Below are positions 1 through 34,485 of a DNA stretch of 34,485 nt, in pieces. The stretch is taken from the IMG/VR virus record IMGVR_UViG_3300005613_000224, positions 1 through 34,485 of that record. One strand, given 5' to 3'. Within the stretch, counting starts at the first letter, position 1, and each line of letters starts with the position of its first letter. Source of the DNA: a virus. The notes beneath the pieces are model-generated. The model was not told where the DNA came from. It was given only the letters and a program-made list of their open reading frames with translations, and did no database searches. The position numbers and the translations under genes are program-made.

Positions 1-12
1 TGGTCGCTTCAT
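1..12 (-). CDS. Start fragment of the prohead protease gene (complete copy at 31956-33215)
   Basis: Only the first four codons (M-K-R-P, read leftward from 12) are present at the window edge. They are identical to the start of the 419-aa protease/scaffold gene whose ATG is at 33215. This fragment shows that the contig start continues from the contig end. Confidence 0.8.
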
Positions 13-48
13 GTTATTAAGAGTAACACGAAAAAAAAATGTATCTTT

Positions 49-79
49 TTTGATTTTGTTATTATTATTATTAATTTTG
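49..79 (+). promoter_or_regulatory. Bacteroidota-type promoter for the rightward operon, allele A
   Basis: TTTG at 49-52, a 19-nt AT-rich spacer, then TAATTTTG at 72-79. This fits the known Bacteroidota consensus TTTG-N19-TAnnTTTG exactly. The start would lie near 86, about 20 nt before the ATG at 105. The same promoter is kept in allele B. Confidence 0.7.
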
Positions 80-104
80 ATGAAAACAATTAAAATTTAA
101 AAAC

Positions 105-581
105 ATGGACAGAACAAACAAAATCACACAAAAGTACTTTTACGGTTTAAAAGATTTACATGATTTATTGAAATGTACCGATCAATTTAATGCAACAAAA
201 TTTGAAAATCAACGACAAATTCCACATGGTTTCATTTTTTGCGCGGTTAAACACAAATTGGTTGAAAGATCCGGAACAAAAAGAAATTATAAATACAAAT
301 GGAACACGATTGAACCAACTTTGGAAATGGCTGTCGAATTGAGATTTCAAATGAATAAATATCGACTTCAAAAAAAGGCTGAACGCGAACAATCTGAAGG
401 CCAACACAAAATTCAATACCAATCGAATCACGATCAGAATCAGAAACAAAAATCCAATATCGATTCGGTAATTGAAAAAGAACACACAACGCAATCAATT
501 CAGATTAATAATGATTTCGTCACAAAATCCTTTTCGATATTTTGGGGAATGTTTAAATTCGAACGCAGGATTGAAAAATAA
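105..581 (+). CDS. Putative winged-helix-like regulator, 158 aa (allele A)
   Basis: A 158-aa basic, Gln/Lys-rich protein that I cannot assign to a named family. Residues 10-80 look like a compact helical DNA-binding domain with the segment SGTKRNYKYKW near residue 56. A hydrophilic Gln-rich linker (about 95-130) and a conserved end FSIFWGMFKFERRIEK follow. It starts at ATG 105 after the A-rich leader TTTAAAAAC and has its own promoter. It lies directly upstream of the RNA leader and initiator, and the 33308-33784 copy keeps about 85% identity, so it is a real gene of the replication/control locus. A regulator of the adjacent leader or origin is inference; no DNA-binding motif is certain. Confidence 0.6.
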   Translation: MDRTNKITQKYFYGLKDLHDLLKCTDQFNATKFENQRQIPHGFIFCAVKHKLVERSGTKRNYKYKWNTIEPTLEMAVELRFQMNKYRLQKKAEREQSEGQHKIQYQSNHDQNQKQKSNIDSVIEKEHTTQSIQINNDFVTKSFSIFWGMFKFERRIEK

Positions 582-585
582 TTGT

Positions 586-593
586 TATATTTG
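586..593 (+). promoter_or_regulatory. -7 promoter element (TATATTTG) of the initiator leader, allele A
   Basis: TATATTTG matches the Bacteroidota -7 motif TAnnTTTG. It begins 5 nt after the stop of the 158-aa gene. There is no good TTTG at 19-20 nt upstream (TTG at 571 is only 12 nt away), so it may need an activator. The surrounding run, including GTCAAACGGTCACGGG, is identical in allele B, which supports a functional site. Transcription would start near 600, at the 5' arm of the leader structure. Confidence 0.55.
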
Positions 594-599
594 TCAAAC

Positions 600-698
600 G
601 GTCACGGGCTGAAACATAAGTGATCAAAGAAATTATTAATAACCTTTGCAATGAAATCGGAATTCAGCCCCCGACGGATTTGCAAAGGTTTTTTTTAT
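600..698 (+). ncRNA. Structured leader RNA / attenuator before the initiator gene, allele A
   Basis: Three helices can be drawn. P1: AACCTTTGCAA (641-651) with TTGCAAAGGTT (680-690), followed by T689-696, an intrinsic terminator. P2: TCGG (657-660) with CCGA (671-674). PK: the 5' segment GGGCTGAA (606-613) with TTCAGCCC (663-670) in the P2 loop. Internal loop bases TGAA and GGAT are conserved. In allele B all three helices remain possible through compensatory changes, while the linker GTGATCAAAGAAATTATTAA is unchanged. PK pairing before P1 completes could delay or favour termination. The initiator ATG (704) follows the U-tract by 7 nt. The regulatory role is inference; the structure is well supported. 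Confidence 0.8.
641..696 (+). terminator. Intrinsic terminator within the leader (allele A)
   Basis: A perfect 11-bp stem (641-651/680-690) with a branched apical region is followed by eight T (689-696). It lies between the leader promoter and the initiator start codon, so it must be conditional for the initiator to be made. Confidence 0.75.
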
Positions 699-703
699 TC
701 AAT

Positions 704-1486
704 ATGAATACATATGAACTCTCTCGGAACTGGTTTGATTTTAGCTTTTCGAATCCCGACAAGATAAAACCTATTCATTCAGCCGTTTATTTCTTCGCGA
801 TTGAGCATTGCAATAGGTTAGGATGGAAAGATAAATTTGGATTCCCTTCTCAAATGGTTATGGAGGCAATCGGTGTCAAGAATTGGAGGACTTATTCTAA
901 GGCGTTGAATGATTTAGTCGAATGGGGATTCATTCAGATGATAGAAATCAGTAAAAATCAGTACAGTTCAAATATAATTGCTATTGTAAAAAATACCAAA
1001 GCACAGTCAAAAGCATTAGACAAAGCACTGCAAAAGCATGGTACAAAGCAAAGTCAAAGCACTGTTAGTATAGATAAACAATTAAACAATAAACAAGAAA
1101 CAATAAAACAATATAGTCAGAACGTTTTGCAAACGTTTGACGACTGTCTAAAATTATTTGATGATCATCTTCATCCGAAAACAAGAAAACAGTCTGATAA
1201 TTGGAAGGACACGATCGACAAATTAAATCGAATCGAAAAGATTCCTTTCGAAAACATTTTGGATATTGTCAGGAAAACGCGTGAAGATCCGTTTTGGTCC
1301 AAGAACTTTTTGTCACTTACCAAATTAAGAAAAAAAGATTCAGACGGCGTTCTGTACTGCGTGAAGTTTAATGAACAAATCAAATCAAATGCAAAAAATA
1401 AACGAAATAATTCAAGCCAGCAAGCCGTCAGCGACGAACGACTTGCAGAAATTTACGCAAAGGTGTTCGCTGACAAAAAAGAATGA
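704..1486 (+). CDS. Replication initiator (lambda O-like layout), 260 aa, allele A
   Basis: The N-terminal ~100 residues (NPDKIKPIHSAVYFFAIEHC, then GFPSQMVMEAIGVKNW and LVEWGFIQM) resemble the winged-helix replication domain common in Bacteroidota phages. A hydrophilic linker (about 100-135) is encoded by iteron DNA. The C-terminal part (from YSQNVLQTF) is shared with allele B and probably contacts helicase or loader (inference). A GTG at 620 is in frame, but I start at ATG 704 because the upstream codons lie in the RNA leader and allele B has its ATG at the matching place, where the upstream frame does not continue. It overlaps the next gene by 116 nt. Confidence 0.7.
   Translation: MNTYELSRNWFDFSFSNPDKIKPIHSAVYFFAIEHCNRLGWKDKFGFPSQMVMEAIGVKNWRTYSKALNDLVEWGFIQMIEISKNQYSSNIIAIVKNTKAQSKALDKALQKHGTKQSQSTVSIDKQLNNKQETIKQYSQNVLQTFDDCLKLFDDHLHPKTRKQSDNWKDTIDKLNRIEKIPFENILDIVRKTREDPFWSKNFLSLTKLRKKDSDGVLYCVKFNEQIKSNAKNKRNNSSQQAVSDERLAEIYAKVFADKKE
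997..1066 (+). other. Probable replication origin iterons, allele A
   Basis: Six copies of AAAGCA begin at 998, 1010, 1022, 1033, 1045 and 1056, spaced 11-12 bp, about one helical turn. Most are preceded by C or A and extend to AAAGCAnnG (AAAGCACTG twice). They lie in the linker of the initiator gene, as the lambda ori lies inside gene O. An AT-rich tract follows at once. Confidence 0.6.
1067..1117 (+). other. AT-rich tract beside the iterons, possible DNA unwinding element, allele A
   Basis: An almost G/C-free stretch with repeated AAACAAT words follows the six iterons and ends where the constant initiator C-terminal block begins (1110). Its position matches the AT-rich half of a lambda-type origin. 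Confidence 0.45.
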
Positions 1487-1901
1487 TCACTTTGAACTGT
1501 CTGCATACAATGACGAATTGACACCGCAAGGATTGATCAAAGCGGTCAAACGTGTGAAGCAATCATTCCCATCATTGCACGATGGTTTTCATGAAATATT
1601 TGCAGAACGAATAAAAGAGAAAGGATTCACGGACCGACAATTGATTGATGCGGTGAATCACGTGATTGATAACTGCGAATATCCAACGCCAACAATCGCA
1701 AAATTCCTTTCGTTTGATAGCCGGATTAAGTTGCTGAACTATGAACAGTACGTCAAAAAAAATGAAGAAATGCATGGACAGGCCTCACGGTTTTATAAAT
1801 CTGTTTTCATTGTCGGATATGACAAACCGTTTTGGTCACATGAAAATGACATTCAAAAATTCAACTTAACACTATGGAAAGACAGAAATCAAACGCGATG
1901 A
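1371..1901 (+). CDS. Phage replication accessory protein, up to 176 aa (helicase-loader candidate)
   Basis: The segment ELTPQGLIKAVKRVKQSFPS, then FHEIFAERIKEKGFTDRQL and VIDNCEYPTPTIAKFLSFD, resembles small proteins that follow initiators in Bacteroidota phages. A role in helicase loading is by position only. The ATG at 1371 would give a 116-nt overlap with the initiator gene. The recognisable part begins only near residue 40 (NDHFELSAYN), just after the initiator stop, but no ATG is available there, so a non-ATG start is possible. It ends in an ATGA overlap with the next gene, which indicates translational coupling. Confidence 0.6.
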   Translation: MNKSNQMQKINEIIQASKPSATNDLQKFTQRCSLTKKNDHFELSAYNDELTPQGLIKAVKRVKQSFPSLHDGFHEIFAERIKEKGFTDRQLIDAVNHVIDNCEYPTPTIAKFLSFDSRIKLLNYEQYVKKNEEMHGQASRFYKSVFIVGYDKPFWSHENDIQKFNLTLWKDRNQTR

Positions 1902-2221
1902 AATACGCATTCAGAAACCTGAAAAACAAATACGAACATTTGTTGAAAGGTAATGACTATCACGAATGTTTCACTGATTTGGATGGTTTGTATTTTTACC
2001 AGGTATTCACAGAATCTGGATTGATTCAGGTGACTGATGAAGATAAAATTCAGGTTTGGAAAGAAATCACAGGTGACGTGAAATCATGGTGGACCAAATC
2101 AGATCGCAATCCACGAAAAGCGGAATTGATTGCACAATCGAAATCAACTATCTTCAGGAATTGGATTCAAAACAAAGCTGATTCGAAAATGAAATTGGTT
2201 GATATTTGGAACTTAATATAA
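1898..2221 (+). CDS. Hypothetical protein, 107 aa, in the replication operon
   Basis: It starts at the ATG of an ATGA overlap (1898-1901) with the preceding stop; an ATG at 1874 in the same frame would overlap more and is less likely. The product is small and charged, with aromatic residues (HECFTDLDGLYFYQVF, WKEITGDVKSWWTKSDRNP) and a mostly helical end. I recognise no family. The coupling to the two genes upstream suggests replication or early takeover. Confidence 0.55.
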   Translation: MKYAFRNLKNKYEHLLKGNDYHECFTDLDGLYFYQVFTESGLIQVTDEDKIQVWKEITGDVKSWWTKSDRNPRKAELIAQSKSTIFRNWIQNKADSKMKLVDIWNLI

Positions 2222-2236
2222 TTATTATTATAATTG
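2205..2236 (+). promoter_or_regulatory. Promoter for the small early gene cluster
   Basis: TTTG (2205-2208), a 20-nt spacer, and TATAATTG (2229-2236) approximate the Bacteroidota promoter. It contains the word ATAATTATTATTATA that recurs at other promoters of this phage. The start would be near 2243, inside the leader AACTAAAAAC of the gene at 2259. Confidence 0.5.
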
Positions 2237-2258
2237 CATAAACTAAAAACGAAAACAA

Positions 2259-2630
2259 ATGAAAACTATACAATTAAACAACAATAACTGTAAAGAATAC
2301 ACTACTGAAGAATTAGAAGCTAAGTTGGATTTATTGATGAATAAAGAAACAACAATACAGGAAGATATTACAAGTTTACATAAACTTTGCGCTAAAGGTA
2401 AAAAAATCACTTGGAAAGTTGATGGCGTTATCACTGACGAATATAGAGAACAAGTTAAAAAAGAAGTAGAAGCAAAAAAAGAATTTCAGGCAAAGTGGGG
2501 GAAACAATGTTTGACAACTTTTGTTATTTATTCAACTTTAAAAACAAGATTACAGAATGTGCCTAACAACCTTAACAAATCAACTTTTAAACTTCAAAAA
2601 TCTAAAGGTAATGGCTACGGTAATATGTAG
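2259..2630 (+). CDS. Hypothetical charged protein, 123 aa
   Basis: Lys/Glu-rich and largely helical: residues 16-50 and 60-80 (EYREQVKKEVEAKKEFQAKW) form probable helices or coiled coil, and the tail is basic. No family recognised. It has its own promoter and the phage's typical ACTAAAAAC leader 11 nt before the ATG. Its A-rich codon use, with AGA for arginine, is closer to the cluster at 3161-4668 than to the virion genes. Confidence 0.55.
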   Translation: MKTIQLNNNNCKEYTTEELEAKLDLLMNKETTIQEDITSLHKLCAKGKKITWKVDGVITDEYREQVKKEVEAKKEFQAKWGKQCLTTFVIYSTLKTRLQNVPNNLNKSTFKLQKSKGNGYGNM

Positions 2631-2671
2631 AAACAATTTCAAAAACCTTTCTATACCATTTTGATCTTCAA

Positions 2672-2697
2672 GGGAGTTATAAGGTTCTCCCATTTTT
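2672..2697 (+). terminator. Weak hairpin with T-run, possible terminator
   Basis: GGGAG (2672-2676) can pair with CTCCC (2687-2691), followed by ATTTTTG. The five-base-pair stem is short. The intergenic gap 2631-2720 otherwise holds only the ACTAAAAAC leader of the next gene. Confidence 0.3.
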
Positions 2698-2720
2698 GAA
2701 CGTCAACTAAAAACAAGATT

Positions 2721-3164
2721 ATGTTAGCAACAATAACCATATCAATTTCACTATTCATCCAGTCACCAATCGAATTAGACAGGGCTTCGACTTACAATTG
2801 TGAAGTAAGCCAATGCGATTCTGATCCGTTGACGACTGCTGATGGTAGTCGAATAGACTTGGATAAACTTGCAAATGGTCAACTTCGGTGGTGCGCTTTG
2901 TCTAGGGATTTGATTTATGACGAACACCGTCAAAAGTTACACAAATACGATACAACCGTTTTCAGAGGCTTTTTTCGTTTTGGTGATACAATCATCGTCG
3001 AAAGCATTTCAAGTCCGCAAATCAACGGAAAGTGGGTTGTACGGGACTGTATGAATGCAAGATACAAACGGTCGATTGATTTTCTTTTCGATCCGAAGAA
3101 TAACAAACCTAAACTTGGGACGCCTAAAGATGTTATAATAAAAAATAAACCAAAACAAAGATGA
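2721..3164 (+). CDS. Secreted 3D-domain (double-psi beta-barrel) protein, 147 aa
   Basis: A hydrophobic N-terminus (residues 1-15, LATITISISLFIQS) looks like a signal sequence. The rest matches the 3D domain family: TYNCEVSQCDSDP, TTADGSRID, CALSRDLI, then FGDTIIVES and NGKWVVRDCMNARY with SIDFLF. In known relatives (MltA/YuiC-type barrels) the conserved aspartates serve peptidoglycan cleavage; the aspartates in SRDL, GDTI, VRDC and SIDF fit. It could act on the host cell wall early, or support lysis at a distance from the lysis genes. It overlaps the next gene by ATGA. Its C-terminal tail (NKPKLGTPKDV) recurs in the small product at 4405-4497. Confidence 0.65.
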   Translation: MLATITISISLFIQSPIELDRASTYNCEVSQCDSDPLTTADGSRIDLDKLANGQLRWCALSRDLIYDEHRQKLHKYDTTVFRGFFRFGDTIIVESISSPQINGKWVVRDCMNARYKRSIDFLFDPKNNKPKLGTPKDVIIKNKPKQR

Positions 3165-3388
3165 GTAGAGATAATTCAAGTAAAAGAATGTTCGCTAAAT
3201 GGGACAAAGAAGATGCTTTAATGTGGGAACGTAGATACAATACCTGCTTTGAAACTAGAGATAAATTACATAAACAACTAGATGAATGTGTAAACCTCCT
3301 GGATAGAATACTTCTACATGTAGATATAGGTTACACAAATCCATCAATGGAAATGGAAATAAAAGAATTCTTAAAAAAGATACGATGA
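3160..3388 (+). repeat. Direct repeat, unit 1 (whole 75-aa gene)
   Basis: About 228 bp that recur at 4180-4408 with five mismatches; the units are 1020 bp apart. The homology stops sharply at the start codon and stop codon, so the unit copied is one gene rather than an insertion element. Confidence 0.85.
3161..3388 (+). CDS. Hypothetical 75-aa protein, first copy of a duplicated gene
   Basis: A charged helical protein (MFAKWDKEDALMWERRYNTC, then KLHKQLDECVNLLDRIL) with a likely coiled coil at residues 30-52. No family recognised. It starts by ATGA overlap with the 3D-domain gene and ends by ATGA overlap with the Cys-rich gene. The whole gene is repeated at 4181-4408 with five base differences, all changing the protein. 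Codon use favours AGA. Confidence 0.6.
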   Translation: MSRDNSSKRMFAKWDKEDALMWERRYNTCFETRDKLHKQLDECVNLLDRILLHVDIGYTNPSMEMEIKEFLKKIR

Positions 3389-3666
3389 GTGAAAAACTAA
3401 CAGAAGAGGAATGGGAAGAATATTCACCTTACTGCCCAATATGTGATAGTTGTGGAGAAGATGGATGTTGTCCTGCTACATCCTGTCAACAACATCCTGA
3501 TGGACATTATTGTGGTGGATATCTCATTGACTTAAAGTTTGGTTATAAAATGTATCACAAATTCATGGAACTAGTATATGAAGATGAAAAATATAAAGAA
3601 CAAATAGATGTGATGTGGGATGAAATATATGATAAAATGTATGAAGTAAAGGATTTGGATTCTTGA
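3385..3666 (+). CDS. Cys-rich acidic protein, probable zinc-binding, 93 aa
   Basis: Residues 17-45 hold eight cysteines and two histidines (CPICDSCGEDGCCPATSC, then QQHPDGHYC), a pattern that suggests one or two structural zinc sites. The rest is strongly acidic and helical (VYEDEKYKEQIDVMWDEIYD). Family unknown. The ATGA overlap with the preceding gene indicates coupling. An acidic, DNA-mimic-like or adaptor role in host takeover is possible but unproven. Confidence 0.55.
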   Translation: MSEKLTEEEWEEYSPYCPICDSCGEDGCCPATSCQQHPDGHYCGGYLIDLKFGYKMYHKFMELVYEDEKYKEQIDVMWDEIYDKMYEVKDLDS

Positions 3667-3704
3667 AAAATCTTTCGTATATTAAAGATATAAAAGTAAA
3701 GGTT

Positions 3705-3983
3705 ATGAAAACAGTTTTTGAAAGAATAGAAGAATTAGAATTGACTCTATGGTCTGCAAGAAAACACATTAAAAAATTAGATGAAGATTTTGTTAGTGAT
3801 TATCTACATGACTCAAAGATGGTATTAGTTGATGGTGAAACTGAAAAATGTTTTAGCGTTTCAGATGTGAAAGGTATGTTGAGAGATGCTATGGTACAGA
3901 TGTCTGACTGGAAAAATGAAGGACATACCACTCCATCACTTGAACCTTTAATGGATAAATGGATTGAAGGTAAAACAAAATAA
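3705..3983 (+). CDS. Hypothetical protein, 92 aa
   Basis: I start at ATG 3705 (MKTVFERIEELEL), which follows the A-rich run AAAAGTAAAGGTT; an in-frame TTG at 3663 overlaps the previous stop. The N-terminal helix has a leucine-rich coiled-coil pattern; the middle contains LVDGETEKCFSVSDVKGML. No family recognised. Member of the AGA-rich small-gene cluster. Confidence 0.5.
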   Translation: MKTVFERIEELELTLWSARKHIKKLDEDFVSDYLHDSKMVLVDGETEKCFSVSDVKGMLRDAMVQMSDWKNEGHTTPSLEPLMDKWIEGKTK

Positions 3984-3984
3984 T

Positions 3985-4179
3985 ATGAGTGTTGATGATA
4001 TAAAAGACCTAAGATTAGGTGAACAAGTTGAAGTCAAAATGAATGGACTTGGTGGAAAGATACACTTAATAAAAGGAACAGTACAAGGAATTGATTTGTG
4101 GGAGAAGAGAGTGAGAGTGGCTAAAGATGAATATACTTGTGATTGGTTTCCACCAAGATTAATAGTAAAAACAAAGTAA
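3985..4179 (+). CDS. Small beta-barrel-like protein, 64 aa
   Basis: The ATG at 3985 follows the previous TAA by one base. The pattern LGEQVEVKMNGLGGKIHLIK, then GTVQGIDLWEKRVRV and TCDWFPPRLI, has alternating hydrophobic residues and glycine turns like small SH3- or YopX-like barrels in phage genomes. The assignment is by look only. It lies between the two copies of the 75-aa gene. Confidence 0.45.
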   Translation: MSVDDIKDLRLGEQVEVKMNGLGGKIHLIKGTVQGIDLWEKRVRVAKDEYTCDWFPPRLIVKTK

Positions 4180-4408
4180 GATGCCTAGAGATAATTCAAG
4201 TAAAAGAATGTTCGCTAAATGGGACAAAGAAGATGCTTTAATGTGGGAACGTAGATACAATACCTGCTTTGAAACTAGAGATAAATTACATAAACAACTA
4301 GATGAATGTGTAAACCTCCTGGATAGAATACTTCTACATTTAGATATAGGTTACACAAATCCATCAATGGAAAGGGAAATAAAAGAATTATTAAAAAAGA
4401 TACGATGA
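4180..4408 (+). repeat. Direct repeat, unit 2 (whole 75-aa gene)
   Basis: Partner of 3160-3388. Recombination between the two direct repeats would delete the three genes at 3385-4179. Confidence 0.85.
4181..4408 (+). CDS. Hypothetical 75-aa protein, second copy of the duplicated gene
   Basis: Same length as the copy at 3161-3388. The changes are S2P (two bases), V54L, M65R and F70L; there is no silent change among five substitutions. It starts one base after the preceding TAA and ends in an ATGA overlap with a 30-aa frame. The near identity indicates recent duplication or gene conversion. Confidence 0.6.
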   Translation: MPRDNSSKRMFAKWDKEDALMWERRYNTCFETRDKLHKQLDECVNLLDRILLHLDIGYTNPSMEREIKELLKKIR

Positions 4409-4497
4409 TGATACCAGACAAAGATACAAAACAACTAGCAAAAGAGAACAAACCAAAGTTGGGTATTCCTGACAATGTTAGAATATTGAATAAATAG
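4405..4497 (+). CDS. Small peptide, 30 aa, resembling the tail of the 3D-domain protein
   Basis: The frame starts at the ATG of ATGATG that overlaps the previous stop and ends at TAG 4495. The C-terminal part (NKPKLGIPDNVRILNK) resembles the last residues of the 147-aa protein (NKPKLGTPKDVIIKNKPKQR). It may be a remnant of a second copy of that gene, or a real short gene in a tightly packed operon. Confidence 0.4.
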   Translation: MMIPDKDTKQLAKENKPKLGIPDNVRILNK

Positions 4498-4500
4498 AAG

Positions 4501-4668
4501 ATGAAAGAAATAGAAAATAAGATTCAAGAAGCGAAAAACGAAAGGCAGAATATTAAAAATGATATTGCTGAAAAAATCACAATGATAAGAGTTAGAGAAG
4601 CTGAACTTAGAGCGATTGAATCGTTTATAGACCAATTAAATGATTTAAAAAACAAAATAAACAAATAG
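4501..4668 (+). CDS. Small coiled-coil protein, 55 aa
   Basis: The frame runs from ATG 4501 to TAG 4666. The product is a single charged heptad-rich helix (IENKIQEAKNERQNIKNDIA, then ELRAIESFIDQLNDLKNKI). The start context TAGAAGATG is repeated at 4672. Last clear gene of the rightward operon; function unknown. Confidence 0.5.
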   Translation: MKEIENKIQEAKNERQNIKNDIAEKITMIRVREAELRAIESFIDQLNDLKNKINK

Positions 4669-4696
4669 AAGATGAGTGATACTCAAAAAACTGAAT

Positions 4697-4743
4697 TTGC
4701 GCGCGTTTTTTTCAGTTTGCGCGCGTATTTTTCAGTTCGCGCC
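4697..4743. repeat. Two 20-bp tandem repeats with GCGCGC cores at the meeting point of the operons; likely terminator
   Basis: Unit 1 (4697-4716) is TTGCGCGCGTTTTTTTCAGT; unit 2 (4717-4736) differs at one base; a third begins at 4737 (TCGCGCC). The self-complementary GCGCGC of unit 1 can pair with that of unit 2, followed by GTATTTTT, a rightward terminator-like shape. A second hairpin pairs AAACTGAA with TTCAGTTT. The site lies between the end of the rightward genes and the tape measure stop (4752). Confidence 0.5.
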
Positions 4744-4751
4744 TGTTGAAA

Positions 4752-7073
4752 TTACAACGTTGAAATATCCGCAATGTTCGAAAGTTCGTTTTGTGTCTTG
4801 TTGATTTCAACCTGACTGATCACGACGGTCGGACCTTGATTCAGTAACGCATCTGTGTCGGTTGTGATTTCGTCACCTCCACCGCCTCCGGTATTGTTTC
4901 CGGTATCGTTTCCAATATCACCCGTGTCAATGTTTGGCGGTGTGAATGTTGGCGGTGTGATCGAACCTGCTGAACCTTGGAATTTCTTTGATGCCACCAG
5001 TGCCGCTTGTGCGATTCCGATTCCTCCTGCGGTTGCAATAGCCGCAATTCCCAACGGTGATGGAGGCGGTCCGAATTGCGCGATACCTTTGACAATTGCC
5101 TGCGCTGTATTGATTCCAATTTCAAGCAATGCGATTGCTTTGTTTCTTTGGAATTGACGTCGGGCAATCTTATCTTCCTCCTGCGCCGCTTTCTTTTTTA
5201 TTTCATATTCAGCCTTCGCGGATTCAAATTCGATCTTTGCCCGTTGATGCGCTGAAAGTTTTTCGTTGTTAAGTTCGGCGGCTGTGTTGTTCTTTAATAT
5301 TTCAAGTTCATTATCGGAACGCTCTTGAATGTTTTCGATTCTGCGTTCACCGACGTCGTTCAACGTGTCGTTGATTTGCATGATTGAATCCAGTCCAAAT
5401 GCAACGCCCTCCTGAACCTTTCCAAGCATTTCCTTCATTTCATCAGGAATGTTGTCAATTCCTTTTTTGTATGCCTGACCGATTGCAAGAACAAATTCAT
5501 CGAACTTGCCGAGCGTTTCCTCCATCTGAATTTCCATTTCGGACATGAACTCTTCATCATCGACAATGTCATCAAACGAAATAAAGTTTTTGTCTTTTAT
5601 GTTCTGACTGTATTCGGTCCAACTGTCGGTTGATTCCTGGAAAAATATTTCTTCCGCTTCAAGTTCTTTATCTAATGAATCTTTTTTGTCTTTGACGCGT
5701 TGTTTATTTTGCTTTTTGCGTAGTCCTGTGATTTTGTTTTCGATCAACTCAACATTAAATGCGTTTTTTTCTTGTAGTTCATTTGCTTGTTGTTGTAACA
5801 AATCCAAATTAATTCCCTGCGCTTTCATTGAGGCTTTAAATTCCTCCATGTCTTGACCTCTCAACTGCCTGATTCGTTCATATCTGTCAATGTATGAATC
5901 AATGATTCTTTGTGTGGCATCAAATACCGCCTGCGCCTTGATTAGCTCTTCTTTTAGAATTTTTTCTGTGATTTCTGTTGATGATTCTCCTGCGGCCTCT
6001 CTTAATTGTTTTTCTCGGTCTAATTCGGTTATTTTTTTGTCCTGTGCCTGAATAATTGCATCACGTTCCTGCTCAATCTGTTCAACTCGTTTCTTATGCT
6101 GTTGATCAATTTCAGCCTGTGCCTGTCTGCGCTGTTTCATCAATTCATCTTCAGCCTCAATTTGTTCGTATGTTTTCCCTGTCCACCATTCAACAAACGC
6201 ACGAATAGGAAGAAAATATTCCGCAAGTTTACCAAGTGCCTCGGTTGATTTTCCAATCCATTTCGTGAATGATTCCCAGTTCGCAACAAGCAAACCTATC
6301 CCGACAACGATCGCACCGATTCCCGTTGAAATCATCGCAAGCCTGAACGCCTTCATTGCTCCTGTTGATGTTCCAACGGCGGCGGTGTATAATGCCGTCG
6401 CTCCTGCCGCCGCCTTTGTTGCAATTCCTTGACGAATTTGCGCCGCAACACTTGCGTTTGTGTCAACCGTCACTCCTTTTGTTGCTGCTCCAACAAGTTT
6501 CAACATCAACGCGCTTTCCTTCCTTGTGATGTTGTGCAATTGTTCAATGCCCATCATCGCGGATTGAGCCGCTTGCAATTTAACAAATGTTTCCTGCAAT
6601 TTTTCATTTTCAACACCTACCAAAGCCGCAACGCCTCGAAATGCTGAATAACCTGCCAAAACTCCCTGACCTATTTGCATAGATGCTTGCAAATTAACTG
6701 AATCGTTAGCAAGGTTCTTCACTTCATTATCTAAATCATCAAGTCGATCACGTAAAGCCGCCGCTTGTTGCAATGCCTCCTTTCCAACTGGTGAAGTCCT
6801 TCCGGCGGCTAGTGCAATACTTTGATAATCTTGCATTGTTTTCCGTAACTGTCGGAAATTCAATTCGCCGCTGTTTACTTGTTTGTTAATTTCATCAAGT
6901 TTCTGCCTGAAATTGTCAACGCCATTTGTTTCGTTACCGATTTTTTTGACTGATTCGTCAGTTTTTTTTGCTTGCTGGTCGATTTGTTGCAATTCATTTT
7001 CAACAACCTGTGCGCCTTGTTCAAATCCTTTCGGATCTAATTTCAAACTGACCGTGATTTCTCTTTCTGCCAT
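4752..7073 (-). CDS. Tail tape measure protein, 773 aa
   Basis: A long protein with Ala/Gln/Glu-rich helical segments: N-terminal coiled coil (about 20-125), a hydrophobic stretch STGIGAIVVGIGLLVANW (about 249-266), long charged coiled coil (about 295-450, KKRVEQIEQERDAIIQAQ), and a Gly/Pro-rich hydrophobic region towards the C-terminus (GPPPSPLGIAAIATAGGIG). This order is typical of siphovirus tape measures, which set tail length and form the DNA channel. It begins with a TAATG overlap with the upstream virion gene and is the last gene of the leftward late region. Confidence 0.85.
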   Translation of the reverse strand: MAEREITVSLKLDPKGFEQGAQVVENELQQIDQQAKKTDESVKKIGNETNGVDNFRQKLDEINKQVNSGELNFRQLRKTMQDYQSIALAAGRTSPVGKEALQQAAALRDRLDDLDNEVKNLANDSVNLQASMQIGQGVLAGYSAFRGVAALVGVENEKLQETFVKLQAAQSAMMGIEQLHNITRKESALMLKLVGAATKGVTVDTNASVAAQIRQGIATKAAAGATALYTAAVGTSTGAMKAFRLAMISTGIGAIVVGIGLLVANWESFTKWIGKSTEALGKLAEYFLPIRAFVEWWTGKTYEQIEAEDELMKQRRQAQAEIDQQHKKRVEQIEQERDAIIQAQDKKITELDREKQLREAAGESSTEITEKILKEELIKAQAVFDATQRIIDSYIDRYERIRQLRGQDMEEFKASMKAQGINLDLLQQQANELQEKNAFNVELIENKITGLRKKQNKQRVKDKKDSLDKELEAEEIFFQESTDSWTEYSQNIKDKNFISFDDIVDDEEFMSEMEIQMEETLGKFDEFVLAIGQAYKKGIDNIPDEMKEMLGKVQEGVAFGLDSIMQINDTLNDVGERRIENIQERSDNELEILKNNTAAELNNEKLSAHQRAKIEFESAKAEYEIKKKAAQEEDKIARRQFQRNKAIALLEIGINTAQAIVKGIAQFGPPPSPLGIAAIATAGGIGIAQAALVASKKFQGSAGSITPPTFTPPNIDTGDIGNDTGNNTGGGGGDEITTDTDALLNQGPTVVISQVEINKTQNELSNIADISTL

Positions 7074-7861
7074 TATAGGTAAGTGTTATCAATTAATAAA
7101 AGTTCAAATTCAACCGCAATCGATGCCGTGCCGCCACTTGTGTAGTTTGCAAGAAATCCGATGTCAGTATATTCTGAATATGATTCGTTCGCCTTATGTT
7201 CAAATTGATAAACACTGGATGCACCTGTATAAATACTTTGAGCTTTCATAATTCCCGTATATGGCGATGACACATCATTCGCATCCGACCTATTAAAAAA
7301 ATAAAGGTTTGCAGATTTATTTCCATCAATAGAAAAAATTTGTGATAATATAAACGCCGTATATCCTGCCGGTACGGTGTATGCTCCAATTAACGATTCT
7401 CCTGATCCGAAATTTGTCGCAATGGTTGGAATTGTCGCCCATGTAACGCCACCCCCTGAGCTTCTTAAAGTTAATGTTCCCCTTTGGGATGCTTGCGCTT
7501 GATTTGCATATCTGCCCGATTCTGTGACATACATTCCAAAAACACGAATAAATTGATTTGATAAGGCAACCGCTGTCGTTCCGCTTAATGTGACTTCCTC
7601 TGTTTGCACATTCCAAGACGAATCAAGCCCCTCAATAATAACTTTATGCGCCCCGTTTCCCCCTGGTTGATCTTGATTTTGATCGGATAAAATTTCAAGA
7701 CTTGCCGCCGCTGTTGGTGTTTGATAATTACCACCATTACAAACAGGAGCAAGACTTGAACCTACTGCCGTATTTTTGCCGAATTGATGAATGATTGAAT
7801 GCCCGGGAACTTGCCCCTTTGATACCTGAATAAGCCAATCTGTTGTGCCGTAGTAACTCAT
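7073..7861 (-). CDS. Virion structural protein, 262 aa
   Basis: Ser/Thr/Gly-rich beta protein. The segment NGAHKVIIEGLDSSWNVQTE followed by VTLSGTTAVALSNQFIRVF is a pattern found in small structural proteins of environmental tailed phages. The C-terminal half is beta-rich without catalytic motifs. Between the large tail protein and the tape measure it is probably a tail or decoration component; the exact role is not evident. Confidence 0.55.
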   Translation of the reverse strand: MSYYGTTDWLIQVSKGQVPGHSIIHQFGKNTAVGSSLAPVCNGGNYQTPTAAASLEILSDQNQDQPGGNGAHKVIIEGLDSSWNVQTEEVTLSGTTAVALSNQFIRVFGMYVTESGRYANQAQASQRGTLTLRSSGGGVTWATIPTIATNFGSGESLIGAYTVPAGYTAFILSQIFSIDGNKSANLYFFNRSDANDVSSPYTGIMKAQSIYTGASSVYQFEHKANESYSEYTDIGFLANYTSGGTASIAVEFELLLIDNTYL

Positions 7862-7863
7862 AT

Positions 7864-10428
7864 CTAAATTAAATAATAGTTGCCCCCATTCATTTGAATC
7901 GTGGCGGTGTCGTAATCGTTTAATATTTCCAATGTCGCTTGACCGTTGATTAATGCGCCGTTTTGACCTTCCAAAATCACACGGTTGTTTCCTGCGACTT
8001 TTGTGATATGGAAAATCTGTCCTTCTGTGTTTCCGCTGTATGGTATTGTTGGCGGATTCGGATCACCCGGAATGACTTGAAATTGTTGTGGTGTTAATCG
8101 AACCGTGACATCGCCTGCTGTTGTATCGACCAAGTACGATTGCTGAAAACCAATTGTGTCAAAATCACCCGTTTCCGCTTGACCTCCTGACGTTGAACCT
8201 CCGTTCGGTTCGAATGGAACGCCCGTGTTGTCAAGACCAGGAATGTTGATTTGTTGTCCTTCCAATATTCTAAGCAATTCGACCTTGACAAGGTTTCCAC
8301 TATTGGCAAGATAGTCCGTGATCAGATTTTTTCGATAAACAACACCATCAATCAAAGCAAGTCGCCGCATAAAATTATCGTATAAATCAGATTCATCCAA
8401 CTTGAACCACGCTGTCACCAGTTTTGAATCACGTCCGGTCAATTGTCGAATAAATCTATTGTGATAAGCCGTGAAAAGATTGTTTGCCGTGTACGCATCC
8501 GCATCGTAAAAGACGTAATTCGGTACACCGAAATTCAAATCAAATGAAGGTGCTGAAATATCGTCCAAATGGTGTGCCTGTGGATAAACTGCTTCGGTTG
8601 TTTCCGCATCCGTGTCGGAATTGATCAGAATCCATCCGGTTGTTGTTGCTGTTGTCCCGTTGTTAAAAAAGAAACGCGGCTTCCCTTTGTGCGGTTTGAC
8701 TACTCCTGTCGCTTCATCCTTTTGGAATATCTGTGGAATGATGATGTCAGTCAATTCAATTTGATTTGGGCATGACTGCGCTGAACCTAGTTGATAGACC
8801 TTGTCACCTTTCTTGAATGTTGACGGTACTTCGTAAGTATAATCACCGTAATCCTCGCCCTCTGTGTCAAAATAAAGCTGTTTGTAATAGTCACGATCCT
8901 GCGCCCATCTGAATCGGTAATTTTTCCCCTCAATATTCACGCCTGAAACGATTTCAATGTCCGATCCTCTGTCAAGTTTATCCGTCCAATTGTCGGTGTC
9001 GTCCGTATCAAAGAAATAATCTTTTTCTGACAACATTATGACCTCGCCATCATTGTTCGGATCTGAAATGTAAAGGTTGAACATCGTGATGATGTCGTTC
9101 ATAAAGTCACGCGCTTTCATGCTCGGAATATAATTGGCAACAACAACTGTATCACCGTCAACAATATCCGTTTGGACTGCGGATAATTGCATCGTGTTCG
9201 AAATCAAATCGAATTGAATCCGAAGTGAACCATCTGTATTTTTGAATCTTGCTTTGCTGATCAAACGATAATCAACTTGCACAATGTCGCCGACTGTCAA
9301 ATCAAGTTCCTGCGATAAATTAACCGCAACAAGTCCCGAACTGCCTGCCGTTGTATCGTAGATTGAAAATGTTTCCGTGTTGATTACCGCGCCATTAACA
9401 AGAACGCGCGCAATCAAATCGATTTCATATTCCTTGTCGGTTGCAAGTGCATCAACCGCCTGATAAATGATTCGAATGTTTGAATTGAAGTCCATCGAAT
9501 AAGTTCCGGCATTTGCTACAACCATGAACCCCGTTGATTCGTCCATTTGTGACAAATCATCCTGAACCTGAACAATGGCAAGATAGTCCGTATCTGCGTA
9601 CGTGTACGCCCTTTCCGATTCCATCACGGACCAAAAGTTCAAACCAACGACATCAACATCAGAAACCGGAACATCAAATGTATCTGTCCCCGATCCCGTG
9701 AATGAAATCAATCTTTCGTCGGCTTCATCTGATGATATTGTCACCTGATTTCCACCTGAAGAACCCCATGTCAATTTATTAAGCGGATCGGAATCAAAGA
9801 ACGCGCCTGACAAATTCAGTCCGGCGTATTCAAAGCATTTTTCGATAATCTCTTTCACATAAACATAAGGTCGCAACTGATTTGTTTTGATTCTAAGCGG
9901 ATTTTGAGAATATCCGAATTGGATGTACGGATACCAATAACCCGAACCGACTGCGGCGGTCCAACTGTTTTCAATGTTGGCAACGCTCAACGTATGATTA
10001 TACGCTGACCAGCCCAATTCGCTGACCTTAATATCTCCTAACGCCTGAAACAAATCGACAATCTCTGAAAACAGGTTGATGTGAAATTCATTTTGTCTGC
10101 CGTTGGTAACGTCTGAACGTGTCACGGCTTTGACCAATTGCGCCGAACCTTTGAAGATAGGCTTTCCGTTTCTCAAAACTCTCGCAGGATACCGCAACGT
10201 TGGATCAAAATCGAATCCGATTAAATCACCGTAAACATCGGAAATGTGCAAATTGTATGCAGATTGAAAAAACAAATTATTCTTCCGTGTTCCTGGGATC
10301 TTGATTGTCTTTGAAAAATTCCTTTTCCGTTTTTCGGGATTCTTTGCGTCCGCTTGTGAAAACGTCAACGGAATGTCAATCCCTTCGCTGATGTCTATTT
10401 CTTTATTATTTACGAACAGCTGAATCAT
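7864..10428 (-). CDS. Large tail / baseplate-like protein, 854 aa
   Basis: Starts MIQLFVNNKEIDISEGIDIP, then an SKTIKIPGTRKNN segment, as in large tail-tip or baseplate-hub proteins of Bacteroidota siphophages. Long beta-rich middle; Gly/Asn/Thr-rich C-terminal domain (about 740-854, TVRLTPQQFQV and GTNEGQ-like turns) that may bind receptor or fibre. The order differs from lambda, since the tape measure follows rather than precedes it. ATGA overlap with the upstream gene shows coupling. Confidence 0.6.
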   Translation of the reverse strand: MIQLFVNNKEIDISEGIDIPLTFSQADAKNPEKRKRNFSKTIKIPGTRKNNLFFQSAYNLHISDVYGDLIGFDFDPTLRYPARVLRNGKPIFKGSAQLVKAVTRSDVTNGRQNEFHINLFSEIVDLFQALGDIKVSELGWSAYNHTLSVANIENSWTAAVGSGYWYPYIQFGYSQNPLRIKTNQLRPYVYVKEIIEKCFEYAGLNLSGAFFDSDPLNKLTWGSSGGNQVTISSDEADERLISFTGSGTDTFDVPVSDVDVVGLNFWSVMESERAYTYADTDYLAIVQVQDDLSQMDESTGFMVVANAGTYSMDFNSNIRIIYQAVDALATDKEYEIDLIARVLVNGAVINTETFSIYDTTAGSSGLVAVNLSQELDLTVGDIVQVDYRLISKARFKNTDGSLRIQFDLISNTMQLSAVQTDIVDGDTVVVANYIPSMKARDFMNDIITMFNLYISDPNNDGEVIMLSEKDYFFDTDDTDNWTDKLDRGSDIEIVSGVNIEGKNYRFRWAQDRDYYKQLYFDTEGEDYGDYTYEVPSTFKKGDKVYQLGSAQSCPNQIELTDIIIPQIFQKDEATGVVKPHKGKPRFFFNNGTTATTTGWILINSDTDAETTEAVYPQAHHLDDISAPSFDLNFGVPNYVFYDADAYTANNLFTAYHNRFIRQLTGRDSKLVTAWFKLDESDLYDNFMRRLALIDGVVYRKNLITDYLANSGNLVKVELLRILEGQQINIPGLDNTGVPFEPNGGSTSGGQAETGDFDTIGFQQSYLVDTTAGDVTVRLTPQQFQVIPGDPNPPTIPYSGNTEGQIFHITKVAGNNRVILEGQNGALINGQATLEILNDYDTATIQMNGGNYYLI

Positions 10429-11591
10429 AGAACCGCGCTTTTGTACGTTGGTAATTTAACCATAATTTCCTCAAGGAAGATGATGTCGTTCTCGGTTGTC
10501 TTTTCCTCTATAGTTCTGTTTTTGACTGCTCGCCTGATCAATGATGCATCTGTCGGATCTTCTTCCCAAACCGCAGGTGATGCAATGAAATTATAAATGA
10601 TCCAATTTTGAACGGCTTGCGGTAACCAATCGGTGACACATTTCATTTCGCGTTCAATTGTTTTCGAATAATCAATGTCACGCCCGTTTTGATCGCCAAA
10701 TTCGAACGAACTCCCATTCCATGAACCGAACGTCCTGATGTAGCCTTTCGATTGAACAGAACCCATTCGACGCGTTAAAAGTCCAATTGAAAGCGAATCG
10801 ATTGAACCCCATTGCGAAAAGAAATGGAATCGTTTATATGTCGAATAAACAAGTGAACGATCAATGTCAATTCTTTGCGTTTGCATTCCTGCGCCTGCGT
10901 TTGCAGATATTTCGTAATATTCAGCCGCTTCGAAATTGGCTGTCGTGATTGATAAAGCTGATGCAACAATGACCGCAGGTGAAACATTGCAAATCAATAA
11001 TTGAAAGGATGTCGCCGTGAAATTAACTGTGTCAGAAACGATTGAAACGCCGTCCGAATCAAATAACTCAACTTTGAACGCCGTGATTGATGTTTCGTCG
11101 TTGATCATTAGCAACCTGATTGATTCGTTTTCCTCTCTGACCTTTGGTGTGTATGGCAAATCATTCAGCCACAAACCAGGCGCGCCATAAATGTAATCAG
11201 TTGAATCCCATGCGATGAAATCTTCATCCGTCATTCGTGATTTCCATGCAACAATGTTTGTTCCTGCTGTGCTTGCTTGATCGGTTGCCGGTGTTCCGTA
11301 TCTTTCAACGATTGTGATTCGGCATTCGCAATAATTTGCCGCGTCTGCAATGAGGTCCGAACCGAGCGCAGGTAATGTGCAATAATTTGAACAATGATTC
11401 GATGCGTCATATCTTGCATAAATTCCCGATTCAGGGAAAACGACTTCATTTGAAATCAACGTGTCATTGATGTAAACCTTCACAACAAAATAGAAATTAT
11501 CCTGTGCCGTTTGATCGCTTGAGAAAGTCCAAACAACTGGATTGTCTGATGGTGTGAATGAATCAGGTGTCTGATGTATAGTGACCGCCAT
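10425..11591 (-). CDS. Tail structural protein, 388 aa
   Basis: Starts MAVTIHQTPDSFTPSDNPVV. Beta-rich with an Ig-like N-terminal half, several cysteines (CSNYC, CEC) and a more helical C-terminal end. Homologues of this kind sit next to the large tail protein in Bacteroidota phages; a distal tail or hub-adjacent role is inference. It is coupled to the genes on both sides (ATGA with 10428; 1-nt gap to 11593). Confidence 0.5.
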   Translation of the reverse strand: MAVTIHQTPDSFTPSDNPVVWTFSSDQTAQDNFYFVVKVYINDTLISNEVVFPESGIYARYDASNHCSNYCTLPALGSDLIADAANYCECRITIVERYGTPATDQASTAGTNIVAWKSRMTDEDFIAWDSTDYIYGAPGLWLNDLPYTPKVREENESIRLLMINDETSITAFKVELFDSDGVSIVSDTVNFTATSFQLLICNVSPAVIVASALSITTANFEAAEYYEISANAGAGMQTQRIDIDRSLVYSTYKRFHFFSQWGSIDSLSIGLLTRRMGSVQSKGYIRTFGSWNGSSFEFGDQNGRDIDYSKTIEREMKCVTDWLPQAVQNWIIYNFIASPAVWEEDPTDASLIRRAVKNRTIEEKTTENDIIFLEEIMVKLPTYKSAVL

Positions 11592-11592
11592 T

Positions 11593-12171
11593 TTATATTA
11601 TTTCGTTTAATTTTTCCAAAAGTAATTGTTCGAATTTTTGAAGTCTTTCGTCAGAGAAAGCATTATTCACAAAGTTGGACGGTTTGATACCGTGTCTTTT
11701 TGTGCCTCGCGCTAATAAATAGGCAAGTGAATTATAGTCACCATCTTCAGCGATGATTCCCTTTGATGCCATCCAATTCTGCATATCACCTTGCTCCCCA
11801 TTTTTACCGTAATTAGCACCACCTCCAAACGCTTCAACCATTGACGGTGACGGATTCAATGTTTTAAATGATTGAACAACGCCTTCCTGATTTGGAATCG
11901 CTCCCGATGATTGTTCAACACCATCAACACCACTATTCAAATAATCCCAGTAATCATCCGCAAGGAAATAAACGACGAATTGCTCACCCTCAAATTCAAT
12001 ATCGAATCCGATTGATGCCGCCATTCGTCCGGATGCCTTTTGCACATCGGCTTTCATTTCCTGAATCGTTTCTTCAGCAAATTCACGCACCAATTGACCA
12101 AGCAAACTATTTTCTGTGGTTCTGACTTGCTCGCGTGCTGTTCCGAATTGTTTAAGATATTCTTCTGTCAT
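11593..12171 (-). CDS. Minor tail / neck protein (HK97 gp10-like candidate), 192 aa
   Basis: N-terminal helix with REFAEETIQEMKADVQKASG, then GRMAASIGFDIEFEGEQFVV and a loop-rich middle, and a helical end FSDERLQKFEQLLLEKL. The pattern (helix, SG-R, beta hairpin) resembles tail-completion or gp10-like proteins. First gene after the promoter/terminator pair at 12206-12292, so it opens the tail transcription unit. Confidence 0.45.
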   Translation of the reverse strand: MTEEYLKQFGTAREQVRTTENSLLGQLVREFAEETIQEMKADVQKASGRMAASIGFDIEFEGEQFVVYFLADDYWDYLNSGVDGVEQSSGAIPNQEGVVQSFKTLNPSPSMVEAFGGGANYGKNGEQGDMQNWMASKGIIAEDGDYNSLAYLLARGTKRHGIKPSNFVNNAFSDERLQKFEQLLLEKLNEII

Positions 12172-12205
12172 CTATTTAAAAGAGTGCTGAACCCGTGATT
12201 TGTGC

Positions 12206-12238
12206 AAAAAAAGAAAGGAAGCCGACTGACCTCCTTTC
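12206..12238 (-). terminator. Intrinsic terminator, leftward
   Basis: On the minus strand GAAAGGAGG pairs with CTTCCTTTC (nine pairs, one G-U; plus-strand 12213-12221 and 12230-12238) with an 8-nt loop, followed by TTTTTTT. It lies after the tail chaperone genes but also downstream of a promoter-like -7 box (12285-12292), so it may end read-through and also gate the tail operon. Confidence 0.75.
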
Positions 12239-12284
12239 CAACTAAAAACATGAATAGAATGAACTAATCAATAAACGGTGAGTA

Positions 12285-12313
12285 CAAATATATAACTATT
12301 TTTTAGACTTCAA
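12285..12313 (-). promoter_or_regulatory. Promoter for the tail operon
   Basis: Read leftward: TTG (12313-12311), 18-nt spacer, TATATTTG (12292-12285). The start would be near 12278, giving a short leader that meets the terminator at 12206-12238 before the first tail gene (ATG 12171). Confidence 0.5.
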
Positions 12314-13041
12314 CCGTTGTTCGTTAATCTCGTCTTGAATAAAGTCGCATTTGTACATGAAAACAACAATGTTCCAAGATACAACGTCCTCCCATGTTGT
12401 GTTGAATCGCTTTGCTACATAGTCGATTGATTTTTCCCAATCCCATTTAGTCTCTTTACCAGTTCCTTTTGACGTTTGCTTGAATAAGGTCTTAACCCTT
12501 TCCAACTCTGCAAAAAAAAAGCCTGCAAATCTAGGAATTGTGCAAGGTTGAAATGCTTGACAAGTTCGTCGCCTCGTTTTTTTCTCGGATTCTTTATCTT
12601 GTTGGCTTTGTCGATTTCATTGTACACCATTCCTTTTTCAATGTACATCAAGCCGATCATGTCAACCGCCCCCGTTTTCGGATCGATTGATTTCATGTCA
12701 CGATGGAATGAAACAGGTTGATCGGTGAAGTCCGTATTCAAAACGTATGTCACGTTGTTAGACTTGATTTCTGCCCTTGGTTTACCTTCTTTGTACTTTG
12801 ATGCCGATTCAAGAATATTCGCCAACACAACGCGATTCGAATGGTCCGTGTATCTGTCAAAATGATCAAGTTCGGTTTCAAAAAAAATCGCATTCAGGTC
12901 AGACACCTGGACCGGTTCTAATTTCGAAAGGAAATCAGGTTCGATTTTGTCGCCTGCTAATTCATTTAATTCCATGAAGAATGTCAACTTGCTGACGGGC
13001 ATATCATGAACCGTGTCAGGTATCTTAATTTTTTCAATCAT
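12296..13041 (-). CDS. Tail assembly chaperone, -1 frameshift fusion (gpGT-like), about 248 aa
   Basis: The upstream frame (13041-12415) contains GCT TTT TTT TTG: nine T on the minus strand (12520-12512) at codons 174-177. A -1 slip there continues into the frame ending at 12296, adding about 72 residues (ERVKTLFKQTSKG, then WDWEKSIDYVAKRFNTTWED). The overlap, the slip site and the position among tail genes match the G/GT pair of lambda and many siphophages. The downstream frame has no ATG near its beginning, only a TTG at 12505, which favours access by frameshift. Confidence 0.75.
12415..13041 (-). CDS. Tail assembly chaperone, unshifted form (gpG-like), 208 aa
   Basis: Starts MIEKIKIPDTVHDMPVSKLT. 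Mostly helical, acidic N-terminal half, basic segment KIKNPRKKRGDELVKHFN before the slip site. Tail chaperones coat the tape measure during assembly, with the fusion recruiting tail tube protein (family knowledge). ATGA overlap with the upstream glycosyltransferase gene puts it in the same transcript as the glycan cassette. Confidence 0.7.
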   Translation of the reverse strand: MIEKIKIPDTVHDMPVSKLTFFMELNELAGDKIEPDFLSKLEPVQVSDLNAIFFETELDHFDRYTDHSNRVVLANILESASKYKEGKPRAEIKSNNVTYVLNTDFTDQPVSFHRDMKSIDPKTGAVDMIGLMYIEKGMVYNEIDKANKIKNPRKKRGDELVKHFNLAQFLDLQAFFLQSWKGLRPYSSKRQKELVKRLNGIGKNQSTM

Positions 13042-13667
13042 TTGTTTAGTTTATAAATTTTATCCGCAATTTCATTCTGAATCCGACAATCATTTGATTC
13101 GGTGTCGAATATTGTTTCGCGGTTGTTTATGTGTTTAATCCATCCGGCTTTGTGCTGAATGACGCCAATTGTTTTCTGTTGCTTTGCGGCTTCCAAGCTG
13201 AACAGAAGATCAGACATTCGAAGCCGTGAATCACTTGCCAATCCTTTCGGATGGAAATATCTTGTATCGAATGCGGTCACACCTGTTCCGGCAACGTCAA
13301 TAACAATGCTTTCCTGAACCGTTCCAAGACAATGAAACCCTTTGTGCGCTTTGTAATAATTCAACCCTTTACCAAGCAACAAACGCCCGTGCAAGGTTAT
13401 AATGCAATCAAATTCCTTAATCGCTTTGATCATCGTTTCAACGTAGTCAGGCGGATAAATCAAATCATCGTCAAGCAAGAACATGAAACACGGCTGATCA
13501 ATGTGATCAAGCGCTTTGAATTTAGCATTGTCAGCCCTGTCAACCTCATGCGCTGAATTGTCAACCACGATCAGTTCGTCAAGTTGGTATTTGATCGAAT
13601 CAATCGCCGCCTGTCTTGTGTTGGCGCGCTTGTCGTATGTCGCCATGCATCCGATTGCTTTCATCAA
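13038..13667 (-). CDS. Glycosyltransferase, GT-A fold (family 2-like), 209 aa
   Basis: The nucleotide-sugar-binding start CMATYDKRA, the strand LDELIVVDNS and the acidic motif FLLDDDLIYPP (DDD near residue 66) are typical of GT-A enzymes. A C-terminal RMSDLLFSLEAA and IQHKAGWIKH segment resembles the acceptor-side ED/H..W region. It may glycosylate a virion protein or a host surface glycan; the substrate is unknown. It overlaps the genes on both sides by four bases. Confidence 0.7.
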   Translation of the reverse strand: MMKAIGCMATYDKRANTRQAAIDSIKYQLDELIVVDNSAHEVDRADNAKFKALDHIDQPCFMFLLDDDLIYPPDYVETMIKAIKEFDCIITLHGRLLLGKGLNYYKAHKGFHCLGTVQESIVIDVAGTGVTAFDTRYFHPKGLASDSRLRMSDLLFSLEAAKQQKTIGVIQHKAGWIKHINNRETIFDTESNDCRIQNEIADKIYKLNK

Positions 13668-13906
13668 TGATAATCCTCCTTATTTAGTATTTTGTCCAAC
13701 ACGATCAAATCCTCATACGTCAATGGAAGATTGTCACCGCCTTTGATTTTGATGTTCACGTCAATCAATTCCCATCCGTTTTTCATATAGATAAATTCAA
13801 CCCGAATCATTCCTTTTTCGTGAATCTTTTTGATTGTGTCCTTTTTCTCCAGTGTTGATTCTTGGAAGTCCTTTAGACCTTGAATGTCTATTTCAATTAG
13901 TTTCAT
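13664..13906 (-). CDS. Hypothetical protein, 80 aa, in the glycan cassette
   Basis: Mixed alpha/beta, Lys/Glu-rich (EKKDTIKKIHEKGMIRVEFI, then NGWELIDVNIKIKGGD). No family recognised. Starts after the leader ATAACTAAAAAC shared by several genes of this phage and overlaps the next glycosyltransferase by four bases. Confidence 0.5.
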   Translation of the reverse strand: MKLIEIDIQGLKDFQESTLEKKDTIKKIHEKGMIRVEFIYMKNGWELIDVNIKIKGGDNLPLTYEDLIVLDKILNKEDYH

Positions 13907-13917
13907 GTTTTCCGTTT

Positions 13918-14517
13918 TTAGTTATAGAAATCAGTCCACGGTTTTTCAAGAATTGTGTCCTTGTTTCCCCGTTCTTCGATTTCAAAAATCTGATAACCGT
14001 TTAGACGTGCAATCCGTTTGATTCTGTTTACGTCCTTAGTCAAAGATAATGAATTTGATTCGAATTGAATCTTCCTGATGTCGGGAATGTTTTCAAGACT
14101 AAACATAAACTCCAATATTTTACAGTCATGACCTTCCGTGTCGATCTTCAGAAAGTCAAGCGATTCAATACAATCAAAGATTTTGTCAATTGTCACGAAA
14201 TCGACTTCATGCGTTTTGACAAGTCCTGGAACATGGCTGAACATTTTTTCAACTGTTGGATGTGGATTATTAATCGAATTGCATCCTTTCAACCATTCAG
14301 GTAACTGTTGCGCATCGATCACATTCGGATCGCAATAATACACCAAACCAGTTCCGTTCGTGTCTGAAATCGCCGCGTTTATCTTTGTCAATCCTTTTCG
14401 GTTTGGTAGTCGGTCCAAGTAAACTAAAACAGGTTCGATGCATATTCCGACCAATTCAGAATGTGCCAATGTTCGGAAATCGCTTGTCCCGATTTCGATG
14501 AAGTCAAGGTTTTTCAT
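13918..14517 (-). CDS. FkbM-type SAM-dependent methyltransferase, 199 aa
   Basis: Motif I FIEIGTSDF (residues 6-14), acidic loop GICIEPV, and the FkbM signature DFLKIDTEGHDCKILEF are visible, followed by IRKIQFESN. FkbM enzymes usually O-methylate sugars. The gene is flanked by two glycosyltransferases and coupled to the upstream one (ATGA at 14514-14517), so the three probably build and cap a glycan. Slightly shorter than many FkbM proteins but with a complete Rossmann core. Confidence 0.75.
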   Translation of the reverse strand: MKNLDFIEIGTSDFRTLAHSELVGICIEPVLVYLDRLPNRKGLTKINAAISDTNGTGLVYYCDPNVIDAQQLPEWLKGCNSINNPHPTVEKMFSHVPGLVKTHEVDFVTIDKIFDCIESLDFLKIDTEGHDCKILEFMFSLENIPDIRKIQFESNSLSLTKDVNRIKRIARLNGYQIFEIEERGNKDTILEKPWTDFYN

Positions 14518-15194
14518 TTCGTAATTAACGGATTTTGTTTTCTGTGTTCTCTGTGCATGACTGATTCGTGATCGCCATGATATGCAAGCGTTTCAATCGG
14601 TTTCATCATCGGACACCCTAACGCCGTCAGTTTCTTTGTAATTTGATAACCGACACCGCTTGAAATGTCGCCACGATTAAACCACGATTTTGAAACAGGT
14701 TCGACTTCAAACGCTTCCAACGTGTGACGGTTCGTGATGAAACACCCGTCAACGTAACAACATTCCTGAAACGTTTTCCCGTTGATCATGATTTCAGGCT
14801 GTCCCGTTAAACGTTCACCCCATCTGAACCGTTCGCCCTCATTCATCAAATTGAAAGCGAACAACGAATCCCATCCCTGCGCCTCAATCATGTCGATTGT
14901 TTCAAGGTCCAATCCTGTAATATCGTCAGGAAGGAAAACGAAATGTTCGTGACGTGTTCCAAGTGCGATTTGTTGAGCGATCAGCCACTTTTTCCAAAAT
15001 CCGCACTTACCTTCGTGATTTGTTCGGATGTATTGTATTTGTGTTCCTGGATTGAATCTAAATCCATCCATCCAATCAAAACCGTCGGACCATTGCGAAC
15101 CATCATCGATTATCAAAACCTCACGCCCGGCAAGTTCTTCAATCAATGACATCAGCATCGTTTCTCGGTTGTATGTTGTTATGACGAATAACAT
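14514..15194 (-). CDS. Glycosyltransferase, GT-A fold, 226 aa
   Basis: MLFVITTYNRE at the N-terminus, EVLIIDDGSQW, and the acidic metal-binding motif FVFLPDDITGLD (about 86-97) mark a GT-A enzyme. No membrane segment, so it is probably cytoplasmic. Second glycosyltransferase of the cassette; it starts just after a 46-aa membrane protein gene and overlaps the FkbM gene. Confidence 0.7.
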   Translation of the reverse strand: MLFVITTYNRETMLMSLIEELAGREVLIIDDGSQWSDGFDWMDGFRFNPGTQIQYIRTNHEGKCGFWKKWLIAQQIALGTRHEHFVFLPDDITGLDLETIDMIEAQGWDSLFAFNLMNEGERFRWGERLTGQPEIMINGKTFQECCYVDGCFITNRHTLEAFEVEPVSKSWFNRGDISSGVGYQITKKLTALGCPMMKPIETLAYHGDHESVMHREHRKQNPLITK

Positions 15195-15195
15195 C

Positions 15196-15336
15196 CTAAA
15201 TCGTTAAAAGTACATAAATCGAATATCCAATCGCAACCGCGGCAATCGCAAACGAAATGACCGCGGCGCATCCTTGTGCTTTTGTCGGTTCTTTTTTGTC
15301 GTTGCCTTGTGGCACTTCCGCATTCACTTTTTTCAT
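15196..15336 (-). CDS. Small membrane protein, 46 aa, first gene of the glycan cassette
   Basis: Frame from ATG 15336 to TAG 15196: a charged N-terminus with basic residues (MKKVNAEVPQGNDKKEPTKA) followed by one hydrophobic helix (AAVISFAIAAVAIGYSIYVL, residues 24-43). The next ATG (15194) follows the stop by one base. Gap size, promoter upstream and coding composition support a real gene. It might anchor the glycan enzymes at the membrane, but nothing shows this directly. Confidence 0.6.
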   Translation of the reverse strand: MKKVNAEVPQGNDKKEPTKAQGCAAVISFAIAAVAIGYSIYVLLTI

Positions 15337-15358
15337 TATTAAATAATTTTAATTTGAT

Positions 15359-15366
15359 CAAATATA
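15359..15366 (-). promoter_or_regulatory. -7 promoter element for the glycan/tail-chaperone operon
   Basis: Leftward TATATTTG preceded by AATTATTAT, within the 45-nt gap between the large terminase stop (15382) and the 46-aa gene (15336). Perfect fit to TAnnTTTG; no convincing -33 box. The same word AATTATTATTATATTT recurs at other operon starts. Confidence 0.5.
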
Positions 15367-15381
15367 ATAATAATTACAATG

Positions 15382-16578
15382 CTATCGGTATTTACCGTCA
15401 TATTTTCCCTCCGTACCAACAGCATACTGCATCGCGTTCATGGCATGATCGTTCTTTTTCTGTGGTTTACCGGTTGCGTTTCCTTTACTGTCCATGTCCC
15501 AAATATAGCCGTATAATTCCTGAATGATGTCGTTTGAATCTTTGGTGACGTAGAACTTTTCCTTGTTCATTAATTGCACACCGTAATTCACTAAATCCCT
15601 TTTTGAATCACACGGATGAATGTTAACACCCATTTTTCGGATCTCATCAATTGATTTCGGTTCGGCTGAATCTGCATAATGAATTTCATGTTCAAAACCT
15701 GATTCGATAATGATTTCAGCAAGGTCCTGATTAGACAATTTTGATTCGTAGATGATTTGATCAAATATGTATCGACCATTCCAACGATAAACCATAACCC
15801 ACGCCGCAGGATTAACAAAACCGAAATCGACACCGCCACAAATTAAACGAGCTTCTGATGGTATTTCGTAGATGATTTCCCAGTCCTCGTATACTGCGCC
15901 TTCAATCACACCGATTTCACCGCGACCGTAAACGCGCCATTTGTTCGCCCAGTATTTGTTCAGTTCAGGATGTTCCGCATCGGGATTGTCGGAATCAAAT
16001 TCGACACCGTATCCCTTTTTGTGATATAGTAATATTTCGGAACGTTCTTCAGGTGACAGATATTCGTTATCCAGGAAAGTAAGTTTTTCGAAATCGCAAT
16101 CATCACGGTTTTGAATTTCATCATGAAACCAAAACTTCGCATTCGGATTAAAATCGATGAAGATATTTTTCGCTCTAGATGTTGCCTCCCGATAAGATTC
16201 AAAATTGATTTTGTTTGCCTCGTTGACAAATACAATGTCGGACCGCAAACCCTTCCCGATGTCGTCTTTGTCCATGCCGATAAAACGAATGAATGAACCC
16301 GTGGGAAATGTGACTTTTGCTTGACCGTGATCTTTTCCCATGATTGTAGCCTGCAAACCGAATGACTGAATGATCTTAATTGTGTCTTTTAGGACGGTGT
16401 CACGCATTTTTGATAGTTCTGCGCTTATCACATAACATTCCTTATTTTTTTCACGAGCAAGATGGTTGATGATCAGAATCATGATTGCGATCGTCTTTCC
16501 TGCGCCCTGACCACCCTGAACGCCTTTTATACGTTTGCGCATCGATGCAATCTTTCGAAGTGCTGTGGTTTGTTTCAT
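15382..16578 (-). CDS. terL: Large terminase subunit, 398 aa
   Basis: Walker A GGQGAGKT (22-29), Walker B IVFVNEAN (115-122) and the RNase-H-like nuclease residues D251 (GGVDFGF), D303 (HYADSAEP) and D377 (KKNDHAMNAMQYAV) are all present. It packages DNA into the prohead and cuts the concatemer. The type resembles Terminase_3/PBSX, often associated with headful or cohesive packaging. Full length; ATG at 16578. It is separated from the small subunit by an inserted metallophosphoesterase gene. Confidence 0.9.
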   Translation of the reverse strand: MKQTTALRKIASMRKRIKGVQGGQGAGKTIAIMILIINHLAREKNKECYVISAELSKMRDTVLKDTIKIIQSFGLQATIMGKDHGQAKVTFPTGSFIRFIGMDKDDIGKGLRSDIVFVNEANKINFESYREATSRAKNIFIDFNPNAKFWFHDEIQNRDDCDFEKLTFLDNEYLSPEERSEILLYHKKGYGVEFDSDNPDAEHPELNKYWANKWRVYGRGEIGVIEGAVYEDWEIIYEIPSEARLICGGVDFGFVNPAAWVMVYRWNGRYIFDQIIYESKLSNQDLAEIIIESGFEHEIHYADSAEPKSIDEIRKMGVNIHPCDSKRDLVNYGVQLMNKEKFYVTKDSNDIIQELYGYIWDMDSKGNATGKPQKKNDHAMNAMQYAVGTEGKYDGKYR

Positions 16579-16631
16579 GCTGTTAAATTTATAAAAATCC
16601 CATCACCCCTTGCATACTAGATAGAGATTGT

Positions 16632-17753
16632 TCAATCAATCAAAGCACGTATGTTAATAGTTCTTCTATCTACTTCTCCGAATCTTTTATGGTACGTTAT
16701 AACTTTGCTATCTCTGCCGCTCAACCAACCTCCACGACTTGCGTAGGCATCTCTAGCCGCTAACGTTCTATGTTGTTCGATTATCATTAGATTAGTTTCT
16801 TTTACTTGCATATTATGTAAATGTCCCGTATGAGCGTAGACATTTTTTGAACTTCCAAATTGCTCTTTGAACTTTGCGGTAAATACGGTGTCAATATTGT
16901 TTAAATTTCTTTTGTGTCCGTGGTGATAAAATAACAAAGTCTCGCCCCACTCAATACAATAATACGGATCGGAACTAGTGTCTATCATAACCCTTGGTTC
17001 GTTCTCGTAGAACGCTGCAAACATCTCACGTAACCAAATAGAACTAGATTCGTCATGGTTACCCTCTGCCATTATTACTATAACGTTTTCGTACTTGTCT
17101 AAAAGCATATGAATAACCTGGCGAATAACTCTAATAGCAACCCTTACTAATTTGTTGAATCGGGTATCAGCGTCTAAAACGTGTTTGCTTTGTGGTGTTA
17201 CGGCTAATATACCATCCCAATGTAGAAAGTCTCCAAGTTGAGCGAAAATTGCAGTACTAGCGAACGGGCTGTTTGTTATCGCATAACGGAAGTAATTTAA
17301 TAGAACTTCCTCGGCTATTTTCATGTCCCAATCCGCTCCCGTCTCTTCTCCCCATGCCATCATACCTAAATGAAAGTCCGTTAACGTGTATTGGTTGATC
17401 AACTCGCTCTCTACGATTGGCATTTTATACTCACGAGGCTTAACGGGTTTAATGTCTTCTAATAAAGCGTCTAACGCTTCTCTAGCCGCCTTTAGTCTTG
17501 TTTCTTTGTCGACTTCGGTCTTAGTCCATTCCATGACTAAGTTGCCGTCAGCGTCTTTTAAAGTTGATTTGCCTTTTATAATTAAATGCTCTCCCCTTAT
17601 TCGCCTTAATTCTGCCTGTTGCTTAAGGGTTATCAAATACTTCGGGTTGCCCTTTTTAGGTTTCTTCTTAATCTCAAAGCCCAACGCTTTAGCTTCTTCG
17701 TTGTTTAATCTGACTGCTGCTCTATTCATAGTTTTGAATTTGCACCTATTCAT
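16632..17753 (-). CDS. Calcineurin-like metallophosphoesterase, 373 aa, between the terminase genes
   Basis: The metal-binding motifs are in order: TDFHLG, QLGDFLHWDG, EGNHDESS, YHHGHKR and AHTGHLHNM. This is a complete two-metal phosphoesterase site. The N-terminal 120 residues are basic and may bind DNA. I start at ATG 17753 (8-nt overlap with terS); ATG 17729 is also possible and begins with the same word ATGAATAG. Codon use (AGA, CTA, ACG) differs from both terminase genes, suggesting later insertion. The substrate, whether DNA ends, a nucleotide signal or RNA, is unknown. Confidence 0.8.
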   Translation of the reverse strand: MNRCKFKTMNRAAVRLNNEEAKALGFEIKKKPKKGNPKYLITLKQQAELRRIRGEHLIIKGKSTLKDADGNLVMEWTKTEVDKETRLKAAREALDALLEDIKPVKPREYKMPIVESELINQYTLTDFHLGMMAWGEETGADWDMKIAEEVLLNYFRYAITNSPFASTAIFAQLGDFLHWDGILAVTPQSKHVLDADTRFNKLVRVAIRVIRQVIHMLLDKYENVIVIMAEGNHDESSSIWLREMFAAFYENEPRVMIDTSSDPYYCIEWGETLLFYHHGHKRNLNNIDTVFTAKFKEQFGSSKNVYAHTGHLHNMQVKETNLMIIEQHRTLAARDAYASRGGWLSGRDSKVITYHKRFGEVDRRTINIRALID

Positions 17754-18165
17754 CGTCACCAAGCGGATCGATGTTCAGTATTTTCACGCTCGCATTCTGA
17801 TTCACATTTTGATTGTCATATAATGAATTTAGCCGTGCGGTCAGGTTCGAATTATAGAATCCCGTCATGCCGCCTTCGATCTGTTCATTTCTGATTTCCT
17901 CCCGTATACGCGCGATGATAGGTGAAAATTCGTTGTATTGTTCGTCACGGTTTATCCAATACGCTTGGATGCTCCCAATCTTTTCAGCGCAATAACATTT
18001 GAAACCTTCAATGGAAAGCGGTCTTTCGATCGGTGTGTTCACTTTCAATCCTTCCTTTCCGACATACTCAACCTTGATGCGCGGATTATCTTTGACGTTC
18101 TTGCGATACGCTTGAAATAGTTCCCACATTTTTTCAGGTGTTTTGATGTATTTATGTTTCGCCAT
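17746..18165 (-). CDS. terS: Small terminase subunit, 139 aa
   Basis: Starts at ATG 18165 (MAKHKYIKTPEKMWELFQAY). The segment IEGFKCYCAEKIGSIQAYW, then NEFSPIIARIREEIRNEQIE and GGMTGFYNSNLTARLN, is characteristic of small terminase proteins of Gram-negative and Bacteroidota phages. It recognises the packaging site and feeds DNA to TerL. Upstream overlap of 14 nt with the 146-aa gene. Confidence 0.8.
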   Translation of the reverse strand: MAKHKYIKTPEKMWELFQAYRKNVKDNPRIKVEYVGKEGLKVNTPIERPLSIEGFKCYCAEKIGSIQAYWINRDEQYNEFSPIIARIREEIRNEQIEGGMTGFYNSNLTARLNSLYDNQNVNQNASVKILNIDPLGDDE

Positions 18166-18592
18166 CCTTTTCAAATTTTCGATTTCTTCTTTTCACTTTC
18201 TGTCCTGCTGACCATTTTTTGAACCTGAACGCAATTCGGATCATCCAATACAACGGATTGAATCGCGTTTTGAATGTATGGTCCACGACTGCGGAAATGA
18301 TCAGGGAACGAATCTCACGGTGTTTGAATGATTGTTGCACCGCTTTTTTAACGATGAAGGGATTTGCGAAAATGTATGCGTTCGAATCTCCTTCAGGTGT
18401 CACGACAAAATTAATGATTCGTCTGTTCCCTGCATCGTCGATTGATACTCCAGGCATCCCGTCATAAAAACCGCCTGCGTTCTGCAATGACTTTTTGACT
18501 TTCCGTTCATGCAATGGAATCGGATTTCCGTTTGCTTTCGGTTTGTTCATTCGTTTCGCCCGTCTTTTGATTGATGCCCTATTCTTTCTCAT
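18152..18592 (-). CDS. Hypothetical basic protein, 146 aa
   Basis: Very basic ends (MRKNRASIKRRAKRMNKPKA; C-terminal KVKRRNRKFEKDGET) around a mixed core with INFVVTPEGDSNAYIFANPF. No family recognised. Nucleic-acid binding is likely from charge. Coupled by short overlaps to the genes before and after, next to terS. Confidence 0.5.
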   Translation of the reverse strand: MRKNRASIKRRAKRMNKPKANGNPIPLHERKVKKSLQNAGGFYDGMPGVSIDDAGNRRIINFVVTPEGDSNAYIFANPFIVKKAVQQSFKHREIRSLIISAVVDHTFKTRFNPLYWMIRIAFRFKKWSAGQKVKRRNRKFEKDGET

Positions 18593-19076
18593 CCTGAACC
18601 GGATTTAATAAAAAATCAATCATTTGTTGTTTCTTCGGCGGTTTCCCGTTGTTGATTGTGCGCTTGATTGATGTCGGCGCAATCGCATCGAACTTCGCTT
18701 TGATTTCCTTGTATGAAAGTTCTTCGCTTTTCTCCGCTTTTGGTTCAGCTTTCTTTTTCGGTTTCAATGGCTTTGCAATCCTGTCCGTTTTGACTGCGGA
18801 TTTATACGGTCTTTTGTCGTATCGGTTGAACCAATTGCGAACCATTCTTTGAATCGTCTTGATGCAATCGCCACAAGTTCGGTCAAGTTTTGGTGCTGTT
18901 CTTCCGAACGCATCTTCAATCTCTACGTAAGCCTGATAAGCAAGTTCCAAGTCTGCGCCTGACAACGTTCCCGATTCGATTGAATCACGTCGTTTAAGCA
19001 ATTCCGATTGAATTGTCAACGGAATCAGGTCATCACCTGAATAGTGTTTCTTTTTTTGTGTGTGTTGGTATCCCAT
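18579..19076 (-). CDS. Hypothetical protein, 165 aa, with SAP-like C-terminus
   Basis: Start chosen at ATG 19076 (MGYQHTQKKKHYSG), directly after the stop of the membrane protein gene. Contains CGDC, a Lys/Pro-rich linker (KPLKPKKKAEPKAEK) and a C-terminal segment LSYKEIKAKFDAI with INNGKPPKKQQMIDFLL that looks like a small helical SAP-type DNA-binding motif. Related proteins occur near terminase genes in Bacteroidota phages. Function unknown. Confidence 0.5.
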   Translation of the reverse strand: MGYQHTQKKKHYSGDDLIPLTIQSELLKRRDSIESGTLSGADLELAYQAYVEIEDAFGRTAPKLDRTCGDCIKTIQRMVRNWFNRYDKRPYKSAVKTDRIAKPLKPKKKAEPKAEKSEELSYKEIKAKFDAIAPTSIKRTINNGKPPKKQQMIDFLLNPVQDEKE

Positions 19077-19077
19077 T

Positions 19078-19386
19078 TTATACAGATTTATGTCCGAACA
19101 AAACATCAAACAAACGGCTGATGATTGTGTTCGAAATTATGAGCAATATACAATTTAATAAATCACCAGTCAATAAATAGGTGATAATTGATGCAAGAAC
19201 GCCCATCCAAAAGGACGTGCAAAAGTAACAGAAAAAAACCCGATGCCATGTTTTTAAGGCTTCGACTTTCGATGTCCATCTTTTGTATCCGAGTAATTGT
19301 TTGATGCGCATATCAATTGCGAAAACATCAAACCAAATCATCACGATCAAGGATGTCACAAGTTGTGCGATAATTAGTGTCTTCAT
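19078..19386 (-). CDS. Membrane protein, 102 aa
   Basis: Three hydrophobic segments: IIAQLVTSLIVMIWFDVF (about 4-21), FFCYFCTSFWMGVLASIITY (about 51-70) and CILLIISNTIISRLFDVLF (about 79-97). No lysis signature is clear. It overlaps the sigma-like gene by 59 nt. It may be a late membrane effector or an additional holin; neither is supported directly. Confidence 0.5.
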   Translation of the reverse strand: MKTLIIAQLVTSLIVMIWFDVFAIDMRIKQLLGYKRWTSKVEALKTWHRVFFCYFCTSFWMGVLASIITYLLTGDLLNCILLIISNTIISRLFDVLFGHKSV

Positions 19387-19846
19387 AGAATTTGTTCATT
19401 GCCTCTTTTCGATGTCTCCAAAATGCGGCGCGTTCAATTTCGATTGCCTCGCACGCTGAATTGATGTCCTTCGAATATAGAGTGATTAAAATAATGTTTT
19501 TGTAAAAAAGTAGATCTTCATTTTCTGACGGTGAATTGATCCATTTTAGTAATGCGATTTCCCTGCGGATTCGTTCGTCTTGTTCTATTTCAATAACCTG
19601 GTGACGGTTTGTGTCGTATGGAACACGGCGTTCGAAATCCTGTTTGATCGCAATCGCTTCATGTCGCATCATTGTCAGAAAATAGGCGACCGCGTTATTT
19701 GGTCGCCATGATTCGTCTTTCAGTTCTTTTTCCTTCAGCTTTAGCCACGTTTGATTGAAAAGTTCATCGGGATCAATAGGAAAAAAATTCCGTGATGCCT
19801 CCCGACATTGTTTTGATTCAATAACTATCCTTGTGGCTTTCTGCAT
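19328..19846 (-). CDS. Sigma-factor-like (ECF type) protein, 172 aa
   Basis: The N-terminal half (DPDELFNQTWLKLKE, then NNAVAYFLTMMRHEAIAIKQ) matches sigma-70 region 2 helices; the C-terminal part (ILITLYSKDINSACEAIEIE, then RAAFWRHRKEAMNKF) fits a degenerate region 4 helix-turn-helix. Such genes lie before the terminase in Bacteroidota phages and may direct late transcription (inference). The ATG is only 4 nt after a TATATTTG -7 box, so the mRNA would be nearly leaderless. Confidence 0.6.
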   Translation of the reverse strand: MQKATRIVIESKQCREASRNFFPIDPDELFNQTWLKLKEKELKDESWRPNNAVAYFLTMMRHEAIAIKQDFERRVPYDTNRHQVIEIEQDERIRREIALLKWINSPSENEDLLFYKNIILITLYSKDINSACEAIEIERAAFWRHRKEAMNKFYEDTNYRTTCDILDRDDLV

Positions 19847-19850
19847 TGTT

Positions 19851-19858
19851 CAAATATA
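19851..19858 (-). promoter_or_regulatory. -7 promoter element directly before the sigma-like gene
   Basis: Leftward TATATTTG, preceded by AATAATTATTAC. Only AACA separates it from the ATG at 19846; transcription would begin at or just inside the codon, giving a leaderless message. Confidence 0.5.
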
Positions 19859-19865
19859 GTAATAA

Positions 19866-20108
19866 TTATTTGATTTGAATTGAACAGATCAGAACCTTGT
19901 CACCGTTGCCGATGAAATGATAATCCCCGTTTGAATGTCCGATGTATTGCAATGTATGCCATTGTTCAAACGATCTTGGACATTGCCGAACGTGTCGCCC
20001 ACAAAGATAGCCGTCAACATTCCATCGTTGATTTTTTCCGATTTCAGGTGCATTGATTATGTGTTGATTCATCTTGTCCCGTCTTTTGATTTCGAATTTG
20101 TTTTTCAT
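19866..20108 (-). CDS. Hypothetical protein, 80 aa
   Basis: Contains WNVDGYLCGRHVRQCPRSF, then EQWHTLQYIGHSNGDYHF and GDKVLICSI, a small beta-rich protein with Cys/His that might bind a metal. No family assigned. Start at ATG 20108 follows the preceding stop closely; MNQHII at 20072 is an alternative. Confidence 0.5.
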   Translation of the reverse strand: MKNKFEIKRRDKMNQHIINAPEIGKNQRWNVDGYLCGRHVRQCPRSFEQWHTLQYIGHSNGDYHFIGNGDKVLICSIQIK

Positions 20109-20110
20109 AG

Positions 20111-20353
20111 CTATATAATATCTGATGCTGTGATATACATATCACAAAGTAATTTTCGTATTATCTTTTTGATTTTGTCTTTATTTTCTTGCGTATCTTC
20201 TAAGCAAAGAAGTTCTAAATCTGTTGATACATATTCGGATATTTTTCTATCAATGTTATATAGGTTGAATAATGCTAATACTTCATGAATTGATTCAATG
20301 GTGATTTCAATTGTTATTGGCTTAAATTCTTTATCCTTCTTTTCTATTTTCAT
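20111..20353 (-). CDS. Hypothetical acidic helical protein, 80 aa
   Basis: Asp/Glu/Lys-rich with a central hydrophobic helix (SIHEVLALFNLYNIDRKI) and the end IIRKLLCDMYITAS. No family recognised. Preceded by the leader AACTAAAAACTAAAAACATG, a doubled form of the motif found before many genes here. Confidence 0.5.
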   Translation of the reverse strand: MKIEKKDKEFKPITIEITIESIHEVLALFNLYNIDRKISEYVSTDLELLCLEDTQENKDKIKKIIRKLLCDMYITASDII

Positions 20354-20357
20354 GTTT

Positions 20358-20891
20358 TTAGTTTTTAGTTATTACAAAACGCCATTCAGTCAATCGTCCG
20401 TCCATTTCAAGGCATGAACTTCGGATGATTTCGAATCCTTCAGGTGATTCAATTTCAGGTGCATCAATCAAGTCGGTTGTCCCATTGCAAACCCGAACCA
20501 CGAACGCATCACCTTCCTTTTGTATCTTCCAGTTTCGAACCCGTTGTCCGTCGATTTCCTTCAGGCGTGAAATAAAATGACGCATGATCAGAACCTTGCT
20601 GTGAATGGTTCTGAACATCGGACAAACATCAAGATAGTTCATGGCTTTTTTGTTCATGGTTATGGCGCAAGAATGGGGACCGCATCCCTCATAACCTACA
20701 TCGATACCAATTGAACGCCATGACGCTTTCTTTTCGAATCTGTCTTTGTTGTCTCTTAGAACATTAATCACGACCTTTCGCGCATCAGGAATCAACCCCT
20801 TTTTTGTTCGCGCCTTGATTTGTTCTTCTTTGATTCCCGTCACTATTTCCACCGCTTCGAATAGTTCTTTTGTGAATTGTTTTCTGTTCAT
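20358..20891 (-). CDS. DnaA-domain-IV-like DNA-binding protein, 177 aa
   Basis: Start at ATG 20891 (MNRKQFTKELFEAVEIVTGI) after AACTAAAAAC. The first ~120 residues follow the layout of DnaA domain IV: basic loop helix (KARTKKGLIPDARKVVINVL), a helix-turn-helix with WRSIGIDVG, then HSCAITMNKKAMNYL where DnaA has DHSTVLHA, and FRTIHSKVL. There is no ATPase domain. The C-terminal part is beta-rich. It could bind DnaA boxes or the phage origin to steer initiation. The assignment is from motif reading only. Confidence 0.55.
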   Translation of the reverse strand: MNRKQFTKELFEAVEIVTGIKEEQIKARTKKGLIPDARKVVINVLRDNKDRFEKKASWRSIGIDVGYEGCGPHSCAITMNKKAMNYLDVCPMFRTIHSKVLIMRHFISRLKEIDGQRVRNWKIQKEGDAFVVRVCNGTTDLIDAPEIESPEGFEIIRSSCLEMDGRLTEWRFVITKN

Positions 20892-20901
20892 GTTTTTAGT
20901 T

Positions 20902-21294
20902 TTAAAACGGAAGATCATCTTCAACGTCTTTCGTGTTCGTTTCTGTTTTCGGTTGCTTCCGGGCTTGCTTTCGACCTCCCATCATTTGAAGTTCTTGACA
21001 AATGATTTCTGTCATGTACTTCGTTTCGCCGTCCTTCTCCCATTTCTTGTAGTCGATTTTACCCGTCACACAAAGAAGATCGCCTTTTTTGACGTACTTT
21101 TCGACGACATCAACCGTTCGACCGTGAACAATAACATTGTGCCATTGCGTTTTTTCTTTGATTTCTCCCGTCTGTTTGTCGGTCCATTTCTTTGATGTGG
21201 CGAGCGCAAATTTACCAATGCGCCCACCGTTATCGAATGAAACAAATTCAGGATCTTTCCCGACGTTTCCAATTAAGATTGCTGTGTTTTTCAT
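20902..21294 (-). CDS. ssb: Single-stranded DNA-binding protein, 130 aa
   Basis: OB-fold with the family's N-terminus (MKNTAILIGNVGKDPEFVSF), the core WHNVIVHGRTVDVVEKYVKK and GDLLCVTGKIDYKKW, a hydrophilic tail and the acidic tip DDLPF that recruits partner proteins. Coats ssDNA in replication and recombination. ATGA overlap with the nuclease gene upstream ties it to recombination. Confidence 0.9.
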   Translation of the reverse strand: MKNTAILIGNVGKDPEFVSFDNGGRIGKFALATSKKWTDKQTGEIKEKTQWHNVIVHGRTVDVVEKYVKKGDLLCVTGKIDYKKWEKDGETKYMTEIICQELQMMGGRKQARKQPKTETNTKDVEDDLPF

Positions 21295-22022
21295 ATTTTT
21301 TCAATTAACTGTTTGATGTATCCGCGACAAACGCGAACACGAAATTCAACTTGTTTAATAAATTCAGGATCATATTCGAATTGATATTGTTTAATTCGCA
21401 GGTTTGACGGTAATCCCTCATAATTTGCAGGCTCATCCCATTCCAATTCTTCAGGTGTGTTCTGCAAGGTATAAACCAAACGCGCTTTTCGTTTGCCTGT
21501 CAAATGCATATACCCTTGCAATTGCATCCAATAAGCGAGATCAACATCATCTTCGAATAACGGAAACGTGAAACAGTCCCATGATGCTTTCATGTCGATC
21601 ACCTCATCAGACAAAATCAAATCAGGTGTTCCCGTCATGAAATCGTTTTCAAATGATTCAATGTTTTGAAGAACGAATCCAAGTCCACGCTGTTCGGCAT
21701 AGTATTCAAGCGCAATGGCTTCGACTTCCAAACCTTTAGACAGATACCTGTTTTCGATTCGTTTCTTTGTTCCGTACAATTGCTCTTTCAACCATTGTTT
21801 ACAATACGATTTTAATGTTTCCGGAATAGTTGGATTTTCTCGCTTGTCGATTAGGTCGTCCATTTCCGTTTTCATGTTGTCAGTCAACGGCTTTGCGCCA
21901 GGACTTAAATGACGATCTGTCAACGCTTTCAACTTTTGCGATTGTTTTTCAGTCAATCCGATTGTTCCCGTCATTATCTGCGCAATCGCTGAACATCGGA
22001 TTTTGAATTGTTTATTTTCCAT
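21291..22022 (-). CDS. YqaJ-like / PD-(D/E)XK exonuclease, 243 aa
   Basis: The RCSAIAQIMTG start, GLEVEAIALEYY (E98/E101), GTPDLILSDEVIDMKASW (D134, then D143-x-K145) and the YWMQLQGYMHLTG helix with Q167 match the phage recombination exonuclease family. With SSB and the OB-like protein nearby it would act in end resection and annealing, or in host DNA breakdown. Full-length core. ATG at 22022 overlaps the previous gene by 11 nt. Confidence 0.8.
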   Translation of the reverse strand: MENKQFKIRCSAIAQIMTGTIGLTEKQSQKLKALTDRHLSPGAKPLTDNMKTEMDDLIDKRENPTIPETLKSYCKQWLKEQLYGTKKRIENRYLSKGLEVEAIALEYYAEQRGLGFVLQNIESFENDFMTGTPDLILSDEVIDMKASWDCFTFPLFEDDVDLAYWMQLQGYMHLTGKRKARLVYTLQNTPEELEWDEPANYEGLPSNLRIKQYQFEYDPEFIKQVEFRVRVCRGYIKQLIEKI

Positions 22023-22485
22023 CGGTCAAAAGTTTTTCGTTTGCAGGTGTCAACGTGTATTGCTTTTTGATTTGTTCAATCGTAACTGTTCCGGCTTCGA
22101 TTGCTTTCTTTGCTCCGTTCCACTTCGGATGCGTCGGATTCAATTCTAATGATGTTTTAACCACGCGCAACGCATCGTGCATCTCTCCGAACGCTTTCAC
22201 TTTCTGAACGGTCAATTCAATCTTTTTTCCGATCCATTCTTCAATGTATGGTGTGTTTAATGACTTGTGAATCGTTTTCAGATTTGTCGCGTTCATTACC
22301 ATCGGCTTTGATTCCTCAAATAATACCGTCACGCATTCTTCCTGACCGCCTCGACCATCATGGACCATTTGTTTTTTCACGTCCTTGATCGTTAGGATTC
22401 GATTCTTAAAATTACCGTTTTCGTCAGTCAAATCCCAACTTCCCAAATAGTCAGGATTTCTCAATTTTTTAAAATGTGTTTTCAT
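22012..22485 (-). CDS. Conserved phage recombination-associated protein, 157 aa
   Basis: N-terminus HFKKLRNPDYLGSWDLTD, then ILTIKDVKKQMVHD and CVTVLFEESKPMVMNATN with IGKKIELTVQKVKAFGEMHD reads as an OB-like fold. Proteins like this commonly sit beside YqaJ nucleases in phages. Possible ssDNA-binding or annealing helper; inference from neighbours. The C-terminal third is helical. Confidence 0.6.
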   Translation of the reverse strand: MKTHFKKLRNPDYLGSWDLTDENGNFKNRILTIKDVKKQMVHDGRGGQEECVTVLFEESKPMVMNATNLKTIHKSLNTPYIEEWIGKKIELTVQKVKAFGEMHDALRVVKTSLELNPTHPKWNGAKKAIEAGTVTIEQIKKQYTLTPANEKLLTDGK

Positions 22486-22691
22486 TCCGTTTCGTTTTTA
22501 GTTATTGCTTTGAAGATTTTGTCACGCAATGCAAACGCTTCGTCTTGTGTGTCTGCATAAACGTCCATGTGAATGCCTCCGATTGTGTCGGATTCCATTA
22601 TCTCAAAATGAAAATATGATGTTCCGTCATATCGTCGGCGTTCGTCAATATTCGATGTTTTAAATTGTTTTTTAATGATTAGTCCGTCCAT
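22482..22691 (-). CDS. Hypothetical protein, 69 aa
   Basis: Alternating strand pattern (IIKKQFKTSNI, SYFHFEIMESDTIGGIHMDV) then a helix (DTQDEAFALRDKIFKAITK). Ends in an ATGA overlap with the 157-aa gene; its last codons contain the leader word ATAACTAAAAAC for that gene. Family unknown. Confidence 0.5.
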   Translation of the reverse strand: MDGLIIKKQFKTSNIDERRRYDGTSYFHFEIMESDTIGGIHMDVYADTQDEAFALRDKIFKAITKNETE

Positions 22692-22696
22692 GTTTT

Positions 22697-22831
22697 TTAG
22701 ATTAATTTGTCCAACATTCTCAAAGCTTGTTCAATTGCTTCTTCATTATTCAATTTTGTTTTCGTTTTTTTTCTCACCTTCTGCAATGTCTTTGCCATGT
22801 CCGGTGTGATGTTGATGATGTTCTTTGCCAT
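22697..22831 (-). CDS. Ribbon-helix-helix-like small regulator, 44 aa
   Basis: Frame from ATG 22831 to TAA 22697. N-terminal strand KNIINITPDM, helix AKTLQKVRKKTKTKL, turn NN, helix EEAIEQALRMLDKLI, the order of a CopG/Arc-type ribbon-helix-helix. First gene after a promoter-like region (22863-22870), upstream of the recombination operon, so it may regulate it. Too short for certainty, but the gap, frame and leader fit a gene. Confidence 0.55.
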   Translation of the reverse strand: MAKNIINITPDMAKTLQKVRKKTKTKLNNEEAIEQALRMLDKLI

Positions 22832-22862
22832 AATAAATTGATTTTTGATTTGTTATTTTGTG

Positions 22863-22870
22863 TAAATATA
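22863..22870 (-). promoter_or_regulatory. Promoter-like element before the recombination operon
   Basis: Leftward TATAATTATTATTATATTTA; the last eight bases (TATATTTA) deviate from TAnnTTTG only in the last base. It sits in the gap between the methyltransferase stop (22878) and ATG 22831. Confidence 0.4.
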
Positions 22871-22877
22871 ATAATAA

Positions 22878-23765
22878 TTATAATAAAGTTGTATTTATTT
22901 CTTCAATTACTTTAAATATTTCGTGTGCCACCTGTGGAACTATCGCATTTCCTGCGGCTTTTATTGATTCGTTTCTCCATTTTGGAAAGGTAATTCCGTC
23001 CAATCGGGAGGAAAACCCATCATTTCTAGTACAAATCGGGGATTGAGTTGGGAAGTTTTCGAACCCGATTGATAAACCCTTTTCGCTATGCTGTCTTGGT
23101 TTCGTTTTCCTGTATTCTTTGCCAGATTGTCGTCTGCTGTTGGTGTTGGAAGCATCATTTGATTTAATTTGTTTATTGTTGGCTGATATTCTGACATTAT
23201 TTCCTGCGCTAATGTTCCGCTGTTTCCTGATGTCGGATTTTTTTTTCCGCTTGTTACTTGACCATCCATCATTGTTGGTGTTTTTAGCAACAAACCATAT
23301 CCGATCCCTTCTGTGGGGAGCGTTGACGGCACAAGCTGGAACCAAAAACGCCCATACTTCGTACCCTTCAGCCTCCAAGTCAGTTTGCACTTCGTCGAAT
23401 ACCAATCCCCCCGACCAATTAACAAGTCCGCGAACGTTTTCCCCGACAACCCATTTCGGCTTAATCTCTCGTACTGCTCTAAGCATTTCAGGCCAGAGAT
23501 GTCGGTCATCCTCTTTGCCCTTTCTTTTGCCTGCTGTGCTGTACGGTTGGCAGGGGAATCCTCCTGAAATAATGTCAACTGATCCTCTGTACTTTCTAAA
23601 ATCTGTTTTTTTAATGTCATAATGTGGTGTTGATTTAGGCCAATAATATTGAATAACTTTTTGACAAAATTCGTCAATTTCACAATGGGCGGTTTGATTC
23701 CATCCCATCCAATCGGCCGCAAGTCCGAAACCGTTAATCCCTGCGAATAATGGTAAATGATTCAT
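22878..23765 (-). CDS. dcm: DNA (cytosine-5) methyltransferase, 295 aa
   Basis: Motif I LFAGINGFGLA (6-16), catalytic loop FPCQPYSTAGKRKG with C72, ENVRG (109-113), HRRDRIWFVA (151-160) and the C-terminal motif AAGNAIVPQVAHEIF (270-284) are intact. It methylates cytosine in a specific site and probably protects phage DNA from host restriction. Start at ATG 23765 (MNHLPLF) after AAAAAAC. The variable region (about 161-235) is an Asn/Lys/Ser/Arg-rich stretch rather than a normal target domain, because the same DNA is also read in the +1 frame. Confidence 0.9.
   Translation of the reverse strand: MNHLPLFAGINGFGLAADWMGWNQTAHCEIDEFCQKVIQYYWPKSTPHYDIKKTDFRKYRGSVDIISGGFPCQPYSTAGKRKGKEDDRHLWPEMLRAVREIKPKWVVGENVRGLVNWSGGLVFDEVQTDLEAEGYEVWAFLVPACAVNAPHRRDRIWFVAKNTNNDGWSSNKRKKKSDIRKQRNISAGNNVRISANNKQIKSNDASNTNSRRQSGKEYRKTKPRQHSEKGLSIGFENFPTQSPICTRNDGFSSRLDGITFPKWRNESIKAAGNAIVPQVAHEIFKVIEEINTTLL
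22961..23620 (-). CDS. Overprinted methyltransferase-associated protein, 219 aa, +1 frame inside dcm
   Basis: An uninterrupted frame lies wholly inside dcm, with ATG 23620 (an upstream TTG at 23722 would add 34 residues). Its sequence carries marks of a phage protein family I recognise as accompanying cytosine methylases: QLTLFQEDSPA, MTDISGLKCLEQYERLSRNG, FQLVPSTLPTEGIGYGLLLK, a repeated LPTPTADD, and NPRFVLEMMGFPPDWTELPF. Remaining open for 220 codons in AT-rich DNA with family motifs argues for dual coding. Function unknown, perhaps target recognition or modification control. Confidence 0.65.
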   Translation of the reverse strand: MTLKKQILESTEDQLTLFQEDSPANRTAQQAKERAKRMTDISGLKCLEQYERLSRNGLSGKTFADLLIGRGDWYSTKCKLTWRLKGTKYGRFWFQLVPSTLPTEGIGYGLLLKTPTMMDGQVTSGKKNPTSGNSGTLAQEIMSEYQPTINKLNQMMLPTPTADDNLAKNTGKRNQDSIAKRVYQSGSKTSQLNPRFVLEMMGFPPDWTELPFQNGETNQ

Positions 23766-23779
23766 GTTTTTTGTTTCGG

Positions 23780-23787
23780 TAAAAATA
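23780..23787 (-). promoter_or_regulatory. Promoter-like element before dcm
   Basis: Leftward TATAATTATTATTATTTTTA lies 15 nt before ATG 23765. It shares the ATAATTATTATTAT word with other operon starts, but its -7 box (TATTTTTA) is imperfect. Confidence 0.35.
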
Positions 23788-23810
23788 ATAATAATTATAA
23801 AACAAAACAT

Positions 23811-23840
23811 AAAAAAAGCGCAAATCTTTCAAAATGCGCC
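23811..23840 (-). terminator. Intrinsic terminator after the lysis genes
   Basis: Leftward GCGCA (23839-23835) pairs with TGCGC (23822-23818), extended by A-U pairs, then TTTTTTT (23817-23811). It separates the lysis operon from dcm. Confidence 0.65.
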
Positions 23841-23862
23841 TTTGTTGTCGGGTTTGTCCTGT

Positions 23863-24279
23863 TTAGGTGAATAGTAAAATCAGAAGGATTCCGATTGTTG
23901 CGCCTGCTCCGTAGTTAATCGACCGTGAAAACTTTAAACGGCGCGTTTTAACGGCATATTTTTCCTCAAGTGTGTTGATATACTGATTCAGTTCTGTTGT
24001 CGCCTTAATTAACGCCTGTTGTTGGTTGTCGCATTCTTTTATTTCCTGATTTAGGTTGTCAATCTTTTGTTTTAATAACGTGGTGACGGTGTCATAATCC
24101 TTGCCTTTGATCGCATAACTAATCAAAAGCGCATAATCATCAAAACAAATCTGTTTGATGCTGTCACCGTCTGCGCAATTCGTTGATGAGTTCTGCGCCG
24201 ATGCTGTCAATGACATGAAAATCATTAACATCGCTGGCATGATTGATTTTGTAAATGAGTGAATCATGATCGGTTTCAT
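23863..24279 (-). CDS. Secreted/membrane coiled-coil protein, 138 aa (outer-spanin candidate)
   Basis: A Sec signal peptide (MIFMSLTASA, cleavage likely before Q) is followed by two Cys, a long coiled coil (LLKQKIDNLNQEIKECDNQQ and onward) and a C-terminal hydrophobic segment (GAGATIGILLILLF). There is no lipobox, so it is not a classic Rz1 lipoprotein. It overlaps the inner-spanin-like gene by 116 nt in another frame, which is the usual arrangement of Rz and Rz1. A spanin role is inference. Confidence 0.5.
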   Translation of the reverse strand: MKPIMIHSFTKSIMPAMLMIFMSLTASAQNSSTNCADGDSIKQICFDDYALLISYAIKGKDYDTVTTLLKQKIDNLNQEIKECDNQQQALIKATTELNQYINTLEEKYAVKTRRLKFSRSINYGAGATIGILLILLFT

Positions 24280-24502
24280 GTTGTAAAATTATTATGTCCT
24301 TTAATTTGTTTTGTTCCTGAAGGTGTTTTCGTTTCACCTCTGACAATTCCCATTCGATACGCAATTCATTCAGATTGTCAATCAGGTTTTGTTTCTCCTG
24401 AATCAATTCATCTGTTTGGTCCGTTGCTATGTCGATACCCTTAACCACAAAAACGGTGATCAGGACCGTCAATCCATATTTAATCCATTCCGCTTTGATC
24501 AC
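24164..24502 (-). CDS. Inner spanin-like (Rz-like) protein, 112 aa
   Basis: N-terminal signal anchor YGLTVLITVFVVKGIDIA (about 9-26) and a long periplasmic coiled coil (ELIQEKQNLIDNLNELRIEW, then ELSEVKRKHLQEQNKL). Such proteins span the periplasm and fuse the membranes at lysis in Gram-negative hosts. ATGA overlap with the amidase gene. Confidence 0.6.
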   Translation of the reverse strand: MIKAEWIKYGLTVLITVFVVKGIDIATDQTDELIQEKQNLIDNLNELRIEWELSEVKRKHLQEQNKLKDIIILQHETDHDSLIYKINHASDVNDFHVIDSIGAELINELRRR

Positions 24503-24912
24503 AGATCTCCATATTCAAGTTCAGCATCGAAAGATGGACACGCCTTTGATACGTTCGGAAAATCTCTATGACCTTTTATAAACGCATCAGGAAAACGTTG
24601 TTTCAATACGATTAATAAGTTTTTCAAAGCCTGTTTTTGTTCCGGCGTTCTGTTGTCCTCCGCTTTCCCGTTTTCATCGATTCCGCCCTCATAACAAACC
24701 CCGATTGAATCACGATTGAATCCGCGAACGTGCGCTCCAGGTCTTTTCAAATCTCTACCTAAAAAGATTGCACCGTTTCGACGTACATAGTAATGGTAAC
24801 CAATATCCGACCAACCACGCTTTAAATGCCAATCAAGCACCCTTTCGACTGGCACATCCATAGATGGTTTTGTCGCTGAACAATGTATCGCAATATAGTT
24901 GATTTCTCTCAT
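24499..24912 (-). CDS. N-acetylmuramoyl-L-alanine amidase (T7 lysozyme-like endolysin), 137 aa
   Basis: Amidase_2 fold: IAIHCSAT with zinc ligand H10, IGYHYYVRRNGAIFLGRD, then GAHVRGFNRDSIGVCYEGG, zinc ligands H115 (KGHRDF) and C125 with K123 (SKACPSFD). It cleaves the amide bond between MurNAc and L-Ala. No signal peptide, so holin-dependent export. Start at ATG 24912 of an ATGA overlap with the holin-like gene; the longer frame from 24951 is less likely. Confidence 0.9.
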   Translation of the reverse strand: MREINYIAIHCSATKPSMDVPVERVLDWHLKRGWSDIGYHYYVRRNGAIFLGRDLKRPGAHVRGFNRDSIGVCYEGGIDENGKAEDNRTPEQKQALKNLLIVLKQRFPDAFIKGHRDFPNVSKACPSFDAELEYGDL

Positions 24913-25103
24913 GATTTGGTTTTTTTGTTCTCGCTGTGGTTCTGTTGCCATTTCATACCAAGAGCCAAACCGATGACGCCCAAATAACCCACAGATTCAG
25001 TCGGATGAATAAACGCAAATGCGATTGAACCGATGATTAAAACAAAAAATCCAAGGCGCATCATTGATAATTTGCCCGTGTGATCTTTGAAAAATTGTCT
25101 CAT
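24909..25103 (-). CDS. Holin-like protein, 64 aa
   Basis: Basic N-terminus (MRQFFKDHTGKLSMM), two hydrophobic helices (GFFVLIIGSIAFAFI and VGYLGVIGLALGM) separated by a short turn, and a charged tail, a class II holin layout. It is immediately upstream of the amidase with an ATGA overlap. Confidence 0.6.
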   Translation of the reverse strand: MRQFFKDHTGKLSMMRLGFFVLIIGSIAFAFIHPTESVGYLGVIGLALGMKWQQNHSENKKTKS

Positions 25104-25129
25104 AATATCTACTTGATTTTTTTTATCAA

Positions 25130-25411
25130 TTACCTTTCTATTTTTTCCAATCTTTTGTCGTGTTCTTCCAACTTGACATCGTGACGGTTAACTAAAATTG
25201 TCAACTTTTCGTTGTTTGAACTTAAACGCGATTGAATTTCATCAATATCTCGGTGCTTATATAAACTGATTTTTCTGTCTCGATTATAAATGTATAAAAG
25301 TAATACGATAATAATTCCGAACAAAGAACCAACAACAGCCATTGGAATCCAATTTCCACTATTTGCTTCGTTTATGATTTTCACCACTTCTTGCACTTGT
25401 TCTTCGTTCAT
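25130..25411 (-). CDS. Membrane-anchored coiled-coil protein, 93 aa
   Basis: One transmembrane helix (MAVVGSLFGIIIVLLLYIY, about 23-41) followed by basic residues and a coiled coil (EIQSRLSSNNEKLTILVNRH, DVKLEEHDKRLEKIE). Similar proteins precede amidases in many phages and may be holin, antiholin or pinholin. Role not certain. Confidence 0.5.
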   Translation of the reverse strand: MNEEQVQEVVKIINEANSGNWIPMAVVGSLFGIIIVLLLYIYNRDRKISLYKHRDIDEIQSRLSSNNEKLTILVNRHDVKLEEHDKRLEKIER

Positions 25412-25423
25412 TTTATTTTGAAT

Positions 25424-25651
25424 TTATAATCCCAATAGATTTTTAAGTTGTGTTAATTGTTCGCTTGTCATTGTGCTTAAATCAACGTTATCCATTGAAA
25501 TTGGCTCGGGTTTTGTCGGATCATTATAAACCATCTCAGAACTATTCAAATTTTCTTTTGTTGCGTCTTGTTCAGTTTCGCAATCGTGACGATCCACTCG
25601 CCAAGAATCCGCGCCGTTTCCTTGTTTTTTATATGTGTGAATTTCTATCAT
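25424..25651 (-). CDS. Hypothetical small acidic protein, 75 aa
   Basis: Polar and acidic with a C-terminal helix ([14 protein letters not shown]). ATGA overlap with the fibre-like gene upstream suggests an accessory or chaperone for it; no family recognised. Confidence 0.45.
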
Positions 25652-26604
25652 AGTTCTATTATTAAAGTTATTCTAATATTTGCCGCTATTGGATTAGTCG
25701 CCCATGTTGGTGTATCAATTCTGAAATAACTTGATCCCTCACTAATAGAAATGGATAACCCTGTGTAACTCTCAAAAGCATTTCTAGGTAATGAGGTTTG
25801 ATAATTCAAAGTTGATGTAATAACGTTCGATTCAGGCGCACCACCTAAAGCCGCCGTAACTAAAGTCAATGTAACATTTCCAGCACTCGGAAAAGTTGAT
25901 CCGATGTATTTATTTACAAAAACATCTGTAACAGTTCCAGCAGGCAAAGGAAGCATATTTGCTTGATTCTCATTGCTACCAAAAGCCGATTGTTGACCTA
26001 AATAATAAGAAGTACTGTCAGCAAAATTAAAATTATTGTTTGCGTAATAAGTGACGGCTATTTTGTTTGCTCCTCCAGCACCACTTGCAGCCGATGTAAT
26101 TCTACCTTTAGCATCTACTGTTATATCTGCATTTGTGTAACTTCCAGGAGTCACCGCCGTATTGGATAAAGTAGGATTTGGATATGTACCTGTTAAATCA
26201 CCGCCAGCTGAACCGCTTGGCGTTCTTGAATCGCTTAATCTTGAATCGTCACCCTCGCAAACCGTACCCGTTCCAGTTCCAAAGTTTTTATTAAATGCTG
26301 TGTTTTCTGTGAAATCTGCTTTTGCGCCTATCTCTGCCGGTGTAGGAAATGTCATTACTACATCTGTAGCTGTACCTCCTACACCGTCACCCGTTACAGA
26401 ATCAACACTACCACCCTCTGGTACATAATCTAAAGCAGACCAAGTATCTACACCGTTAGCGAATTTAAATCTAGGTTGATCTGTTGATGCGTAAAACAAA
26501 TCAGATGTTACTAGAATAGTCTTATTTGAATAAACCGTAGCATCAACCGCCCATTCAGCAGCTGTTTGTGTGATTATATTACCTTGTATATTTATCGTTG
26601 GCAT
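25648..26604 (-). CDS. Tail fibre / receptor-binding-like protein, 318 aa
   Basis: A short N-terminal attachment domain leads to a Gly/Thr/Ser-rich shaft with the typical fibre words [27 protein letters not shown] and [13 protein letters not shown], then a beta-rich C-terminal head domain (about 170-318). This pattern marks phage fibres across many groups. Codon use (AGA, CTA, ACT) differs from the neighbouring head genes, as expected for an exchanged host-range module. TAATG overlap with the upstream gene. Confidence 0.65.
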
Positions 26605-27275
26605 TATCTTAAATTTATTGTTATATCCGTACCATCTACCGTTACATTCTGACCAGTATCTACACCGTCGAAAAACAAATCATAATCGTAAGATCCAGTA
26701 GTATAAGAGTAAGTCCCACCGCTGGGTACGTTTTCTACAAATACGTCATTTTCATAAATCGATACAGGTTCGCACCGAACGCCCGTGATCGTTCCGGTTT
26801 CGAAATCGTATTCGGGCAATAATGCCTGCAGGTCACAAATGCCGTGTCGTTTCTTGACTTTCAACGTGAATGATGCTATCCATCCAAACGCTTTGTCCTG
26901 TCCCTTTTGAATAGTTGGTTGACAATTGATTTGACCTTGAATTTTGCTGAAATCCTGCCATCTGTTCGAATAGCTGATGGTTTCTTCCAAGTCGTTCAAT
27001 ATCTGCCGTGTGTCGCTCATGACACGTTTTCGATTCGATTGGTCGTCTTGCATCCAATCAAGGACCATGATTTCAAAATTGTAGTTGAAATACCAGGTTT
27101 CTGAAGGTGCGTTCAAAACATTGACAACAATCGCAGGATAATTGCGTCGATCTTCCTGACTGACTTGCAAGAACTCACCAAACCCCCAAAACTGATTGAT
27201 CATTGAATGATCATCAGCCCATTGATTCAGTTCGTATAATACCCTTCGAAGTGTTACGTCTGCGTTTAATGACAT
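26604..27275 (-). CDS. Tail terminator / head-tail joining protein, 223 aa, with added C-terminal domain
   Basis: Residues 1-150 ([20 protein letters not shown], then [19 protein letters not shown] and [19 protein letters not shown]) resemble tail-terminator-type proteins of Bacteroidota siphophages. From about residue 170 a beta domain ([19 protein letters not shown], then [16 protein letters not shown]) follows; its codon use changes to resemble the fibre gene downstream. The exact role is inference. Confidence 0.55.
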
Positions 27276-27336
27276 CCTTTTTGATTTTGTTTGCGGCTTT
27301 TTTTACCTTCTCTCGTGTTGTTTTGTTTGGCTTCAT
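27214..27336 (-). CDS. Small very basic protein, 40 aa
   Basis: Frame from ATG 27336, which overlaps the previous TAA (TAATG), to TGA 27214. Product MKPNKTTREKVKKAANKIKK followed by [14 protein letters not shown], with a net charge strongly positive. It overlaps the next gene by 62 nt. It may bind DNA or act as a short leader gene for coupling. Moderate support only. Confidence 0.45.
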   Translation of the reverse strand: MKPNKTTREKVKKAANKIKKDVIKRRRNTSKGIIRTESMG

Positions 27337-27872
27337 TATATGATTGAAATTGAACCGAAATAATCATGTGAATCATCTGTATTCGCAGGCAACGTCTGTT
27401 TAATTTCATCCGCTTCAGGTGATTCATTCAATTCAGGAATTTGTTCCCAGTGATCACACAACCACGCTTTCAACTTTTTTTCGTATTGCTTCGCATCCTT
27501 GATCAGTTCGTTTCGCAGATTGTTGTTTGATTCTCTGTCGTTCGCGCTGATGTTCTGATCACTATTTTTCCCCGTTGTTTTGTTCGTGATTTGATTGGTC
27601 GTGTGCCATGTTGCTTTATAGTCGCAATATGCAATCATTGTAGGGATGATGTGATCTTCAAGAACTTCCTTATACAAACCCGTAACCGAACTCGCTTTGA
27701 TGTCAGTCACGATCTTATTGTATAGCATCGTTCCGATCACCGGTTCAATTCTCGTTCTTTGTACTGCCCGAATAATCGGAAGTAATTTTTTTGTGTCCGT
27801 GTTTATGTCCGTGAATCCGTATTCACCCCATACAGCAACGGTCAAAAAATATGTGAAATCTAGTCCTGCCAT
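27336..27872 (-). CDS. Head-tail connector protein, 178 aa
   Basis: Helical N-terminal part with KLLPIIRAVQRTRIEPVIG and LYKEVLEDHIIPTMIAYCDY, then an Asn-rich linker and NLRNELIKDAKQYEKKLKAW. This looks like connector-type proteins found behind the portal in Bacteroidota phages. It directly follows the portal gene. Confidence 0.55.
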   Translation of the reverse strand: MAGLDFTYFLTVAVWGEYGFTDINTDTKKLLPIIRAVQRTRIEPVIGTMLYNKIVTDIKASSVTGLYKEVLEDHIIPTMIAYCDYKATWHTTNQITNKTTGKNSDQNISANDRESNNNLRNELIKDAKQYEKKLKAWLCDHWEQIPELNESPEADEIKQTLPANTDDSHDYFGSISII

Positions 27873-27875
27873 TTT

Positions 27876-29675
27876 TTATCTCCTTCCAAATGTTATCACC
27901 TGTGACCATTCGTGACGGCATCCAGGTTCGTTCTTGTTTGTGTTCGGATTATGATACCAACCTCCACGATATGCGAACACGTTAGGTCCGATCGCTTCGA
28001 TTTCCTCCCTAGTATAAAGACGGTTCAATTCCATTAATGTTTTGCAAAAATTACGACTTTCACCGCCCGGAACTAAATTAGGCGCATCGGCTCGCAATCG
28101 GTATTCATACATAATTTCCATTGATTCAACGTCATTGATCGCAATTTGTCGCCGTCCTGCTGTTGTGACCTGACCTGATTTCGTGATCAATCCTTTTTCG
28201 ATTAATACCTGATAGATTCCTGCCAGTTCACGACCTGAAACGTCCAACGCCTTTCTGATGTTGTTGAATCCTTGATTTTCCTGAATCAAATTCAATGCTT
28301 GCTGTTCGTTGTCTGATAAGGTTGCGAATTTACTTTTTGCAAGTTCAATCAAATCATTTTTTGATTTGTCATGACCTGAAAAAGATTCCAATACATTAAA
28401 ATTCTCTTTCGCCTCACCTTTCAATTTTAAGCTTTCAAGGATTTCATCCTGTTCCTTCATCTTCTGTTCGCGCTCCGTTTCCTTTTCGATAATGAATGCC
28501 GGTCGTTCTTCTTCTTTTGGCAAATTCAACTCAACCCGATTGAATGTCAATTCGCCTTGAATGCCTGCGATGTCGTTCATTATCCAATTTAAGATGGACA
28601 GTATTGCCTCGCGCCTGCCTTCAAAATAATTCGCATCCATTATTGCGTATCCGATTTCCAGTTCCGATGCATTGAATGATCCTTCTTGTTTTACTCCGAA
28701 TAATGTCGGAACAACTACTTCATGTGCATAAATGATTGACTGTTCTGCGCCTTTTTTCGAATTTGCATATCTGTCGGGTAGGTTGTTCCCTTGTAGACTT
28801 TCAATATGCGGTTTCATATCTTGACCATTGCCATAAACAACCATTGATCGACCTGCCTGCAAACCTCCTGTCGATGATGCGCTTAAATCCATTTCAAGTT
28901 GACGCTGATCATCTTCGTTTTTCGGCTGTCCATTCGCCAGATAAATCAACGTCCCAAGACTGAAACCGTTGTGAATTTCGCTATTGTTATAAACGCCGAT
29001 TTCAATCAATGTATCAATGTCCGTAATTGCACCTGCGTAAACTGGTGAAGGATACCATCCCGGATTGATTTTCTTGCGGCTTCCTGGAATCAAAGATTCT
29101 CCGCATTCTTCCTGAAACAAAACATAACAAATACGCTGATCAGGATCGTTTAAATCGTATGGTTTTAAAGTTTCCCATTTCACTTTCGGATCTGTCCAAT
29201 CTTTTGCGATTCGGATGTTTCCAGTCAAATAAACATTGTTTTCATCGTCGTATGCGATTTCGAATCGAATTTGTTCAAATGGAATGTGTTCGATTTTCTT
29301 GTATTTCTTTGGACCAACTGCATTGAAAACAACCTTGACCGCAAACAAATTTGCTTTCTCAAAATCAGATGATAATAATCGGGTAATTTGTTGCAAGTTA
29401 AAATCTTTGTGATCACGCTTTCGGTTCTTGAAAAATTCCTGATAGCCTGATTCGTTTGGTCCTGTGTATTCCAAGCCGCCCGACACCGTGAAATGAACTT
29501 TTGATTTCACAATTCCACCGTGAATCGGATTCGCATCGGAAAGATATTTCAAATAATACGGATATTCGTTATACTTACCCCATTTCAAGACCTCCGATTT
29601 TTTATCGTCCTGCTCCAAAGGTTGCGGAATGTTCGATTTCTTAACCGATAACATTTGAACGTTCTTTCTATCCAT
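27876..29675 (-). CDS. Portal protein with C-terminal extension, 599 aa
   Basis: Residues 1-410 are portal-like: NEYPYYLKYLSDANPIHGGI, long helical and wing segments, then VVPTLFGVKQEGSFNASELE and ILSILNWIMNDIAGI. The portal ring is the DNA gate of the head. After a charged helix (about 380-410) comes a winged-helix-like stretch (LSDNEQQALNLIQENQGFNN, VLIEKGLITKSG) and a Cys/His end (APNLVPGGESRNFCKTLMEL; GCRHEW) resembling MuF/minor-head C-termini. It lies downstream of the capsid genes, an unusual order. Confidence 0.75.
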   Translation of the reverse strand: MDRKNVQMLSVKKSNIPQPLEQDDKKSEVLKWGKYNEYPYYLKYLSDANPIHGGIVKSKVHFTVSGGLEYTGPNESGYQEFFKNRKRDHKDFNLQQITRLLSSDFEKANLFAVKVVFNAVGPKKYKKIEHIPFEQIRFEIAYDDENNVYLTGNIRIAKDWTDPKVKWETLKPYDLNDPDQRICYVLFQEECGESLIPGSRKKINPGWYPSPVYAGAITDIDTLIEIGVYNNSEIHNGFSLGTLIYLANGQPKNEDDQRQLEMDLSASSTGGLQAGRSMVVYGNGQDMKPHIESLQGNNLPDRYANSKKGAEQSIIYAHEVVVPTLFGVKQEGSFNASELEIGYAIMDANYFEGRREAILSILNWIMNDIAGIQGELTFNRVELNLPKEEERPAFIIEKETEREQKMKEQDEILESLKLKGEAKENFNVLESFSGHDKSKNDLIELAKSKFATLSDNEQQALNLIQENQGFNNIRKALDVSGRELAGIYQVLIEKGLITKSGQVTTAGRRQIAINDVESMEIMYEYRLRADAPNLVPGGESRNFCKTLMELNRLYTREEIEAIGPNVFAYRGGWYHNPNTNKNEPGCRHEWSQVITFGRR

Positions 29676-30036
29676 TATATTCGTAATTTTGTCCTGCCGT
29701 TGGTGTGTATGATGTACCCTGATCTAAATCAGAATTGACACGCAAATCACCTGACGATAATAAATTCATAGTTGAATAGTCCGTTTCACCCGTCAAAGGT
29801 GATTCGTAAACAAACCATTCGTATTCCCCCGATTCAAGGTCCAAATCAGTTGGTAAAGTCAAATTGAACTGATCAAAACGCGGATTTGATGGAAGTTGAT
29901 TTTCCAATTCAATCAAGTTTTCAACCTGTGTCGTTTTATTGACAAACCGCCACAAATAAACGGGATCAGTTAATGTCAAAATATCGTCACACACGATATT
30001 CAATTTGTTCGCTGTATCTTTATTGATTATCAGCAT
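29668..30036 (-). CDS. Hypothetical structural protein, 122 aa
   Basis: Beta-rich: LTDPVYLWRFVNKTTQVENL, LTLPTDLDLESGEYEWFVYE, SPLTGETDYSTMNLLSSGDL. Small proteins of this look lie before the portal in Bacteroidota phages; probably head- or tail-associated. Overlaps both neighbours by short stretches. Confidence 0.5.
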   Translation of the reverse strand: MLIINKDTANKLNIVCDDILTLTDPVYLWRFVNKTTQVENLIELENQLPSNPRFDQFNLTLPTDLDLESGEYEWFVYESPLTGETDYSTMNLLSSGDLRVNSDLDQGTSYTPTAGQNYEYNG

Positions 30037-30217
30037 CCTTTTTCACGGTTTTTCTTGTTGGTTTTTTTGCCGTCAATTTCTTAGGCTTCGGCAATCCCTC
30101 CAATAAATCGGTGCGACCAATCTTGAACAACAAATCTGCGTGCGATTCCTTAACCGTGAACCGTCCGATTTTACTGCTGAAGATTGAACAACCGATTGCG
30201 CTTTTCTTTACTTTCAT
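30020..30217 (-). CDS. Small basic protein, 65 aa
   Basis: N-terminal part GCSIFSSKIGRFTVKESHAD, LLFKIGRTDLLEGLPKPKKL, then a Lys/Thr-rich tail (TAKKPTRKTVKKDADN). Possibly a head completion or DNA-binding virion protein; no family. It is preceded by a terminator and overlaps the next gene by 17 nt. Confidence 0.5.
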   Translation of the reverse strand: MKVKKSAIGCSIFSSKIGRFTVKESHADLLFKIGRTDLLEGLPKPKKLTAKKPTRKTVKKDADNQ

Positions 30218-30232
30218 ATTCTACTAATTTAA

Positions 30233-30272
30233 ACAAAAAAACGGAAACGGGCTTGATTGCCTGCTCCCGTTT
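30233..30272 (-). terminator. Intrinsic terminator after the capsid/tail tube genes
   Basis: Leftward AAACGGG (30272-30266) pairs with CCCGTTT (30251-30245), 14-nt loop, then CCG and nine T (30241-30233). It ends the high-level capsid transcript. Confidence 0.7.
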
Positions 30273-30295
30273 TATTATGTTGGTTAGGTAGGTGT

Positions 30296-30835
30296 CTAAG
30301 ATACAGGAACTAATAAAGCAAGTACATCAGCTTCGTCGATGTTCAAGGCACGTGTCAATTCTTTTCCTTCGAAATTCATTGTGTGACCTCTCAAATCTTC
30401 GTAGTTCTGTCCTGTTGATGCTTCCGATGTTGTCACGGTTAAACCGTTAGCAAATCCAAAACATTTCCATTTCGTCGTGCCTCCTGCCGGTGTCGCATAC
30501 TTAACAAAGAAAACAAGTCCCGTTGAACGTCCAAGATCTTCATCCATATCCGCAACTATATCGCTGTCCTCTTTGAAGATAACCGTACCAGTATGCGTTC
30601 TGAAAACTGAATTGTTTGTTCTGTCGCCTGTTCCGTTGTCTGTGAATACTGCGCTTTCCATGTCAGGTGTCCAGGTGTACGCCTGATTTCCTGTTGTCAT
30701 TGCAATCGCTGTAATTTCACGACCTGTCAAAGTTGTGTTGTCTTGGTCGATCTTGCAAAGTTCAGCAACAACAACACGTTCAACGCCTCCGTTTTCTCTC
30801 TCGCACGATTTTACATAATCATCAATTGTAATCAT
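30296..30835 (-). CDS. Probable major tail (tube) protein, 179 aa
   Basis: Beta-sandwich pattern: LTGREITAIAMTTGNQAYTW, TGTVIFKEDSDIVADMDED, LGRSTGLVFFVKYATPAGG, KWKCFGFANGLTVTTSEAST, DLRGHTMNFEGKELTRAL. The last segment is typical of tail tube proteins. Bounded by hairpins on both sides, as expected for an abundant product. Its place next to the capsid gene rather than beside the tail chaperone is unusual. Confidence 0.55.
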   Translation of the reverse strand: MITIDDYVKSCERENGGVERVVVAELCKIDQDNTTLTGREITAIAMTTGNQAYTWTPDMESAVFTDNGTGDRTNNSVFRTHTGTVIFKEDSDIVADMDEDLGRSTGLVFFVKYATPAGGTTKWKCFGFANGLTVTTSEASTGQNYEDLRGHTMNFEGKELTRALNIDEADVLALLVPVS

Positions 30836-30863
30836 TTTCTATTTTTTTAATGGTGAATAAATA

Positions 30864-30885
30864 GGGGACGAACTAAATCGCCCCC
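30864..30885 (-). terminator. Hairpin between the capsid and tail tube genes, partial terminator
   Basis: Leftward GGGGGCGA pairs with TCGTCCCC (eight pairs, one G-U) with a 6-nt loop, followed by a weak TATTTATT tract. May protect or attenuate the capsid message. Confidence 0.45.
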
Positions 30886-30895
30886 GTTAAATGAT

Positions 30896-31924
30896 TTATG
30901 ATGTCGGTGTCAATCTCAATCTTGTGAAATACGCAGGGAATACATAAGCAACTCCCGTTCTCCATTTTACGCCGAATCTTAATTTCTCGTCATAATCAGA
31001 GTATCTCCAAGTGAATCCGTCTTTGTCGTTTTCAAGGTCTGTTGCATAGAACATATAACCGTGGCAAACTCCGTAAACTTTCGACGTTGTGTCAAGTTGA
31101 GGAATTGAACGAACCGTCATGTTGGTAGTTGGTAATGTGAAGATGATTTCGCCATTCTCACGAACAACCTCAACGCTTGATGCGTAGTCCTTATCGTTGT
31201 AAATTTGATCGAGTGCAAATTGCGCCGTTTCGAATCCACAAATAATTTCCGCACCGATTGTGTCTTTGTGACGTTTTACGATTGTCGGCATTGCGTTATA
31301 AACCTCCTTCAATACATCAAATCCGTTTGATGCTGTGATCGCTGTTTCGGTAGAATAAGCAACATTCAAATCTCCGTCATTATCCCATTGCTTCGCAAAT
31401 CCATTGTAGAAAACAAGGTTTGAATCAAGTGACGCGGTGTCCCCGTTCATGATCAGATTCTCATCAAGCTCCTGCGCTCTCATTTGGTAATAAGAAAGCA
31501 TTGCGTCTGCAAATGATGGCGGCGTTTCGTCTTGTGCATTCGCTCCGACTGCGTTCATGATTTGCGCCCATGTTTCATTTAGGTTTTCGTTACAGTATTC
31601 TTCCTGAATCTTAACGCGAACCGTGCTGATTGAAACATCAGTCAAGATCATCCCACCGCTTGCGTTCCATCCGCAAGATGATGCCGCCTGTAAAGACGGA
31701 TCAGAGTTGATCAATTTAATTTCTTCCGAACCTTTAACGTTTTGCATCACGTTAATTCGGCTTTTGATGTTACCTGCGTTAATCAGGTCCTGCATCACTT
31801 CTTCTGATTGTTCGTCAACATACGTTCCAAGATCAGAAACATCATAATCAAATTCATGTTTCTTGGAGAATGTCGCTTTCAATACGTTGTTCTTCAATGA
31901 GAACTTAGCAAATTTCCACTTCAT
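30896..31924 (-). CDS. Major capsid protein, 342 aa
   Basis: Size and motifs fit an HK97-fold capsid of Bacteroidota phages: LINAGNIKSRINVMQNVKGS, IQEEYCNENLNETWAQIMNA, FADAMLSYYQMRAQELDENL and a beta-rich end GVKWRTGVAYVFPAYFTRLR. Directly downstream of the protease/scaffold gene, with a T-rich intergenic leader (31925-31955). No cross-linking Lys/Asn pair can be assigned by eye. Confidence 0.75.
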   Translation of the reverse strand: MKWKFAKFSLKNNVLKATFSKKHEFDYDVSDLGTYVDEQSEEVMQDLINAGNIKSRINVMQNVKGSEEIKLINSDPSLQAASSCGWNASGGMILTDVSISTVRVKIQEEYCNENLNETWAQIMNAVGANAQDETPPSFADAMLSYYQMRAQELDENLIMNGDTASLDSNLVFYNGFAKQWDNDGDLNVAYSTETAITASNGFDVLKEVYNAMPTIVKRHKDTIGAEIICGFETAQFALDQIYNDKDYASSVEVVRENGEIIFTLPTTNMTVRSIPQLDTTSKVYGVCHGYMFYATDLENDKDGFTWRYSDYDEKLRFGVKWRTGVAYVFPAYFTRLRLTPTS

Positions 31925-31955
31925 TTTTTTTGGTTTTTTTTGGTTTTACTTTTAT

Positions 31956-32654
31956 TTAATTTCTCAACGCTCTCCATCCTCCGGAATGTGTTGATTTTGC
32001 TTTCTTAGCCTTTTTCTGCTCTGACAGTCTTTCAACCGCTTCGCGTAATTCTTCAATTTCAGATGCAAGTGTTTTCACTTGACCTTCGAACGCCTCCTTT
32101 TGTGCGCTGAACTTTGTTTCGTACTCGTTGCGCATTGCCTTCATCGCTTCCTCAACCTCTGCAAGTTCTTCTTCTTCTGCCACTTCTTCAATAGAGACTA
32201 ATTTCCCATCTTCGATAACGATTGAAATGCCACCTTCTAAATCGTGAGGACCATCCGGCGCTGGTTCTGTCATTTCTTCGTCTAAGAATAAGGCAGTACC
32301 CTCAACCAATTCAGTTCCATCATAATAAATGGCAACACCATCAATTCTCATCACATTAGCCATTTCAACTATACCCTCAACCGATGTGATCACACCGTTT
32401 TCGTCAACACGAATCAGGATCATTTCACCGTCCATGTCGATGGTCATTTCACCTTCAGGTGCTAGAATTGGTTCACCCTCCGCAGGAACTACAAAGATTG
32501 AAACACCTTCAGCGAGATCACCGTCCCATTGAACCGTGTCGCCGTCTGTGTTTACTGCTTCAGCATATTTTTGCTTCGCATCGTATTTCGCGCGCTTTGG
32601 TTCAGACGTTCCGAATCCTAAACGCTCGAAAAGACTTTTTTTCTTTTCTGACAT
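31956..32654 (-). CDS. Possible nested scaffold protein, 232 aa
   Basis: In-frame internal ATG at 32654 preceded by the A-rich AAAATCAAATAAA, like start sites elsewhere in this genome. The product would contain the beta repeats and the coiled coil, without the protease. Supported by the domain border and by analogy with nested scaffolds only. Confidence 0.4.
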   Translation of the reverse strand: MSEKKKSLFERLGFGTSEPKRAKYDAKQKYAEAVNTDGDTVQWDGDLAEGVSIFVVPAEGEPILAPEGEMTIDMDGEMILIRVDENGVITSVEGIVEMANVMRIDGVAIYYDGTELVEGTALFLDEEMTEPAPDGPHDLEGGISIVIEDGKLVSIEEVAEEEELAEVEEAMKAMRNEYETKFSAQKEAFEGQVKTLASEIEELREAVERLSEQKKAKKAKSTHSGGWRALRN

Positions 32655-33215
32655 TTTATTTGATTTTTGATTTTCCTTTAAAAATTGGACAGGGATTTGA
32701 TTGAACCACCCTTCAAGACTGAAGCCCGTTCCGTGTTCTTTGACAAAATTCCAGGTGTCTTTTGATTCAATCCAATATGAGAAAATCAACGAACCTGGTT
32801 GCAAGTTCTGATCTTTAAACGCTTCAGGAATGTTTTGTTTGTTATCCCATACGAAATAAGATTCGATCATGTACGCATCACGAACCTTCTTGCCTGCATC
32901 ATGCATTAAATTCACGTTGTTGTGATAGCCGCCTTTTGCAAATTTCTTCATGATTTCGAACGTGTCTTGTTTTGACAGATAAACGTCGTATTCGTAACCG
33001 TCCGGATCACGTCGATAAATCAGTAAATTTGTAGCGATTGCGACACCTGTGACCACTTGCTTTTCGCTGTTGAACATTGTTTTGACCTTGATTTCTCGCG
33101 GTGCTTTGCTCATTGTGGTCCATGATTTTCCGTGCGCAGGTGAATCAACCAACGCCATGAAATCCATGCCCTCGGTCATTTCGTCAATTGCCAATCGATA
33201 AACTGGTCGCTTCAT
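31956..33215 (-). CDS. Prohead protease (XkdF-like) fused to repeat domain and scaffold, 419 aa
   Basis: Residues 1-175 form a serine protease domain: candidate H105 (NLMHDAG) and S166 in GTGFSLEGWF, the usual prohead protease motif. Residues ~226-345 contain two related beta repeats (DTVQWDGDLAEGVSIFVVPA; AIYYDGTELVEGTALFLDEE). Residues ~347-410 are a coiled-coil scaffold with a basic end. An internal ATG at 32654 (MSEKKKSLFERLG, M188) could yield the scaffold alone, as in lambda C/Nu3. It precedes the capsid gene. Confidence 0.8.
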   Translation of the reverse strand: MKRPVYRLAIDEMTEGMDFMALVDSPAHGKSWTTMSKAPREIKVKTMFNSEKQVVTGVAIATNLLIYRRDPDGYEYDVYLSKQDTFEIMKKFAKGGYHNNVNLMHDAGKKVRDAYMIESYFVWDNKQNIPEAFKDQNLQPGSLIFSYWIESKDTWNFVKEHGTGFSLEGWFNQIPVQFLKENQKSNKMSEKKKSLFERLGFGTSEPKRAKYDAKQKYAEAVNTDGDTVQWDGDLAEGVSIFVVPAEGEPILAPEGEMTIDMDGEMILIRVDENGVITSVEGIVEMANVMRIDGVAIYYDGTELVEGTALFLDEEMTEPAPDGPHDLEGGISIVIEDGKLVSIEEVAEEEELAEVEEAMKAMRNEYETKFSAQKEAFEGQVKTLASEIEELREAVERLSEQKKAKKAKSTHSGGWRALRN

Positions 33216-33251
33216 GTTATTAAGAGTAACACGAAAAAAAAATGTATCTTT

Positions 33252-33282
33252 TTTGCTTTTGTTATTATTATTATTAATTTTG
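33252..33282 (+). promoter_or_regulatory. Promoter of the rightward operon, allele B
   Basis: TTTG (33252-33255), 19-nt spacer, TAATTTTG (33275-33282): same geometry as allele A with one substitution in the spacer. The leftward protease gene begins at 33215, so the region 33216-33307 must also hold a leftward promoter; I see only TACATTTT, a poor match. Confidence 0.7.
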
Positions 33283-33307
33283 ATTTAAATAATTAAAATT
33301 TAAAAAC

Positions 33308-33784
33308 ATGGACAGAACAAACAAAATCACACAAAAGTACTTTCACGCTTTGAAGGATCTGCATGAATTATTAAAATGCACCGATCAATTTCATGCAACA
33401 AAATTCGAAAGTCAACGAAACGTTCCACACAACTTCATTTTATGCGCGGTCAAACACAAACTGATTGAACGCTCCGGAACAAAAAGAAATTACAAATACA
33501 AATGGAACACGATTCCCCCGAGTTTGGAAATGGCTGTGGAATTAAGATCTCAAATGACGAAATATCAACAGCAAAAAAAGGCTGAACGTGAACAATCTGA
33601 AAGCCAACACAAAATTCAATACCAATCGAATCAAGATCAGAATCAGAAACAAAAATCCAATCTTGATCCGGTAATTCAAAAAGAACACACAACGCAATCA
33701 ATTCAGATTAATAATCATTTTATCACAAAATCATTTTCGATATTTTGGGGATTATTTAAATTTGAACGCAGGATTGAAAAATAA
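33308..33784 (+). CDS. Putative winged-helix-like regulator, 158 aa (allele B)
   Basis: Same length as the gene at 105-581 and about 85% identical. The conserved parts are SGTKRNYKYKWNTI and the C-terminal FSIFWG-FKFERRIEK; changes cluster at residues 13-45 and 85-90 in the presumed binding domain, plus scattered linker positions. Divergence in step with the RNA leader and origin downstream suggests it may recognise an allele-specific site. Confidence 0.6.
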   Translation: MDRTNKITQKYFHALKDLHELLKCTDQFHATKFESQRNVPHNFILCAVKHKLIERSGTKRNYKYKWNTIPPSLEMAVELRSQMTKYQQQKKAEREQSESQHKIQYQSNQDQNQKQKSNLDPVIQKEHTTQSIQINNHFITKSFSIFWGLFKFERRIEK

Positions 33785-33788
33785 TTGT

Positions 33789-33796
33789 TATATTTG
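33789..33796 (+). promoter_or_regulatory. -7 promoter element of the initiator leader, allele B
   Basis: TATATTTG with the same flanks as at 586-593 in allele A. Transcription would start near 33803. Confidence 0.55.
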
Positions 33797-33802
33797 TCAA
33801 AC

Positions 33803-33899
33803 GGTCACGGGTTCAAAATAAGGTGATCAAAGAAATTATTAATAAGCCTGATAATGAAAGTAGCTTGAACCCCTACTGGATTTATCGGGCTTTTTTTAT
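33803..33899 (+). ncRNA. Structured leader RNA / attenuator, allele B
   Basis: P1: AAGCCTGATAA (33844-33854) with TTATCGGGCTT (33882-33892), one G-U, then T-run to 33897. P2: AGTAG (33859-33863) with CTACT (33873-33877). PK: GGGTTCAA (33809-33816) with TTGAACCC (33865-33872). Relative to allele A, two PK pairs, five P1 pairs and three P2 pairs are changed on both strands, while the linker and internal-loop bases TGAA/GGAT stay. This is direct comparative support for the structure. Confidence 0.8.
33844..33897 (+). terminator. Intrinsic terminator within the leader (allele B)
   Basis: An 11-bp stem with one G-U and seven T (33891-33897), 7 nt before the initiator ATG at 33905. Same position as in allele A. 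Confidence 0.75.
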
Positions 33900-33904
33900 T
33901 CAAT

Positions 33905-34485
33905 ATGGCACAAGGAAAAAAATCATTCATATTGTATTTAGACCAACGCGGTATCTTTGACAAGTTAACCGATGAACAGGCAGGAAGATTGATCAAACAT
34001 ATTTACGCTTATTGCGCTGATGAAAATCCTGAATGCGATTTTGTGACGGACTTAGCATTTGAATCGATCAAACAGGCTCTGAAACGTGATTTGAAAAAAT
34101 TTGAATCAATCAAAGAAAAACGGAGAAAAGCCGGAAGAAAATCAGCAGAAAAACGCGCTGAACAAAAGTCAACAAATTCAACACATGTTAAAAGTGTTGA
34201 ACAAACGTCAACAAATCCAACTGTTAATGATAATGATAATGTTAATGTTAATGTTAATGTTAATGTAAATGATTCTTTAAATAAAGAATATAGTCAGAAC
34301 GTTTTGCAAACGTTTGACGACTGTCTAAAATTATTTGATGATCATCTTCATCCGAAAACAAAAAAACAGTCTGATAATTGGAAGGACACGATCGACAAAT
34401 TAAATCGAATCGAAAAGATTCCTTTCGAAAACATTTTGGATATTGTCAGGAAAACGCGTGAAGATCCGTTTTGGTCCAAGAACTT
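33905..34485 (+). CDS. Replication initiator, allele B, truncated by the window end (193 codons present)
   Basis: The N-terminal ~90 residues (FILYLDQRGIFDKLTDEQAG, RLIKHIYAYCADENPE, KEKRRKAGRKSAEK) belong to the DUF6291-type domain seen in initiators of Bacteroidota phages and differ completely from allele A. A repetitive Asn/Val/Asp linker follows (about 105-122). From YSQNVLQTFDDCLKLFDDHL it is identical to allele A but for K/R in HPKTKKQ. The start lies just after the leader terminator. The frame is open at the window edge. Confidence 0.75.
   Translation, partial: MAQGKKSFILYLDQRGIFDKLTDEQAGRLIKHIYAYCADENPECDFVTDLAFESIKQALKRDLKKFESIKEKRRKAGRKSAEKRAEQKSTNSTHVKSVEQTSTNPTVNDNDNVNVNVNVNVNDSLNKEYSQNVLQTFDDCLKLFDDHLHPKTKKQSDNWKDTIDKLNRIEKIPFENILDIVRKTREDPFWSKN
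34159..34221 (+). other. Origin-like direct repeats, allele B
   Basis: Two 24-nt direct repeats at 34159-34182 and 34198-34221 (core GTCAACAAATTCAAC against GTCAACAAATCCAAC) with two mismatches, 39 nt apart. They lie in the linker of the initiator gene at the same place as the AAAGCA iterons of allele A but with unrelated sequence. Confidence 0.5.
34223..34280 (+). repeat. Hexamer repeat tract (GTTAAT/GATAAT), possible DNA unwinding element
   Basis: Eight tandem hexamers (GTTAAT, GATAAT twice, GTTAAT four times, GTAAAT) encode the NDNVNVNV linker. Very AT-rich and directly after the 24-nt repeats, it has the place of the AT-rich part of a lambda-type origin. Slippage here would change linker length by two residues per unit. 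Confidence 0.55.

Follow-up and report, generated by a model that had tools for sequence, protein, structure and literature searches.

The leaders and the genes behind them

The window, by which we mean the whole 34,485-nt stretch of viral DNA analysed (IMG/VR record IMGVR_UViG_3300005613_000224), contains two copies of a structured leader of roughly 95 nt, each on the plus strand and each directly upstream of a gene for a replication protein. Comparison of the window with itself revealed that its ends overlap with approximately 90% identity (1–1486 versus 33204–34485); the window comes from a circular phage genome of about 33.2 kb, two strains of which were joined in one assembly. The two alleles reported in the preliminary description are thus both real, but they belong to two co-existing strains of one circular phage. 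In the overlapping ends the N terminus of the initiator is switched (DnaD-like versus DUF6291), whereas its C-terminal part is 99% identical. The strains differ in the leader segments K, P1 and P2 and have P0, the linker and the promoter in common. Elsewhere in the window, in the early region, two small ORFs (3161–3388 and 4181–4408), 1 kb from each other, belong to a direct repeat of 251 nt with 95% identity between the copies, the result of a recent gene duplication. The features of the two loci, all on the plus strand, are listed below.

Allele a
586..593, +, −7 promoter box, TATATTTG, read from the sequence; predicted RNA start at about 598
600..698, +, leader a, by direct reading
600..605, +, 5′ strand of P0, GGTCAC (MFE fold; 6/6 P0 pairs change on both sides in homologues)
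606..613, +, K, the kissing segment in the P0 loop, GGGCTGAA (8-bp complement of 663–670)
614..619, +, A-rich loop spacer from K to P0′, ACATAA
620..625, +, 3′ strand of P0, GTGATC (MFE fold, covariation)
626..640, +, conserved linker, AAAGAAATTATTAAT, partly conserved and A/U-rich
641..651, +, 5′ strand of P1, the terminator-like stem (covariation)
652..656, +, 5′ side of the internal loop, TGAAA (TGA conserved)
657..660, +, 5′ strand of P2, TCGG (covariation)
663..670, +, K′, the kissing segment in the apical loop of the terminator hairpin, TTCAGCCC (covariation, K matching)
671..674, +, 3′ strand of P2, CCGA (covariation)
675..679, +, 3′ side of the internal loop, CGGAT (GGAT largely conserved)
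680..696, +, 3′ strand of P1 (680–690) and remainder of the U-run (691–696)
704..1486, +, first gene behind leader a, DnaD-like helicase loader/replication initiator, 260 aa (PHROG 2514, E = 7e-10)

Allele b
33789..33796, +, −7 promoter box, TATATTTG, read from the sequence
33803..33899, +, leader b, by direct reading
33803..33828, +, P0 hairpin, with K = GGGTTCAA at 33809–33816 (sequence, MFE fold)
33829..33843, +, linker, the same as in allele a (alignment)
33844..33897, +, terminator-like hairpin: P1, TGAA, P2, K′, GGAT, P1′, U-run
33905..34485, +, first gene behind leader b, DUF6291 replication protein, truncated by the contig end (PF19808, E = 3.5e-20)

Direct reading recovered in both alleles the elements first described, namely an 11-bp P1 followed by a T-run, a P2 and an 8-bp pairing between a 5′ segment (K) and a loop (K′). 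In allele b, P1 is formed by 33844–33854 and 33882–33892 (11 bp, with the U-run), P2 is AGTAG/CTACT and K′ is TTGAACCC at 33865–33872. The estimate of about ten compensated pairs and one G-U was accurate: ten pairs differ on both sides between a and b (five in P1, two in K and three in P2) and one becomes G-U, and the linker and the TGAA/GGAT internal loop, said to be constant, are identical in the two alleles. MFE folding revealed a hairpin that had been missed, in which P0 (GGTCAC/GTGATC, 600–605/620–625) closes a 14-nt loop around the 5′ segment. Because this segment sits in the P0 loop, K:K′ is a loop-to-loop kissing interaction; of the pseudoknot leader originally proposed, the pairing is retained and the 5′ segment as a free strand is not. 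The MFE z-scores of the two leaders, with the K pairing left out, were −2.7 and −3.1. The promoter at the start of the leader and the start codon 7 nt past its end were also found as described, as the flavobacterial −7 box TATATTTG and as a U-run leading to the ATG at 704 or 33905.

A covarying family in Bacteroidota phages

DUF6291 relatives in IMG/VR have the same architecture 5′ of their start codons, in differing sequences. The homologue search proposed in the preliminary description was carried out with a covariance model (R1) that was seeded with eight leaders and held P0, P1 and P2 only, K:K′ being left out. At E ≤ 0.01 (E-values of the covariance models come from a shortened calibration), R1 yielded 67 matches, 63 of them distinct, in IMG/VR contigs when run over 80 sources, and the strong covariation that had been anticipated was found among them. 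A second model (R2) was built from the R1 matches, and the set was widened by a mechanical descriptor scan, by relatives of the allele-a initiator and by a DNA pattern consisting of the linker, CC and AATGAA only. This gene-blind pattern led to 50 contigs, every one of which contained a complete leader according to R2 (50/50). With R2 at E ≤ 0.01, the leader was present in 42 of the 80 loci fetched via the initiator, several of which are truncated on their upstream side.

Among cultured phages, Flavobacterium phage lillamy gave an R2 match (E = 0.004). Looser relatives built on the same plan occur in Polaribacter phage Danklef, Cellulophaga phage phi13:2, Olleya phage Harreka and Flavobacterium phages elemoC and 11b; these five have weak covariance-model scores and stand outside the covariation statistics. 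Extra covariance-model matches in phages Harreka, phi13:2 and elemoC and in L087 were ordinary terminators and were discarded. An exact search of IMG/VR with the 22-nt linker gave no match, and a P0-based pattern search returned one true locus and nine chance matches. DUF6291 was not found in plasmids, and a scan of genome contigs for it revealed two Firmicutes loci only. At L188 (1868–1959) and L222 (2646–2744), K is purine-rich instead of pyrimidine-rich and the K/K′ polarity is swapped; at L188, K lies at the 3′ side of the P0 loop.

In the alignment of the 63 distinct leaders (about 28 effective rows at 80% identity), 97.7% of cells pair, against 66.5% in shuffles, and 525 cells are compensated, against 138. 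None of 500 shuffles reached either value, which for 63 distinct homologues excludes chance. Two-sided changes were found in 27 of the 29 base pairs (P0 6/6, K 7/8, P1 10/11, P2 4/4), in an alignment that was fitted to P0, P1 and P2 and favours those three helices, and 98.8% of P1 cells are paired. Sliding the partner by one base lowered pairing to about 50%. Because K:K′ was absent from the model, it provides the least biased test. It forms 7–9 bp in 67/67 R1 matches, and all 24 distinct K types match their own K′ (24/24), swapped partners reaching 7 bp in 1.8% of cases. Among 16 leaders found by R2 whose sequence, in that register, was absent from the training set of R2, a few of them re-cut training members, 14 have 7–8 bp and two have 6 bp. 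When every pair of columns was scanned, with average-product correction, 23 pairs of the four helices ranked first, and no alternative (antiterminator) helix covaried across the 63 leaders.

The K:K′ duplexes have energies of −9 to −15 kcal/mol, and G-U accounts for 12% of pairs in P1 and 1% in K:K′. The loop spacer is 6 nt long in 57 of the 63 distinct leaders (52% A) and the distance from P0′ to the TGA is 23–26 nt in all 63; such rigid spacings would fit a fold within one molecule. Both the unpaired core and the spacings are more constant than the helices. Between close relatives P0 changes most, a figure that alignment shifts may inflate, and K changes no faster than P1 or P2. These rates therefore lend no support to diversifying selection for immunity types, and a hypervariable K as the mark of immunity groups was rejected.

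Placement between promoter and start codon

A TAnnTTTG-like box ends 3–6 nt before P0 in 52 of the 63 distinct leaders. As the TAnnTTTG box of F. psychrophilum spans −12 to −5 (PMC9723704), the RNA is predicted to start about 2 nt before P0. At the other end, the longest T run after P1 comprises 6–9 residues in 61/63 distinct leaders, and behind the U-run a same-strand ATG was found in 76/76 descriptor-defined leaders at a median distance of 19 nt (quartiles 17–20; more than 40 nt in a few leaders), which leaves little room for a separate promoter. A stem followed by a U-run thus stands between promoter and first codon, the general layout of intrinsic terminators and attenuators. A simple terminator scan did not call the leader hairpin, because the 'loop' of P1 is about 28 nt and the scan allows 8. 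At L004, a phage protein of 105 aa that contains an RNA polymerase alpha C-terminal domain (4549–4866; PF03118, E = 4.8e-14), possibly a phage transcription factor, is encoded directly 5′ of the leader promoter.

The operons behind the leaders encode DUF6291, DnaD-like, O-like or primosomal proteins and then primase/helicases, sometimes preceded by a small acidic or HNH-endonuclease-like protein. Often the first gene encodes an acidic protein of 58–72 aa; these proteins share very little identity with one another and gave no Pfam match above cut-off:

L206, 1657–1833, acidic first gene
L173, 2323–2508, acidic first gene
L143, 2295–2498, acidic first gene
L115, 6844–7023, acidic first gene
L098, 2671–2850, acidic first gene

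Leader-headed operons at L134 (1339–3738), L113 (1681–4080) and L095 (3783–6182) contain an 800-aa BT4734-like/PriCT-1 primase-type protein (PF08800 and PF08708 at L134), with an HNH-endonuclease-like protein 5′ of the primase in place of the initiator. At L008 an a-type leader precedes a DUF6291 gene. No protein gene was found that constantly accompanies the leader. The initial suggestion of control specific to the initiator was not borne out, as the same leader heads operons that start with several unrelated proteins, and one leader type with unrelated initiators makes the initiator unlikely as the sensed factor.

Copies of K outside the leader

In the window, the K and K′ octamers occur in the leaders only, apart from one stray K′ octamer at 10802. 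Across the family, copies of K of at least 7 nt lie near the start codon of 13 leaders, compared with 2.3 when K is swapped. The excess comes mostly from one K type, CCTTCGAC, with single cases at L043, L008 and L018; a further entry in the count, TTTAAAT at L209, was spurious and AT-rich and was dropped. Part of the loci with K = CCTTCGAC, namely L093, L095, L096, L110, L111, L113, L116, L123 and L134, have CTTCGAC, most of K, just before the start codon. At L043 most of K is repeated just 5′ of the ATG (AACGACC), at L008 the match lies in the first codons and at L018 it is more distant. Because the repeat abuts the start codon in these CCTTCGAC loci and L043, the translation start could there be a second partner for K′. 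That such copies serve as a translation target in general was rejected, the excess being mostly of one K type.

Relation to known RNA elements

Rfam 15 gave no match for the window or 16 relatives, except one tRNA, and the best sub-threshold match scored 19.2 bits against a threshold of 65. No such leader was found described in the open-access literature, and DUF6291 was named in no paper found; the list of 224 RNA motifs of Weinberg 2017 may contain an overlapping, unnamed motif that is absent from Rfam. The RNA can accordingly be called undescribed within Rfam and the open-access literature, as had been supposed.

Kinship with P4 CI RNA, P1 c4 and the pT181/pIP501 leaders, which the preliminary description had offered as precedents, was not upheld. 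Like P4 CI and the P1/P7 c4 RNA (RF01695), the element would be a short untranslated leader-derived RNA that draws its specificity from short complementary segments and ends transcription prematurely, before the replication or early genes of a phage. In contrast to them, its complement lies inside the same structure, in a loop–loop arrangement, and there is generally no extra copy outside the element. The two complementary segments that P4 CI and c4 have outside the RNA were not found, though K recurs near the ATG in about a dozen relatives, most of which belong to one K type. The c4 model RF01695 matched neither the window nor the 16 relatives. With pT181/pIP501 the leader shares a terminator just 5′ of the replication initiator gene. 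In those plasmids a counter-transcript from the opposite strand acts on the leader, and a pre-emptor pairs with an arm of the terminator. Here K pairs with the apical loop and both P1 arms are free; as no competing helix (antiterminator) covaries, the pT181 mechanism is unsupported.

A likeness in architecture is offered by IsrK of the Salmonella prophage Gifsy-1, a phage leader with its own promoter and an intrinsic terminator (PMC4825925, where P4 CI RNA is also covered). IsrK gives a short terminated RNA, about 77 nt long, besides an operon mRNA made by readthrough, and it affects in trans how its own longer transcript is translated. The corresponding transcripts of the present leader are predicted. 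IsrK is not known to show a kissing between a 5′ hairpin and the terminator loop, and homology was compared via Rfam only. By analogy, our leader might also act in trans on its own readthrough form.

In transcriptional preQ1 riboswitches, pseudoknot formation favours the terminator hairpin (PMC11625349). The leader differs in that the partner is the terminator loop, the pairing sequence is not fixed and a constant ligand pocket coupled to an alternative expression platform cannot be made out. A metabolite riboswitch was rejected, there being no mutually exclusive helix and a pseudoknot sequence that varies freely; a ligand is still conceivable. A ToxI-like type III toxin–antitoxin RNA was also discarded, since each leader has one element with replication proteins downstream, as opposed to tandem repeats before a toxin. 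Leaders that act by premature termination are a known kind; a 5′ hairpin that kisses the terminator loop at phage replication operons appears to be a new variant.

A probable conditional-terminator leader with kissing loops

Comparison of the sequences establishes the fold of four helices with K:K′, the promoter box, the U-run and the nearby start codon. The reading that we favour, and hold to be probable though by no means certain, is that the element represents an uncatalogued family of kissing-loop, conditional-terminator leaders heading Bacteroidota phage replication operons. Transcription would start about 2 nt 5′ of P0, and the nascent RNA would fold P0, the K loop of which would pair over 8 bp with K′ of the terminator-type hairpin, made up of P1, the UGAA/GGAU internal loop and P2 and joined to P0 by a fixed-length A/U-rich linker. 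K:K′ may form before P1 closes and thereby tune how efficiently the terminator hairpin forms. Most RNA polymerases would stop at the hairpin and its U-run and so leave a leader RNA of about 97 nt, and the readthrough fraction would serve as the mRNA for initiator and helicase. The element would in this way set the dose or timing of the replication proteins, and the leader probably limits the amount of replication machinery. Candidate inputs for the setting are the number of phage genomes (via the leader RNA), a phage or host protein and the speed of elongation. An RNA attenuator, as had been proposed, is the most economical reading of a promoter, a stem with U-run and an adjoining replication gene; the covarying structured RNA at the promoter and its stem and U-run beside the gene are borne out, and termination, its regulation and action in trans are predictions. 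With no covarying antiterminator, the sequence does not reveal a route for the regulation of readthrough.

Several other readings draw on the same observations. The promoter box, the terminator-like 3′ end, the stable compact fold and loops with 8-nt recognition sequences would also suit a small RNA gene, whose stable product would act in trans, by targeting RNAs of the phage or host or by serving as decoy for a protein, the genes downstream living on leaky readthrough; Bacteroides has many 5′-UTR-derived, terminator-ended sRNAs (PMC7366714). A free-standing sRNA gene needs no gene start about 19 nt behind it on the same strand, which is present in 76/76 leaders, K′ is fully satisfied by K in the same RNA and no conserved second target was found, so that we regard this reading as unlikely. 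More doubtful is a self-recognizing system that would control immunity or copy number as P4 CI or pT181 do, in which a resident leader RNA would enforce termination and K would define immunity groups. It could explain why there are at least 24 distinct matched K types, why co-existing strains with P0, linker and promoter in common differ in K, P1 and P2, and why leader and initiator can be exchanged separately (at L008 a DUF6291 gene follows an a-type leader), and it has phage precedents in P4 CI RNA and IsrK. Against it, K diversifies no faster than P1/P2 and P0 changes most among close relatives, the partner of K is a loop of the terminator and not an arm, no alternative helix covaries, K-like copies by the start codon occur in few leaders, no integrase was found among the window proteins scanned and relatives are present in phages isolated in culture. 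There is only a small chance that leader RNAs of the same K pair loop to loop between molecules and set termination in the replication operon of another phage genome.

Alternatively, the constant core (linker, UGAA/GGAU loop and A-rich spacer) might bind a phage or host protein that decides on termination. That the unpaired core and the spacings vary less than the helices would be expected of such a protein-sensing leader, UGAA/GGAU is able to form tandem sheared G-A pairs, which commonly act as a motif for protein binding, and an alpha-CTD-like gene lies just 5′ of the leader at L004; autoregulation by the initiator is unlikely, however, as one leader type serves unrelated initiators, no gene was found that always accompanies the leader, and we rate protein sensing as rather unlikely. 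A 5′ UTR stabilizer or translation enhancer, with the U-run and the AT-rich 19 nt as ribosome-binding region and no terminator tail, would account for the narrowly kept distance of about 19 nt between U-run and ATG and for a stem and U-run before an AT-rich start region free of Shine–Dalgarno sequences; Bacteroidota are described as lacking these sequences and tuning initiation by mRNA structure (PMC6847099). The U-run is pinned to the base of P1, with 6–9 T in 61/63 leaders, which is a hallmark of intrinsic terminators and renders this reading improbable. A DNA element, either a cruciform origin or an initiator-binding site, would fit the position beside replication initiator genes, but 12% of P1 pairs are G-U, promoter and U-run placement are strand-specific and kissing loops make sense only in single strands; we give this reading almost no weight.

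Implications

Bacteroidota phages are abundant in water and gut, and the control of their replication onset is largely uncharted. A structured RNA family so rich in compensatory changes that stands before several unrelated initiators points to a shared RNA-level switch that standard annotation misses. If leader RNAs of the same K did act on each other, Bacteroidota phages would have a system for superinfection exclusion or copy number that is coded in RNA loops, and the K types would be its incompatibility groups. Tests of K:K′ are feasible with the relatives carried by cultured phages of Flavobacterium, Cellulophaga, Olleya and Polaribacter.

Follow-up and report, generated by a model that had tools for sequence, protein, structure and literature searches.

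In phage lambda, the origin iterons and an AT-rich region lie within the gene of the initiator O, whose N-terminal part serves recognition and whose C-terminal part serves recruitment (PMC7466680). Hybrids of lambda with phi80 and with 82 served to define this specificity (cited in PMC6022878); the lambdoid replication genes compared here are those of lambda, phi80, 82, P22 and Stx phages. In the RepA_N plasmids pSK41 and pPR9, the origin lies inside rep, between a winged-helix N-terminal domain (NTD) and the C-terminal domain (CTD). In pPR9, a phage-like block has taken the place of ~500 bp spanning NTD and origin, whereas CTD (>97%) and leader (99%) were kept, and pPR9 and its counterpart replicon are compatible (PMC5703833). 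Short determinants are also on record: six residues determine origin specificity in pT181 (PMC5703833), and the iteron-related domain of geminivirus Rep is a short protein stretch that determines or co-varies with the origin repeat type (PMC12548392).

Here, we analysed a stretch of viral DNA of 34,485 nucleotides (IMG/VR record IMGVR_UViG_3300005613_000224, positions 1 to 34,485; hereafter the window) that carries two versions of a replication initiator gene. We consider it likely that these are modular phage initiators with their own origin in the linker, and that their address cassettes are swapped between phages.

Two versions of one locus at the contig ends

The two gene copies lie near opposite ends of the window, each downstream of a copy of an open reading frame, ORF158:

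704 to 1486, + strand: replication initiator copy A, 260 aa
33905 to 34485, + strand: replication initiator copy B, truncated where the contig stops
105 to 581, + strand: ORF158 upstream of copy A, starting MDRTNKITQKYF...
33308 to 33784, + strand: ORF158 upstream of copy B

Positions 1-1308 and 33204-34485 are paired versions of the same stretch. Identity is 90.5% between 1-642 and 33204-33845, which include ORF158 and a leader RNA; beyond these 642 nt the N-terminal parts of the initiators are unrelated, and they are followed by a near-identical C-block of 199 nt (1110-1308 and 34287-34485) with a single mismatch (G1185/A, 99.5% identity). The preliminary description had reported unrelated N-domains and linker repeats (six AAAGCA in one copy, two 24-nt repeats in the other) on a C-block with one mismatch in 199 nt, and all of this was reproduced.

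Given the upstream homology of 90.5%, the two are copies of one locus at overlapping contig ends and not adjacent genes. The first letter of the window corresponds to the start codon of the gene located at 31956-33215. In two related contigs, L083 and L082, the locus is present once and extends from the gene at 31956-33215 as far as 1371-1901. L083 matches the window at 93.6% over 28389-33270, at 95.9% over the leader (585-706) and at 92.4% over 1110-2250, and between leader and position 1110 it has an N-part of its own, unlike that of the window; L082 follows the same pattern with a copy-B leader. This single-copy order indicates that the record represents a genome of ~33.2 kb, permuted or circular, with strain variants at its ends. 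As the flanks are ~10% apart, two strains were co-assembled, which is why two alleles occur in one contig; the data thus do not establish the earlier attribution of both variants to one phage population. Tandem duplication within one genome was ruled out by the single-copy synteny in L082 and L083.

Since the final 123 nt of the contig do not differ from copy A, the last join may be chimeric, and the junction of copy B, itself cut by the contig end, with exactly the C-block at 34287-34485 could be an assembly chimera. This raises the broader alternative that ends from unrelated phages were joined at shared k-mers and that no natural exchange took place, a reading also favoured by a C-block identity (99.5%) far above that of the flanks. 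While such an artefact may still account for the presence of both copies in one contig, it is improbable as the full explanation, since the same type of exchange appears in the independent single-copy contigs L081, L082 and L083 and in cultured Cellulophaga phages. The presence in a single contig of two alternative N-parts and a constant C-part could also reflect a programmed switch, such as an inversion or shufflon, that exchanges both N-parts within one genome. This is extremely improbable: L082 and L083 are single-copy and lack a silent cassette nearby, the scan of window genes yielded no convincing invertase or integrase, and the flanks differ by 10%. The co-assembly of two strains that differ by natural exchange remains our preferred reading.

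ORF158 is carried by L082 and cleanly missing from L083, and a family match was sought for it and none found. A search with the C-domain alone returned the two nearest contigs as sole matches; the downstream gene retrieved the same two, and ORF158 just one of these. Elsewhere in the window, two near-identical ORFs of 75 aa (3161-3388 and 4181-4408; M[S/P]RDNSSKRMFAKWDKEDALMWERRYNTCFETRDKL...) lie ~1 kb apart and represent a recent small duplication.

A winged-helix initiator with AAAGCA repeats

Copy A consists of the following parts:

704 to 994, + strand: N-domain, type NA, predicted winged helix (AF2, pLDDT 88)
998 to 1061, + strand: six AAAGCA repeats, proposed iterons
1062 to 1109, + strand: AT-rich tract, proposed unwinding element from its sequence and the same layout across the NA family
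1110 to 1483, + strand: C-domain of copy A, common to copy B, L081, L082 and L083 and, distantly, to phi18:3

The N-part of copy A matched no Pfam family, DUF6291 included. The fold predicted for the NA-domain aligns with the RepA_N structures 4pql, 4pt7 and 5kbj (Z 8.1-8.5, 105-108 of 118 residues), with Fur-like and LexA domains scoring equally. Residues 59-236 match the PHROG DnaD-like helicase loader (E 7e-10); other PHROG matches of the initiator are replisome organizer and O-like.

The AAAGCA copies start at 998, 1010, 1022, 1033, 1045 and 1056 (spacing 12, 12, 11, 12 and 11 bp), and 2000 Markov-simulated genes contained at most three per 70 bp. Every other NA-type initiator found (79/79) carries AAAGCA repeats irrespective of its C-domain, with 1-8 per locus, mostly 4-7, at 11- or 12-bp spacing. 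Within 69 distinct NA linkers we counted 396 AAAGCA, against 93 ± 8 expected from synonymous recoding of the same proteins. They occupy all three reading frames (195/84/117), at spacings of 12 bp (197) and 11 bp (106). The excess over recoding, the use of three frames and the spacing together indicate conservation at the DNA level, as would be expected if iterons were aligned along the same side of the helix.

A DUF6291 initiator with different repeats

Copy B has a different N-terminal architecture:

33905 to 34102, + strand: DUF6291 core, type NB (Pfam PF19808, E 3.5e-20)
34103 to 34153, + strand: basic segment of 17 aa, whose type tracks the repeat type
34160 to 34222, + strand: pair of 24-nt repeats flanking an inverted repeat, proposed iterons
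34223 to 34272, + strand: tract of (G[AT]TAAT)n, a candidate unwinding element in view of the third-position bias in the family
34287 to 34485, + strand: start of the C-domain, copy B (the block with one mismatch in 199 nt)

Copy B scores 72.4 bits against the DUF6291 profile (curated cut-off 27.2) and weakly matches the PHROG DnaD-like helicase loader or replisome organizer (E 5.5e-4). Structure prediction gives an all-helical DUF6291 domain whose long last helix continues into the basic segment. A PDB fold search with this domain matched no solved structure, which does not by itself make the fold new; sequence searches of solved structures and of NCBIfam with the initiator returned nothing relevant, and the paper library searched had none on DUF6291.

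The 24-nt repeats, at 34160 and 34199 (TCAACAAATTCAAC / TCAACAAATCCAAC, with GTGTTGAA), are identical at 21 of 24 positions, and the inverted repeat TTCAACACATGTTAAAAGTGTTGAA lies between them. The same motif occurs in L081, L113, Cellulophaga phi13:2 and Olleya Harreka_1, together with different C-domains. Other DUF6291 initiators carry other repeats: AACCCA with inverted TGGGTT, GATAGCAAACGCAT, GCGACCGCAT, AACGACCGTT, TCGCA or AAAGCAAAAAAAGC. The tract after the repeats encodes an NVNDNV/SDSDSD linker (34223-34272 of the window; the same stretch is present in 117 of 127 DUF6291 initiators) whose codons nearly all end in T or A. Across the family, asparagine codons in this tract are AAT:AAC 447:6, compared with 941:764 elsewhere, and aspartate codons GAT:GAC 299:9, compared with 1054:629. 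This third-position bias suggests that the linker is also shaped by a constraint on the DNA, and a codon-biased tract of this kind would fit an unwinding element.

As the linkers of both types are low-complexity and hydrophilic, their repeats might be mere protein features of a charged linker that lack a DNA function, and the exchange ordinary domain shuffling. We regard this as very improbable in view of the fourfold AAAGCA excess over synonymous recoding in three frames and at 11/12-bp spacing across 69 linkers, the inverted repeat copies inside NB linkers, and the T/A third positions of the tract.

A short segment tracks the repeat type

In a rank test on 37 sequences, the whole DUF6291 N-domain showed no relation to repeat k-mers (r~0), and core and segment were therefore analysed separately. 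Repeat similarity was compared with that of core, segment and C-domain across 120 DUF6291 initiators whose linkers were usable. Nearest neighbours by segment, with diverged core and unrelated C-domain, had a repeat similarity of 0.41, compared with 0.13 for nearest neighbours by core and 0.12 for random pairs; pairs with similar core and different segment reached 0.04. Standardised coefficients were 0.65 for the segment, 0.14 for the C-domain and 0.08 for the core, and the coupling persisted among pairs with diverged core and different C-domain (0.32 vs 0.06). With increasing segment similarity, the share of pairs with common repeats climbed from 1% to 100%, and core similarity had no effect on repeat sharing once the segment differed. 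Recurrent pairings include the segment motifs AGKAGANKRW with GATAGCAAACGCAT, ENxxKRW with GCGACCGCAT, NGxKGGRPKK with AACCCA, SGxxGNLKRW with TCGCA, and AGKKSAExR with TCAACGA/TCAACAA.

The preliminary description had proposed that recognition domain and cognate origin travel as one cassette. For the copy-A type this is upheld by the 79/79 co-occurrence with AAAGCA. In the copy-B family, DUF6291 core and repeats switch independently (0.13, compared with 0.41 for the segment), the very outcome named there as speaking against the proposal. Because the segment and not the core predicts the repeats, the travelling unit in the DUF6291 type appears to be the short segment of ~17 aa plus the repeats. 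The segment adjoins the repeats, so that some of the coupling is due to plain linkage; moreover, the sequences compared are phylogenetically related, which the permutation ignores. The coupling is accordingly a strong lead towards a recognition determinant rather than proof of recognition.

One alternative is that the N-part of copy B is no DNA-binding protein, that another protein, for example of the host, binds the repeats, and that the coupling reflects linkage. In its favour, the DUF6291 core has no solved-structure match and its type fails to predict the repeats. Against it, the segment predicts the repeats across diverged cores and different C-domains, and the C-side does so far less (0.65 vs 0.14), which makes the alternative unlikely and a candidate recognition role of the segment preferable.

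Exchange among related phages

Identities to the window for N- and C-part, respectively, are 36/95% for L083, 48/85% for L082 and 82/59% for L081. Comparison with L083 and L082 places the switch points at ~706/33942 and ~1102-1110/34231 of the window. We grouped 198 C-domains into 23 clusters, 10 of which (174/198 members) occur with more than one N-type, and the best C-domain pairs across N-types share 97, 95 and 90% identity. Further pairs of N-domain and iterons on the same C-terminus, which the preliminary description had suggested looking for in related phages, are thus at hand. Its notion of a fixed C-domain applies to L083, where N-domain and repeats were replaced and the C-domain kept, and fails as a general rule given the 23 C-clusters, 10 with several N-types.

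Among cultured Baltivirus phages of Cellulophaga, phi18:3 is 96.6% identical to phi13:2 and phi19:3 over 1.65 kb upstream, after which the initiators differ. phi18:3 combines a third N-type and GGGCAAGCAAA repeats with the window's C-family, and phi13:2 has the repeats of copy B on another C-domain. In these three genomes, the flanks are near-identical, and initiator, repeats and downstream gene are replaced. The leader is not linked to the N-type either, as copy A and L083 share one leader and copy B and L082 another. Together, these sequence comparisons indicate that N- and C-parts reshuffle both ways.

A structured leader RNA upstream of the initiator

Upstream of both copies we found a promoter box and a structured leader:

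586 to 593, + strand: TAnnTTTG promoter box, copy A (TATATTTG)
33789 to 33796, + strand: TAnnTTTG promoter box, copy B
598 to 697, + strand: leader RNA, copy A (model R1 44.7 bits, E 2.3e-6; covariation)
33801 to 33899, + strand: leader RNA, copy B (model R1 40.9 bits, E 1.6e-5)

The leader RNA of ~95 nt comprises a hairpin P1 and, after it, a hairpin P3 that forms an intrinsic terminator and has P4 at its tip, and the P1 and P4 loops are complementary and predicted to kiss. Copy A has P1 GGTCAC/GTGATC, kissing strands GGGCTGAA/TTCAGCCC, P4 TCGG/CCGA and the terminator stem AACCTTTGCAA/TTGCAAAGGTT with a T-run; in copy B, the kissing strands are GGGTTCAA/TTGAACCC, P4 is AGTAG/CTACT and the terminator stem AAGCCTGATAA/TTATCGGGCTT.

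A strict scan detected the RNA in 55 of 124 DUF6291 leaders and in none of the shuffled controls. P1 and P4, which lie outside the scan criteria, had complementarities of 6.48 and 4.26, compared with 4.13 (max 4.58) and 2.59 (max 3.21) in re-paired controls. In an alignment of 11 leaders, pairing holds in 98.7% of cells, and both partners vary in 19 of the 27 pairs, a result that 0 of 500 shuffles reached. The covariance model places the RNA before NA, NB and NC initiators. All matches checked (49/49) are upstream of an initiator, 5-262 nt ahead of its start codon, and 48 of 49 related leaders have the TAnnTTTG box, which we take to be the Bacteroidetes -7 box, no more than 25 nt upstream of the RNA, in most cases at a distance of 1-4 nt. 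Against Rfam, the leader gave no match at gathering score and only chance-level ones. The element, which would form the 5' end of the initiator transcript, has the look of a regulatory RNA not described before, most likely a transcription attenuator of the replication operon.

Among 149 genomes from a single bacterial family, one contained the RNA. At locus L248 (RNA at G095:C164:314-412), which is probably a prophage, it stands just before an ORF (419-1216) for an initiator-like protein with a fourth N-type; a weak match in another bacterial genome (L246) sits among ordinary host genes.

Proposed mechanism and meaning

The anatomy, the DNA-level constraint on repeats and tract, the modular exchange and the segment-repeat coupling are direct observations, from which we infer origin function, binding, helicase recruitment and replication specificity. 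In the copy-A type, the front part would bind the repeats encoded just downstream within the same gene; in initiators with DUF6291, this role would fall to the short basic segment that closes the front part and adjoins the repeats. The AT-rich tract beside the repeats would then melt, and the C-domain may recruit the helicase of the host or the loader of that helicase; the scan of window genes revealed no helicase gene. When related phages recombine, front part and repeats would move together as an address cassette, the breakpoints falling at the leader or start codon on one side and where the tract ends on the other, leaving the partner-binding C-domain in place, and such swapping probably gives each phage a private replication address.

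More tentatively, and with somewhat less than even confidence, Bacteroidota phages may individualise replication by two portable addresses within one operon, a protein-DNA cassette and an RNA. If so, the former would consist of a segment of ~17 residues or a winged helix plus cognate repeats, with a readable segment-to-repeat code, and the latter of a kissing-hairpin attenuator in which compensatory changes alter the loop pairing from one relative to the next. Both would act like plasmid incompatibility determinants, so that coinfecting relatives could neither drive nor exploit each other's replication. With 127 different initiators of the DUF6291 type and 69 different linkers of the winged-helix type, origin specificity may be readable from sequence, and the old question of what determines replication specificity in lambda-like initiators, and why it diversifies, becomes directly testable. 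The data also suggest a function for DUF6291 and predict origins for many uncultured Bacteroidota phages.

Comparison with known systems

The preliminary description had called the gene lambda O-like. By sequence features the likeness lies in the anatomy, with iterons and an AT-rich region inside the initiator gene; the relation itself is weak, as neither copy matches Pfam Phage_rep_O and the PHROG O-like similarity is mainly in the C-domain (E 3.4e-4). Moreover, the N-types described here are unrelated folds and not divergent versions of one fold, and the copy A repeats are 6-mers at 11/12 bp. DnaD-like and replisome organizer proteins (PHROG 2514 and 4880) give a profile match that covers the C-domain and a portion of the N-domain; what sets our locus apart from them is the documented exchange of iteron cassettes over many unrelated C-domains.

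RepA_N initiators resemble the NA type by a nearly full-length fold match, although Fur and LexA domains score as well and the initiators did not match the RepA_N Pfam domain. The present system differs in belonging to phages of Bacteroidota, in its many more combinations and in the DUF6291 type with its short segment. Geminivirus Rep and pT181 are rolling-circle systems with unrelated proteins, whereas here the repeats lie in coding DNA beside the determinant. As both the replacement of NTD and origin in pPR9 and the lambda hybrids demonstrate, the principle is already known; what is new is its scale in Bacteroidota phages, the likely function of DUF6291, the short segment that tracks the repeats, and the leader RNA.
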